The notes beneath the pieces were generated by a model, which was given only the letters and a program-made list of their open reading frames with translations, did no database searches and had not been told where the DNA came from. DNA of 64,000 nucleotides from Odontesthes bonariensis (Eukaryota; Chordata; Actinopteri; Atheriniformes; Atherinopsidae): positions 6,054,976 through 6,118,975 of the forward strand of contig NC_134527.1 of NCBI RefSeq assembly GCF_027942865.1, in the 5' to 3' direction. Made by a program: the position numbers and the translations under genes. Of the stretch, positions 1-64,000 are shown one piece after another. Every line of letters starts with the position of its first letter. Positions within the stretch are counted from its first letter, which is position 1.

Positions 1-640
1 GCTCAGTCACAACAGGGCGTCCAGGTCCTGTGGCTGCAAAACTCGCCCAAATGATCAGCCCTCCACCACCGTGGCTGACAGTTGGTATGAATAACATATA
101 ATAGGAAATATTTTATTCATAGCATTGATGCTGATATGCTGTGTTTGGTTTCTCCTGCAACCCTTCCAAACAAGAAAACAATACTTGTTCAGTCTTTTTC
201 TAACTGTGCTGTCATGAACTTTAACATTTAACATGCTAACCGAGGCCTGTGGAGTCTGAGATGTAGCTCTTGGGTTTCTGACCTTGGGGTGACCTTGCTG
301 GGACATCCACTCCTGGGAAGATTGACAGCTGTCCTGAATGTTTTCCACTTGTTGAATAATCTTTCTCTCTGTAGAACGATGGACTCCAAATAGTTTGGAA
401 ATGTCCCAGATTGACAGACAGCAACAATTTGCTTCTCTAAGATCATTGCTGGTGTCTTTCCTCCTTGGCATTGTGTTAACACACACCTGAATGATCCAGA
501 GCAGCAAACTGCCAAAACCTCTGCTTTCATAGAGGTGCTCACACTGACTGATGATCAGTTATTCGACTACATTTTATTAGCAGAATCTGCCTGCTACTTC
601 CCGTCTTAATTTCTATTTTTCAAACACTAGTTTTTGTTCA
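1..640 (-). mobile_element. Tc1-like DNA transposon remnant
   Basis: The minus strand carries a decayed Tc1/mariner transposase N-terminus. A frame at 55-507 begins MPRRKDTSNDLREA, continues with a helix-turn-helix-like stretch (ISKLFGVHRSTERK) and later reads VRKRLNKYCF. The order matches Tc1 transposases, but the frame is degenerate and much shorter than a full enzyme of about 340 residues. The flanking DNA (about 500-660) matches the Tc1-like copy at 17190-17690, including the motif AGAGGTGCTCACAC. The left end (about 25-60) resembles 29830-29870. The element continues out of the window to the left. Confidence 0.75.
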
Positions 641-769
641 ATAAATACAGTGTAATATGCTCAATATTGTTCATCTAAGGTTGCATTTACCACTTTTCAC
701 AGCGAGGTAAGAACAAAGTAATTTCCTTTTCATCACCCATACATTTTCTTTAATGGATGGGTATATTAA

Positions 770-935
770 GCGGGTTTAAAGCGGGTATATTAAACCCAAT
801 TTAGGGTCGTGGGGGAGCCTGGAGCCCATCCCAGCTGTCATTGGGCAGGTCGCCAGTCCATCACAGGGCCACAAAGAGCCAAACGAGACGCACAACCGTG
901 CACGCTCACACTCAGTCCTGTTAGCCCTTGCTGTC
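770..935 (-). repeat. Abundant teleost interspersed repeat fragment
   Basis: The stretch with GGAGCCCATCCCAGCTGTCA followed by a CGCCAGTCCATCACAGGGCC-like motif is the reverse orientation of a very common fish repeat. A plus-oriented fragment of what looks like the same family is at 8575-8700. No coding potential is credible here. Confidence 0.55.
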
Positions 936-3399
936 AATTCTACAATGTACACAGGATCGGCACTCTCTTATTTACAGGACTCGCCGTCAGGCATTAGGTG
1001 AACTGTGTTAGGATTTTGTCGCCGATAATATCTCCGTCTGCAGGTTAAAGCTGCATTTTGGTGCACGTCTAACATTGTGTGTAAATACTCACTTTCATTC
1101 ATTCACACATTCCTGACCCTGCTTCCACCACTGTCTTTGTGAACGAGCTAATCAATAGAAATGCCGTCTAATGGTTTCTGTCATCAATAATGGAGTCCGG
1201 CTCATAATGTGGCCTCAGCAACTTTCAGCACTTAAAGTTGTAAGAAAACTTACAGCTGCTTCATAAAAGCGATTTTTTATTATCATACCACCTGATAACT
1301 GTGGACAACAGACTACAGACTGCAGTATAAAAGAAAAAACAAAACAAACCGCACAATGATCCATCTTTGTCACGTTTTTTTCATTTAAAGCAGCGTGATC
1401 TGGTAAGATCATGCGGATCTGCAATCTAATTTGATGCAGACTGACACTGCTATCCTGCAAAATATCTGAGGATAGATTCTGAGTTCATTAGACCAGAGAA
1501 ATGCGTCAGATTTACTTTAATCAAAGAAATACAACAACCTGAATGGACTGTAAAACAAGCGATGGGTTGCTTCTCTGCATAATGAAGCAATAAAGTCAGA
1601 GACTATTCCATCAGAAAGTTTTGTTGCCGTTTGTATTAATTAATGTCCATTATGTTTCTAAAACTTTAAAACAAACAAAAGAAATCAGTCTGGTGATTAT
1701 GTCCTCTCCAAGTCTGCATCGTCATTGTTGCCATTCTATGTACAGCACAAGGAAATGGTCAGATTATCATCATTACGACTCATCGCTTTATCGAATCAGA
1801 CATTCTTACCTCTCCAGTGTTCTCTCCTGAAAGCAGAACAAAGAAAGCACACATTTCCCTGTTTCGGCATGATTCAAGCGGCCCGAAGCTGAGAGGGGTG
1901 ATGTCAGACGACAGGCCAAATGCAGCCTCGGGATTTACAGTAGCCAAGGTGAGAGCCCAACTCTCTCTTCAGCAGGAATACTTTAGCGAATGAGTCACTG
2001 AAAGACTCCGAATACGAGACAAAAAGCGACAAAATGAGATTGACAAACCCAAATCTTTCAGAGGCGAGCCTCAGCTTCAGCAAAGAAAAGAAAACTCCCG
2101 ACAATTAGACTGCGGCGCAACATTAAACACACACTGATCATGACAGGAGATGGACAAGCCTGATTCTATTCATCTGAAAGGGAGGGGAATGAGATGTGTA
2201 CAGAGATTTCAGCAGAAGAACCAGCTGAAAATGTCTCAACACTTTAGTCGTTCACCAGTCAGCCTGCGCTGCATCTTCACACAGAACTGTAGCAGCCCGC
2301 TTCTTATCTTTGCAATGAATTCTTCAGTAGATCACACCCTTATTTTTCCACTGGTGTGGACACACCTGAAACCTTTCAATGACTGCGTCCCAATACTTTC
2401 AGTGCAGCCTGAGGGCCCAGCCATGTAATGAATCCCTAAAAACGTATAAAACTATATTCACCGACACCAAAGGCAGCGCAAACTGATATCAGGCTTGTTA
2501 GATATTTCTCTTTATGATCATTTTGTTTTTTCTTTATTCATTCACCCATTTTCAAAGCCAGTTTGCACTAAAGAAAAAACACTCACACTTTGCTTGCAGA
2601 CCTGAGTTCAGACTCCTTATAATAAATAAAAACAGACCGACAGATACATTGCTCCGGTTGCTCTCATCTAAATCTCTCCGCCCGCCCTTCACCTGAGGGA
2701 GGCCCGCCTGGTCCGTCTGCTCCAAGCATGGCCCGCGTTTGTCACAGCAACCACACAAAAGCAGGGTTTCATTCTGGCATAACAAGCCCTGGTGTTAGTG
2801 TAGGTAAAGTCATGAGGGCTGACGGTGTAACACAGCTCGGCTGGAGCTCTGACCTCTGCTGTATGCTTCTGCTTCAGGTCAGCTCGTGCATGATGCCAAA
2901 TTAATCTGGCTGTGGCAGACATAAAAGCAACTTGACAAAGACTTTCATCCACAACAAGCAATGAAAGAGAGTTGTTTTATTCCTTCACCTTACCTACCCT
3001 TATTGGACTTTACAGAAAGCCCCTTATTATTTATAGTCCCTGTCAATTATCATTCCACTGTAGTAGATTCCCACTGAAGAGGCGGCTCAGTAACAGATAG
3101 CAGCCCCCTTCTTTTTTCTTTTTTTTCTCTAATCAGAGGTGAATCCCACAAGGATCACATACAATGGATTCTTTGTTTACTCCAACAGCTGCCCTCCACC
3201 TACTTCCCCACCCGATTTCTAACTGTTTAAACCAGTTCACCTCAACATATTGGCATTAAAAGCGTGAAAGTGGTAGAAATGTGTAAACACATTAGCACCT
3301 GTTATTATGCTTTTCGGATGTTTCTCCGCGTTTAAACAACACAAGGAGGCAATGTGTTGAGGTACAGCCCGACTTCAAACAGCAACTGGCCCAAAACGG
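936..3399. other. Start of arrdc1 intron 1; no exon seen
   Basis: This lies downstream of arrdc1 exon 1 on the minus strand, so it should be intron 1. I searched for the next arrestin-fold exon and found none, so the intron must continue beyond the left edge. Short open frames here show no family resemblance. Confidence 0.5.
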
Positions 3400-3966
3400 C
3401 GCAACAATTTAGCCGGCGGCGCCAGCTCGTGCGGCCGTCCGCCCCCAGCGCGGCACCGCCACACCGCGCGATGTCCGCGCACCGAATTCCGTCAAAAACC
3501 CGCAGGACGCGCCGTTAAATCGGCTCACACGCGAACAACAACCCGTCCAGCTGTCTTATATCATCCCCTGCGTTCACCACCGCGAGGTTAAAAGTTTATT
3601 TACATCGAGCCCCTGCGCGCGCTCTGCTGAGCCAGTTGGTGGAAGACACGCTGGCACAAAAAAAAAAACTGTTCCTCTCCCTTTCTTAGTGATGAAGGGA
3701 GGCTTTACCTTTATACTGCAGCGAGTTGCTGGTTCGTATCTTCACGGTTCCGCTGATAGACTCCCCCGGACCGTAGACCACCTTGTTGTTGGTGAAAGTG
3801 ATTTCAAACGCTTGTAGCTTTCCCATGGCTCCTTTCCGCTCCGCGACTCCGCCGTTCTGCGTCTGTGCTGCTGCGCTCTCACCTGCTGCCGCGAGCGCGA
3901 GCCGAGCGCACCCTCCTCTTCCTCTTCCTCCTCCTCCTCCTCCTGTCTTAGCGACCTGTGACGTCA
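3400..3966 (-). promoter_or_regulatory. GC-rich promoter of arrdc1 with CRE palindrome
   Basis: The DNA around and upstream of arrdc1 exon 1 is GC- and CpG-rich compared with its AT-rich surroundings, as expected for a CpG-island promoter. A perfect TGACGTCA (CREB/ATF consensus) lies at 3959-3966, about 130 bp upstream of the start codon on the gene strand. A CCT-rich tract lies at about 3913-3943. The transcription start cannot be placed from sequence alone. Confidence 0.5.
3709..3826 (-). CDS. arrdc1: Arrestin domain-containing protein 1, first coding exon (partial gene)
   Basis: The exon starts at ATG 3826 and encodes MGKLQAFEITFTNN, then VVYGPGESISGTVKI and a final SNSLQYK. It ends in phase 1 at a good donor (AAAG|GTAAAG). 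This is the first beta-strand pair of an alpha-arrestin N-domain and aligns with human ARRDC1 exon 1, including the VVY.PGE...GTV core and the splice position. ARRDC1 is an alpha-arrestin adaptor that binds NEDD4-family ubiquitin ligases and TSG101 and drives budding of ARMM vesicles at the plasma membrane. Only 39 codons are present; the remaining exons lie beyond the left edge. An open frame continues upstream of this ATG, but it reads low-complexity promoter DNA, so I chose the conserved start. Confidence 0.88.
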
Positions 3967-4479
3967 CGTTGACCACAGAAAAATGATGGCAGGGATTAAT
4001 ATGCGGATGTTAACTGACGCAAGATACGTCCCAAAATCCAGCTGCTGAAAATGTGAATAGTAAACACGCAGTTTATTTCAGCAGTGTCAAAATGAACAAT
4101 AAAGAATAAACACACAAATAAAAACGCTCTGGATCATGTAGAAGACTTTTATTGTCCGTTTTGTCATGGGTTGATGCTGTTTTTCCTTGTGCAGGTCTTG
4201 ATATTTAAACGTAAGACAGAGAAAATGTTTGCAGAAAACTTTTGAAGTGAATCTTTTGCAACTAAGAAAAATGATCATAACTACAAAGCTTGCAGAGTCG
4301 CGTCTGTTCAGAAAGTCTCGAAGCACCAAGAGCCAAAAATGTCATTAAAAATACAGTCTCTATCCTGTCAACAACAGGAGAGATGAAGGTGTTTAAGGTA
4401 CTTTCCAGAAAGGATGTTACTGCACGTGTTCTGACAAAAAAAACAGTAGTATTGTACTTCTTCCCATTCCTTTTTTAGA

Positions 4480-4640
4480 ACAATGTGTGGTGTTTTGTTA
4501 TGTATTAGCACTTTATGTGATTTAATTTTTCAAATTTTTTTTCTTTCTCTTTTTCTTTCTTTTGTATGTACAAATAGCTACATACATTTTCTTTTTTATA
4601 CATGTTCGAAAATAAAAATCTATCAATCAATCAAAAAAAA
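4480..4640 (+). mobile_element. Non-LTR retrotransposon 3' tail
   Basis: A pyrimidine-rich stretch is followed by an AATAAAAATC-type signal and a short tandem tail (ATCAATCAATCA, then A-rich). This is typical of the 3' end of a 5'-truncated fish LINE. No coding part remains. Confidence 0.45.
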
Positions 4641-6420
4641 GAAAAAAAACATAGAAAATATATAGAGTCCTCTCCTACATTTATCATTTTAGCAGTTTAA
4701 CTCTGCAGAAGCATCTCCAGCCCACACAAAACCACAGGAGACTCATTTGGCAGCCATAGCTGAGTTGAGCTGCTGGAGTTGACCTCCTCTCCTGCTTTCT
4801 TGTCCCAGTCCACGTGTCCTGGTAATTTGAGTAAACATAAAGTAAAATACAAACATGGAACGAATGTACCAGGCTAAATCTGAAGCAATGCTAAGTTAGC
4901 ATTTATTTTTTCTTCATCCTTACAGGGATGTTTCTTCACATCATTTTTGTAAATGAGCAGTTACTTGACACTCGAACAAACAACTATAAATACTGTGTTA
5001 GTCAGACCAAAAACTGGTAAACAGATGCTGGGCTGACTGAAACCACACAAAAATCAAACTTATCAAAACCAGACTGACACACCCAGAACATCCGGGTGGA
5101 TCCGGATCCCTTACAAGTCTATGCTCTGACTCAAATGAGTCTGGGTGCTCTGTACAAGCTGTAAAAATTCCATCTTTTTGTAAAAAACAGTCAAGTGTAA
5201 GTGTATATTACAGTCGAATTTCCAATAAAGCTGCTCTCATTCACCTATTTTTCGATTTCTTTCTTTTTCAGACGGCTAAACACATCAGAAACTGTGACTG
5301 ATAATCAGCCAGTTAAGATTATTATGGGTCTAATCTCACGATTGCGTAAAGCATCGCCAGACTGTAGCTCTGCTCTAATAAAACCAGGATTTTTTTCATT
5401 CAAGGATGTACTTATATGTATGATCTCCCACAGAGGAAGTTAGAAGCAGAAGTTATACTAGAACTGGGGTGCTGGTAAAATTAAATGGTCATCCCAAAAC
5501 TGTGGTTTTACTCAGCTTTGCATGTAATCGCACTGTCTTGTAGTACATAGCCATCAAAGTTGGTTTCAGAAGGCAAAAATTGGTTCTGAGTAACGATTAG
5601 CTCAGCTCACTCGTCAGAAATCCTCCGACTCTCCGAAACTGACAGTGTGCTGATCGCTGTGGACTACAGGAAACAGTATTCATGTCAAAAGAAACCCACT
5701 GAAAAAAATAGGCTTTGCCGAGCCAGTCCTCTGACATTGCATATTATTTCAAACTGGGTTTTACAGCGTGAGACGCACTCCCAGAGACAGGAACCCTGCC
5801 ATATTTTCTGAAAGGGTATTTTCAGCCTAGAAAATAAAAAAATGGTCCTCCCCACCACACTGGAAACACTTCAGTGTTGTGACCCACTGCTGCATACAGC
5901 TGTGTGAAACTACACAACAGGCCTACTGTTAACATGTAAAACTGTAATATCTACAAAAAAAGTGTCATTTTTGGCTGGGAGAGTCACACTTCCTCTCATT
6001 GTGTACAAAGGGGATTAAAACTACAAAAAAAAGGTTACACCTATGATGAGATGTCAGCATGTTGCTCTGCTCCTTTGCAGTTGTGAGTAGCTGTTTAAAT
6101 CAACTTTACATTGAGGAGCCATAGCACTCCACACCCTTTAATCCTGTTTTTCTCTGTAAAGTTTTTAATGCACCTAAAAATACGACCCATTTCTGCATGC
6201 ATCCTGTCTCTGAAGGTACTTCCCGTCCTCTGACTGCTTCCTGTCTTCATGTGCAGCATCAGTGGGTGGAGCTGCACAGGTACCATTGAGGTTTGCAGAT
6301 GTGCATAAAATGCTCACAAAGAAAGTGTTTTGAGGTTTTCTTCAGGTTTTCATACGTTGCTTTTACCAAAAGACAAAAAAAGTTAAACCAATTATACGGA
6401 GACAGACGTTCTCATTCCTT
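4641..6420. other. Intergenic, nothing recognised
   Basis: This is AT-rich DNA between the arrdc1 promoter and the glutamine synthetase 3' side. I see no exon-like frame with plausible splice sites and no clear repeat structure. Confidence 0.4.
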
Positions 6421-6424
6421 TTCC

Positions 6425-6695
6425 TCGACTTCATTTCTGACCTGGGCCTCTTCAAATCCAGGCTAAAAACCTGCTTATTTAGGATTGCTTTTAATACCCA
6501 GTAGTATGATGACACTTTTATCTTATTTTATCTTATTTTATCTTATTCGATGTTGTTGTTGTATTTTATTGCTTTCACTGTTCTTTTATTGTTTTTACTT
6601 ATTCTTCTCTTTATTTATTACCTGCTGTAAAGCACTTTGGTACACCGTAAGGATTGTCTGTAAAGAGCTGTATAAATAAAGTACATTTACATTCA
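6425..6695 (+). mobile_element. L2-type LINE 3' end
   Basis: The sequence runs from CTGGGCCTCTTCAAATCCAG through TTTAGGATTGCTTTTAATAC to AAAGCACTTTGGTACACCGT and a TACATTTACATTC tail. It is nearly the same as the 3' ends at 32690-32944 (plus) and 43245-43450 (minus), which are joined to recognisable L2-like ORF2 C-termini. This copy keeps only the last few ORF2 codons and the 3' UTR. Confidence 0.7.
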
Positions 6696-7239
6696 TCATT
6701 GGATCGGGCTGCTAATATTCTTAGCAAACGACATATGTTTCCATGACGACAGACAAACACCACCGTTGCCAAGTGACTGTCTGTATCCATGGAAATCTGG
6801 TGTGCGGAGGCACCTATTTTCTGGTATTTGTTGTGTTTGTGTGTTCCAGTTGCAAAAAGCTCCCCTGAAACAGCTTAAAACGGTGCTGTTGGGCTCCAAG
6901 GGAAGAGGATCACACGTCAGGCTGTAACAGGAGGAGACATTAATGCCATATGTCAAGTATGCCATGCATCATGCTGACGTGGATCAATGCCAGTACTGTG
7001 GGCATAATGCTTGGATGAGCTCTCTCACTCTCTCACACGATTTTTAAGGCTTTGCTATCACAAACTGTGTCACCCCTTTGTAAGAATTGTTCAGATACAC
7101 TTACCTCTGAAGGATGGTTACACTTCTTTTTAAAATTTTACTGTGGAGTCATGGTGGTGCAAGCTGAACTGACATAAAGACGAGTACAATAGCTTCACCC
7201 AGTGGTCAACTGGAGGATCTACGTCTTTTTGCAGTAAAT

Positions 7240-8030
7240 CTGTAATTGTTAAGTTCCTGTTTAGCCTAACTACTCCTGCATACTTTCAGCTATTTCTACA
7301 ATTTTGGTATCAAAACGTTCAGCTCTTTCAGCAGATTCCTGCTACCATTTTTGGTCTTTTTAACTTTTACACTTTTTAAGATATTCAACTTTTATTCAAA
7401 TGTTCCCGTCATTCAAATGAATGGAAACTGCTTTCAGCTCTTCCAAATCATCTCCCTCTTTCCAACCCAACTATTTCTGCATGCTGTCAGCCAGAGACAC
7501 CATTCAAACTTTAAATGGGTCACAAGACATTCAGCTATTACAATTGTTTCAGCTTTTTCAAATCTTCAGCCAATTTTGAAATATGACAGTTTCAAAAACA
7601 TGAACATTTTGCTCCTTCTTGATTTTTATGAATGAGCACACAGTTGAGTGCGTGCTGATAAGTTTCAACTTTTTCAGTTTTTTCAAACAAATTCCTCTAA
7701 CTTTCATACAGTTTAACTTAGAGAAAAGCAAATTATACCTTAAAATGTAGGAAAAATTGTCCTCTTTCAGCCAATGTAACTACTAAGGAGCTCACATTTA
7801 CAGAATTTCAGCTATGAGACTTGAACCGAGATCAACCTCTCAAATTCTCTGACTAACTCCAATGTTAAGTTTGGTAGTACACAAAAATCACAAAATTCCT
7901 TCAACCAATACCTTAGCAACAGTTTTTACTGCTAAAATTGAACTATTTTCAGCTTTTTTAGCATGGTCAGCTATCCCCATTAAGCTCATAAGCATTCTCA
8001 CTGCTGTTTAGCAGGAACAGCTCTTTCTAG
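7240..8030. repeat. TTCAGCT-rich dispersed repeat
   Basis: Many irregular occurrences of TTCAGCT and TTTTCA-type words occur here, ending near GCAGGAACAGCTCTTTCTAG. It looks like an old dispersed repeat. The 94-codon frame inside (7351-7632) is simple-sequence-like and not credible. Confidence 0.4.
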
Positions 8031-8240
8031 TTATGTTTATGTTTATGTTTATGTTCATGCATTTAGTAGACACTTTTATCCAAAGCAACTTACAGCTAAC
8101 ATCAAAGCTAACAATAAGCTACATAGAAGGAAATTACTAGTCAGACTCTGGCAGAGGTGACAGTGTAGAGATAGAGTGCAGACTATCTCTGCAACACATC
8201 CTAAAAATACCTGAAACGGACAGGCTAGGGCTTTATATAA
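8031..8240 (+). repeat. SINE/LINE-tail type repeat
   Basis: A GTTTAT tandem run (about 8034-8056) precedes CATTTAGTAGACACTTTTAT and CCAAAGCAACTTACA, a motif shared by many fish SINE and LINE 3' regions. Family assignment is tentative. Confidence 0.45.
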
Positions 8241-8574
8241 ATGTTTTAAACCAGAGTAAACGTAAAAAAGAGAGAATGGCTGTGGCTCTCTAGTTAGAGT
8301 TGTTGTGCATCAATCAGATGCAGTCCCAGGCTTATCCCAAACATCTTGGGCAAGAACCTGAAACCCAACCTACTCAGAGCTTGAACTGTGATATTCTTTT
8401 AAATAAGTGAAAGGAATATATCCTCATTACAGATGAAATGAGATTCAAAATGCCGAAAAATGTCATTCTGTTGCTATTTTACATGGATTTGAACTGTGAT
8501 GGATTTAGTTGGTATGCTCCTGTGTCATTTTATAGATTAGATGAATAGTGACTTTTTCTTTTGATTTGATTGTT

Positions 8575-8700
8575 TTTCTACATCCGGCTTCTTCCCACCA
8601 TCCAAAAACATGCACGTCAGGTGCTGTGATGGACTGGCGACCTGACGGTGTACCTCACCTCTCGCCCAATTGTATCTCAGTGGGACCTTCCCAGTAAGAC
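8575..8700 (+). repeat. Abundant teleost interspersed repeat fragment
   Basis: CCGGCTTCTTCCCACCATCC, then AAAAACATGCACGTCAGGT and a GATGGACTGGCGACCTG motif, form a common fish interspersed repeat. The fragment at 770-935 is in the opposite orientation. Confidence 0.5.
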
Positions 8701-9329
8701 AAAGTGCAAGTGAAAATTAGAGTGTGACAGAGAAAAGCTTTAATGCACGAATACACTAAGAAGTGCTGTGTGAATAGGTGCATGTGTGCACTAAAAAGAC
8801 GTCTGAGTGGTGAACAAGACCAAAAAAAGTATTGTATGAATAAGTTTTTCTATAACTTTTTAAAATAATCTAATCTATTAAATTTCTTCATATCGTAGAT
8901 ATTTTTGCAAATAATATCAGACGTCATGAGCCTTTTGTGATTTCGATTTACTTATTCCAAACACATTACATAGTTTAGTGCATCAAGATTTCCAAGTGAA
9001 TTCACAAAATAAACTACAATAAAAACAAACTTTATCAAACTCTATCAAACTTTCATTTCTTGGACAGTATTAGGACAGTTTTTATGTGAAGTAACTTGTT
9101 GTGCATGGGTCAGTCCATGTCCACTGCAGGTAAACTTTCAGACAAATGTGTAAGTGTCCCAGTTATGCTACCTCCAGCAAGCTGCCTGCAGACATGGAAG
9201 TGCTATGAGACAACCGGCCCCCGGGAGCAGACCTGAGGTAGGTCCAAAGATGAAAGACAGAGCAAAGACAGCCCAACTTAAAGAGACACAAAACAATAAC
9301 AGATTGTCTACTTTACATCTCTCCCAGAC

Positions 9330-9700
9330 CCTTTTTTTTAGTATTTTCATCTGCACAATTTGTGTCTTTATGTCTGCATTTTGTGTTTATTCGTGCTCTT
9401 TTTCATGGGTTTGCGTCTCTTCGCTGTTGTTCTGGGTCTCTTTGTGCCTGTGTGAATCCATTTTGATGGATCTTTTCTGCGTGTTATAGCAGTGCTGTGA
9501 TCTGTGTTTGCAATCAGTTTGCATTCAATTGTCTCCATTTTGGAGTCAGTTTCTGTTGTGTCTCTTTGCATTTCACATTAGCCTCTTTGGTTCGCATATC
9601 TCTCTGGTCTGTTTGCTCCTATTTTTTATTGTTTTGTGTCTCTTTGCAGCCGTTTTGAGTCAATTTGGATGCCTTTTTTTGTGTGTTTGATTAACTTGCC
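9330..9700. repeat. Degenerate TGTCTCTTTG minisatellite-like stretch
   Basis: Diverged repeats of a roughly 20-30 bp motif containing GTGTCTCTTTG and TTTTGTG-type words recur through this interval. Short frames on both strands follow the repeats and are not genes. Confidence 0.4.
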
Positions 9701-9838
9701 AACAAGAAATGTTGACCACCACCTCAGAGGCTTTTTGACTATTTCAGCCCCTGCGGAGTATGTTTAATATGCTTCGTAATCCATCCATGCCTGTAGTCAA
9801 CTTGCTTTTTATCTACTCGCTCTCTCCTTTTCCTTGTC

Positions 9839-12800
9839 TTAGTCCAGCAAGCAGGTTTGTGCGATGGCCCTCGTCACTGCGTACGGGTCGCAGTTAGCTG
9901 CGGGGCGGCGGTCCTCAAAGTAGCCCCTCTCCTTCTGGCCCACCTGCCGGGGGATGCGGATGCTGGCGCCTCGGTTGGCCACTCCGGCAGAGAAGTCGTC
10001 AATGCTGGACGTTTCACAGTGACCCGTAAGACGCCTCATGTTGTCCTTGCCTTCCCGCGGGTCGTACACTTTGATGTGCTCTTTGTGTTTTTTGCTCAGT
10101 TTGTCAATCGCCTGCTCAATGTACCTGTTATCAAGTGAAAAGAGTTGGTTGCATTATGTCTAAGTTGAACAATGGCTGGAATAATTTGCTTCTTGCTTAC
10201 TTTAGATGTATTCATGAGTCACAATATGTTTCAAAAGAAGAGTTAACTCACTGCAGTCCTCCTTCTTCCCTCATCTGCAGAGTGCTGACATTTGTGTGAC
10301 AACCGGCCCCATTCCAGCTGCCACTTATTGGTTTGGGGTCTAGTGTTGCCACCACCCCGAAATCTTCACACACACGATGCAGCAGAAACCGTGCGACCCA
10401 CAGGTGGTCGCCCATCTTGATGCCCTCGCAGGGGCCCACCTGGAACTCCCACTGAAGTTAGAGGAGACAGAAGCAAAGTTAGGAGGGTAATATGGCAAAA
10501 AGACAAAGTCAGTCTGATTCCATGATCATAGCAAAGTGAGGAATGTTTGTTTGAGACACTACCTGAGACGGCATAACTTCAGCATTGGTGCCGCAGATCT
10601 TAACCCCGGCGTAGAGGCAGGCCTTGTAGTGGCACTCCATAATATCCCTTCCATATGAGTTGTTTGCACCCACCCCACAGTAATAAGGGCCTTAAAGTGG
10701 GGGACAAAACAGGAAGCTGGTAAGACAGAGTCCAAGCCAAACCTGAGCAAATACCACTATGTTTTCACAACAGTCACTTGGGGTCAGTGTCAATGTGCAA
10801 GTGAGTGATCGGGTCTAAGTAATAGATCTTGTTGATTTGTTAGTTAACGATGTCACACTGTAAAAAATGCCTCTCCAAAAATAAGTAAAAACGAGACGTT
10901 TTTGCTTGAAATAAGCAAAAAAAATCTGCCAATGGAACTAGTGAAAATCGGCTTGTCAAGATTCCTTGAAATAAGATGTGATATTTGGGACTTTTGAGAT
11001 AAAAGTGATCTTGAAATTAGCTTAAAAACCTCTTCAAATGTAAAAAAAAAAGCTTGTTTCATATGAAATCTGACTCAAAATAATTTGTTTTCAAGACCTT
11101 TTCATTTAACAAGATATTCCAGATGTATTGTCTTCCAACAAGTCCCTATATCTGGCTGAAATAGTACTTGTTAGGCAGTTGTGTCTTATATTAAGTGTAA
11201 TGAGATATTTTGACTAGAAATTAGACAAATATACTTGGTAAGACTTTGATTTTTTTTCCAGTGCAGATGAGGGATCAGGGATTTCTAAGAATTTGTCTGA
11301 AGTTTACAAAAATTGGGTGACAAACGATGAGACAAATTCACCTTGAGGTGCCGGGTATCCATTCGGAGGCCAGTTAAAAGGATGTCCGTCTACTCCCAAC
11401 AGCGTGTACTCCTGCTCCATACCGAACCACAAGCAGTGCTCTTTAACCTCCTCCATCACTTTGTTGCAGATTGCTCGGTGGTTGGTTTCTAAAAAGCACA
11501 GATAAAAGGCAGCACAACTCGTTTTTCCAGACCTTATCGGACAGGATTGCAGCAGAAAATGTGAACAGAAAGTGAAAAGAAAAAGTACCAGCAGGTAAGC
11601 GGTTGTATTTGAAGACCTCGCAGAGGACCAGTTTGTTGGGGTCGAGGGTGAACGGATCCCTGAACATGGAAACTGGAATTAGGTACATGTCGCTGTTGGA
11701 GCCTTCGGCCTGGTAGGTGCTGGACCCGTCAAAGTTCCACTCCGGGATATCTGATAATAATTGAAGAATAAACAGATGATCCATGAGCATCAAAGCATTT
11801 CTTCTGACGTTAAAACTAGATCTGTAAGATTCTGACGGGCACCTGAAGCCTGATTAAAGTCACTGATATCTCAGATATCAACACAGGCTCAACTGGAGAG
11901 GCAGAGGAGGGACAGAAAGAGAAAGTTAGGTACATTTAAAGGATTCATGTCAAGAAAATCCTCCAACTCTTAACCCATGCAGTTAAATCACTACTTTTTG
12001 TGGTTTTTATACAGTTTGTCAGTTAGTACGGTTATTTTGTTCACTGTGTAGTTTGAGTCCAAACTGAGTTTCCAACAGAGTACAATGAGAAGTGAAGCTT
12101 TAAATAATAGTGCCTTATTGTTCTGCTTACTTTATACATTAAGTGTTGTTCAGAATCTGTCCAGCAGATGTTTTAACACTTACTTGAAAGTTTTGGAAGG
12201 ACCTCAGGCAGAAATGTACTGTGTTAAGTGTGTAAGCGTGTGTGTATGTGTGTGTTTTTCATAAACACCCCACGTAGAAACTTTCAAATGACATCATCAT
12301 TTTTTGTTCCAAACAAACAACCTTTAATCTCTGGATTTAACGTCTCAGCTTTCCCGTTATTTACTATCTTAACAGATTTAGTTTAATATTTGCTAAAGGC
12401 CATGTCTCCCTTCCCTGTTTCTCAGGACCGGTTGCCCTGTGTGTTTTAGATGTATCCCTGCTTCAACAACAGGCTCAAAGCAACGGATCAACAACAGGCT
12501 TCTGCAGAACTGAAGGCTCAATTAATTTGTCGTATTTCAGCCCCCTCGTCTCCCCTCTCCATATCTTAAAGGATGTCCTAAAATGCACCCAGAGGAGAGA
12601 GGAGGCTTCCATGATTAGTTACAAGTCCTTCAATCGAAAGGAGTATATGGGTTGTTTGTTCAGACCCTTTCATACAACATATGAAGTGGTCTTATAAAGT
12701 ATCGGCCCCAGAGAGAGCAGAGGAAAAATATGACTCATTTAAGCATCTCCACAACCCTACCTAAGCATCTTTAATTACTAAACCTATCCAAGTGAAACGA

Positions 12801-14309
12801 CTTCCAACCAGGAAGTGCAATTAACAGTGCAACTAACAACATGGGGTCCATTAAGGGGACCACCTCCTTTTCTTAACTATAAACACGTAATATCGTTCTC
12901 CGAACCCAACCAGGATGGGACAAAAATGTTGTTCTGTTATCAACTGAAAGTAAGTCAGATTTAAAAACACAGCTGTCATGTGTCACAAGATGATTAAAAG
13001 CATGATGCTGAGCTGCACCATCCACCCATTTATGTTTTCCATTTGGGCTTTGAGACTTCTTTAATGAACACCAAGTCCTCCCATAGAAATTACATAATTT
13101 GTTCTTACCCTTGGCCATGCTGTCCTGTAAAGTAAAGCCCCTACAGGCTGTCACTTGGTTCCAGTGACATGTAAACTGGATTGAAAGTAAATATCAACTT
13201 TGCCACAGATTTGATACTTAAAAAAATTAAACATGGCAGCAAAACACGATACCGCTGTGTCGTGAGTCATATGTGACAAATGTGAATACAAAATGTGAAT
13301 CAAATCCATTTGAATGTGTGCAAACTTTGGAAATGGGATAGGTGCTAAGTTGATCCATTCATTTGAAACAGGTGTTTAGAAGCAGAAGGACAGCTAAATC
13401 TAGCAGGGTAGGATTGGGAAAAACACATTTAAATCCTCCATGTTTTTACTGTGTCTCAGTATGAACAAATTTTCCAGCTTTCAAGGAACAAAGTTGAAGA
13501 TACACTGAAAAAAACAACTCATAAGATTTACTTAAAAAACCCTTTGTAAGTATTTGCACTCAAATGATTTAAGTAATATTTAATGCTGCAATATCAAGTA
13601 AATTTTACTTACCATAAAACATAACAGCTTTGAAGATATTAAGTAACATTTACTTAATTACATTAAGTTTTAAGTTATATTTATTTTAACAAATTAAGTA
13701 AACTCTACTTGTTTTTCATAGGCAGGAACATCATTTTACTCAAAATTTTAAGTAAATTTGATATATTTGTAGTATTTGCTGTTATGAAGTAACTTAGTAG
13801 ATTTTAACGATACACTTTCAGAGTAAAGTTTATGTTGTATTTCTAGGTTTATGTACATACAACTATCAAACATTTAAATTATATGAGGAAACCTAAGTAA
13901 AACTTACTCTTCCCCCATAATTCATGTATTACGTTAATAAAATGTTTAATTTTACTTAAGAAGCTCTAGTTCTTACTGAATCTTAAAAATACAAGGTAGA
14001 AATTATGACAGTTACTCTAATAGAGTTTACTTCACCAAAAAGTCACTTTTTTCAGGGTAAAAAGAAAATCTTCGTATCCTTAAAGGTAAGTAATATAGAG
14101 AATCTTAACCCCACAACCTAAAAAAAAGAAAGACTTGTACCTTCTATACTCGTCGGCTCTTTGTCCAGAGTTCTTGTCTTGTTTCGGAGTCCCTCTCCGG
14201 TACCGTCGATCCAGATGTATGTGACCTGGCACTTCTCGCCCTGAGGCAGGCTCAGGTACTGCTGGCGCACGCTCTTGTTGAGACGAGAGCTTAATGAAAC
14301 TGATGCCAT
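9839..14309 (-). CDS. glul: Glutamine synthetase (complete, six coding exons)
   Basis: The enzyme joins glutamate and ammonia to glutamine using ATP. Exons in coding order: 14309-14141, 11750-11589, 11488-11342, 10690-10563, 10451-10252, 10124-9839. All have GT-AG borders and consistent phases, giving 1092 nt and 363 residues (human 373). Visible landmarks are the beta-grasp start ([18 protein letters not shown]), the [12 protein letters not shown] loop, metal/glutamate ligands in [10 protein letters not shown] and [25 protein letters not shown], the arginine segment [10 protein letters not shown] and ATP-loop FEDRRP. All catalytic motifs are intact. Several substitutions (for example [14 protein letters not shown], a short C-terminus ending QTCLLD) suggest one of the extra teleost paralogues, not the canonical copy. 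The paralogue letter cannot be set here. The start ATG 14309 has a strong Kozak context. Introns carry MITEs at 10854-11265 and 13501-14059. Confidence 0.95.
10854..11265 (+). mobile_element. MITE family A, copy 1
   Basis: A TIR-bounded non-autonomous DNA element of about 410 bp. The left end reads CACTGTAAAAAATGCCTCTCC and the right end TTTTTTTCCAGTGCA, imperfect inverted repeats. It is nearly identical inside to copies at 15609-16420 and 24248-24668. It sits in a glutamine synthetase intron. Coding capacity is absent; short minus-strand frames are chance. Confidence 0.75.
11930..13500. other. glul intron 1, mostly unrecognised
   Basis: This is non-coding intron sequence. At about 12425-12530 there is a degraded relative of the hAT-type MITE at 45294-45489 (shared TTTTAGATGTATCCCTGCTTC-like stretch). 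Nothing else is recognised. Confidence 0.4.
13501..14059. mobile_element. MITE family B
   Basis: An AT-rich element of about 560 bp with inverted ends (TACACTGAAAAAAAC at left, TTTTTTCAGGGTA at right) and repeated AAGTAAA/TTTACTT words throughout. No coding potential. It lies in glul intron 1 just upstream of the second coding exon on the plus coordinate side of 11750. Confidence 0.6.
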
Positions 14310-15608
14310 GTTCACCTGCAGTCAGACGGGTCAGAAAGTGTTATCAGAGAAGGTGTTTTCCTTCCCCTGTGTGTTCGGTTCATTCACTTAACACTTGATC
14401 AGATTACTTTCTTTGTTTCAGTCTTTGTTTGTTAATTAAATTTTTTTTCCCCCCATTTCTTTTCTTTGAGAATAAAGAAACACTCCTGTTTATTTCAGCT
14501 GTTCAGTCTAACAACATTCCTTTCCCTGCCAGACAAGTAGGCGTATTACAGTCTCACTGTTGGGTGCGTGCCATAGCACTACATGTGCTTTGTTTGTGTC
14601 CTGCCTTCAATGCATTTTCATTTATTTTTACAGCTAATGATAGATGATAACGATGGGCAGATATGGAGCAAACCTACTTGTACAACAAGTTTAGAAACAT
14701 ATGAAAAAAACATTTTAGTCACGAGAATTCCTGGACCAACTGGACCAAACAACAACTAAATCATTTTAGAAAAAGCGATGCACCTCAACATCTGTAACAA
14801 CCAAATTATTATTTCTAACATTTCATGTCTATCTTTACTTTCTTAAGCAGAAAATGAGTCGTGTGTTTGTGGGGTAAAACCCATTTTTCTCTGTATGACA
14901 GCATCATTAACACAATACTAGTTCAGTTAATTTTTCCATATTTTTCTTTTTTACTTCATGTTTACTGCATATTTTTGTTTTTTGATGTTATTGGAGAACA
15001 CGTGCATCCCATTACTAAGGTCCAATATACTTCATTTACCTCTTGTTTTCTTACCTTCTTCCAACATTTAACTCTAGTTAGATATCACATTAAATCTATT
15101 TTGAATATCTAAAGAAAAGTCACAAACTTCAGACCTTATTGTGTAATCTAATTGCTGGCGAGTTCAAATAGCTTTTGCAGTATCACTTAACAAAAGAGGC
15201 AACAAAGCGTCGAAAGTGGAAAGAGTTGCAGGTTGTTCAGGAAAGCAAATCGAATGCACAAACACATACTTGGACTTACTGTGTGACAGGAGGATTCAGG
15301 TGCATCGAGCAGAGACGGCTCTCCTGGAGTGACGATCCTGAACCTGTTTCTGGCATTTAGCTAGAATGTCAACGATTGTGTTGATGACACAGACACACGT
15401 CACGTTTTGGAAGAAAATGTGACATGTCAACGGCTCTCCTCGGCTGTAGGTGTGACTAATGGCTTCTCATTTGTTTTCATTACAAACGGTGTGTTGTTTT
15501 TCTCAGCCTAAAATGAGCAAAACAAAAGCACTCAGACCTGGTGACTAATGCTTTTGACACATCACTGCTTTCCCTCTACAGTGGAGAAACAAATTAAGCA
15601 CTTAAATG

Positions 15609-16420
15609 TACACTGGAAAAAATGCCCCTCCAAAAATAAGTAAGAAAAACATCAAATACGAGACGTTTTTGTGTGAAATAAGCAAAAAAATCTGCCAATG
15701 GAACTGGTGAAAATGTCAAGATTTCTTGAAATAAGATGTGATATTTGGGACTTTTGAGATAAAAGTGATCTTGAAATTAGCTTAAAAACTTCTTTAAATG
15801 TAAAAAAAAAGCTTGTTTCATATGAAATCCGACTCAAAACAATTTGTTTTCAAGACTTTTTCATTTAACAAGATATTCCATAAGTCTTACCAAGTATATT
15901 TGTCTCATTTCTATTCAAAATATCTCATTACACTAAATATAAGACACAACTGCCTAACAAGTACTATTTCAGCCAGATATAGGGACTTGTTTGAAGACAA
16001 TACATCTGGAATATCTTGTTAAATGAAAAAAGTCTTGAAAACAAATTGTTTTAAGTCACACATCATATGAAACAAGCTTTTTTTGACATTTGAAGAGGTT
16101 TTTAAACTAATTTCAAGATCACTTTTATCTGAAAAGTCCTAAATATCACATCTTATTTCAAGAAATCTTGACAAGCCGATTTTCACTAGTTCCATTGGCA
16201 GATTTTTTTGCTTATTTCAAGCAAAAACGTCTTTTATTTGTTGTTTTTCTTACTTATTTTTGGAGGGGCATTTTTTCCAGTGTATTGTCTTCAAACAAGT
16301 CCCTATATCTGGCTGAAATAGTACTTGTTAGGCAGTTGTGTCTTATATTAAGTGTAATGAGATATTTTGACTAGAAATGAGACAAATATACTTGGTAAGA
16401 CTTTGATTTTTTCCAGTGTA
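15609..16420. mobile_element. MITE family A, inverted nested pair
   Basis: Two copies of family A are joined head to head. Arm 15609-15880 reads forward, and 16007-16284 is its reverse complement with a spacer of about 126 bp. The right part of a forward copy resumes at about 16281-16420 and ends CCAGTGTA. The simplest reading is that an inverted copy, missing about 20 bp of one terminus, interrupted a forward copy at AGATATTCCA. Confidence 0.75.
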
Positions 16421-16584
16421 AAAGTGTGTTTTACACTGGCACCACACCCAAAGCATAAAACCAATCTCCTGGGCCCAAATTCTCCCCAACGTGTCCCTGA
16501 TTTCCCCACAAACAAACAATCAAATCCAACGTTCAGGACTGAGACAGCGATAAGCTCCCGTGACAGACCGTAATGAACACGCAC

Positions 16585-16602
16585 CTGTGCTGCAGAGGCC
16601 AT
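16585..16602 (-). other. Possible upstream exon of glul with in-frame ATG
   Basis: On the minus strand ATG 16602 encodes MASAAQ up to a good donor (CACAG|GTGCGT at 16585). The first glul coding exon is preceded by a good acceptor (CTGACTGCAG|GTGAAC, exon from 14315). Splicing would place this ATG in frame, adding eight residues (MASAAQVN) before the conserved start. Vertebrate glul genes normally have a non-coding first exon, so this may only be 5' UTR. The 5' border of the exon is unknown. Confidence 0.35.
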
Positions 16603-17189
16603 CTGCTGATGGCGACTGACTGCTGTTTGCTGAGCGAACAGTCTTGCAGCTCACTGAACACAATTAGAGGCAAGAAGCTGCTTGTATGTTGAGTTTCCGT
16701 CAGATTAGCTGTACGCAGATCAGGCAGGGGGGCAGAAATTCAACGACTCCAACAGAAAAAGGATCAGCAAGGTAACTTAGAGCCACCAGTGGCCCTCAAA
16801 CAACAAATAAGTGGTGGATGGTCATTTCTGAGGCCTTAAAAAGAGGAAGTGATCTTATATATGAGTGCTATAGCAACATGATTATCTGAGTGTGACCCAG
16901 TCAGCTTCATACAATGCTAAATCATGAGCTGTTTGTAGCTTTGCCAGTGTTCCCAGGTATGTGTGTGAATGCCGGTAAACGAACCCTCAAAGTAGCTGTT
17001 TCGCCTAGTTTGACCTGTAGAGCTTCGTGATGGCTTATATAACCCGTTTCACTGCCGTCTGAAAACGCATTCATGTTCACGGGAAATGGGATGAAGGCAT
17101 CTCCTGATGTCAGGACAGCAAAAGGAGCGGAGTCATGTGATAAAGGAAGCACACACTTTTGATTTTAAGGTTTTACAAGAACTGATCAG

Positions 17190-17690
17190 GTCCTGATCAG
17201 GTCAGGAAAACACAACCCCAGATGAACAACACACGATGTGTTGCTCTGTGTCCCTTTTGTAAGAAACAACAAAGCCAAAACATAGAAGCAGTGAGTGGAA
17301 AAAACTAAGCACACCCCAGGATTTAATAGCTTGTCGAACCTGTAGCAGCAATAACTTGAAGCAATTCTTTTCTGTAACTGTCTTTGAACCCTTCCCAGAC
17401 TGATGGGCAGCAACAGTTGCTTCTCTGCTGGTGTCTTTCCTCCTTGGCATTGTGTAAACACACTCCTGAATGCTCCCGACCAGCTAAATCCTCTGCTTTC
17501 ATAGAGGTGCTCACACCTACTGATGATAGTACGTTTTGTTAGCAGAATCTGGCTCGTCTTAATTTCTATGAAAGCAGTAAGGAAACCCTGTTTTTTTTAC
17601 ACACTAGTTTTTGTTCAATAAATACAGCGTAATAAGCTCAATATTGTTCATCTAATGTTGCATTTTCCGCATTTAAAGACTAGATTTGAT
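17190..17690 (-). mobile_element. Tc1-like DNA transposon remnant
   Basis: The minus strand again shows the Tc1 transposase start (MPRRKDTS, REATVAAHQSGKG) but frameshifted and truncated. The flank from about 17440 to 17660 matches 470-660, including CTGCTTTCATAGAGGTGCTC and TTTTTGTTCAATAAATACAG. Confidence 0.7.
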
Positions 17691-18279
17691 TTCCCTTTCA
17701 TCGCCCATCCATCTGTGCTCACACTTCCATTAATCAAATGCGTTTGATTTGCAGCACCTGGGTGCTAACTTACCCTCTTGTGTATGTAAAACCTTAGAAA
17801 GAGAGTCTGCTTTGAAAGCATCTGGAAGTATGATTAATGCACAACTGGAGAAAGAAGTTTTTTTAATTGAGTTTTTCTCTTTTATGTGTGTGTGTGTGGT
17901 TTTGTGCCAGCATTCATATCTGTCATCATCAAATCCAGTCTCTCTGGTGTCTTTGCCAACACTGACTTACCATACAAGTTTCACGGGAATAGACTAGCAT
18001 ACTAAACTTTTTGTCTCATCAGTTTTGGTTTCATGTGAACAAGTTTTGAGATATCGATCTCTCCTCTGAAGAATCTGCGGCCACCAGAGCACAGTGGAGG
18101 GAAATGTGTTTGGTGCGGTTCAAACTTTCCAAATGACATCATCACACGTTTATTTCAGGAGCTTCGGACTGAAACGTACAGCATGTAAATTCTGTGAGAA
18201 ACACGATTAAGTTAGTGGGTTGAACTCTGGCATAATTAATATTAACTGACAGTACAGGACGGCTGGGAATAGCTGAGTT

Positions 18280-19520
18280 GTACCCTGTACATTGTGAATA
18301 AAAACAGAGCACAATGATTGAAAATGAATATTTTATTCACAACGGAACAGCTGAAAGTGAGACTCAACTTTGATTTGATGACAGCAACAGGTCAGAAAAT
18401 AACTGGGACCGGACCATGTTCAGCACAGTGTAGAATCCCCTCTTCTATCAACTAAAGTCTCTAAGCTTCTGCAAACTGAGGACACCGGTCGGTGGTCCTT
18501 TGGGAAAGGAACGTTGTCCCATCCTTATGTGATTTTGGATTCTATCCGAGCTCGTCTTTGTCATATTTTTGTTTGAAGTTAGTGAAAGGTCTGGACTGCA
18601 GGCGGTCACGTCAGCTTACAAAGACAAAGGTATCGTCTGGAGTGCTGTTCTAAAACCTGAAATGTACCTAAAGCATTGATGGGGCCTTTGCAGATGTGCA
18701 AGTTGGCGTTTCCTTCGGCACTAATACACTCCCTCATCATCGGAGATGGAGGCTTTGGAACTGAGCGCTGATAAAAAGATGGAGGGTCCCTTTCCTGTTG
18801 CGGACATGGTGTCTTAATGGCCACAATTCAAATGCTCTCCGTCTGCCCACAGAACAGTTTTGTACTGCGCCTCAGTCCGTTTTAAATAAGCTTTGGCCCC
18901 TTGACTTCCTCTTTAACCGGTATTAGTTGATTAACAAACGAGGGTTTCTGAGCCCAGGCAGTGGTTTCAGATGTTTTAACGCACTGAAAAACACAGACTT
19001 GCAGTAATAATGTTGAACAGAGTTGTCCCCAGATTCTGGGAGTCGTTTCATATTAAGTACACTGAAACGAATTGCTGTATATTTACAACAGTATCCGACT
19101 GTATTTTACAATAATTGTAAAATACTGTTGAATATTCATCCCTCTCATGTAAATTAACAGTTAAATCAGTCATTTAACAATACCAGTAGATAACTGGAAT
19201 TTAACAGCATAAAAACAGTATTTGGAATGAATTGATGTCCAAATCCAAAATACGTTATTATACTGTTTGATAAATAACAGTAGTTGCACTGTAAAATAAC
19301 AGTAAAACACTGGCGTCCCTGCTGCCAGTATTTTACTGTTATTTTACAGAGAAATTCTTTACAGTGTACTGTAGATGGAAGAATCTTTAAAGTCTTTACA
19401 AATTTACACTGAAGAAAATTACTCTGAACTTACTTCGTTATTTTTTCGCCAGTTTTTTGCAGATTGTTGAACTTCTGCCCATCTTTTCCTCTGCGTGCTC
19501 TTTTCATATCCAACGTGTTA
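18280..19520. repeat. Unclassified interspersed repeat interrupted by a MITE
   Basis: This resembles the copy at 41935-42345: both contain a TATTTTATTCACAA-type start, a GTAGATGGAAGAATCTTTAA-type motif and ATGTTGAACCTCTGCCCA-like words near the end. It is split by a separate TIR element at about 19058-19368. The class is not assigned; it resembles a widespread fish DNA-transposon derivative. Confidence 0.5.
19058..19368. mobile_element. Small TIR element (MITE family C)
   Basis: About 310 bp bounded by TACACTGAAACGAATT and AATTCTTTACAGTGTA. Inside are many AACAGTA/TACTGTT words that would pair in a hairpin. It is inserted in the older repeat at 18280-19520. Confidence 0.55.
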
Positions 19521-20673
19521 CTGCTCTGTTACTAACTAACTTAATTAGTTGCAGCATGCTTCTCCTGCCGTTTCGTTTCAGTACCCATTGTTAGTACTTT
19601 AAGTACTCGCTTTTTTCCATCTTTTGTTGCAGCTGCCCCAGAGAGCCATCACATGCAATTTGATTTATCCCACAACCTATTCAGAATACTTTCAGGGATT
19701 AGGGACAAACTGACAGAGTGAGCCGACCATGAAATCTATTAATAACCAAAGTTGTCAACCAAAGGTGAAGCTTTTTTTAAGCTTAAGGTTTTTAACTTCG
19801 TGTTTGCAAATGGTCGCACAGAGCGGCCATGCGATAGGCTTTCTTTCAGCCAATATGAAATTCCTCTTTGATTCGTTCTCATTCTGGTGTTAATTTCCAC
19901 CACGATGACCCCCTCAACAGCATTTCCGCAGTTTGTGAGCTGCAATCAACTTATGATCTTATTTGTCTTTTCAACCTGGTTGTAGCTGTTGTTGAGTGCA
20001 TATTATTTGGGCTGCACATGGCCACAAACTTAGACTCAGAGAAGGCAAATACCAGCTGGCTAAACCTTTGAGCTGAGAAATGTATCCATCTTTTTAAGGT
20101 GACTTACACTGGTGAAACTTGTTTTATTTCCCCCCATTTCACTGTCATATTCTAGCTTTTTTTGTGGGGCTTTGAGCCTTCATTGATATTTTAATACACT
20201 GCGAGACACAGAATAAAAGGAAGGATAAAATAAACACTGAAAACAGTAATTGCAAGATCTGTCTGGCAAAATAAAAAGGCACTAAGTAACGAGGATGGCT
20301 GATGCTCCCGGCTTTAAAAAGCTGTCTAAGCCTCCCGAAATGTGCTCAAAACACTAAACAAAAAAAGACATCTTCTGGATGACAGTGTAGTCAAACACTA
20401 AACAGCCTCACATAGCAGTCACAAGGATCACAATGGTAACATTCAGTGTTTTTGAGTGAAAATGCTACTTTTTGTTTTACACCATCAGCAGTTTGGCACA
20501 TCTCCATCTTGATTCACACCAGACAGAAATCCCTTTAAGTAATCATGTCAAATGCTTTGTAAGTCACAGAAATGAATGGTTCAAATGCCCGCATGTGCAG
20601 TGCATTTAAAGGTGAGGTTAACTGGATCCGGTGTGCAGACCCTTTCCCGCTCAGATGTTTTCTCCGATCTTCA

Positions 20674-23600
20674 TTATGCTTTCCTGACGATGCGCCCGCT
20701 CTTCCTCAGGTCCCTCGCCCCCCTGTTGGTCCTCACCGTCTGGCTGCTCGCCCTCCACACTCCCTGACAGACTCGGGCACTGATGAGGAGGTACAGAAGA
20801 ATTAACAGGAAGCCACAGCCTTACTCATTCTGTTTGGCAGAGTGACTAATCGACCACGCACCACACAACTTAATTAAAAAAAAAAAAACAGCAAGCATGA
20901 AAGCTAAATGAAAACAATAATGAGACAACTGGCTTCAAGAGGTTTCTTAGAATTCAGATCTCTTATCGGCATCAAAAAAAGTTTTGTTCTAACCACACCC
21001 AGATACTTTTATATTTCTTTTAAATTGCTCATAATGCCATTCAGTTACATTTTGGATAAGAGTGTGCTTACCTTTTCCCATCTCAAATCAAATTTATTTG
21101 TATAGCACATTTCATGTACAAAACAATAATACATAAAATAAAAGCATTGCAGCAGGGAAACATTAAAAATACATAAAAGAATATAAAGAGAAACAAATAA
21201 AACAATTTAAATGAATTTAAAAACAAGCAACAGTCGAGATAAATTCAAAGATATCGTGCAGATTTCATGCATAGACACATGAGAAAATAACTGTTTTTAA
21301 CCTGGATTTAAAAATGTCTCCATTTGGTGAAAGTTTAATCTCCACTGGCAGTTTGTTCCACTTGTTTGCAGCATAACAGCTAAATGCTGCTTCTCCATGT
21401 TTAGTCTGGACTCTGGACTGGACCAGCTGACCTGAGTCCTTGGATCTAAGAGCTCTGCTGGGTTTATATCCTCTAGACAGATCACAGATTGTAAACCATC
21501 AGCAGGCTTTTAAAATCTATTCTGTGACTGACTGGAAGCCAGAGTAAAGATTTTAAAGCTGCTGTGATGTGTTCAGATCTCTTAGTCCGGGTTAAAACTC
21601 CAGCAGCAGCGTTCTGGATGAGCTGCAGATGTTTAATGCTCTAATTGGGAAGTCCAGTTAAAAGAGCATTACAGTGATGGAGTCTACTGGAGATGAATGC
21701 ATGGAGGAGTTTCTCCTGGTCTTTTTGGGAGAGGAAACCTACAATAACCCTGTGCACGCAGCCAAAAAAGTCCTCCCAGTGGTCATGTGAAAAGGGAAGA
21801 ATGCCTTTTTTTAAATTCTAAGCTTCTGTCTGAATGTGATAGTAAAATAATCTACACCTTAATTCGTGATCTCAGGTAAATAAAACCTCAGATAAACAAC
21901 ATTAAATATCAGGGACTGAACAGCTAAGTACACCTTTACCGCATCCATAAGTGTGTGAATGGCAGCCAGGTGCTGCTGATCAAATGCACTTGATTAATCG
22001 AACGTCCGGAAGTGTGAACACCAACACAACAGTATGCTGGTTTAGAGCATTCAGGTGGGTGTTAACACAATGCCAAGGAGGAAACACACCGGCAATAATC
22101 TTAAAGAAGCAATAGTTGCCATAAGGCCATTTTAAAATAATCCGAGATCCATTTTTACACACTGAGAAAGATTATAACACAAGTGGAAAATGTTCAAAAA
22201 CACCGCATGTCAGAACAAGCACCATACCAACCCGAGCCTGGTTCTAATGCTGTATCAGGACCTTGAGAGAGCTGTACGGAAACAGCATTGTAAAGATGAG
22301 CTGGCCAATGTTGCTCCACCATGATGTGAGAGACTAATGATGCCATACAGAAAATGATCACTGCAATTTGTTCCTGTAAAAGGTGGTTCCACATGCTGCT
22401 GAATCATGGGATGGGCTCAGTAAATAATGACACAGAATGTGTCATGTGTGCATGTTTATCTGAGGTTGTGATTATCATCTAAAAACTCATCTGCATACTT
22501 CCAAATTGTATAATGCTTCAAGGTTTTTACCAGTAAAAAAACCCCCGTCATGACCCAATTTCAGAAGTGCTCTGCAGATTCAGAGCAGAAATCCTCTGCC
22601 AAGGTGCCATGGCTGATTTAGCTCAGAGTTAGGCAGCATAAATCAGGGTGCCTGAAGTGTAAAACTCCCCCAAAACACAAGCCTGACATGTTTTTTAATG
22701 CCCTTTTGTTTGAAAAGCCATTTATTTAAGGATCCAGTCTAATTTTCATTTCAAAAGTACGGCACTCCTGAAATTCATTCCACCTCCTCTGCTAAGCCTC
22801 GAGCTCTGAGCCCTGCCCGCTCACATGAATCCTGCCCGCTCACATGAATCCTGCCCGCTCACATGAATCCTCCTTGTGGAAATGTTCTGTTGTTAGCTGT
22901 ACCGAGGAGCGTGTTTCTTCCATCTACCACAGGCCTCAGAGGATGTAAGAGCCCAGTGGATCAACCATATTTGAGGGTATTGTTCCGACGCAGCGAGCAC
23001 TTTTCATCGGACTGTTTTAACAACAGTTCAACGCTGGACTGGACTGGAGACACTGAGCCACAAAGAGGGATCAGTTCCAACTCTCAGAGCCCGAACTTCA
23101 CATGAAGGAAACAGATAAAGACTGGGACAACATTACTTTGTTAACTGAAGCTTCCTAGTTGCAGTTCGGGCAGCTGTGAGGGTAAGGTGTGTTTTCGGCG
23201 TAACACTGGTCCTCTGGTCACACTCGTCGCCACACTACATATGTTTTTGAAAAAGATGTAGGTCTCAAAGTACAAGTGTTTGATCACTTTAACGAGGATG
23301 AGTCGCTGCCGGTCTCATCAGAAGGACAGGGTGGAGCACTTGCCAAGACTCCACCCTGAAAACAGACTGTTAGCAAAGAGGTGCCAAACAGAGACAGACA
23401 GAGGCGCTGTGCTTAAACCAACCATAATAATAATAATAATAATAATAAAAACTTTATTCATCACGGAGGGAAATTCAGCAGTGTTCAACAACAGAAACCT
23501 AAGTTAAAGTGAAATATATTAACTTAACAGCTTAACTAAAAGTAAACAAACAGTAAAAGGAAAAACTTGAGATAAATCATATGAAAACGGAAGAACTTGA

Positions 23601-24908
23601 GTGAAAAGGACAAACTTAAGATAGACCATTGAGTACTTGCTTGATAATTGATAGTCCGGTGCAGTGTAGATCGTTTAAAAGTCAATTTATCCAATCCAAT
23701 TTTATTTATAAAGCACTTTACAACAACCTCAGTTGACCAAAGTGCTGTACAAAAAATTAATAAAAAGAAATTTAAAAGAATAAAATACAAGAATAAATTA
23801 AAAGGCACAAAACAGCTATATAATTTAAAACAATAATAATACTAAAAATAGCAATTTCACATTTCAACATCTCACATCGTGTCAAAAGCCAAGGAGAAGA
23901 GATGTATTTTAAGATGAGATTTAAAACACAGACAGAGAGGAAGCCTGTCTGAGAGGCAGATTGTTCCACAGTTTAGGAGCTGCCAATTTATTTCAATAAG
24001 AATTGTGCTAAATTATTAAAAAGGGCATAAAATGTCACCTTTGATTGTTCTTCAGATAATGCTCAATGACCATATCTAACCATCTTCTTTTTGCCAGTTA
24101 GATTCAGTTTGCTTTCCTTTCTGCTGACAATGATTTTGATCTCACATGTGGCACTTTATTTCAGGAGAAAATCGTCTTTGGACTTTGAGTCTGTGACCAC
24201 AGATGGTCCATCTTAGCTAAATAATTCCTCACCAACAGCCCCAGGTCTACACTGGAAAAAATGCCCCTCCAAAAATAAGTAAGAAAAACAACAAATACAA
24301 GACGTTTTTGCTTGAAATAAGCAAAAAAATCTGCCAATGGAACTAGTGAAAATCGGCTTGTCAAGATTTCTTGAAATAAGATGTGATATTTGGGACTTTT
24401 GAGATAAAAGTGATCTTGAAATTAGCTTAAAAACCTCTTCAAATTTTAAAAAAAAGCTTGTTTCATATGAAATCTGACTCAAAACAATTTGTTTTCAAGA
24501 CTTTTTCATTTAACAAGATATTCCAGATGTATTGTCTTAAAACAAGTCCCTATATCTGGCTGAAGTAGTACTTGTTAGGCAGTTGTGTCTTATATCAAGT
24601 GTAATGAGATATTTTCACTAGAAATGAGACAAATATACTTGGTAAGACTTTGATTTTTTCCCAGTGTATGTGATGCTTCTCGATTTAGTTTTATTTCCTA
24701 ATCTGTGATTAATTCAGTTAAATCTCATTCAACATGTAATTAAACAGAACAGACTGAATGAGCCCGCAGCTACACACCTGGAGCGCAGCAGAGGTCCAGC
24801 AGCGCGTTTGCGGGGTTTGGCGCTCTGTCTCCGGTACTGCATCAAGCCGCAGAACAGCTCGTGCGCGATCATCACGTACAGCAGGAAGATGAGCACGGTG
24901 GGATCCAT
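20674..24908 (-). CDS. Putative small single-pass membrane protein (two exons, unrecognised)
   Basis: Exon 1 (24908-24778) opens with ATG and encodes a hydrophobic segment, MDPTVLIFLLYVMIAHELF. A basic stretch (QYRRQSAKPRKRAAG) follows, and the exon ends in phase 2 at TCCAG|GTGTGT. A candidate second exon (20779-20674) follows a pyrimidine-rich acceptor (CTCCTCATCAG|T). It continues in the required phase as SARVCQGVWRASSQ, then a basic Arg/Lys-rich tail to a TAA. The joined frame is 78 residues: one N-terminal membrane helix and a strongly basic remainder. Both exons lie in locally GC-rich DNA. I do not recognise the family. Exon 1 is fairly convincing from its CpG-rich promoter, ATG and donor. 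Exon 2 is tentative, because a chance phase match is one in three and another frame there is also open. Confidence 0.42.
21080..21780 (-). mobile_element. Retroposon (LINE/SINE-type) in minus orientation
   Basis: It begins with an AAATCAAATTTATTTGTATAG box, the reverse of the ACAAATAAATTTGATTTGAT tail at 28690-28725. Next come an A-rich stretch and a repetitive body (GTTTGTTCCACTTGTTTGCA, then AGCATTACAGTGATGGAGTC). The same body type is widespread in fish genomes. No intact protein remains. Confidence 0.55.
21925..22430 (+). mobile_element. Tc1-like DNA transposon remnant
   Basis: Plus-strand words ATGCCAAGGAGGAAACACAC and CTTAAAGAAGCAATAGTTGC translate as a Tc1-like transposase start (MPRRKHTGNNLKEAIV). 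Stop codons follow soon after. It is the opposite orientation to the copies at 1-640 and 17190-17690. Confidence 0.65.
22814..22870 (+). repeat. 19-bp tandem triplication
   Basis: The unit GCCCGCTCACATGAATCCT is present three times in a row without change. No gene is associated with it. Confidence 0.8.
23690..23990 (-). mobile_element. Retroposon 3' end in minus orientation
   Basis: CAATTTTATTTATAAAGCAC and CAAAGTGCTGTACAAAA are the reverse complement of a LINE tail. They precede an A-rich stretch and a body that includes GTTCCACAGTTTAGGAGCTG. An (ATA)n run at about 23427-23448 with ACTTTATTCATC lies just upstream and may be the tail of a second element. Confidence 0.5.
24248..24668 (+). mobile_element. 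MITE family A, copy 3
   Basis: A complete copy of about 420 bp with nearly perfect terminal inverted repeats (TACACTGGAAAAAATG at left, ATTTTTTCCCAGTGTA at right). It lies 110 bp downstream of the first exon of the putative small membrane protein gene, inside its intron. Confidence 0.8.
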
Positions 24909-25320
24909 TCAGCCGCACGCGCCGCCGGTTTGCGCACAAACGAGCTGACACCGAGCAAGGTTTATGCGGGATCGGAGGGGATCGATGGTGACGATGAAAA
25001 TGAAGAGGAGGAAGAGGAAGAGGAAGATGAGAGCCTCGTGCCCAAGTTGCCCTGTGTCCACTCCAACTTCAGGCACTCAAGTCGCGAGACACAGCGACCG
25101 TTGGCGCTACCCATGGCAACAGAGCATCCTTTTAGCGAAAAACGGTCATTATTTCCTCCTCTTTTTCTTCTTTTCCCTCCCTCGGAGACAACAGACGGGA
25201 GTCACGGAACAGCAGCACAGAGGGGACATTGGAGGATGTTGCCGTAGCGACGCGACCGTTGCTAAGGGAATGATGTCATCGTGCTCTTTACCAATAAAAA
25301 GATTACGCACGTATGTGCCC
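24909..25320 (-). promoter_or_regulatory. CpG-rich promoter with two RFX X-box-like sites
   Basis: The region upstream of ATG 24908 is CpG-rich. It contains GCTACCCATGGCAAC at 25106-25120, close to the RFX consensus GTTRCC-ATGGYAAC with one extra spacer base. GTTGCCGTAGCGAC at 25238-25251 keeps the left half well. A (GAGGAA)n run lies at 25000-25030. X-boxes of this kind are typical of ciliary and RFX-controlled genes. Whether they serve the minus-strand gene is inference. Confidence 0.45.
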
Positions 25321-26492
25321 TTACGGATAATGGCTTTTGGGCAGCCATTCACACACTAACACAGGAAGCGCCCATGGACCCAGAGGCTGAATCTGGTCTA
25401 AAGAAGTGAAGACGATGCGCAGCTGATCCACCCAGAACCAATACACAGCCACAGCTGTTATTTCTCATACACTTATCAATAAAAAAGACTGGTCACTTGT
25501 CAGTTTAGCAATATATTTCTAACATAAAAGTAAAATCGGGATCAAGCACTTCGATTTGAGTGTGAAAATTAAGGTCAACAGCAGTGATTCAACCAACTTT
25601 ATTTATCATGAGAGCATAATCAAACAGGCTGAAGTTAACATATCAAGAACAGTACATCAGCCCATCTTTAATTTCTCATCGTGTTGTGTCACCTGTCTGT
25701 TTACAGTCATCATTTTCTTCCTCCTTTCTCTTATAAAAGGACCACTTCACAAGTTTTCATTTAGCTGAAGGAGTTTGGTGACTCCAGATCCATCAGTTCA
25801 TGAGTAATGCCAAACTTAAATGAACATCATCATCAATTATTAAAGAAACAAGAAAGAAACAGCTTTACTGTTGATTGAATGTTATGTTCTTCCCTTAAAA
25901 TCTTTAATGGAGGATTATATCAAAGATGTGTTATTATCGAACACTGAACTGGGTTGTTACAGGGTAACAAATCATGGCGTCATCATTACCTCTCCATACA
26001 TCCCCGTGGCAACTGCTCATTATTGCCTTATTTGGAAAGTGTAACCAACTCCTGTGGCTTTCAAACTATACTGTATTATTGATTACTTATTATCGAAGTT
26101 TATTTTTCTAAGAGCTGACAAAGCTCAGAAGATATTACTCTATGCTACCTTTTCTACATAGTGAGTGGTATCCCCATAATCCCCATCATTATTAAATCTG
26201 TTTAGATGTGTAAAATAGGAGGCGTGCGCCTTTAAGCCATATAAAAGAAGCCCCACCAACTCAATTCTCATAAAGGTTTCCACTCTTTTCTTAAAACCAC
26301 TGGAACTTCCTGGGTTCCATACTTTCCTGCAACCATTTATAACCACCACTGTGCCGGCCCAGCTCATGGCAAACCATGAAATAGTGTCAAACTATAAAAC
26401 TTTCCGCAACAGTTATACTTTTTGTGCCACCGAGTACGACTTTCAGAGTTATACGTTTCAGCTGGATGTCAGGTTTTTGTGTTCGTTTAACA
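25321..26492. other. Intergenic, nothing recognised
   Basis: This is AT-rich DNA with no exon-like frames and no recognised repeats. Confidence 0.4.
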
Positions 26493-26960
26493 CAGAGGTC
26501 TTCAACAGGGGGTCCGCGGAGGTACAGCAGGGGGGGTCGCGAAATCTTTGGTTGATAGACGATTTTTAATTATTTTTTTTTTTTAAACAGTTTTTTCTCA
26601 CAAATTGTGTGCAAACGTGTGCCATTCACAGATGGTTTGAGGATTCACTGTCCCATCTACATGCATGTTTAAAGTTAAAATCTGTGGATTATTTGAATAG
26701 CTCAGTGTTGTATGCAAGATGTTTGTTTATAAATGGCAGTGGCACGGCCACCCTGTACCTTGCACATGTTTAAAATAAAAACATGAATATATTAACCTGT
26801 GTATTATTTGAATTGCTTAGTATTGAATGTACAATAACAGAGTAGATATGTTTATACACGGCACTAGGCCCCGATAAATATAAAACATAGCAGGGGGGTC
26901 CCTGCTCCAACTCTCCATCAGTTTGGGGGTCCCTGGCCTGAAAAACGTTGAAGACCCCTG
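26493..26960. mobile_element. Non-autonomous hAT element with 8-bp target duplication
   Basis: 468 bp flanked by perfect 8-bp direct repeats GTTTAACA (26485-26492 and 26961-26968). The ends are inverted: CAGAGGTCTTCAAC at left and GTTGAAGACCCCTG at right. Sub-terminal GGGGGTCC boxes occur at both ends. There is no transposase; the 128-codon minus frame that overlaps it (26770-27156) is not credible. Confidence 0.88.
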
Positions 26961-26968
26961 GTTTAACA

Positions 26969-27870
26969 CAAAGGAGCGGAACTCTGCAGTCGGAAATCCA
27001 GGAAAAGGAAATTTTGTTGTGAAACAGACAACAAAGTGTCTGTTTTAAAGTAGGCCGCAGTGTTCTCCTAACCTTAACCACGCACTTTCTCACGCGTAAT
27101 CTTAACCAGCGACTGAAAGCACAAGATAACAGATACTGAATTATGAAATGAGTCAAATTAGAGTGGAAGCTCCATCATTTGTCCTTTGTGTGGTTTTCAC
27201 TGGACAAAAACCTCGTTAAGCTAGCATTCCAACACCATCAGTGGCTTGATGTTCAAGAGGAAAGCCAGAAAAAAACAATAGGAATGCAGTTATTTGTACA
27301 ACCCTAGTCCATGCCATGGTTACCATGGTTTCAGACAGTACTGAAGGAAAACGTGACCAGCAGCAGTCCTTCTTACTGTCTGGGGTCAGAAAGCCTTTCC
27401 TGCTTTACAGAATATTGAACATTCATCAGATTGAACAGTTTCAAAGTGCTCATTTTCCACCACATTAGACTTTGGCAATTGTCTGTGTGGCTTCACCATC
27501 CAACAGATCCGACCTCTAAGTGTGAGCTTTTCTGCCGGTCAAATATGATGCGATGCCTGTTTAGCAACTATTCAGGAAAAAGCAGTGACCAGTGTTCCTC
27601 TGTGTAGTTATTTTTGGACCCAGTGGCTAAAAAAAACTGCGCAAATCTTGTCTGTAGACATCATCTTTCAAGAATATTTCACGTTTTGCTGTGAGACTGA
27701 GCCGACTGTGCCCACGATAGGTTAAAAGTTACTCTAATTTCCATCCACAAACACGTTTCAACTTTCTCCTTCTGACTTCTGTCCGTCCACAGGCTGAGAG
27801 CTGTGACCTTGGGGGGTGCTCCACCAGATTGGAGGCAGATGCATCGATTATCTGTCTGTGGGATTGGGCT
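26969..27870. other. Intergenic DNA downstream of mamdc4
   Basis: I see no exon or recognisable repeat here. The mamdc4 3' UTR should extend into the upper part of this interval. Confidence 0.35.
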
Positions 27871-27876
27871 TGGATT

Positions 27877-27925
27877 GCATGTGTGTGTGTGTGTATTTAT
27901 GTGTGTGTGTGTGTGTGGGTATGTA
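27877..27925 (+). repeat. GT microsatellite
   Basis: Interrupted (GT)n run with ATTTAT and GGGTAT interruptions. Confidence 0.85.
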
Positions 27926-28037
27926 TGCATGTGTGTAGTATGCGTGCGACAGGGTGACACAAGCAGTTCTTCTGCTGTGATATCACCTTAATTCCACAAA
28001 GCCACCTTTAAGTGGCAGGACGACCCTCCTCCGTGTG

Positions 28038-31000
28038 TCAGGCCTCCTCCGTCTCTCTGACCCCCCCAGAGAGCTGCAGGAAAAGACAAAGACAAGATCT
28101 GTCAGCGGAACTTTCATCTTTCCGTACGTACAGTATACTTAGAACAAACTTTAAACTTTTAGGATTCAATACCTTAAAAACCAAAGTGTGCTTAAAGATC
28201 CAATATAAAATATAATCATTCCCTTTTAAATTAAGTCTCAATTAAACGTAAAATGGCTGCTGATAAGGACCATAGCAAGGCAGTCTGTGTTTTTAGTGGC
28301 TTTTATCTAATTGACTAAAAAAAAATAATAATCATTTGAACATTTTTACATACAGCAGATGAAAACAGCCGGTTTTAATGAGAATCATGGAATAATTTCC
28401 TCTGTTTGTCCTCCTGTTGATTGTGTGAGGAATGTTTGGTGTTGTGTAGCCTACTTTCTGCCCTCTTGTGGTCAAAGATAAGACATCTACATTTCTTTTC
28501 TCATGTGTCTATGCATGAAATCTGCACGATATTTTTTAATTTATCTGGACTGTTGCTTGTTTTTAAATTCATTTAAATTATTTTATTTGTTTCTCTTTAT
28601 ATTCTTTTATGTATTTTTAATGCTTCTTCCACTCCCTGCTGCAATGCTTTTATTTTATGTGAAGCACTTTGAATTGTTTTGTACATGAAATGTGCTATAC
28701 AAATAAATTTGATTTGATTTGATCTTTGCTTTGTAACTTTATCAACTTTTCCAAACGATAAACACCAAGCTCATGCAGGACTCAGAATACTTTCTCCATA
28801 TCGAGTTAAACTAAATCTAAAAGTATTGTGCTGTAAACTTACAGAAACATTATTGAACCCAGCTTCCATTGGACGGTTCTCTACTGGAGGAATCACCACA
28901 CGGTCCACCTGAAACGCACATATGAAGGATTCTTAATTGGACAGCCAAAGGTGATACGCAACTGTGTGTAGTTAGGTGTTGTTGAAAGTTTAGATACCAG
29001 GCGAACTCACTGTGAGGTCCGATTCAAAAATCTCATTTGTGAATCCTTCACCGTCTGAGGAAGATGGCGCAGCGTTAAATCTCTGACGTGTTCGCAGGTA
29101 GAAGATCAGGAGGGCGATCAACGTGCCGATCAGCAGCAGGATCACAATCACAGCTGCTGCGATCCCTCCTGCGTCGCCTCCTTTCTGTGAGGCTACAGAA
29201 GAGATGGAAAACATTCAGAGGTTTAAAGCTTACTGGAGACTGTGCTGAAGATGTCATTTTCAGTGTGAAAATGAAATTCTTAAAAGTATTCAACACTGAT
29301 TGCTATTAAGCCAAAAAAGAGGAGTGTCGGGGCAGTTGTGTGAAATAGAGAATACACCCCTCTTTCAGGTTTTGTGATAGAATGAACACAACCTCAGAGG
29401 AACAATGACATGTTCCTCTGTGTCATTATTTATTTAACAAAAAGTCAAAAATGCAGAAAGTGATAACACGAAGCCCACTCCGGGATTCATCAGGGTGGAG
29501 AATCGTTTTCTGTATTCTGTACGATGTTCTCTTTTCCACAGCGTCGGTTCAGCTCAGAGAGGTTTGCAGCATTGGTTCATGCACAGCTCTCTGAAGGTCC
29601 CACCACAGCATCTCAGTCAGGCTGAGGTCTGGACTATGACTGGACTATTGCAACACCTTGATTCTTTCCTTCTTCAGATATTCTGTTGTAGATTTGCTCC
29701 TGTGCTTGGGCTCATTTTCCTGTTGATGACCCAGTTTCAGCCCAGTTTAAGCTAAAGGATAGATGGACTCACATTTGACTCTACAGAGTCGACCAGAGGA
29801 GTTCATGGTGGACTTAATGTCTGCAAGGTGTGCAGGTCCTGTGGCTGCGAAACAAGCCCAAATCATCAGCTCTTCACGACCAGGGGTGGAAAGTAACGAA
29901 TTACATTTACTCACGTTACTGTAATTGAGTACTTTTTATGAGTAATTTGTAATTTTCTGAGTAGTTTTTGAAATGTGTAATTTTTACTTTTACTCCAGTT
30001 CATTTTGACCCAAGTACTTTTACTTCGCTACATTTGAAACCCCTCACGTTACTGAGTAAAACAAATATTTATGGTGAAAAATTAAATGCGGGCGGATATT
30101 TAAACAGCTGTCCCGGAACTGAAAGTCAATAGCTGGCTTTCACTTGACGTCACTTCTGTATTCTCTAAGCGCGCGAACCTGGTGGTGGGCAACTGGAGCT
30201 GGGTCCCATTGAAAACACTGTGTTTTGTCTGCCACTTTTTTTGCCCAAAATGCCTCAGTTTTGTGCCGTTTTTGGATGTTGCAATCGGTCTAACCGAGAG
30301 AAGGGAAAGGGTTACTATCGAGTACCTAAGGTAATCGCCCATAGAGGTGAGAAATGGAAAAAACTCACAGAACAACGCCGCAAAAAGTGGATAGCTAACC
30401 TACGTTTACAGGGGCTGAATCTGCAAATGCTCGTGTCTGCGGTGACCACTTCGTCAGAGGTATGCGCGAAATCTAACTGTTTAGTAGTAGTGCAGTAAAG
30501 TATTATGTTGTTAAATGCCAATCAACAGTAATGTAATGCGGGCTACGTTTGGGCTTCGTTTTGAAGGCTGCCCCAGCGTGTTGTTGGCTACTGAGTCAGT
30601 GAACTGGGCTCCGACGTCAGTATTTGGATATTTGGATCTCGGCATTTTATCAAAACATAAACATTTTTTATTGTTATTCCACAATGAAGTCCCGCAGGTC
30701 AGAGGGTTCTGGGGAATTGGAGGGGTACCTTGCCTGTGTGTCGGAGAGCATGGACCTGCTGAACTCCTTCCCAAACATTAAGAAGCTGTCTCTGAAACTC
30801 AACACAGGCCTTCCAGCATCAGCTGCCTGTGAGAGGCTTTTTAGTTCAGCCGGGTTGCTCTTCACAGCAAAGAGAGCAAGACTTACAGCAAAAAACTTCG
30901 AAAATCAGCTGCTGCTGAAATTGAACAAGAGCTTTTCCGGTCTAAAGTTGTAGATTATGGGCAGATTTGTGGGATCCTGTGGGCACTGTATTTTGTATAG

Positions 31001-34000
31001 TGGGATCCTGTGAGCATTTTAGTTTGATTTGTGGTATCATGTGGGCACTTAATTTTGTGTGCATTTAGTTTTTTTAATACTTTGATTGTAGTTTAAATTT
31101 CTTTATTCTTATCATAGTGTTGTCCATTGGACAATAGGACTGAAAAAAAATATTTTATTTATCCCAGAGGGAAATTAAATGTTGATGTAACTCAATTAAA
31201 TCAAGGAGTTATTATAGATGCTGATGGCTGTGGGCAGGAAAGATTTCCTGTAGCGGTCCGTTTTGCATCTAAACTGAAGAAGCCTTTGACTGAAGAGACT
31301 CTGTTTTCCGATAACAGTCTCATGGAGAGGATGTTCAGGGTTGTCCATAATTATGGTACAAGTTGTGACTGTCCTTGTGAGGAAGTATGTTCCTGAGCCC
31401 AGTTGATCTTTTGCAAGTGTGGATGTGCACTTTAATACACCTCGAAATAGATTAAAACAACTTGTACTGAATTTGATTCATGACTCATCCTTTTTTGCAT
31501 TAAGAAACTGAAAGTATTTAAGTAACTTTTACTCAAATTACATTTTAAATGAAGTAATTTTGTACTTTTACTCAAGTAAATTTTGAGATGGGTAATTTTA
31601 CTTTTACTCTGAGTAGAATTTAGGCAAAGTAAAGATACTTTTACTTAATTAAAATTTTTCAATACTCTTTCCACCTCTGCTGCTGAGCTGCAGTCGAGCC
31701 GGCCGTCTCCTTAAAGGACGCGGGCTGATATGAAAGTTATCTATAGCGCTGTATAAAACTTATATATTATTATCTCTACAAGACAAACAAACTGCGAACA
31801 CATAAAACACATATAAACAGGGGCGGACTGGGATGAAAAAGTGGCCTCGAAAACCATCGGTAAATGAACTCATCTCGAGAAAACCATAAAAAAAAGTTTT
31901 TACATACCACGGCCGCTCTGGGCTTCCGTAATATTCAGAGTAGAATTTGAGACTTCAGTTCTTACTTAAATCTGTGGCTTCCTTAGCGCAGTTGATGCCG
32001 ATCGTGTATTCAATGTCATCCAGAGCTACAACACCTGACGTTCCTTTGATTCCTTCAAACACAATCTGTTCACAGCAAACACGAGACGACAGCACAGACA
32101 GCAGTTGTGACATTTGTGTCTGAACACGCATGCACTAATACATCCAGATGACTGCACAGCATGGACGAGACGCAGAAATCAAACAGAGTCAACGAGGTTC
32201 AGTGTTTTGTCCGACCTGGTACTCCTCAGTCGATGTGATGTTGACATCGAAGCGTCTCCACGGAGCCCGCAGCTCGCTCACGTCCAGCAGCTGATGGAGA
32301 CGACCTCCCGAGAGTCTCCACACCTTCAGCTGACTGTCGGCTGCATTGTGGAGAAAAAACACGACGCGTCTCACACACAGGCGAGCCACACACTTGAAGT
32401 CGATTTTCAACATTCATTCTGTTCTTAACTCCCTCCGTTGGCTTCCTGTCCTTTATAGAACTGATTTTAAACTTTTAATGTTTGTTTTTAAAGCTCTTAA
32501 CAGCCTCGCCCCATCATATTTATCTGAGCTTTTAACAGTCCGCAATCCTGGTAGAGCTCTGAGGTCAACAAATTGATTTTTGCTGGAAGTGCCCAGGTCA
32601 GAATACAAACCCTGGGGTGAGCGAGCCTTTTCCCAAAGCTGCCCCCAGGCTCTGGAATAAGCCCCCCGTCCAGCTGCATCTTGTTTCTGACCTGGGCCTC
32701 TTCAAATCTAAGCTAAAAACCTACTTATTTAGGATTGCTTTTAATACCCAGTAGTATAATGACACTTTTATCTTATTTGATTTTGTTGTATTTTATTGCT
32801 TTCACTGTTCTTTTATTGTTTTTATTTGTTTTTACTTATTCTTCTCTTTATTTATTACCTGCTATAAAGCACTTTGGTACACCGTAAGGATCGTCTGTAA
32901 AGGGCTGTATAAATAAAGTACATTTACATTTACATTTACATTCTTACACGAGTCGGGTTTGTAGGCCCAGAATCTCAGACAGGTGCCTTTAGTCGGAGGC
33001 AGGTGAGGGCTCAATAGCTGAGCATTTTCATTGGCTGCCGTCCTATTGCTGCTTGGAAAGAAGAGGAAGTGGCCTGAGGGGAAAAAAGAAAAGGAATGCA
33101 CTCATTTAACCTGAAGCCCAAAAAAAAAAAAACAATCCCTGTTGCTGCTTGTTCGCTGGCTCACCTTTTTCTGTGCCCAGAGTATGGTCTCCAGCCGGGG
33201 TGGGGTAATGCCGCTCTTCTTCCTGACTTGTCCGCTCCCAGTCCAGTTTGTCTACATTAGCGTTCTGAGTGTTGGTCCAACTGCACATCCCTCTCTCCAG
33301 GCTGCACTTGGAGTCTTAGATTGTTAACACAACGAAAATGGATAAAAACATAAAGTAAACGCATCTGTATGTTGTTGTCAAGCTCTACTGGTACAGCTTT
33401 GCTTCATATACAAACCACTGAATAATGTCTCTAAATATGGCTTTCTGTGTAATTCGTTCATTGGACCAGTAACTGACATTTCAGTGTTGCATTGCATTGC
33501 ATTGTGTTCACACCATGCTTTTATATTTATACTCAAAACCAGTGCAATAAAATGAGAGTGGGTAAAACACTAAGACCCATATTTCAACATTTAACCTCAC
33601 ATCCCCAAAACAAGGACAATTCCCACTACACTTTCCATAATGCCACTCAGTATAGTTTTATCCTCGGCCATCTATGTGGTGCAAATGTCAATATTTCCAA
33701 ATCTCACTGACCTGTAACAAAGGCTGTGTTCGAAATCGCACACTTCTCATACTACTCATACTAACTTTTTGAGTTAGTATGCGAGTTTGAGTAAGCAAGA
33801 AGTTCCCGGATGCATACTAGATTCTCCGAAATGTTGGGTATGCATCATGAGGTTACTACTCACACTCAAACTACCCAAGATGCAACGTAACGTGACCTCG
33901 CCGATCGTCATTTCCTGTCAAAACGGCAGTTTCAAGCTAGCTACAACGAGGGTAGGTTCACTTCCTGTTTTCAAAACAAAAGCACCAATTGTATCCTAAT

Positions 34001-37000
34001 GGCTTTCTCTATGATAAAAGGCAACGGATATTTTATTTTGTGAAAATAACTGGAAGTGCGTTGCTCACTGCGGCTAGCTTTAGTAGCGCCGAATTAGTCG
34101 GAACAAAATTGTAAATAGCCGGTATTTTGTCAGATTTTCAACACGTTGGGGATCTAAACGACTACTTTCTCGCCTGAAAATGTTTCAAATGTTGCTAAAC
34201 TTTACAGAGTTTAGAGCTTAAGCGAAATCAGCTTCAGGCCGGCCGATTTCGGCTCGGGCAGGAGCGAAATGCATTGTGGTTAAACGCTCTGCATACTGTC
34301 TGATCGATGAGTATATAGTATGTAGTATGCGGTTTAGAACACAGCCAAAGAGTTTGTTTTTGTATCAGATGAATCTGAACGCTGATTTAAAGCTCTGATT
34401 TGCCTCTTCTTCATTTTCATGATCCAGGTGAACACAAACCTTGATCTTCACACGCGTGAGCCGAGAGAAAGATGTCATCGACTGCAACGTGAGAGTCTTT
34501 GCCTCTGGCTCCGACCACCTCAAACTCCAACTGTAGAGCAATAATCCACTCTGATCAGCTTCAGTAACAAACATGAGATCCTTCACATGAAGGTTCCCAC
34601 ATCAAAGTTGCTTTTACACTAATTCTCCTGAGGAGTCTGTGGATTGTGATGATATCTGGGTTACATGCAAGTCTGCTTGTGTCAGTAAGTCCATCTCTAT
34701 ACACAGGAAACTAAAATATAATTCACTTTTTCATATCTCATCAGAGCTTATGTAACAGTTTAATGAAAGCAGATTTATGAAGAAAAAGCGTAATGATCCC
34801 CTATTTGTTTTCATAAACGGCCACACGTCTAGTCCATAATTGTTCCAGCTGTGCTCCTCAGCCTCCGCATTGTACCTGCCAGTCCACAAGGCCACTCGAG
34901 ATGTTGCCGTTGCCATGGCGCCAGACATTTCCTTGATTCAAACTGTCAGAGAAGATCTCCACCCGCTCTCCCTTCACAGGCTTCATAAACACAGTAAGAG
35001 CACCTGTAAAGTACACAGAAAGGCAGCTTAGATTGTCCTATAGTCGTGTGAAAGAGAAAGCACACCCTCTGCGTTATAAGGCATGTATAATAAAAGTATT
35101 TTGGTTATTTACAAGCTTAAAGTCGGATAAATACAGCCAATGAACTCCTGTGTACATCAGTGTATTCTTGTTTCAGATGTGATATGTGTTGAAAGAGGGT
35201 GTACTTTCTTTTTTTACATGAATTTGGTGTTCTGTTTGTGTTTTGGTGCCGCACCAGGGTTCTCTCCTCCCATATGATACCAGAAATGCAGACACTCTGT
35301 TTTGGCGATTCCTTGGCGAATAGGGGAGGTGAGGACTGAGCTGGCACCGGCGGGGAGGATGGTGGCTCCGGTGTTAACCATCATGTAGAAACCTGAACAC
35401 AGACCACACAAATATGATCAAATATGATCCTCTACCAGTTCGCCTGCATGCATCAAATATTACTTTTATCTCTGACCCATTTCAGTCTCCAGAGTGTGGT
35501 CAGTTTTAGGTCCAGTGGCCGTGCTGCTGTGTCCGCTGCGGTGGAGCCAGTCGACTTTCCCATAGCTGCTGTACCCACACTGTTGGCTCTCAAAGGAACA
35601 CATCCTTGGTATGGAACAGGGACCATCCAATAACGTCACGTCATCGATAGCCACCCGCCCGTCAAAACCCGAGCGAACTGCTTCAAACATCAGCTGTTGG
35701 TAGGTTAGAGTTTGGACAAGGTGACTTGAAAAGGACTATAAAAATATTCTTCACTATTTTTTGCTACTACAGGCTAAAGACTTTTAGGCAGTGATTTATC
35801 TGTTTTACCACATGGGGGCAGAGTTTCTCCAAGAAGTTAAAGGGATAGTTTGCCTCTTTTGACATGTCACGAAGGGAAAGAAAATAGGGCCAAGCGATTG
35901 TGAGGTCTGACTTTTTTTGGTGAACGATTTTGTGATGCAAATGTATTACTCTTTTGAACGCATATTGTTTTGAGAAGCAAAGCGCTTTATTTTTTAAGCC
36001 CCAGCCAACTAGCCGGACTACTTTCGTCAACACCAAAACGAGGCTGGAACTCGGCTCACAGGACGCAGCGGGGGGTAAGAAAATGTTCATAAATGATGTT
36101 GCTAATATGGGATGTCATACAGCTTCATGTCAAAAGAGGCGAACTGTCCCTTTAATATATATTGTCATAACATCTCCCTCTTCATAGTAATAACTTTGGT
36201 TACCTGAAACCTTGTGAGCTGGTGGGGTACCGGGCAGTGTGCTTCATGCCACACGTTGCCATGAGCTCCACTGCGGGTCCACAGGACGAGCTCATAACCA
36301 TTGTTATCAGTCAACTTCACATTCAGGGCGCCTGCATGGGATCAGGAGGCAGAAGACGAGAAGAGAACCCATGTGAAAAGATACAGAAGTCAGTCAAATT
36401 CTATCAGGTAAAGAAACAACGACATGGGCATTTTTAACCACTTTGGTCAGCGTGTGATCACCTGTGTTTGGCCCATAAAGTTTGTAGAAGAAGGTCAGGC
36501 AGCGATCTGATTGGCCCGGCGACAGAGGAAACGATATCAAGCGTCCAAATGCACCACGCAGAGAGGGACTCCACATGTCCACAGCAAGGCTTCTGCCTGG
36601 GCATCAGCACAGAGATAGGGCAGGAACTTTTAGTACATTTCCACAGCAATGTCACTGACACAAGTCTCGCGTTAAAACTAAATAAAATGGTTCCAGTGAG
36701 TTTTTGGACTAAATATTAAAATTAGGATTGTTTTTAAATTCTTAATATTCACCATAAAAATGGAATTCTCTTTTGCAGGAATAACCACTGCCGGGATGAA
36801 TAAGTTATGATCAATAAAAACAATATAAACAGCTATTCTTATGTTAGCTTTGACTTTATATGGTTCGTCATCTGGTATCCTCAATACAAGAGTGCCTTTT
36901 AAATGTGGTGAGAGGTCTGCTAACATTAAAATGTTCGACTGTGACCGTTATTTTTAAATGTGTCTGAAATGGAAAGCAATCAACTAAATAAAGGTGACAG

Positions 37001-40000
37001 ACATAAACATTGATAAATGCTTTTTTTTTAATTGTTTTTGTTTTTAGATGAGCTTACCGACACCGACTGTGTGGTCCATCCCACTGAGCACCGTCCAGTC
37101 AAAGTTGTCGCTGTTGTCCTGGTACCATCCACACAGTCCATCTTCAAAGCTACACGACAGTCCTGCCCCCCCAAAAAAAGGTTTAAAGATCTAAGACATG
37201 TTGAGGTAAAATGTTAAGATATGCAGAAAAAGTCACGAAACTCACCGGTTGGTGCAGATGGAGAATACTGAGCGTGACAGCTGAAGAAGTGAACATTCTT
37301 CACTTTGATATTGGCGTGCGGATGGAGTTTCACAGCCCGAGCTTCGAATGCCAGCTGGTAAAGATCAGAGCAGGGAAACGGATGAGATGAGCAACTTAAC
37401 CAGTCCAGCAACTGTTTTTGCTGTTTCCTTTTTACCAGTCAAAAGTCTATAAATCCATATTCCATCACAGTCTCAGATCCCTCGTAGGGTTAACGGTCTG
37501 AGCAGAGGTTCCCTGAACCTCTCTCTCTCTCAAGCCAACTCCTCCACCTCTTTTAGGAACAAACTGGGGCATTCCCAAGCTGGCCGAGAGATACAATTTC
37601 TCCAGCAAGTCCTGGGTCTGCTCAAAGGCCTTCTTCCACTGCGACATGTGGAAACACACCTCCCCAGGTAAGCATCTAGAAGAAACCATCACCAGAAGCC
37701 TGAACCACCTCAGCCAGCAGAATTTGATGCAGAGGAGCATGTCGACTCTACTCTTAGACCTTCCTGGAGGGCTGAGCTACAAACCCTGTTCCCCAAGGAT
37801 GAGGCCAGCCAAGAAATGAAGGAGTTTATTTCATTTGATTGCATTTCCAGTCCAGTTCTTTCAGTCATTACCCACAGCTCCAGGCAGTGAGTCCCTCCAA
37901 GCCCATACTGGAAAATCTACCCTTTTCTCACCAAGGGCCATGGCCTCAGATATGGAGAGGCTTATTCTCATCCTGGCTTCTTCACACTTGTTTGCCAACA
38001 GGACCAGATCATGCTAAAAGTCAAGATGTATTCCTAGTGTGACCGAACAAGAAACTCTTCAGCCCTCGGCCTCTGCACATACAGGTTATGAACAGAATCT
38101 GTAAGAAAGGGCAGACCTGGTGGAATCCATTACCCATCGGAAATGAGTCTGACTTACTGCCAGCAGTGTGAACCACGCTCTCATTCTGGCTGCACAAAGC
38201 CTGAGAGGCCATCAGCAAAGGGCTAAAAGCCCCAGCTCTAGTATCCTTGCAAGGGTAAAGAGTCTGTCCAGTGTTTCACGACTCTGACAAAAAGCACATT
38301 GCTCCTCCTAAATCTGAGGTTTGACTAGAACCATTTAAAAATGTCAACAGAAAATCAGGCGCAGACACATTTTTCCTCTTGTTGCCTTGTTTCTTAACCC
38401 GAACTGGATAGAAAACGTATGTTTCAGGCTGAGAAGAATTTCAGGATGGGATAAACATAATTAGCAAAGTTTTAGAATCCTATTTTTGCGGCAAAGTGTT
38501 ACTCATATCTCATCATAAAAGATTACAACCAGGGCTCATTTCAACATAAGCACAAAGAGATCAATTGAGGAGATGATTACTTAATGAGTCTGCAAAACAG
38601 CTCAGAAAAAAGGCTGACCTGGAAGCGATGTTTCCTGACTCCAATAAGAATATCAGCGTGCTGCCAAGCCCCCTCTTCTGCCCCCGTCTTCCCACTGAAC
38701 TCCCACAGTTTGGGCCCCACGCCCAGCAAGCTGTCAATCACCCTGACGGACAGCTCACCTACAGCAGAAACATACATAGAGTTTCACTATACGTTTATCC
38801 TGGGAGATGGCAACAGTTTGGACATGTTGGCTTATGAGTTACCAATATGCTCGGAGCTCCCAGTGAGTGCAAAATCAAAGCTGATGTTACAGGCAGGACC
38901 ACTGGGGCCCAGGAGGGGGGTCCTCGTCTGGGCCTCGGTCATCTGCTGTCCTGGGGCCTCAACCACATACAGGTACTCCTCTATGAGACAGACAAACGTT
39001 AAGACTTTTACTTAAATCAGTATTTATTAATGAATCGGGAATAGATTGCAGTGTTTGTACCTTTGGTTGTGGAATTTCCATGCAGCAGCCAACCTTGACT
39101 CCCAATGCTGGCGTCAGTCCAGCCTGAGCTGCCCTCAGTGTACGAGAAATCCCCTGAGGAGATGAGAGATTCAAAATGAATTCACTTACACATTCAACAC
39201 CAGAAAGGGACTCGGTTCCACTTTGACCAACCTGACAAACTGGTGTGATTTTCTATCAGAATCAACATTTCAGAAACATGTTTTTCGCACCAGCTGTTTG
39301 CAGTTGGCCCTTTGAGGCACCGAGACAATAAGCAGATTCCACTATGCTTCTGATCAAATCTGAAATAATCTGAGCCTTTGATACCTTACAGACCAGTGGA
39401 TAAATGAGTGGACAGGATAAATACACTCACCTCTATATTATAAAACAACTGTTGACGCAATAGTTCTCCTACAGAAACGAGCCATACGGATTATTAATAA
39501 GGTTGATTACGATGCACATACTCCCCCATTGTTTATGAAATCACATGTTATGAAGTTCAATGATCTGGTATATTACAAAATAATGCAAATAATGTATAGA
39601 GCTAAATCAAAGTTACTCATCTCAAGAAACAAAGTATAATTTAAGAGACAAATGCAAATTTACTGTACCAAAGGCCAAAAAAAGAAATGAAAAGTTGATG
39701 CATATCTGTTTTTGGGGTTTCATTATGGAATGATGCTAATATAAATGTAAGAAATTGGTTTTCAAAAGGATGGTTTCTAAAGCAATTTTTGATGGCTACA
39801 AGTATTTATAATTTGTGAAGGATTTTGTGTTTATTTATGATTTTTGCTTCATTATTCTTCTATTTTTTTTTTACTTTATTGGATGCAATTCTGTTTTTTT
39901 TTTGTCTTTTCTCTTTTTACTATTATTTTTCTTCTTACTTTAGTATTTGTAAAAATATAGGTTGATGGGGAGCTTAATTTTGTTCAACAGGACAGGCTTA

Positions 40001-43000
40001 AATATAAGCATTACGCTTCAGCCTGTGCCTTTTCAGTCACTTAAAAAATGCTGTGATTGTACTGAACACATTTGTTGTATACTGTGTGACTGAATAAAAC
40101 AAACAAACAAACCACATTTGGCCTCATCCTCTTCTCCTGCACAGTCAGGCTGAAAGTCACAGATCTTATCCGGCGAAGTGCATGGGTGCTTAGGGGGTTT
40201 AGGGAAGCTTTCCAGGGAGTTATTTCCTATTCAAGGGGAGAATATGAGATAGGTTTAGTATAACAGAAGGGATGTCTATCTACATTTCTTGCACAGGGGC
40301 CATAAAAAGCGTACCTTTTGACAAGCGGCATTCAGGAGACAACACAATGCTGTCAACAGCGATACCTCCGTATTCAAAGTCTCTGATCGCTGCCATTATC
40401 AGGATCTGCAGGAATGTCAACACAGGAGAAGAAAAGGGATTTTACATTTCAAATTTAAATGTTAGAAAACACGCTTGAATCGAAACCCAAAAGAGACTCG
40501 AAGCTTCCAACCAAATGTTTTTCAAGGTGTTATACAAGTGTAAACCTGAACATTGCAGGAAATACTTAATCACATCTATTTGAGCTCAATTGAAGTCAGA
40601 AATATAATTTTTTTGTTGACAAGATATGAATTAAAACTCATATCCTCTCAACTGTCAGGCTGTCTTTTATAAGGAGGATCTAGGCTTCCTGTCTTTCTCC
40701 ACTGTAAGAAGAAAGAAAAGGCCAATAGAGTCACAATGTATAGAAAAAAAGATGTTAAACAGTTGATAAAATCAACTAATTATAGGATATTAGAAGGAAA
40801 TTGCATGTAACTTAACAGATTTAGATTTACTGACTCAGCACATCCACTCGTTGCTGGTAGCCACATTAAATTAACCTAAACTAGCTACTTCCTCACATGA
40901 CTGAGGGAGTTAAAAGTCAAATCGCCACTTGGAGCTATATTTTAGACAGTGTGTTTACTTTGTATGGTGAAAGAGGGGTGATGCATTGCAAAGTATCTCA
41001 AAAATATTGAAGGATGATGGATTGAGACCATACATTGCTGTTCAGAAGTCTTTAGCCAGCCTTCATTTCTTTCTATATGATAAACTCCGGGCTCTGGGGA
41101 GGATTCACCCCTCCATAAGACCTGTTACCACTGATTTCCAGTCCAGTTTTTGTGCTATTTGACATACCTCAGCCTTATATTTATTCTAAAACATCAAAGT
41201 TTTTCTTTAATTGTCAGCCATAACTGTCACTACTCACCTTAAGCATATTCTATTGGTCAGTTTGTACCTGAATAACTTTCAGAATTAAGTAGTTTGTCTT
41301 TCGACATTAAATCCAAACCTTCTCCTTACATAATGGATCTACCTCGCAGTAAAAGTACCCTGTTACGTATGTTTATGTACTAGCATCAATATTAAACTCA
41401 CCTGTGAGAAGTTCTCACCTGAAAAATGGAGTTGGTTACAATCTCGACCTCAGCCTTCACCCAGAGGTCACCCAGAGCGCCGCCTCTCTCCCACACTGGG
41501 TTGATGCGGCGATCTGCCACCAACACCGTCAAACCGCCGGACCTCGGCCCAAACTGGTGAGTGTACATCACCATCTACAGCAAAAAAACAAGTAAATGAA
41601 TCAAACAAAATCATGATTTGTCCAGAATTTTAATTATTATCTGCATCGCTGTTCAAAAATGAGGTTCAGAAAGATTGTCGAGCAATTTTCTATTAAAATA
41701 AAATCTAAAATTAGGATAAAAAAAAGATAAAAAAAAACAAAATAAATGTTTTTTTTTGTGACTCACCTTGCATGGGTGTGAGCTATTGGTGGGCTCAAGA
41801 AAGGGACTCTGGAAAGCAGCCCAGTCATTTGAGAGACCAGCATCAGGGACAGTGACATATAGGAAATAACCTGCCATAATAATATTAATGGTTATTTTAA
41901 ATCAAGACTATTTACAGCCCCAATTTTAAAGAATTGAGAGACTGTGTTAGTTTGCAAAACTAATTTTTTATTCACAATAGAACAATGAAAACATTTCCAA
42001 ACGTTGAACGTAAGACTTTTTCATGCAGTGATGTCCATGACAGCATGATGCCTGTCTTTAATGAGGGCCTGAAGATAACTGTGTCCCTTGCACACAGAAA
42101 TGTCCTCAGTTTCTTTGAGTCTTTTGATGATTTAATGCGCTGTAGATGAAGGAATATTCAAAGTCTTTGCAAAAATATTATCAAATGGCTCCACAATTAG
42201 CAAACTGTTTTTTTTTTTTTTTTTACAAAATGTTGAACCTCTGCCCAGCTTTACTTTTCAGAGACTCTACCTCTCTGAGGTGCTCTTTATATACCTAATC
42301 ATGTTACTGATCTGTTACCACTCAACATGTGAGCCATGTTAAAAGTGTTGCTCTCTACATTCTATGAAATATCGAATGAAATATCAGTTAAACTGGTTTT
42401 TATTTACATTTTACTCACTTTACCCAACTTTTTAAAAATTAGGATTGACCTTTTATAGATTTATAAATATCTGGACACTTACAGCTGTCACAGACAGTGT
42501 TATTTTAGCACCATTAGGAAGCTGTTCCATGATAAGTGTTTAGTATACTGTGAATACAGTGGTTTAAGATGAATCTAAACTTGACTGTGGCTGATCACCA
42601 GTTTTAACAACGAGGTTCAAACCGTGAAAATGGAAATTTTCTGAATATTATACCTGATGCAGTGTTATTGGAGTGATCTCTGCCTGGACCTTTCCGCGGA
42701 TCTGTTCGGGAGATCTCGTCCTGATTTGTTCTTATCCATTTTAGTTTAGAAAGTGACCTCACGTCCCAATCGCACAGATCCTCTTCAAAGTCACAGCGGC
42801 GGTACCTGTCTGGAGACTCTGATAAATACACAAACAGCTCATACTGACTGATGATCTCAACCAGAATGGATGAACTTTTCTCAGACGTCATCACGTTAAC
42901 CAGGAAGCCTTTTTGCTTTTAGCTAATATGACTGGTTTATGTAACATCACATCAGAGGCCGATGCGACATGCCAAAATCTGTAAAAATTCGACAAAAAAG

Positions 43001-43620
43001 TGCCTTTCCAACAACATTTCCAGACATGTTATTAGACTTTTTTCCCCCTTGTTCGCCATAAGTCTTGTATTACAGTGTAATCTGTCAGCGCATAATGACG
43101 TTTGATTTCTCACCACAATTCCTCTCATCAGTCCCATCGCCGCAGTCATCGGTGCCATCACAAACCTGCCGCTGCTCCACGCAGCCCCCACGGGAACAGT
43201 TCACCATCCCTTCTGGGCACACTTTCCCAGGAAGTGGTACTGATGATGTAAATGTAAATGTATTTTATTTATACAGCCCTTAACAGACGATGCTTACGGT
43301 GTACCAAAGTGCTTTACAGCAGGTAATAAATAAAGAGAAGATTAAGTAAAAACAAATAAAAACAATAAAAGAACAGTGAAAGCAATAAAATACAACAAAA
43401 TCAAATAAGATAAAAGTGTCATCATACTACTGGGTATTAAAAGCAATCCTAAATAACATTTGCACAAATATCATCATAGTACAATATAATGTAAATTATC
43501 CATATACCCCATATTTTATCCATATACCCTATATTTCTTATTGGTTCAGTCTGCTCAGTTAAATTTATTTTTACCTTTATTGTTAAATGTACAAATCTGT
43601 TTTTATTTAGTTTACTGATG

Positions 43621-43661
<41 letters not shown>

Positions 43662-43829
43662 TATTATTATTTACCCTACTCTTCATACTGTAGATTTGTA
43701 TATAGCTAATGTTTATTCTCTGTTTTTACTCTATTCTATTTGCTTGTTTTTTCTTTAATTGTCTACATATCTTTTATACTGTACGCTGCTGCAACACAAT
43801 AATTTCCCAAATTGGGATGAATAAAGTAC

Positions 43830-43913
<84 letters not shown>

Positions 43914-46900
43914 AGATATATATATAAAAATAAGTAGGTTTTTAGCCCAGATTTGAAGAGGCCCAGGTCAGAAATAAGACGCAGCTGGACGGGGAGCTTA
44001 TTCCAGAGCCTGGGGGCAGCGACAGAAAAGGCTCGGTCACCCCAGTGTTTGTATTCTGACCTGGGCACTTCCAGAAGAATAATGATGTCATGAGAAAAAT
44101 AAACCACATCACATTTTTGTGGCTCTGCAGTTTTAATGGTCAGAAATGTTGCTTCATACTGATTTATTTGTGATTAATTGCTTTTGGGGCTCGATAGATG
44201 AATGAAACGGTGTAAGATGAGGAGGGACTCACAGGGCAGAGCACAGTCTAGAAACTCCAGCTGGTCTATGGCCACATCTCCTCTTCGTCCCTCTAAGCGC
44301 TGCGAGTGAAGACGGATTCGAAAGGTTGAAGGAACGCGGCCAAGGAAGATGGTGTCTTCCTTCCAGCCACGAATAGTGGAGGCCTCGGGACGCCAAACTA
44401 CGGCCTCGTCAGAGTTCTGGTGAAGGATGGATGCCCACAGGGGGGCAGAGCCCAGACCTGTGTGACCTGCGATGTAACAAATATTTCACTGGGAAGCAAA
44501 ATTACATTTACACAAAAATGGTTGGTATAGTTTGGAAAATGTGTTTAAAGTTGTGCGTTAACAGTTCCGAGGAGCAGGTAACTGCAGGCTGTGTACATGT
44601 GTCGTTACCTGAGTCCCACAGGAAATATCTGAGACGCAGACGGCAGGTTGGTGCAGACTGTTTCATCTCGGGAGAGGTGAAAACTGCACTTTTCAGAGTC
44701 TCTGCCCTCACCGCACTCACTGCCATGAACCAACCTATATGACGAGGAAATAATAAAAGCTAACTTTTACATTTCAGCCTGTTAAAATTGCAGCATCAAT
44801 TAAAGGTGGGGTAGGGAATCTTTTTCTGGAACATTTTTTTACATATTGCTTGAAATACTCTTCACACCCCCATTGCAACCAATTAATTAAGAGTTGACAA
44901 AAATATGAAGACTCCTTAAAGAAAGCTTGTCTAAGAGGGTTCAGGCTGTGTTGGAGAATAAAGGTGCTCAGACCAAATATTCACTTTAAAGCTACATAGA
45001 AATGAACAAAGTCTGTTTTTGCCATAAAACTATTTAATTTTTCCTTAGCAACTTTTAAAGAAATCCCATTTGGCTCAAGATTTTTGTACAGAACTTTAAC
45101 TTAACAATCCATCATCCTTCTTTTCTTCTGATTCGTGGAGATACATGTTCCAACTAAACTCACAGTCGTGGAGAAATCAACGACAGTGACAATCACTCCA
45201 TGCTCTGTACACATGGCACAGGAAAACATCTCATATTTGCATGGAGATTTAATTAGGAACCCGCACAAAAATCACTGACTGTTGTATTTAAAGCAGTGGT
45301 TTCCAAAGTTAAAGCTGTCCTGCAGGTTTTAGATGTTTCCCTGCTTCAACACACCTGATTCAGACGGAACGGATATCTTCAAAATAATGTTAAGTCCTGC
45401 ACAAGCTTGCTAATGATGCATTGATCTGATCTGCAGGCGTGTTGAAGCAGAGAAACATCTAAAACCTGGACCGGATGTGGACATCCCTGATTTAAAGCAA
45501 AGATTCTCCGGTCTCCATTTAATGTCCACTTAATGACCAGTACAGAGCACTGAAGAATATTTGGAAGAAAGATGCTTGAACTACCAAATAAATCCTTCTT
45601 TCACCTATTTTATGACATTTAGACACAAAACGAAAAAGAAAAAAAACGACTTGATTGATCCTTTGGCATTTACAAAGAGAATAAAAACACCTTACGTTAC
45701 CTGTGGCTGTGCCGGTGGTGTAATCAGAAGATGGCCCGCTGTCAGGCAGCACGTCCCCTCTCTGAAGTCTCTTCCAGGTGTACGCTTCACTCGAGGACTG
45801 GTCAGTCCATCCACACATTCCTGCATCCTCAAAGTCACACTGAAAAGCGTTTCCTCTGTGGCCTTGAAAGGGTTAACAATAAATTCTCAACTGTTTGTGT
45901 AACCAGCACTAAAAGCAGATCTAACCAGGGAACGCTTAACTAACTGATAAACATCTTTAGACTCACCACAGTCTTGCTCATCACTGCAGTCAGAACAATC
46001 ACACACAAAGTCACATTTCCCTTCAGGAGTCTGACACCGTGGAGCCCAAGAACCGGCAGCTGAACCAGGGACGAGATAAAAGAGAAAATTGATTGTTTTG
46101 ATTACCATGACTACCATGCACATGTATTTCCTGATGATGGCTGAGATGTGTGCATGTGAGAGCATGTGGACTGTGAGTGGCCATTTAATATCAATTGGTG
46201 TCTTTCAGGTAAGAAAATAACAGAAAAACCTAACGAATGTAATGTTTTGAAATCAGCATCCTGATGTGGAGTAACTTCAGCCATCACACAACAGTAATAA
46301 TGTAAAAAAAATACTGTATTTCATATTGACAGAAGAAATCTGAACATCTTTGCAACTGAAGATTGCATAAAATCTCACAGATGACTCAGCCTCAAGCTCT
46401 CCTATCAGGGCGCTTTACCATCAAAGATTTACGACACCAACCGGCTCAAAGGCCAGGGAGAAATAATCCTGTAAACGTCAGCTAAATGCCATCCGTCCAA
46501 CCAAAGGTCTCTGATTAAGGCTCAGGATTTTGTGCTTTAATGGCCAAACAGTCGGAATTTATATGTGACATCCGGTACCGGATATTTCCACACTTCCAGA
46601 GTACATCTTCCTTCCTCCAAATACATAAATCATGATCATAGTCCAGAAAACAAGATAAGAACAAAAAAAAGGGGTAAAAACTGCATGTTTGTAGTCAAAT
46701 GCAAACACATACATTCTGTCTATAAAATGTTCTCATGATGTTCCTTTAAATGTGAAATATGGAAAAGATGGAGATGATGTGATCCAAGTGGTGGAAACAC
46801 TTGGATCTGAGTGTGAGATCAAACAGAACAGTTTGTTAAAAAGATGGTGAGGACTCAATTTTTTTTCTCCCTTATTTGTTCGTGCGAGCAAACTTTTGAA

Positions 46901-47051
46901 CACATTACTTATCTCTATTAATAAAATGATACCACAGGCTAATTATTTCGGCTCAGCAGTGTCATGAAACACCTTTTGCAGTTACAAACATGCTCTTACC
47001 CCACTGCAGAGTCAGTAGTAGAAGGATGGCTGAGCTCCTCAACCGTGCCAT
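28038..47051 (-). CDS. mamdc4: MAM and LDL-receptor class A domain protein MAMDC4 (endotubin), complete, 29 coding exons
   Basis: Apical endosomal glycoprotein of epithelia, linked in mammals to apical endocytosis in gut and kidney. Exons: 47051-47000, 46059-45967, 45862-45701, 44734-44609, 44466-44233, 43239-43114, 42818-42654, 41870-41767, 41574-41419, 40405-40315, 40226-40113, 39153-39061, 38980-38843, 38758-38619, 37354-37246, 37162-37058, 36596-36462, 36331-36204, 35693-35477, 35392-35255, 35003-34876, 34530-34440, 33314-33165, 33073-32948, 32340-32216, 32065-31966, 29192-29011, 28908-28843, 28073-28038. Every phase agrees: 3630 nt, 1209 residues. Order: signal peptide (MARLRSSAILLLLTLQW), LDLa 1 (compact CDFVCDCSDCSDE form), MAM1, LDLa 2 (CDGTDDCGDGTDERNC), MAM2, LDLa 3, MAM3 to MAM6, one helix (GGIAAAVIVILLLIG...), and a short tail ending VRETEEA. 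The exon 3 acceptor could instead be at 45853. The last exon is inferred from phase and acceptor. Confidence 0.93.
28500..28725 (+). mobile_element. Retroposon 3' tail
   Basis: GAAGCACTTTGAATTGTTTT, then CATGAAATGTGCTATACAAA and (ATTTG)n. It is the same tail family as 21080-21780 but on the plus strand. It lies in the last intron of mamdc4. Confidence 0.6.
29011..29192 (-). other. mamdc4 exon 27: transmembrane and juxtamembrane segment
   Basis: This exon carries the only membrane helix of the protein. About 23 uncharged residues (IAAAVIVILLLIGTLIALL and following) sit between SQKGGDAGG outside and a basic stop-transfer LRTRQR inside. The cytosolic part then reads FTNEIFESDLT, rich in acidic residues and suited to sorting signals. 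The preceding intron (29193-31965) contains the hAT/THAP composite element. Confidence 0.9.
29340..29880. mobile_element. Tc1-like remnant, truncated by a hAT element
   Basis: Sequence such as GCAGGTCCTGTGGCTGCGAA (29831 onward) matches the window start at about 22-48. The middle part (AGCATCTCAGTCAGGCTGAGG) is typical of fish Tc1-like elements. It breaks off exactly where the hAT terminus begins at 29881. Confidence 0.6.
30250..30460 (+). pseudogene. THAP-domain fragment of a transposase
   Basis: The frame from ATG 30250 begins MPQFCAVFGCCNRS, then KGYYRVPK and WKKLTEQRRKKWIANLRL, the C2CH THAP layout. The expected ending ARVCGDHFVRG is present but only in another reading frame, so a one-base frameshift lies in the GGGG run near 30410. 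THAP domains bind DNA. A GT just after the domain (AGAGGTATGC) could be an old donor. Confidence 0.7.
30624..30953 (+). pseudogene. hAT transposase C-terminal dimerisation domain fragment
   Basis: An open frame ends with LNSFPNIKKLSLKLNTGLP, then CERLFSSAGLLFTAKRARL and NFENQLLLKLN, the conserved hAT family C-terminal region. A TAG follows the final GLKL. No RNase H-like catalytic region is present between this and the THAP part. Confidence 0.8.
32405..32944 (+). mobile_element. L2-type LINE, 5'-truncated, in mamdc4 intron 24
   Basis: The plus strand reads the end of an L2-like ORF2 (LRWLPVLYRTDFKLL, then ALNSLAPSYLSELL), with a stop and frameshifts before LLEVPRSEYKPWGERAF. The 3' UTR and a tandem ATTTAC tail follow. 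It occupies most of the 607-bp intron and lies antisense to mamdc4; its tail ends about three bases from the exon 24 donor. Confidence 0.85.
33722..34346. mobile_element. MITE with GGCTGTGTTC termini
   Basis: 625 bp bounded by GGCTGTGTTCGAAATCGCA and a right end GCGGTTTAGAACACAGCC, clear inverted repeats. An AAA trinucleotide flanks both sides and may be the target duplication. Sub-terminal CATACTAC/GTAGTATG words also pair. It sits in mamdc4 intron 22. Confidence 0.8.
35837..36155. mobile_element. MITE with TTAAAGGGATAGTT termini
   Basis: About 320 bp. The left end TTAAAGGGATAGTTTGCCTC and the right end GAGGCGAACTGTCCCTTTAA are inverted repeats that extend into TTTTGACATG/CATGTCAAAA. TTAA at each edge may be the target duplication. 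It lies in a mamdc4 intron and has no coding function. Confidence 0.8.
37490..38300 (-). mobile_element. RTE-like LINE remnant, reverse strand
   Basis: Although degenerate, the plus strand reads like the antisense of a fish RTE/Rex3-type reverse transcriptase (CCATGGCCTCAGATATGGAG, TCATCCTGGCTTCTTCACAC, GTTATGAACAGAATCTGTAA, TGAGTCTGACTTACTGCCAG). The element therefore lies in the mamdc4 sense direction, within intron 14. No long frame survives. Confidence 0.65.
39430..40110 (+). mobile_element. Non-LTR retrotransposon 3' end in mamdc4 intron 11
   Basis: The plus strand reads a reverse-transcriptase C-terminal segment (LQKRAIRIINKVDYDAH, then FNDLVYYKIMQIMYRA) before frame breaks. A T-rich 3' UTR ends GACTGAATAAAACAAACAAAC. 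The (AAAC)n tail directly abuts mamdc4 exon 11, so the exon's donor GTTTGTTTG is the reverse complement of the tail. Confidence 0.75.
41935..42345. repeat. Unclassified interspersed repeat, second copy
   Basis: Shares a TTTTTTATTCACAATAGAAC start, a GTAGATGAAGGAATATTCAA motif and GTTGAACCTCTGCCCAGC with the copy at 18280-19520. A poly-T run lies at 42209-42226. It is in a mamdc4 intron. Confidence 0.5.
43245..44095 (-). mobile_element. L2-type LINE in mamdc4 intron 5, with nested element
   Basis: The minus strand reads the L2-like ORF2 end LLEVPRSEYKHWGDRAF, then VAAPRLWNKLPVQLR and DLGLFKSGLKTYLF. The same 3' UTR as the 32405 copy follows. Its ATTTAC tail ends about five bases from the exon 6 acceptor. 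The LINE is interrupted near CTAAATA (43450) by another retroposon (about 43451-43915). Confidence 0.85.
43451..43915 (+). mobile_element. Nested retroposon with (ATCT)n tail
   Basis: An (ATT)n run at 43622-43668, a GGGATGAATAAAGTACTTATC 3' motif and a long pure (ATCT)n tract (about 43832-43912) form a typical fish LINE/SINE 3' end. It is inserted into the L2 copy with a short AAATA-like duplication. Confidence 0.65.
44760..45290. other. mamdc4 intron 3, nothing recognised
   Basis: Non-coding intron sequence without exon-like frames or recognised repeats. Confidence 0.4.
45294..45489. mobile_element. Short hAT-type MITE with 8-bp target duplication
   Basis: 196 bp flanked by perfect ATTTAAAG repeats (45286-45293 and 45490-45497). 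The ends are CAGTGGTTTCCAAAG and CATCCCTG. The interior is a hairpin: GGTTTTAGATGTTTCCCTGC pairs with GCAGAGAAACATCTAAAACC. It lies in mamdc4 intron 3. Confidence 0.88.
46070..46990. other. mamdc4 intron 1, nothing recognised
   Basis: Non-coding sequence between the signal-peptide exon and the first LDLa exon. Confidence 0.4.
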
Positions 47052-47286
47052 CTTTTTTTCTTCTTCCACAATATCCCGTTGAAGGTCTGAGCAAAGCTGG
47101 GACAAACTCTCTGACGCCGTCCTCTACTTCGAGGAGATAACAGACGGACTTTAAAATCACCCAGCATGCAACAGCAGTCAGCCATCATAAAAACATTTCC
47201 TCCAAATGAGATCAGTATATTGCACAATGGCTGCGTTTGAAAGAAAAGACCAAAGACAAACAGTTTGACATGATTGTTTATTGCTC

Positions 47287-47797
47287 ATGAAAAAGATCCA
47301 CATTTCTATAAGACAAAGGTCAGGACTTTTATTTGGACATTCCAAAACTAAGATCTCCGAACCCGTGGAAGAGGAAACGGAACCAGAAACGGCCTCTGCA
47401 GACACACAGGAAGTGGTTCCATTAGACTTGGCTCATCAGGCTGGATCGGACACGGTGCCAGAACTGGTGAGTCAAGTCGAAGTGGAATTAGTCAATAGAT
47501 GTCTCAGAGCCGCACAAAGGAAATGTTTCCTCTGAAAACCAAATCCAGGAAAGACTCGTCATCCTCATTAAAATGGAACCAGCCTCTAAACATCCAGAGG
47601 ACTGTGAAACATCAGCAGCCTTACATCCCACAGAAGACACAGCAGTTCCAGAACAACTCGTGGACCAATGTGAGGCCTCAGAAGAAAGAGCAGAGGTGCC
47701 TTCAGCGTGGAGGAAGTTAAAGAAATTCCTGACGCCAAAACACCGCCGCCAGTACAAAGAGAAAACCATCGAGAGAGGAAGACACAGCAGCGTTTAA
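47287..47797 (+). CDS. Putative compact two-exon gene, unrecognised acidic/basic protein
   Basis: Exon 1 (47287-47466) starts at ATG (MKKIHISIRQRSG), is rich in Glu/Thr (SEPVEEETEPETASAD) and ends in phase 0 at GAACTG|GTGAGT. An 82-bp intron ends AAATCCAG. Exon 2 (47549-47797) reads ERLVILIKMEPASKHPE, more acidic sequence, then a basic end (WRKLKKFLTPKHRRQYKE) and TAA. The joined frame is 142 residues. An AATAAA lies at 47865-47870, 68 nt after the stop, supporting a real transcript end. The ATG is 235 bp from the mamdc4 ATG on the opposite strand, so the two would share a promoter region. No domain or membrane segment is recognised. The acceptor pyrimidine tract is weak and the start is uncertain. 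Confidence 0.4.
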
Positions 47798-47977
47798 GAC
47801 TCGTCAACAGCTTGTCAACCTCAAATGAATATAAAACCTTCTCCATACATCATATTATATCATCAATAAAATATGATTCAAATTCATATAACTTTTGTTC
47901 ATCTGCATCTTTACATCCTGAACAACTGCACTGCCTGAAAGCATCAGAGCATTGTTCTCACAGCTGTTAACAGCATT

Positions 47978-48592
47978 AATGTGTCATTCAGATGAGAACA
48001 TGAAGATATGTTCCTTCACAAATCATCATTGCATTGATTTATGTGTTTAAATAGAATAAATTATATTTAAAAAAAACTAAATTACACAATTACTGTTATC
48101 AAAATAAGGTTAAAAGGTGATTTTCTTTAAAAAAAAATTGAAATATTGTTGATATCTGATGTGAAATTTGAATGTCTGCAGTATAATTCTTACTTGTTAT
48201 GGTTATTCTTGCACTTTTATACATCTACGGTTTGTATTTACTGGTCAGATATGTCAGATTACATTCTGGTTGTCTGGATTAGATTTAGATTTTAGAAATT
48301 AAACTTGTTACAAAGAGAAATCTACCAGGAAGCATGTTCCAGGAATCCAGAATATTCAATAAGAATAAAAATATATTTGTGGATATTTAAAATTCATAAC
48401 CCCACGCATGGCGGCTTGAGTAATGTGTCATTCAGATCAGAACATGAAGATATGTTCCTTCACAAATCATCATTGCATTGATTTATGTGTTTAAATAGAA
48501 TCAATTATAAAAATAACTAAATTACACACTCGTTTGGGTTCTGTTATCAAAATAAGAAACGGTTTTACGTCTCAATTAAAAGGTAATACTCT
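47978..48592 (+). repeat. Direct duplication about 440 bp apart
   Basis: The stretch 47978-48118 (AATGTGTCATTCAGATGAGA, then CAAATCATCATTGCATTGAT) recurs at 48421-48592 with few changes; the second copy has small insertions such as CTCGTTTGGGTT. No gene is involved. Confidence 0.8.
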
Positions 48593-48935
48593 TCCAAAGT
48601 TATTCTTTAATGGATGCAGGGCATGGTGGGGAGGATAAGTATGTTATACATGTGATTGTATTCATGTATGCTTTGAATATGTATGAAATTTGAGGGGTGC
48701 CAGGGACGGGGGCTGCCTTTAAGTAAGATGTGTTTTATTTTTGTTTATCAATGTTATACTCTATTTTTATTCTGTTTATCCTTTTTACTTCCCTTTTTTA
48801 AAAAAAAAAAAAAAAACAGACTGTTAATTTAATTCAATTTGTTTGTTACATCTGGGACATCTGAAATGTCTGTGAAGATATTATGTTAAAACAAATAAAA
48901 ATTTGAATGACAAAAAAAAAATAAAAATGCATCCT
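48593..48935 (+). mobile_element. Non-LTR retrotransposon 3' UTR
   Basis: A GGGGGTGCC-like start, T-rich 3' UTR, an A16 tract at about 48800-48815, and an end AAAACAAATAAAAATTTGAATG followed by poly-A form a 5'-truncated LINE tail. Confidence 0.5.
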
Positions 48936-49185
48936 TCAAACTAATTACCCCGTCAAATCAAAGGCTTCTTTTAAAATAGCCTCCTAAAACCTGAGGGTTT
49001 CAGGAAAATTTTAAACTCTGCATTTAGCACTTTTATTCCTCGGCCTCTGAAAAAAACTCAACACATTCAATAAAAACCATTTGAGTGGTTAAACCTTCAT
49101 TTTTTAAATTTTTTTTTACCATAAATGATGGACTTTGCTCTCATATTTATCAATACCTAAAAATAATTGAAAATGTTGATACGAC

Positions 49186-49653
49186 GCCAGGCCAATAGGC
49201 GGTCTCGACCTGTGGGATAGGGGATGAACTATGGGAGATCTACCATATTAATGAAAGAGAAGAAAGTCAAAAGGTACGTTGTCATTTATGTCTTTTTTAA
49301 ACACTTGGCCATAATCTTTTACTTTATTATAGAAGAGCAGCGGAGTTATGTCGCTAAAATAAAGTAAAAGATTACGGCCAAGTGTTTAAAAAAGACATAA
49401 ATGACAACGTACCTTTTGACTTTCTTCTCTTTCATTAATATGGTAGATCTCCCATAGATATTCCCTATCCCACAGGTCGAGACCCCCTAGTGGCCTGGCG
49501 AACTTCCGTTGTGTTTTGAAGTTTGCAGCGTTTCTGTCTTGCATGTGTTTTGATGTTTGCAGTGCGTGTGCTCCGGTCATTTTTCTCTTGCAGCATTTTA
49601 CTGTTGGATTTGTTTCGCCGTTTGCAGCGCGTTTGCACGTGTCGGCCACCGTA
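49186..49653. mobile_element. Foldback element, truncated copy
   Basis: The palindromic core (49200-49490; TACGTTGTCATTTATGTC pairs with GACATAAATGACAACGTA around a centre near 49345) is nearly the same as 60240-60550. To its right is one short arm with fewer than three 34-bp-type units (TTTGCAGCGTTTCTGTCTTG). The terminus GTTTGCACGTGTCGGCCACCGTA follows. The left arm is missing except for GCCAGGCCAATAGG. Confidence 0.8.
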
Positions 49654-50153
49654 GGAAGCTGACTGATTCCTAGCCACAACGGAAGGAGCATGCGCAACTT
49701 TGAAGAAGATTTTAGAAAACATTTATGAAACACACATCACAAAGAAGTAGTTATGGTTCATTTTATAAGATATCGTGATTATTAGGTCAAATCTATGAGG
49801 GTATGTGACTCTAAAACAAGTCAGACTGTCCATTTATAAAGCTGTCACAGCCAACATATTTTTACACCACGAAAAATTTGATTTACTATGTATCAGTTTT
49901 AGAACTAAATGCAATAAAATTGTGTTGGAAAAACTCATTTCTATACTCAATTGTAAGCGTAAATAAACCTTATAACAGATGAAACTATGGGCACTTGGAG
50001 TCGATCTTGGCCTCAGATAGGTTATGGAGTTTCAAAAAGGTATCTGATCAAACTGAATGACTTAATTAGTTCTGCCAACTAATAAAGGGCCACAGAGAAT
50101 TATATGTCAGTCCATGAAAAAGAGCGTCCAGCAGAGGCTGAACTCAGTTCTTT

Positions 50154-52149
50154 TCAGTAGCCTTCATTGTCCCAGGTGACCTCGTAATCTGGGTACCGAG
50201 CCTTCAGCTTCTCGGTGCTCACGGCGTGGTTTGCTCTTCCAAATCCCTTGAATGAAAATTGAAATCTTCCGTCAGAGGCAGAAATTAACATTTGATTCAC
50301 GAAAAAACGAACAAACGTGCAACATTTTCCTCACACATTTGAAGCCAGTTCAGTTTTTATTCGGCCGGGTTCTCTTACCATGGAGTACCCGTAGACGTGG
50401 ATCTTTTTGGCCTGTGGATCGTGTTTGATCCTCCCTCCTCCAACACACTCGCAGTCCAAGTGGCCGCCCTTCTCCAGCTCCTCTGAAACCTTCTCATAGA
50501 TGTCAGCTACCAGAAAGAGACGCACAAAATGTCAGCAAATACAGTGCATAAACACTATGTTTTCAGAATACTTTCTTTCTTTTAAAGAGGCTGATAGCTA
50601 CTTGGAAAAAAACTGAAGACTCGATCGCTAAAATACAGTCTTGTGTTGAAAATGAACAAATCTAAATTTTTGAAAGTTCCTGTGGAAGATCATTTAAACA
50701 GACGCTTAGCGTTTTTAATTTACCTTTTCTGTCTGAAATGTAACATTATTTACTTCCAGTGACACAGATCAGCCAGGTTCTTCAAACCTACATCAGTTAA
50801 ATGAGTAATATTGATTATCGCCCTATGTGGTGCACAAATTAAGGAGAAAGTGAACTGTCAGCATATGTGTTGGAAGCAGGAAAAATGAGCAATGTCTGCG
50901 TGACCAGGACAAAGTCCAGATGGTGACGACATCTTTACGAGGTAGAGAGACAGGATCTTGAACTTGGTGACACGATCCATCCATCCATGCATTTTTCTGT
51001 TCAGACTTCTTTTTGTTCAGGGTTGTGCTTGTTAAACCCAACACGCTGGTCTTTAGACTGCGGAAAGAAACCAGATCACCCAAAGGGAACCCATGGGTCA
51101 ACATGCAAACTCCTCCCAGAAAGGCCCAAGCAAGCAGGCAGGTTTGAACTGTAACGGTTTAGGATCTGGTCTTTAGGGGTGCCCAGCCTCCAGTGCTCAC
51201 AGAGGCACATTATTTCTCACTAATTGAGGCAAACTAGTACATTTATCAATTTTGGAGCCATATTAGTTTTGCTTTGAGTAGTGTTTTCCCCTACAACATT
51301 CAATTTTGACCTCTTCATTTCAAAAGACTGTGGCTCGACAGGGATAACAGAGATCCTGGGACAAATATTGAAGATAACTCGACATTTATTTTGGGAGTAA
51401 AGAGTTAAAACAAAAACAAATGCTAGAAAATAAATAAAATGGTCACTAAAATAATGCACCCTTGAGCAAAAAAAAATGTGTTTTTGCTTAATATATTTTA
51501 AAAATGTGCTGAGCCAGGGGGAGCCGAGCTATCTCACAGTGGTGCCTTGGCACCACTAAAAATACCCTAGCCTCGCCCCTGATTAAAACCCCCATGAGGG
51601 AATGAGTTGTGGAAGGGTTACTCTATGAGCAGTGAAAGACAAGTCAGATAGTCCAGTCAGGCTTCATTGAAATATGGGAAATGACCAAAATGTTTTGAAC
51701 ACATAGTTCTTGGGGTTCTCTGAGGATTATGTGGAATATGGAGCTCTCCTTCAAGGACTTTTTCTCTGCGCGCCTTCACACCTCAGATAGGAAGTGATGC
51801 AGCCAGCAGTGGTAGACAAGTCCTTCTGTGTTTTGTTTAGGTTTTTTAAGAGGCTAATATTAAAAGCTGCTGTTTGTATAGAAGATATTTCACAAATGTT
51901 TGCAAGTTTCTTTTTAAGAATTGCAGATTCAAAGCCATGTAACCCCACTGAACTTGCATTTGACACGCGCATTCGTGTCGGTGACATGTTTTGAGGGGAT
52001 ACTCCGGACTCACCGTGGTACTCAGCCCAGCCGAACCCTCGGACTATATCCACCTCCGAGTCGTCTCCCTCTTCCCGGCTATGGACTCTGATCAGGACGT
52101 ATTTAAACACTCCGGACGGGTCAATGTCTGCCTGGGGTATGTTGGCCAT
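50154..52149 (-). CDS. phpt1: 14-kDa phosphohistidine phosphatase (complete, three exons)
   Basis: A small cytosolic enzyme that removes phosphate from phosphohistidine in proteins. Exons: 52149-52014, 50506-50379, 50246-50154; phases agree; 118 residues (human 125). Sequence landmarks: [33 protein letters not shown] with the catalytic histidine (residue 45, equivalent to human His53), [24 protein letters not shown], and the C-terminus [16 protein letters not shown]. Intron 1 splits the codon just after the active-site His. ATG 52149 ([10 protein letters not shown]) was chosen by alignment with family length; in-frame ATGs upstream (52179, 52221) would add up to 24 residues. PHPT1 also neighbours MAMDC4 on human 9q34.3. 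Confidence 0.95.
50900..51180. repeat. Interspersed repeat in phpt1 intron 1
   Basis: CATCCATCCATGCATTTTTC and GTCAACATGCAAACTCCTCC with CCAGATCACCCAAAGG belong to a frequent fish interspersed repeat. The 93-codon minus frame over it (50823-51104) is not a gene. Confidence 0.5.
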
Positions 52150-52677
52150 GAGAGCCGCAGCCTTCGTCTGTGTGCACATCTCCAAACTTCTCAGCAGCCA
52201 CACAAATAATCCAACCAACAACCCAAAGGCTCGTATTTTTCCGAAAAGCTCCGTGTTTCTCTACGTAGAAAGGGCGTCACAGAGCTGTAAAAGAAAGCAG
52301 TTTATCTCCTGCTGAAAGGAGGCATGTGCTCTGTGCAACAATAAGCACATTTCCGGTTTGAACTTCAGAATAAATTACAATGAAAACACGGAACTTCGCA
52401 TTGTCTTCGAATGGTATGATACGTATTCTCTTGACTCTAATAATTAATCTCCAAAACGATAAGAAACTATATTATATTACACATAGCAGTAAATGGTTTC
52501 GCATAAAGTTTTTTAAAAAGGAAAAAAAACAAAGCACCTGCTTTTATTTTAAAGGCAAAACAATCAGAGCGGAAGCTATGAGAGGAAATGCACCTTTTCT
52601 ATGAAGGCATGCATTCTGGTAGTTGTAGTCCAAATGACAACGGTAGAGCCGTACAGGAAGCGTGGCTGGTTTTAAAC

Positions 52678-53140
52678 AAGGTTTTAATGAATTTATAGCC
52701 TCTTTAGAATAATTCTATCCAGATTTGAGCAGTCTAAGTAATGTAGTTTCCATACAGGACCCAGTTCAGGGTTATCAGAATGCAAAAAAAAAGCAGTAAA
52801 ATGGCCCTATTCTGCATTTTCACAAATCAGAAAAAGGTTTTAATGAATCTATAGCCTCTTTAGAATAATTCCATCCAGATTTGAGCAGTCTAACTAATGT
52901 AGTTTCCATACAGGACCCAGTTTATGGTGATCAGAATACCAAAAATCCAGTGAAATGGCCCCTTTCTGCATTTTCACAAATCAGAAAAAGGTTTCACAAA
53001 TCCCAAAACAAGGTTTTAATGAATCTACAACCTCTTTAGAATAATTCCATCCAGATTTGAGCAGTGTAACTATTGTAGTTTCCATACAGGACCTTGTTTT
53101 GGTCGATCAAAATGCAAAAAAAATGCAGTGAAATGGCCCT
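52678..53140. repeat. Three tandem units of about 155 bp
   Basis: Each unit contains AAGGTTTTAATGAATCTA, CCTCTTTAGAATAATTC, ATCCAGATTTGAGCAG, TAGTTTCCATACAGGACC and AAATGGCCC. Units begin near 52678, 52832 and 53010; the third is preceded by a short partial duplication (AGGTTTCACAAATC). It lies upstream of phpt1. Confidence 0.85.
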
Positions 53141-53633
53141 TTATTCCCACCCCTTTAATTCGCGAATCGGATGCCAACTTCAGCGTCGTGCTGGCTGGGA
53201 GAAAAAAATATCGATTCCACATAAAAAGACATCGCAGATATAAAAATGATACAAGGTGAGAAAAAAACATGAATCGATATTTGATGAAAATGTTTGCATC
53301 ACAGGTAGCAGACACATCTGTGGAAAACCTGGGCTTTTTTTGTTTTGTTTTTGGTACTTATGGCACATATTCATAAGGACTGGAAACACCATCTTTGAAC
53401 AGAGGAGGTGGTCCCATGTGTCACATCCCACTACTCAACTCAACTCAACTCAACTTTATTTAAAAAGCCCTTTAAAACAGCCGTGGCTGAAACAAAGTGC
53501 TCTACATAAGTAACAACACGAAATATAAGGCATAAAACTTAAGAACAATGTAAAAACAATAATAAACAATAACAATATTAAAACAATAAAAAACAATAAA
53601 ACAATAACAGAAACAGAGTCTCATGCTGGGTTA

Positions 53634-55614
53634 AAGACATGCTATGCAACTTTTTCATGGTCATAAAATTGCTCGGCAATCATCAGTTTGCTAGGCTCAC
53701 CCGTTCTGATGAAAACGGTGACATTTCCATCTCCATCTGGTGGCCCAAGCCCGAAACAGCGCTTGCAACTTTGCCTGTGGCGCCGCGTGCTTTGTTTAGC
53801 TCTGGAAGTCTCGCGACACACGAGAGCCGAGAACTACTGCTTCACGGCAGGTCGTAAAGGGCTCTGAGCCGAGCCAGGTAGCCTGAGAGACACACCCCCT
53901 CTCCATTAGCTGTCGACGGCTAAATTGAATGCGGTTAGCTTCTAGAGTTGTAATATAGTTTGTAATAGATATCGTGATGGCAGAACCACCGCTACTTGCC
54001 CGTCTGACCGCTGAGTCATCCAGAGCCAGCGATTCAGCGGTCAGACGGGCAAGTAGCGAATCCATGCCGGAGCTTTTTAAGTTTCGATTCTGTCTCGTGA
54101 CTTGACGAGCGAGAGCCCAGTCGGCAGCTACAGTCGGCAGCAACAGGCTCGGTTAGCGTGGCTTCATGCATCTTGTACAGTCGTTGAAAAATAATCATTT
54201 AGTGATATAAGGAGGGCAAGATCATTCCATGTTGTTTACTTGTAGGTCTAAACTCAGCATTGCCTCACCTAATGCTACCACATTTGTCGCTGTGTAAATG
54301 CACACACTAGCTGTTGTGTCTGGCTTTCAGATAAAATGGCATTGAATTATTACTTGACAAAAATAAATGAATGAACTTGTAGCCGTAGGCTGCTCTTTGA
54401 TTTATCAAAATGAATTGATAAATGGGACAAAAAAAGGCGAGGCGCATAGCCACTAAACGTCAGAAAGTTTTTTTTTTTTTTTTTTTTTTTTTAATAAGTG
54501 ACTCAAGTGATTCAAGTGGTCCGTATAACCACAGCCATTATAACTAACAGCCTTGCCACTCACTATTAAGCCCCATTGTACCGGCTTTTTGGCTGCAGTT
54601 CCACCAGAATTCCACTGGGCGCGTCGGTGGAGACCAGAATGAATGGTGCCCAATAGAGCTAGATGCTACAAATGGTCAGTTTCACCTAAGTCTCCTCAAG
54701 AGCGCTCAGATTTGAATGTAGTTTCTGAGAGCTCAACATGGGTTTCAAGTCAAAAATCTACTGAACGAGTACATATATCCCTTTGATTTCTTACAGGTTG
54801 GCTTCTTGTTGTCCACAACGCGCTAGCATTGTGCTAATGACCGGCGAAAGAATGAATTACGACCAGAGGCACCGCTTGACGGCTGGCTCCATACCAAGCG
54901 ACAACAGAATTAAGATGGACTTTTTCCGCTTATGTTACCACAGCCTAAGAATCTGTGATGTTACCACAGATTCTCTCTTACTACAGCTCTTCCTTGAAAA
55001 CGCTGCTGCCTTTGAGACCAACAACAAGCAGGATTGTTGCCGTAAAGCGGCATCTCCGGTCGTAAGCTATGTATGACGTCATATACACTTCAAATCCCTT
55101 TTTTAAGCAAATGAGTGGCTCTAAAAATCTAAAACTTAGCCATGGGTATTTTCTAAACATCCTCTTTCGAACACAACATTCAAATTACTAGAGAAAAAAT
55201 TATATCTTGAGATAAGGGCACGCTAGGGCGTATAGCTCCATAGGACTCCATTCATTCTGGTCTCCAAAATTGAGCGCCCCACGTGGAAAGAGGGTGGAAC
55301 TGCAACCAAAATCGCCTCGTTGGAAACCGGAAATGCACCGTGAGTGGCGAATCTGTACTATTATAGAATCTGTGGTATAACTCGAATCCCCTCCTCAAAA
55401 TGATCCAATCAGCCCGGATTGCCCAAAAGATTCAAGTTAAGCATCTCTACTTCTCCAACTCTCTGCAAGTGTCTTGAAAAATAAACCGTAAATTGCCTCT
55501 GGTGGGTTTACGACAGTCTGGCTAGACTGTCGCCTATTTTCTACGGAGCTCCCCCTACAGCTTTGGGGTGTGTATTGCATGGTAAACAAACCCCGTATTA
55601 CTGAGTCCTGCTTT
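53634..55614. mobile_element. Outer MITE-like element inserted in the L2 copy
   Basis: It begins TTAAAGACATGCTATGCAAC and ends ACTGAGTCCTGCTTTAA, weak inverted termini, splitting otherwise continuous L2 sequence. Inside is a perfect inverted repeat: CGCTACTTGCCCGTCTGACC (53990 onward) pairs with GGTCAGACGGGCAAGTAGCG (ending near 54058). A poly-T run lies at about 54467-54492. The name and superfamily are unknown. Confidence 0.5.
54530..55385. mobile_element. Inner TIR element
   Basis: The left part (TTGGCTGCAGTTCCACC, GGAGACCAGAATGAATGG) and the right part (CCATTCATTCTGGTCTCC, GGTGGAACTGCAACCAAA) are inverted over roughly 100 bp. The interior holds a 97-codon frame (54783-55076) with no family resemblance. 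It is nested inside the element at 53634-55614. Confidence 0.6.
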
Positions 55615-55690
55615 AAAGCCAGGGAATAAAAATGGGTTTTAAGACGGGTTTTAAAAATGGGCAGTGAAGGGGATTCACAATGCTGCATTA

Positions 55691-57100
55691 CCTACATTGC
55701 AGCACTGTATCCCATCCCCAGACAGTTTCACATCCATTCACATCTTGGATCCTGTGACCAAAACTCTCCCTTTCAGGCAGGTAGACAATTCATAGGCGAT
55801 AATGACTCAAACGACATGAACATCGGTCGGAGGGTTCAGCGACACATGTGACTGTAACAATCCTCTTTGCTTAGGGAGCTGATACTCCCTACCATCTAGT
55901 TTAGAACTGAAGAGCCTTTCGGATGAGAGGTGAAATATCTTCAAGATCCAAGAAGTCCAGCTGCCTTTATTCAAGCTTTTATGATTACCATGACCTAGAT
56001 GACTGAGAATCTTCATCAGCTTATGGCTCATATGCAGGTGTTATGTCGGCCAGTTGTGACCCAGAGGTCATGATCTAGGCCTAACTTGGGTTGTTGTGGA
56101 TGCGCCCCAAATTTTATAAGCTGGCTTTTTCATGGGTTCTGGCAAAGGTTGTGAGGACCAAACTTGGCTCACAATATACAGATTTTAGCCATCTCTGGTA
56201 GATATGTGGCTGAGTTCAAGCAGTCACACTCACCCCGAATCAGAGCTCTCACTCAAGGTCAAATGTCAGCTAGTAGGTCTTTAATGCATCTCAAACGTGC
56301 AAGAAGTTTAAAAAGAGCGAAAACAAAGCTTGCCCAGAGGCTAACATGTTGCTGCCAGAATCTTTATTTTGAAGCAGACACATTTTATCAACACACCTTG
56401 GGGTTGGAATTAAAACAATGATAAGTTTCATCACAGAACTTAAATGTAAGATTCAGACCAGTTTTGCAGGGTTATATACACCATTTTCTATGTTATACCT
56501 CACACTCTAATGCACATGACGCAGGCATTCAAGTGCCATTTTTTGTGGTGCAATAGATGCTTTTACGATATCATACAATGCAATACAACACCACATTGAT
56601 TCAATTAAGAAAATGACATCACTATGCACTTATAAACACCTTTCTAATACAGTTAACAACTGATTATGTTCCAGGGACATTGTGTAAGATTTGGTTATCT
56701 GCTGTTAGCTGTACTGTGAGACTTTGTGGACCAAGTGTGAAGTCATCCCAATTATATTTGCAGTCTTAAGATAAATAAACACATTTTGCACAATTTTGGA
56801 TTTATGTTAAACAAAACAAAATGTCTTTGTGAGTGATTGTTTTTTTTGTTTTCCGTAATGATCAAATATTGCTGTTTTTCAGGAGACTCGTCCAAGCTGC
56901 TTAAATGCACCCAAAGACTTCCTTGAAACAAATGTAAAAACAAAAGAAACAAAAAAAAAGCCTTCTCCTAACCATAGCTTCATGTTACTAATATGAATAA
57001 GACTAAAATGTGAAAGCTATCAACTGAAAAACACATGTAAGTAGAAATAAATTGGAGATTCTTTACCCACTGAAATGGTTGCAGTCTTTAAAATGGGCTT
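55691..57100. other. Intergenic between phpt1 and the ecto-NTPDase gene
   Basis: No exon-like frame or recognised repeat is seen. Confidence 0.35.
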
Positions 57101-57107
57101 TAGTTTA

Positions 57108-57478
57108 AAGGGGAACTGCGGTATTTTCAACATTAAGCCTCTTTTCTGAGTCGTCTGCAATGTTTTAGAACCCCCCTCACCGCTTTTTTGATGTTTACTC
57201 CCATCTCCGGTATTTACCTAATTTTGATTCTTCTCAACCTGCTTCAGAACGGCAAGTCATGCGCATGTCTAGAAAGGTCCGTAAAAGCACCATAAACGTC
57301 CGTTTTCAAAATCATCAACTCACCGGAGTGGTTACTGGTGGCAGGTTGAGAAAAATCAAAATTAGGCAAATACCGGAGACAGCAGTAAACATCAAAAAAG
57401 CGGTGAGGGGGGTTCTAAAACATTGCAGACAACTCATAAATGAGGCTTAATGTTGACAATACCGGAGTTCTCCTTTAA
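57108..57478. mobile_element. Hairpin MITE with long TIRs
   Basis: About 370 bp with inverted arms of more than 90 bp. The left arm AAAGGGGAACTGCGGTATTT ... TTAGAACCCCCCTCACCGC pairs with the right arm GCGGTGAGGGGGGTTCTAA ... ATACCGGAGTTCTCCTTT. The 63-codon frame inside (57259-57450) runs along the arm and is not a gene. Confidence 0.85.
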
Positions 57479-58074
57479 TGCAGGGGGGTCCAGACAGTTT
57501 TTATTTTATTTTTCTTCTTTCTTTTATGAAAAGCAAAAGGTCTGATTTTTTTTACAATTCAAAACATAAAAATTGGGTCGTCAACAAAAAAAAAAGAAAA
57601 AAATCTCAGACCTCGGCTGTGTGACTATTGCCACCAGGGGGCAGTGTTGTGCTCTGCATATTATTTGGTCATTGATGCATTTTTCATTATGTTGGCTCAC
57701 TTCTTCAGCAAAAAAAACAAAAGTTAGAATAGTCCTTCCCCTCCTTGATTAGGCCATGGTTTCTTCTACATAAACTGAACTACAGAGGAGATGAAGTCTT
57801 GAAGATACAAAGATGAACTAATAATACAGTCATATCTAGGTCTATGGCATTAACAAATAGTGGGTATACTACACAGAGCAGTTTGTATGTTGAAGTTGAC
57901 TGAGAAACTGCAAAAAACAATCTCACTCATTACACACGTGCTCATTGTAAATGAACACCCTGAAATGTGATACCGTAAAACTTCAGCCTCTCCGTCAGGT
58001 TCAGTCCAGATGAAAGATGTTGGAGCGCTGAGCTCAAACAAGTAAAAACATAACCGTGTACAGCCCAGAAGAAT

Positions 58075-61000
58075 CTAGATGGGACTTTCACCACCTTCTT
58101 TCTTCCTCCCTTTTTGGAGTCGACGCAAAGTAAGGACCGGTGCCGCGGCGAGAACCATGACAAAGAGCGCGATGAGCATTCCCCAGGCTCCCGGCGTCAG
58201 GGCCCTCCGCAGCCCGACTTCTTCTGCAGGCAGCAAACTGCTCAAACTCAGCATGTAGCCAAGGGCCCAACCCACTGAGGTGTCGCCAGCCTGAAGGAGC
58301 AGCACAAACATGTTGATACACTGAACCTTTATGGATTTCTTTTTTCAAAGTAATATTTTCTATTTTGAAATGTGGTGAGTGACCTTTTTCTGGAAGGAAA
58401 TGCGTGGGAATGACGTGTCATTGAAACCGTATCCTCTCAGGATGAGAGTCATGACAAACACAGAGGAGGCACAGTAGTCCTGCAAACGAGACTTTTGAGC
58501 TGGGGCTTGAAGCATCATCTGCAACACAAGCCAGAATGTTGTTAAAATGACAAATAATTAAAAAAATCCTAAATGATGCTCACCTGTCTAAATGTACGTG
58601 GATGCAGTCTGGAGTGTACCACCAGAGGTGTAGTGAATAAATAGAGACCATTACTTGACTGAAACTCAAGTTGCACACTGATTTGGCTGCTTCCTCCAGC
58701 TGTCGCGGCGTGCTCACGGTGATCCCGGTGATTTGTTGCAGGAAGGAGTGAATGTAGAAGAATGCAGAAAATGCCTGGAAATATAGAAGGGAGAAAAACA
58801 AAACCTTGGTCATGGGTAATTCAAATCATGCTGAAGGTGATCCAGTACGGTGGCCGACACGTGCAAACGCGCTGCAAACAGTAAAACGCTGCAAGAGAAA
58901 AATGCGGCAATCACAAAAACGACCGGAGCACACGCGCTGCAAACCCCAAAACACATGCAAGAGAGAAACGCTGCAAACATCAAAACACATGCAAGAAAAA
59001 AATGCGCTGCAAACATCAAAACACATGCAAGAGAGAAACGCTGCAAACTTCAAAACACATGCAAGAGAAAAATGCTGCAAACTTCAAAACACATGCAAGA
59101 GAAAAATGCTGCAAACTTCAAAACACATGCAAGAAAAAAACGCGCTGCAAACATCAAAACACATGCAAGAAAGAAACGCTGCAAACTTCAAAACACATGC
59201 AAGAGAGAAACGCTGCAAACTTCAAAACACATGCAAGAGAGAAACGCTGCAAACTTCAAAACACATGCAAGAGAAAAATGCTGCACACTCAAAACACATG
59301 CAAGAAAAAAACGCTGCAAACATCAAAACACATGCAAGAGAAAAACGCTGCAAACATCAAAACACATGAAAGACAGAAACGCTGCAAACATCAAAACACA
59401 TGCAAGAGAAAAACGCGCTGCAAACTTCAAAACACATGCAAGAGAAAAACGCGCTGCAAACTTCAAAACACATGCAAGACAGAAACGCTGCAAACTTCAA
59501 AACACATGCAAGAGAGAAACGCTGCAAACTTCAAAACACATGCAAGAAAAAAACGCTGCAAACATCAAAACACATGCAAGAGAGAAACGCTGCAAACATC
59601 AAAACACATGCAAGAGAAAAACGCTGCAAACATCAAAACACATGCAAGAGAAAAACGCTGCAAACATCAAAACACATGCAAGAGAAAAATGCTGCAAACT
59701 TCAAAACACATGCAAGAAAAAAACGCGCTGCAAACATCAAAACACATGCAAGAGAAAAATGCTGCAAACTTCAAAACACATGCAAGAAAAAAACGCTGCA
59801 AACATCAAAACACATGCAAGAGAAACGAGCTGCAAACATCAAAACACATGCAAGAGAGAAATGCTGCAAACATCAAAACACATGCAAGAGAGAAACGCTG
59901 CAAACCCCAAAACACATGCAAGACAGAAACGCTGCAAACATCAAAACACATGCAAGACAGAAACGCTGCAAACATCAAAACACATGCAAGAGAGAAACGC
60001 TGCAAACATCAAAACACATGCAAGACAGAAACGCTGCAAACATCAAAACACATGCAAGACAGAAACGCTGCAAACATCAAAACACATGCAAGACAGAAAC
60101 GCTGCAAACATCAAAACACATGCAAGAAAAAAATGCGCTGCAAACATCAAAACACATGCAAGACAGAAACGCTGCAAACCCCAAAACACATGCAAGAAAA
60201 AAAATGCGCTGCAAACTTCAAAACACAACGGAAGTTCGCCAGGCCACTAGGGGGTCTCGACCTGTGGGATAGGGGATGGACTATGGGAGATCTACCATAT
60301 TAATGAAAGAGAAGAAAGTCAAAAGGTACGTTGTCATTTATGTCTTTTTTAAACACTTGGCCGTAATCTTTTACTTTATTATAGAAGAGCAGCGGAGTTA
60401 TGTCGCTAAAATAAGGTAAAAGATTACGGCCAAGTGTTTAAAAAAGACATAAATGACAACGTACCTTTTGACTTTCTTCTCTTTCATTAATATGGTAGAT
60501 CTCCCATAGTCCATCCCCTATCCCACAGGTCGAGACCCCCTAGTGGCCTGGCGAACTTCCGTTGTGTTTTGAAGTTTGCAGCGCGTTTCTCTCTTGCATG
60601 TGTTTTGATGTTTGCAGCGTTTCTGTCTTGCATGTGTTTTGATGTTTGCAGTGTTTCTGTCTTGCATGTGTTTTGAAGTTTGCAGCGCATTTTTTTCTTG
60701 CATGTGTTTTGATGTTTGCAGCGCATTTTTTTCTTGCATGTGTTTTGATATCTGCAGCGTTTCAGTCTTGCATGTGTTTTGATGTTTGCAGCGTTTCTGT
60801 CTTGCATGTGTTTTGATGTTTGCAGCGCATTTTTTTCTTGCATGTGTTTTGATGTTTGCAGCGCATTTTTTTCTTGCATGTGTTTTGATGTTTGCAGCGT
60901 TTCTGTCTTGCATGTGTTTTGATGTTTGCAGCGTTTCTGTCTTGCATGTGTTTTGATGTTTGCAGCGCGTGTGCTCTGGTCGTTTTTGTGATTGCCGCAT

Positions 61001-61911
61001 TTTTCTCTTGCAGCATTTTACTGTTGGATTTGTTTCGCCGTTTGCAGCGCGTTTGCACGTGTCGGCCACCGTAGTATTGGGCTATGTGGTAGTTTATTTC
61101 CCTGCTGGGACCAGTAATTTGTTGTATTCTTCACTGGTTGACTGGAAACAGAACACGGTCAAGGAATTGGATTGATGACCAGCTTTTATAACCCCCCAAA
61201 ATTTAGAAAGACTAAAAAAGATTTTTTAAAAACACCCAAAATATTTGAAAATACTGGTATGGGTTAGGATCTGATTTTTGCTTTCGTGGCCAAAATCATG
61301 CACCATAAGGATACTATTGCGACATCTACAGAAAACTTGATAGAATCAAATTGCTAAAACACCAACATTATTATTATTATTGTTTAGTTGTTTAATTGTT
61401 TTAATTTTTAATTAATTGTTTGTCCTACTACTTTGAGGGAATCATTTCATTCCAGTCAAACACCCAATTATCACCTACAGGAAACATCTTTTGTATTTTA
61501 CATTCACTGTGCAGGGTAGATTGTATTAATGTTTCGTACATATAGATACAAACGTGGTAAAGGGGAAACACAAAGATTACACACAGATTAATTGTGTGCA
61601 TAAAAGTCGACCTCTAGTTTGTGATGTGATCTCTCTCTTACCATGAAGCCACCGGTGACACTCGGTTGAAAGACTTTGTCGAAGGAGCACTGCGAGAAGG
61701 GACAGTTGTTGAAGGAGAACATCTCGGACACATTCCCCAGGCAGTGCTCATAATGTCCGCTGCCTCGTACCGTAATAGAAATCTGAGGGTCGTAGGAGCC
61801 GGGCCTGTGCTTTGCTGTGCACGGTGAGTTGAATATACTGTCCATTTTTAATTCCTTGCTGTGGTCCGCGGGATAGCAGGGGTGACTGACTGACTCTGAG
61901 TAACCTTGAGA
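58075..61911 (-). CDS. entpd2: Ecto-nucleoside triphosphate diphosphohydrolase, C-terminal four exons (partial gene)
   Basis: A plasma-membrane ecto-enzyme that hydrolyses extracellular nucleotides. Exons: 61911-61642 (SQGYSESVSHPCYPADH, then CSFDKVFQPSVTGGFM), 58774-58655 (AFSAFFYIHSFLQQITG), 58518-58384 (MMLQAPAQKSRLQDYC, YGFNDTSFPRISFQKK), 58290-58075 (AGDTSVGWALGYMLSLS, second membrane helix MLIALFVMVLAAAPVL, basic tail, stop). All are in phase 0. The junction FMAFSAFFY is the ACR5 region and GWALGYML the pre-helix signature. The cysteines and the FQKKA.DT.VGWALGYML block resemble ENTPD2 more than ENTPD8, and ENTPD2 is a 9q34.3 neighbour of MAMDC4. The N-terminal half (ACR1-4) lies beyond the right edge. 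The intron between the first two listed exons contains the large foldback element. Confidence 0.88.
58950..60222 (+). repeat. 34-bp minisatellite, left arm
   Basis: The unit is CTGCAAACATCAAAACACAT followed by GCAAGAGAGAAACG (34 bp). It has a few recurrent variants: ATCAAAA/TTCAAAA/CCCAAAA, GAGAGAAACG/GACAGAAACG/GAAAAAAACGCG. Adjacent units often share variants, which suggests stepwise tandem expansion. Confidence 0.9.
60560..60965 (-). repeat. 34-bp minisatellite, right arm (inverted)
   Basis: The same unit on the minus strand (TTTGATGTTTGCAGCGTTTC, TGTCTTGCATGTGTT), about 12 copies. Variant types match those of the distal part of the left arm (GACAGAAACG and GAAAAAAATGCG). Confidence 0.9.
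61080..61640. other. Ecto-NTPDase intron, nothing recognised
   Basis: AT-rich intron sequence with no exon-like frame. Confidence 0.4.
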
Positions 61912-62399
61912 CTGAGAGAAATGACAAGATAATTAGGATTAAAATTGGTATTTTACAATACAATGGCCGCAGTCTGGCCAAGATTGACATGGCTAATCTA
62001 ATTTTAGTCTCTAATACTAAATATAGTGCAAAAAAACTCCATAAATTGTAAGACCATACAGTGAAGTTACTTAAAAATCCTGCAAATCTGTTTAAAAAAG
62101 TTTTACACTGTGTCCTCCTGCTCTGGAACAAGCCACTTTTGGAAGGGACGACATCACAAAAACACATGTGCAGCTGTTGCACATCATTTAAAAAAATTCA
62201 TTTTAAATCTTAGTGATGGATCGAAAAGACATCAGAAGTCCACCAGGGAAATACACAGGGACGATCCAAGCACATTTCATTTGAACTACAAACACAGGAG
62301 GGTCATTTCTCCTCAGTATCATTCTGCGCTTGAGGGCATTTGGGTTTTCAAAGTGGCAACAACCGAAGAACTCACTCAATCTGTGAGATGATTTTCTTT

Positions 62400-62790
62400 C
62401 TCATAGCAGGCATTGTTGGCCTGGGTTTTAGGGTTTGTGCCTCTGTCCTTCCTCTCAACTCCCACCTGGTTAAAGCAGATGGTTGATTTCCCTGACACTA
62501 GTTGTATTGAGGTCTCTTCCTGTGAAAAGGGAGTTCTTCGCCTCCAATGTCATCCGTCATTTCGCGTATTCTCAGGATGGGGGATGAATTGAACTGAAGA
62601 TTTGATAGAATTACTTGGTTTCCTTAGTTAGCTACTTTTTATGAAGTGGATTTTCATAATTGCAGTTATATTGAATTGGATCTAACTGAAACACTGTGTA
62701 CTGATTTGATGCAACTGGACTTGAATTCAACTTGTTTTTTTAGCTTTTGCTTTTGGCCTTAAAAATGGCTGCTCTGAACAGGGGTGTTCT
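62400..62790 (+). repeat. Interspersed repeat fragment in an ecto-NTPDase intron
   Basis: GAGGTCTCTTCCTGTGAAAA and GGGAGTTCTTCGCCTCC resemble a very common fish retroposon 3' body. It is followed by ATTGAATTGGATCTAACTGA-type words. The family is tentative. Confidence 0.4.
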
Positions 62791-62796
62791 CTAAAC

Positions 62797-64000
62797 CAGG
62801 CGTTCCCAACGACCGGGCCCCGGACCGGTACCGGGCCGTGACTCGTTAAGAACCGGGCCGTGAAAACCCATTCAGAAAAAAGAGGGTGTATTTGCCATAA
62901 ATGTACTGCATTGCATTTTGATAATTAGCCTATTACTTGAAAATTCAAACCTCTTCATCACGTATCACCAGGCAGATTACTTTATTTTTAAATGTATCGT
63001 TATAGCCAATATGTTATGTGTCAATGTAAACATTCTAATTGGCGGAGATGAGGGTCACATCTGCACGAGGAACGGCGGGAACGCAGAAGGAAACCATGGA
63101 AACCATGAAGAAACAAACGACAATGGCAAGTTTTTTCACCAGAGCTGCTGAAAAAAGGCCCACAGACAGCGAAAATAATGCAGAAACGAAAAGAAAGAAA
63201 TCCAAATTCAACCGAAAATATGACGACAGTTACATGAAATTCGGTTTCATCACATCTGGGGACGCAGCTGCTCCTAATCCACTGTGCGTTGTGTGCGGAG
63301 AGAAGCTAGCAAACGAAGCTATGAAACCATCAAAATTACTTCGGCACCTGGAGACGAAACATCCTGCAATTAAAGACAAGCCAGTTGAATATTTTGAGAG
63401 AAGAAGATCAGAACAGGACAGCCAGCGGCAGATGATGAAGTCCGCAACTGCAATTAATGTAGCTGCATTGAAGGCATCATATGTGGTCGCGCATCGTATT
63501 GCAAAAGCAAAAAAGCCCTTTGACATCGGGGAGAAATTAATTCTGCCAGCAGCCAAGGACATTTGCCAATTACTTTTTGGTGAAGCTGCAGCAAATAAAG
63601 TTGGACACGTTCCTCTCTCCAATAACACCGTTAAAAGGAGAATAGATGAGATGGCGGAGGATGTTGAAAGCCAGCTTTTGGAAAGATTAAATGCATCCAA
63701 GTGGTATGCGATTCAAGTTGACGAGTCCACGGACGTGGAAAACAAGGCGGTTTTACTCGTTTATGTCAGATATATCTATCAAGATGACTTGCAGGAGGAT
63801 TTGCTGTGCGCCTTGAACCTGCCAACTAAAACTACGGGAGAGCAGATATTTAAGGCCTTGGATGAATACATGTCCAGTAAACTCAGCTGGCTGGAGTGTG
63901 TTGGTGTGTGCACCGATGGGGCCGCAGCAATGACCGGCCGCATATCTGGCTTCATCACCCGCGTAAAAGAGAGGGCTCCACACTGCGAAGCCACTCATTG
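62797..64000 (+). mobile_element. hAT transposon, left part (runs off the window)
   Basis: The left terminus CAGGCGTTCCCAACGACCGG precedes a CCGGTACCGGGCCGTGA-rich sub-terminal region, a layout seen in fish hAT elements. The transposase frame starts at 63123. The right terminus and target duplication are outside the window. Confidence 0.75.
63123..64000 (+). CDS. hAT-family transposase, ZBED5/SCAND3-like (N-terminal part)
   Basis: ATG 63123 opens an uninterrupted frame of 292 codons to the window edge. It has a short Lys-rich start, a BED-type zinc finger (PLCVVCGEKLANEAMKPSKL, then RHLETKHP), and a region typical of the ZBED5/SCAND3 branch (FDIGEKLILPAAKDICQLL, LSNNTVKRRIDEMAEDV). The start of the RNase H-like domain follows (YAIQVDESTDVENKAVLLVY, CTDGAAAMTGR). 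The aspartates in VDESTD and CTDGA are the expected catalytic ones. No stop or frameshift is visible, so this copy is young or conserved. It lies within the ecto-NTPDase gene on the opposite strand. The end of the protein is not in the window. Confidence 0.85.
   Translation, partial: MASFFTRAAEKRPTDSENNAETKRKKSKFNRKYDDSYMKFGFITSGDAAAPNPLCVVCGEKLANEAMKPSKLLRHLETKHPAIKDKPVEYFERRRSEQDSQRQMMKSATAINVAALKASYVVAHRIAKAKKPFDIGEKLILPAAKDICQLLFGEAAANKVGHVPLSNNTVKRRIDEMAEDVESQLLERLNASKWYAIQVDESTDVENKAVLLVYVRYIYQDDLQEDLLCALNLPTKTTGEQIFKALDEYMSSKLSWLECVGVCTDGAAAMTGRISGFITRVKERAPHCEATH

Follow-up and report, generated by a model that had tools for sequence, protein, structure and literature searches.

A foldback transposon family with tandem-repeat arms of variable length and IS3EU-like ends

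Foldback elements whose arms are made of tandem repeats are already known. The TU elements of sea urchins have inverted arms, an outer tandem-repeat domain, an inner domain and a middle segment, and combine 15-bp units with 8-bp target duplications. Galileo, a foldback of the P superfamily from Drosophila, makes 7-bp duplications and has other termini than the family reported here, where the duplication is of 6 bp and the ends read TACGG..CCGTA. Unequal repeat number within a copy is known as well, as Galileo is described with long, internally repetitive inverted ends, with a repeat number that is not the same at both ends of a copy (PMC3573991), and with sites for its THAP-domain transposase mapped in the tandem repeats (PMC3688188). 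It differs from our family in its P-superfamily transposase and in its unit, for which the F group is given about 210 bp (PMC3573991), against 34 bp here. Tetris, from Drosophila virilis, is presented as an apparently non-autonomous foldback with arms composed of a flanking block, tandem repeats and an inner domain, and as sharing end portions with a MITE; its 8-10-bp duplications and units of about 220 bp set it apart (PMC4079207). Likewise, the Mutator/foldback element Tm1 of root-knot nematodes is described with composite inverted ends, a variable number of 13-15 bp units and MITE-like members, while its 9-bp duplications and its ends are different from ours (PMC3169594). Foldback arms have been described in more than one superfamily, namely P and Mutator.

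The ends of the present family resemble those of IS3EU/GingerRoot elements, for which TAYGG..CCRTA ends and 6-bp duplications are described. IS3EU termini are reported to be always TA..TA, usually with 6-bp duplications (PMC10045372), and fungal IS3EU elements to combine TAYGG..CCRTA ends with a 6-bp duplication (PMC12730594); a table covering four teleost genomes has a single IS3EU entry (PMC4746887). No foldback or tandem-repeat-armed IS3EU element appeared in the literature searched, a search confined to papers, and the one paper containing both terms, IS3EU and foldback, used them in unrelated places; the family may be catalogued in Repbase or Dfam. The present family stands apart in the superfamily to which its ends point, in its 34-bp unit and in how widely copy number ranges.

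The element was met in a window of 64,000 nucleotides, by which we mean the whole stretch of DNA analyzed, and this copy (W1) is organized as follows:

58846..61073, plus strand: whole foldback element, copy W1, 2228 bp, TACGG...CCGTA, without a 6-bp target duplication
58846..58876, plus strand: left terminal inverted repeat
58872..58936, plus strand: left sub-terminal block, 65 nt, without 17 nt present in the right block
58937..60226, plus strand: left array, 37 full 34-bp units (20 sequence types) and a core-junction unit
60227..60384, plus strand: left half of the palindromic core
60385..60405, plus strand: unpaired spacer AAGAGCAGCGGAGTTATGTCG, 21 nt, found within 0-2 edits in 39/39 copies
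60406..60563, minus strand: right half of the palindromic core
60564..60965, minus strand: right array, 11 full units (6 types) and a core-junction unit
60966..61047, minus strand: right sub-terminal block, 82 nt
61043..61073, minus strand: right terminal inverted repeat

The inverted ends of W1 start TACGGTGGCC, and the string TACGGTGGCCGACACGTGCA occurs at 58846(+) and 61073(-) with zero mismatches, whereas 100 shuffled versions of the window gave a mean of 0.00 matches. A preliminary description of this DNA had proposed inverted termini of at least 20 bp; 31 nt match at the two tips, after which 17 nt are missing on the left and the match resumes into the first units. Of the bounds proposed there, 58845..61073, the end was correct and the start should be 58846. 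Its count of about 37 forward and 12 reverse units was essentially right, as direct parsing gives 37 full units and a core-junction unit on the left and 11 full units and a junction unit on the right. TRF detected a 34-bp period in both arrays, counting 39.6 copies in the left one (58870-60227) and 11.6 in the right one (60563-60967), and it also detected the 140-bp higher-order period of the right array. Among 15 lags tested, units resembled each other more than after shuffling at lag 4 for the right arm (fraction 0.008) and lag 2 for the left (fraction 0.017), and the only such signal relied on is the 140-bp higher order of the right arm. Between the arrays lies the palindromic core that had been noticed before, 337 bp if only the portion inside both arrays is taken (60227-60563), with inverted arms of 183 nt (60202-60384 and 60406-60588) that are 98% complementary around the 21-nt spacer. 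Taken as RNA, 60202-60588 gives a fold of -344.9 kcal/mol, as compared with a mean of -95.35 (sd 6.02) in 100 shuffles; such RNA is predicted to be an almost unbroken hairpin, and a hairpin transcript is physically possible.

A search of the source assembly (945 Mb, 187 contigs; the window is C27:6054976-6118975 there) with the core, as the preliminary description had proposed, returned 405 first-look candidates, some of which may be one place counted twice because the core is a palindrome. The best 40 of these were scored, and all 40, spread over many contigs, matched the core at 96-100% identity. We read 39 of them (37 fetched and the two in the window), the 40th having fallen between fetched stretches. 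Core divergence from the consensus averages 2.3% (range 0.9-5.9%) in these 39 copies, figures that are biased low, for age and for uniformity, as the copies read come from the 40 most similar to W1. The 21-nt spacer is present in 39/39 copies (23 exact, 13 with one edit and 3 with two), from which it follows that the palindrome formed once, before dispersal. The family is probably young and non-autonomous, with at least 40 copies and probably hundreds, and seems to carry no genes. In 12 of the 39 copies no clean end was found on one side within the stretch read: one end is missing in seven copies (L010, L011, L012, L016, L020, L038 and W2), and in L013 and L015 the array extends past that stretch. 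The other three of the 12, L021, L028 and L031, share flanks on contig C4, where the unread 40th candidate also lies, which points to local duplication rather than independent insertions. A scan of 335 kb (fetched stretches and window) for the 18-nt end, allowing up to 3 mismatches, gave no extra ends beyond the counted copies with two exceptions, the right end of L013 itself and an end in L031 that is consistent with the unread neighbor.

Both ends, each within 5 edits of the 34-nt tip, could be placed in 27 of the 39 copies, and these two-ended copies were used to determine the target duplication. A perfect 6-bp duplication flanks 23 of the 27, with two more matching at 5/6, while W1 (2/6) and L035 (4/6) have none. 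Pairing the left and right flanks of different copies gave 0.00 perfect matches, and no perfect duplication of 7, 8, 9 or 10 bp was found in any of the 27. The duplicated bases lie outside TACGG...CCGTA and follow no fixed sequence, so the TA target site proposed in the preliminary description does not hold. Its reading of W1 as a mobile element is borne out, since other genomic copies share the core and the termini and carry target duplications: the family has dispersed as one unit, with 6-bp duplications. Dispersed copies with target duplications are what is expected of FB-type foldback elements, and so are long inverted arms of tandem repeats around a small middle, which are long in W1 and short in many other copies. 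Across 65 arm tips the TACGG type (signature TAYGG..CCRTA) recurs, a few tips having point changes, and TA stands at nearly all ends. The first 22 nt of these tips diverge by 2.4% and the stretch at 35-105 nt by 4.0%, a comparison in which picking tips by closeness to the end favors low tip divergence.

Altogether, we consider it probable that W1 belongs to a young foldback family with IS3EU-type ends that was mobilized in trans and whose arms expand separately. The palindrome and its 21-nt spacer arose a single time, in a founder, where one end of an ancestral element would have been duplicated in inverted orientation. The founder would then have been spread by a transposase supplied in trans, presumably of IS3EU type, which would recognize the TACGGTGGCCGACACGTGCA ends, act on the first 16-22 nt and make 6-bp staggered cuts. 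Within each arm, the 34-bp unit may expand and contract by slippage or unequal exchange, array change being faster than core mutation and accompanied by some copying between arms. By analogy with Galileo, the unit would be a putative secondary binding site, repeated along the arm, and would reinforce recognition of the ends; this role may be the most likely one, a passenger role being about as likely. A bolder version, which we regard as rather doubtful, holds that an IS3EU-type transposase drove the family, that the arms are self-expanding arrays of binding sites so that the strength of an end varies from zero sites to nearly a hundred, both from copy to copy and from one end of a copy to the other, and that copies recombine or hybridize, leaving products like W1 without a duplication.

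Variation of arm length among copies, which the preliminary description had suggested mapping, is extensive, from no units to at least 98. In the 27 two-ended copies, arms measured to the spacer span 232-2904 nt, with a median of 422.5 nt, of which about 158 nt are the core half; 17 of the 54 arms reach 600 nt or more, and in 8 of the 27 copies the two arms differ two-fold or more. Copy L013 has an arm of at least 98.4 units opposite an arm without units, L017 has 27.6 and 69.6, and L039 has 75.6 and 2.9. The lengths of left and right arms are uncorrelated (Spearman 0.03, P 0.89, 27 copies), and copies with similar cores are not more similar in arm length (Mantel rho 0.016, P 0.44); core divergence is not significantly related to arm length either (P 0.11 for total length and 0.40 for the longest arm). 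Since the two arms are not correlated and do not track core relatedness, arm length changes fast, and in each arm separately. These correlations used lengths in nucleotides, as strict parsing drops units bearing indels and gives lower counts than TRF. No significant bias in the number of parsed units was found between sides in the 27 copies (right more in 17, left in 8, equal in 2; Wilcoxon P 0.15). In L040, which was retained among the 27, fuzzy matching finds just 3 units in the long left arm, and other DNA is probably present there.

The two arms of one copy seem to exchange sequence. Nearest-unit distance is 2.31 edits between arms of the same copy and 2.77 between mispaired arms (P 0.003) in 11 copies, those in which 3 or more units could be parsed in each arm, and 21 mirror-image core variants were observed where 9.7 were expected. 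In addition, the whole sub-terminal block is absent from five arms. Four of these lie to the same side of the spacer and the fifth to the opposite side, an outcome expected from exchange or flipping, or else from a second independent deletion.

That the 34-bp arrays are functionless, a neutral by-product of slippage-prone sub-terminal sequence with minimal ends sufficing for mobility, has in our judgment only slightly less than an even chance; this concerns the binding-site step alone and is compatible with the rest of our main reading. The five arms without a sub-terminal block occur in two-ended copies, four of which (L032, L034, L037 and L042) carry a perfect duplication and the fifth (L033) a 5/6 match, and because such arms, with few units, are found in copies with duplications, long arrays are not required. 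Passenger arrays would also agree with the shortness of many arms, as the median indicates, and with an arm length that follows neither relatedness nor age. On the other hand, each arm of the 27 two-ended copies has at least one unit by fuzzy match, the junction unit possibly being counted. Moreover, the 34-nt unit retains two nearly constant blocks around a variable dinucleotide in 540 units, although these units were selected by likeness and homogenization would also explain the constant blocks. The preliminary description had contrasted MITEs, with their usually unique TIRs, with the arms seen here, which extend by tandem repetition and are unequal in copy number; this is known foldback architecture.

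Regarding the superfamily, the ends and the length of the duplication are the features that would place the family with IS3EU/GingerRoot. Neither the 7-bp duplication of P-superfamily foldbacks such as Galileo nor the 8-10-bp, mostly 9-bp, duplication of Mutator/foldback elements such as Tm1 was found in any of the 27 two-ended copies. A different transposase could have mobilized the same family, with TACGG being coincidental. Dada elements, for instance, make duplications of 6-7 bp. Some hAT groups make 6-bp duplications, hAT6 being described with this length (PMC12730594). Neither a transposase nor an autonomous copy was recovered for the family. However, TACGG..CCGTA together with 6 bp is the combination published for IS3EU, and an unrelated hAT6- or Dada-like transposase is in our opinion unlikely.

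It is scarcely credible that no transposon is involved, W1 being a minisatellite inverted by local rearrangement or an artefact of assembly. Inverted repeats and arrays are indeed difficult to assemble, a target duplication is missing from W1, and contig C4 carries a few copies that seem to be duplicated locally, but for the family this explanation is refuted by the recurrence of identical ends, core and spacer in dozens of locations and by duplications in 23 of the 27 two-ended copies. The core in 39/39 copies, on many contigs of chromosome size, also argues against a local artefact of assembly, while exact array lengths rest on the assembly. A TA-inserting element, Tc1/mariner-like or similar, for which TA at nearly all ends would speak, can be practically discounted, as the six bases outside the TA are duplicated in 23/27 copies and the TA is therefore the element's own end, lying inside the element and not serving as the whole target site.

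The preferred reading, a trans-mobilized foldback family with IS3EU-type ends, must also accommodate W1 itself, in which the ends are intact and the flanks, ATCCAG and GTATTG, match at 2/6 positions, without a target duplication. ENTPD2-like exons matching residues 258-344 and 337-381 flank W1 on the minus strand, and the ecto-NTPDase intron proposed previously holds; judging from these positions, the exons appear to be consecutive. Together with the size of the assembly and its contigs of chromosome size, this ENTPD2-like gene points to a bony fish as the probable host. As W1 sits between exons of one ENTPD2-like gene, gross rearrangement there is unlikely. Given the missing duplication, W1 is most likely either a hybrid from recombination between two copies or an insertion whose flanks were altered afterwards, a conclusion that we hold loosely. 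In the left array, unit types of the right arm make up 6/8 of the core-proximal units and 1/29 of the distal ones (P 8e-5, with the split picked post hoc), and recombination between two nearby copies would account for both this pattern and the missing duplication. Two results weaken the recombinant reading: with the array cut into equal halves, as was done for the remaining copies, W1 gives P 0.088, and 1/8 of the other long-armed copies reaches P<0.05.

Individuals may differ structurally at this locus, as a long palindrome of near-perfect symmetry within a gene intron is a candidate for such variation. The family as a whole represents a natural series, with one core, zero to nearly a hundred units and known insertion sites, and is suited to asking whether repeat number alters mobility, instability or silencing. 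A foldback with IS3EU-like ends would represent a further case of convergence and would point to repeated sub-terminal sites as a solution reached commonly.

Some minor observations on W1 can be added. Long open stretches run through all three frames on the plus strand of the array; coding sequence was set aside, since the 34-bp unit is merely free of stops. The core half contains ATG...AAAAGGTACGT, resembling a start codon and a splice donor, and we make no claim of an exon, motif counts being affected by imprecise cutting of the arms. Rfam at gathering thresholds gave zero matches in the window, scans of viral contigs with the core pattern and with the unit pattern gave 0 matches each, and a literature search with sequence strings of the element gave one match, which is unrelated. 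Compared by eye, the first 34 nt of the outer sub-terminal block look like a diverged unit, and the arms thus seem repetitive nearly to the tip.

The window holds a second copy:

49185..49653, plus strand: copy W2, with core, spacer at 49333-49353 and a right arm of one full unit and a junction unit, without a left arm

With the left arm absent, W2 has no duplication to score. A TACG at its left was considered as a kept end and rejected, the left flank being TGTTGA and the right flank GGAAGC; as the left flank does not repeat the right one, the left arm was deleted or exchanged. The terminal repeat is found also at 49653 (-), where it forms the right end of W2.

Extreme arm asymmetry was observed in L013, a copy of the foldback family read on a contig of the window's own assembly (G000 C15:2123191-2130518), in which one arm carries at least 98 of the 34-bp units, with the array extending past the stretch that was read, and the core is joined almost directly to the terminal repeat on the opposite side. 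Moreover, four core copies of the same family were found within 24538435-24564987 of contig C4, three of them at a spacing of approximately 3.75 kb. Flanks are common to all three of the four copies that were read, which indicates local duplication of the element-bearing stretch.

The window itself also contains the following features:

57105-57478, inverted repeat of 374 bp
15609-16420, 10850-11263 and 24248-24668, repeat family with ends like ACACTGGAAAAAAT
32583-32935, 43246-44074 and 6434-6699, additional dispersed repeat
51751-52260, minus strand, match to the Janus/Ocnus family (PF05005 in Pfam, E-value 6.9e-10)
22812-22871, perfect tandem repeat, 3.2 copies of a 19-bp unit
43831-43913, perfect TATC microsatellite of 83 bp

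Set against its reverse complement, the 374-bp inverted repeat shows 79% identity, and it looks like an older hairpin MITE. The ACACTGGAAAAAAT-ended family, which is separate from the foldback family, has an inverted structure inside and approximately 88-98% identity across aligned pieces of its three places in the window; it is probably a MITE. Identity among the places of the additional dispersed repeat is 82-97%, and the PF05005 match probably represents an exon.
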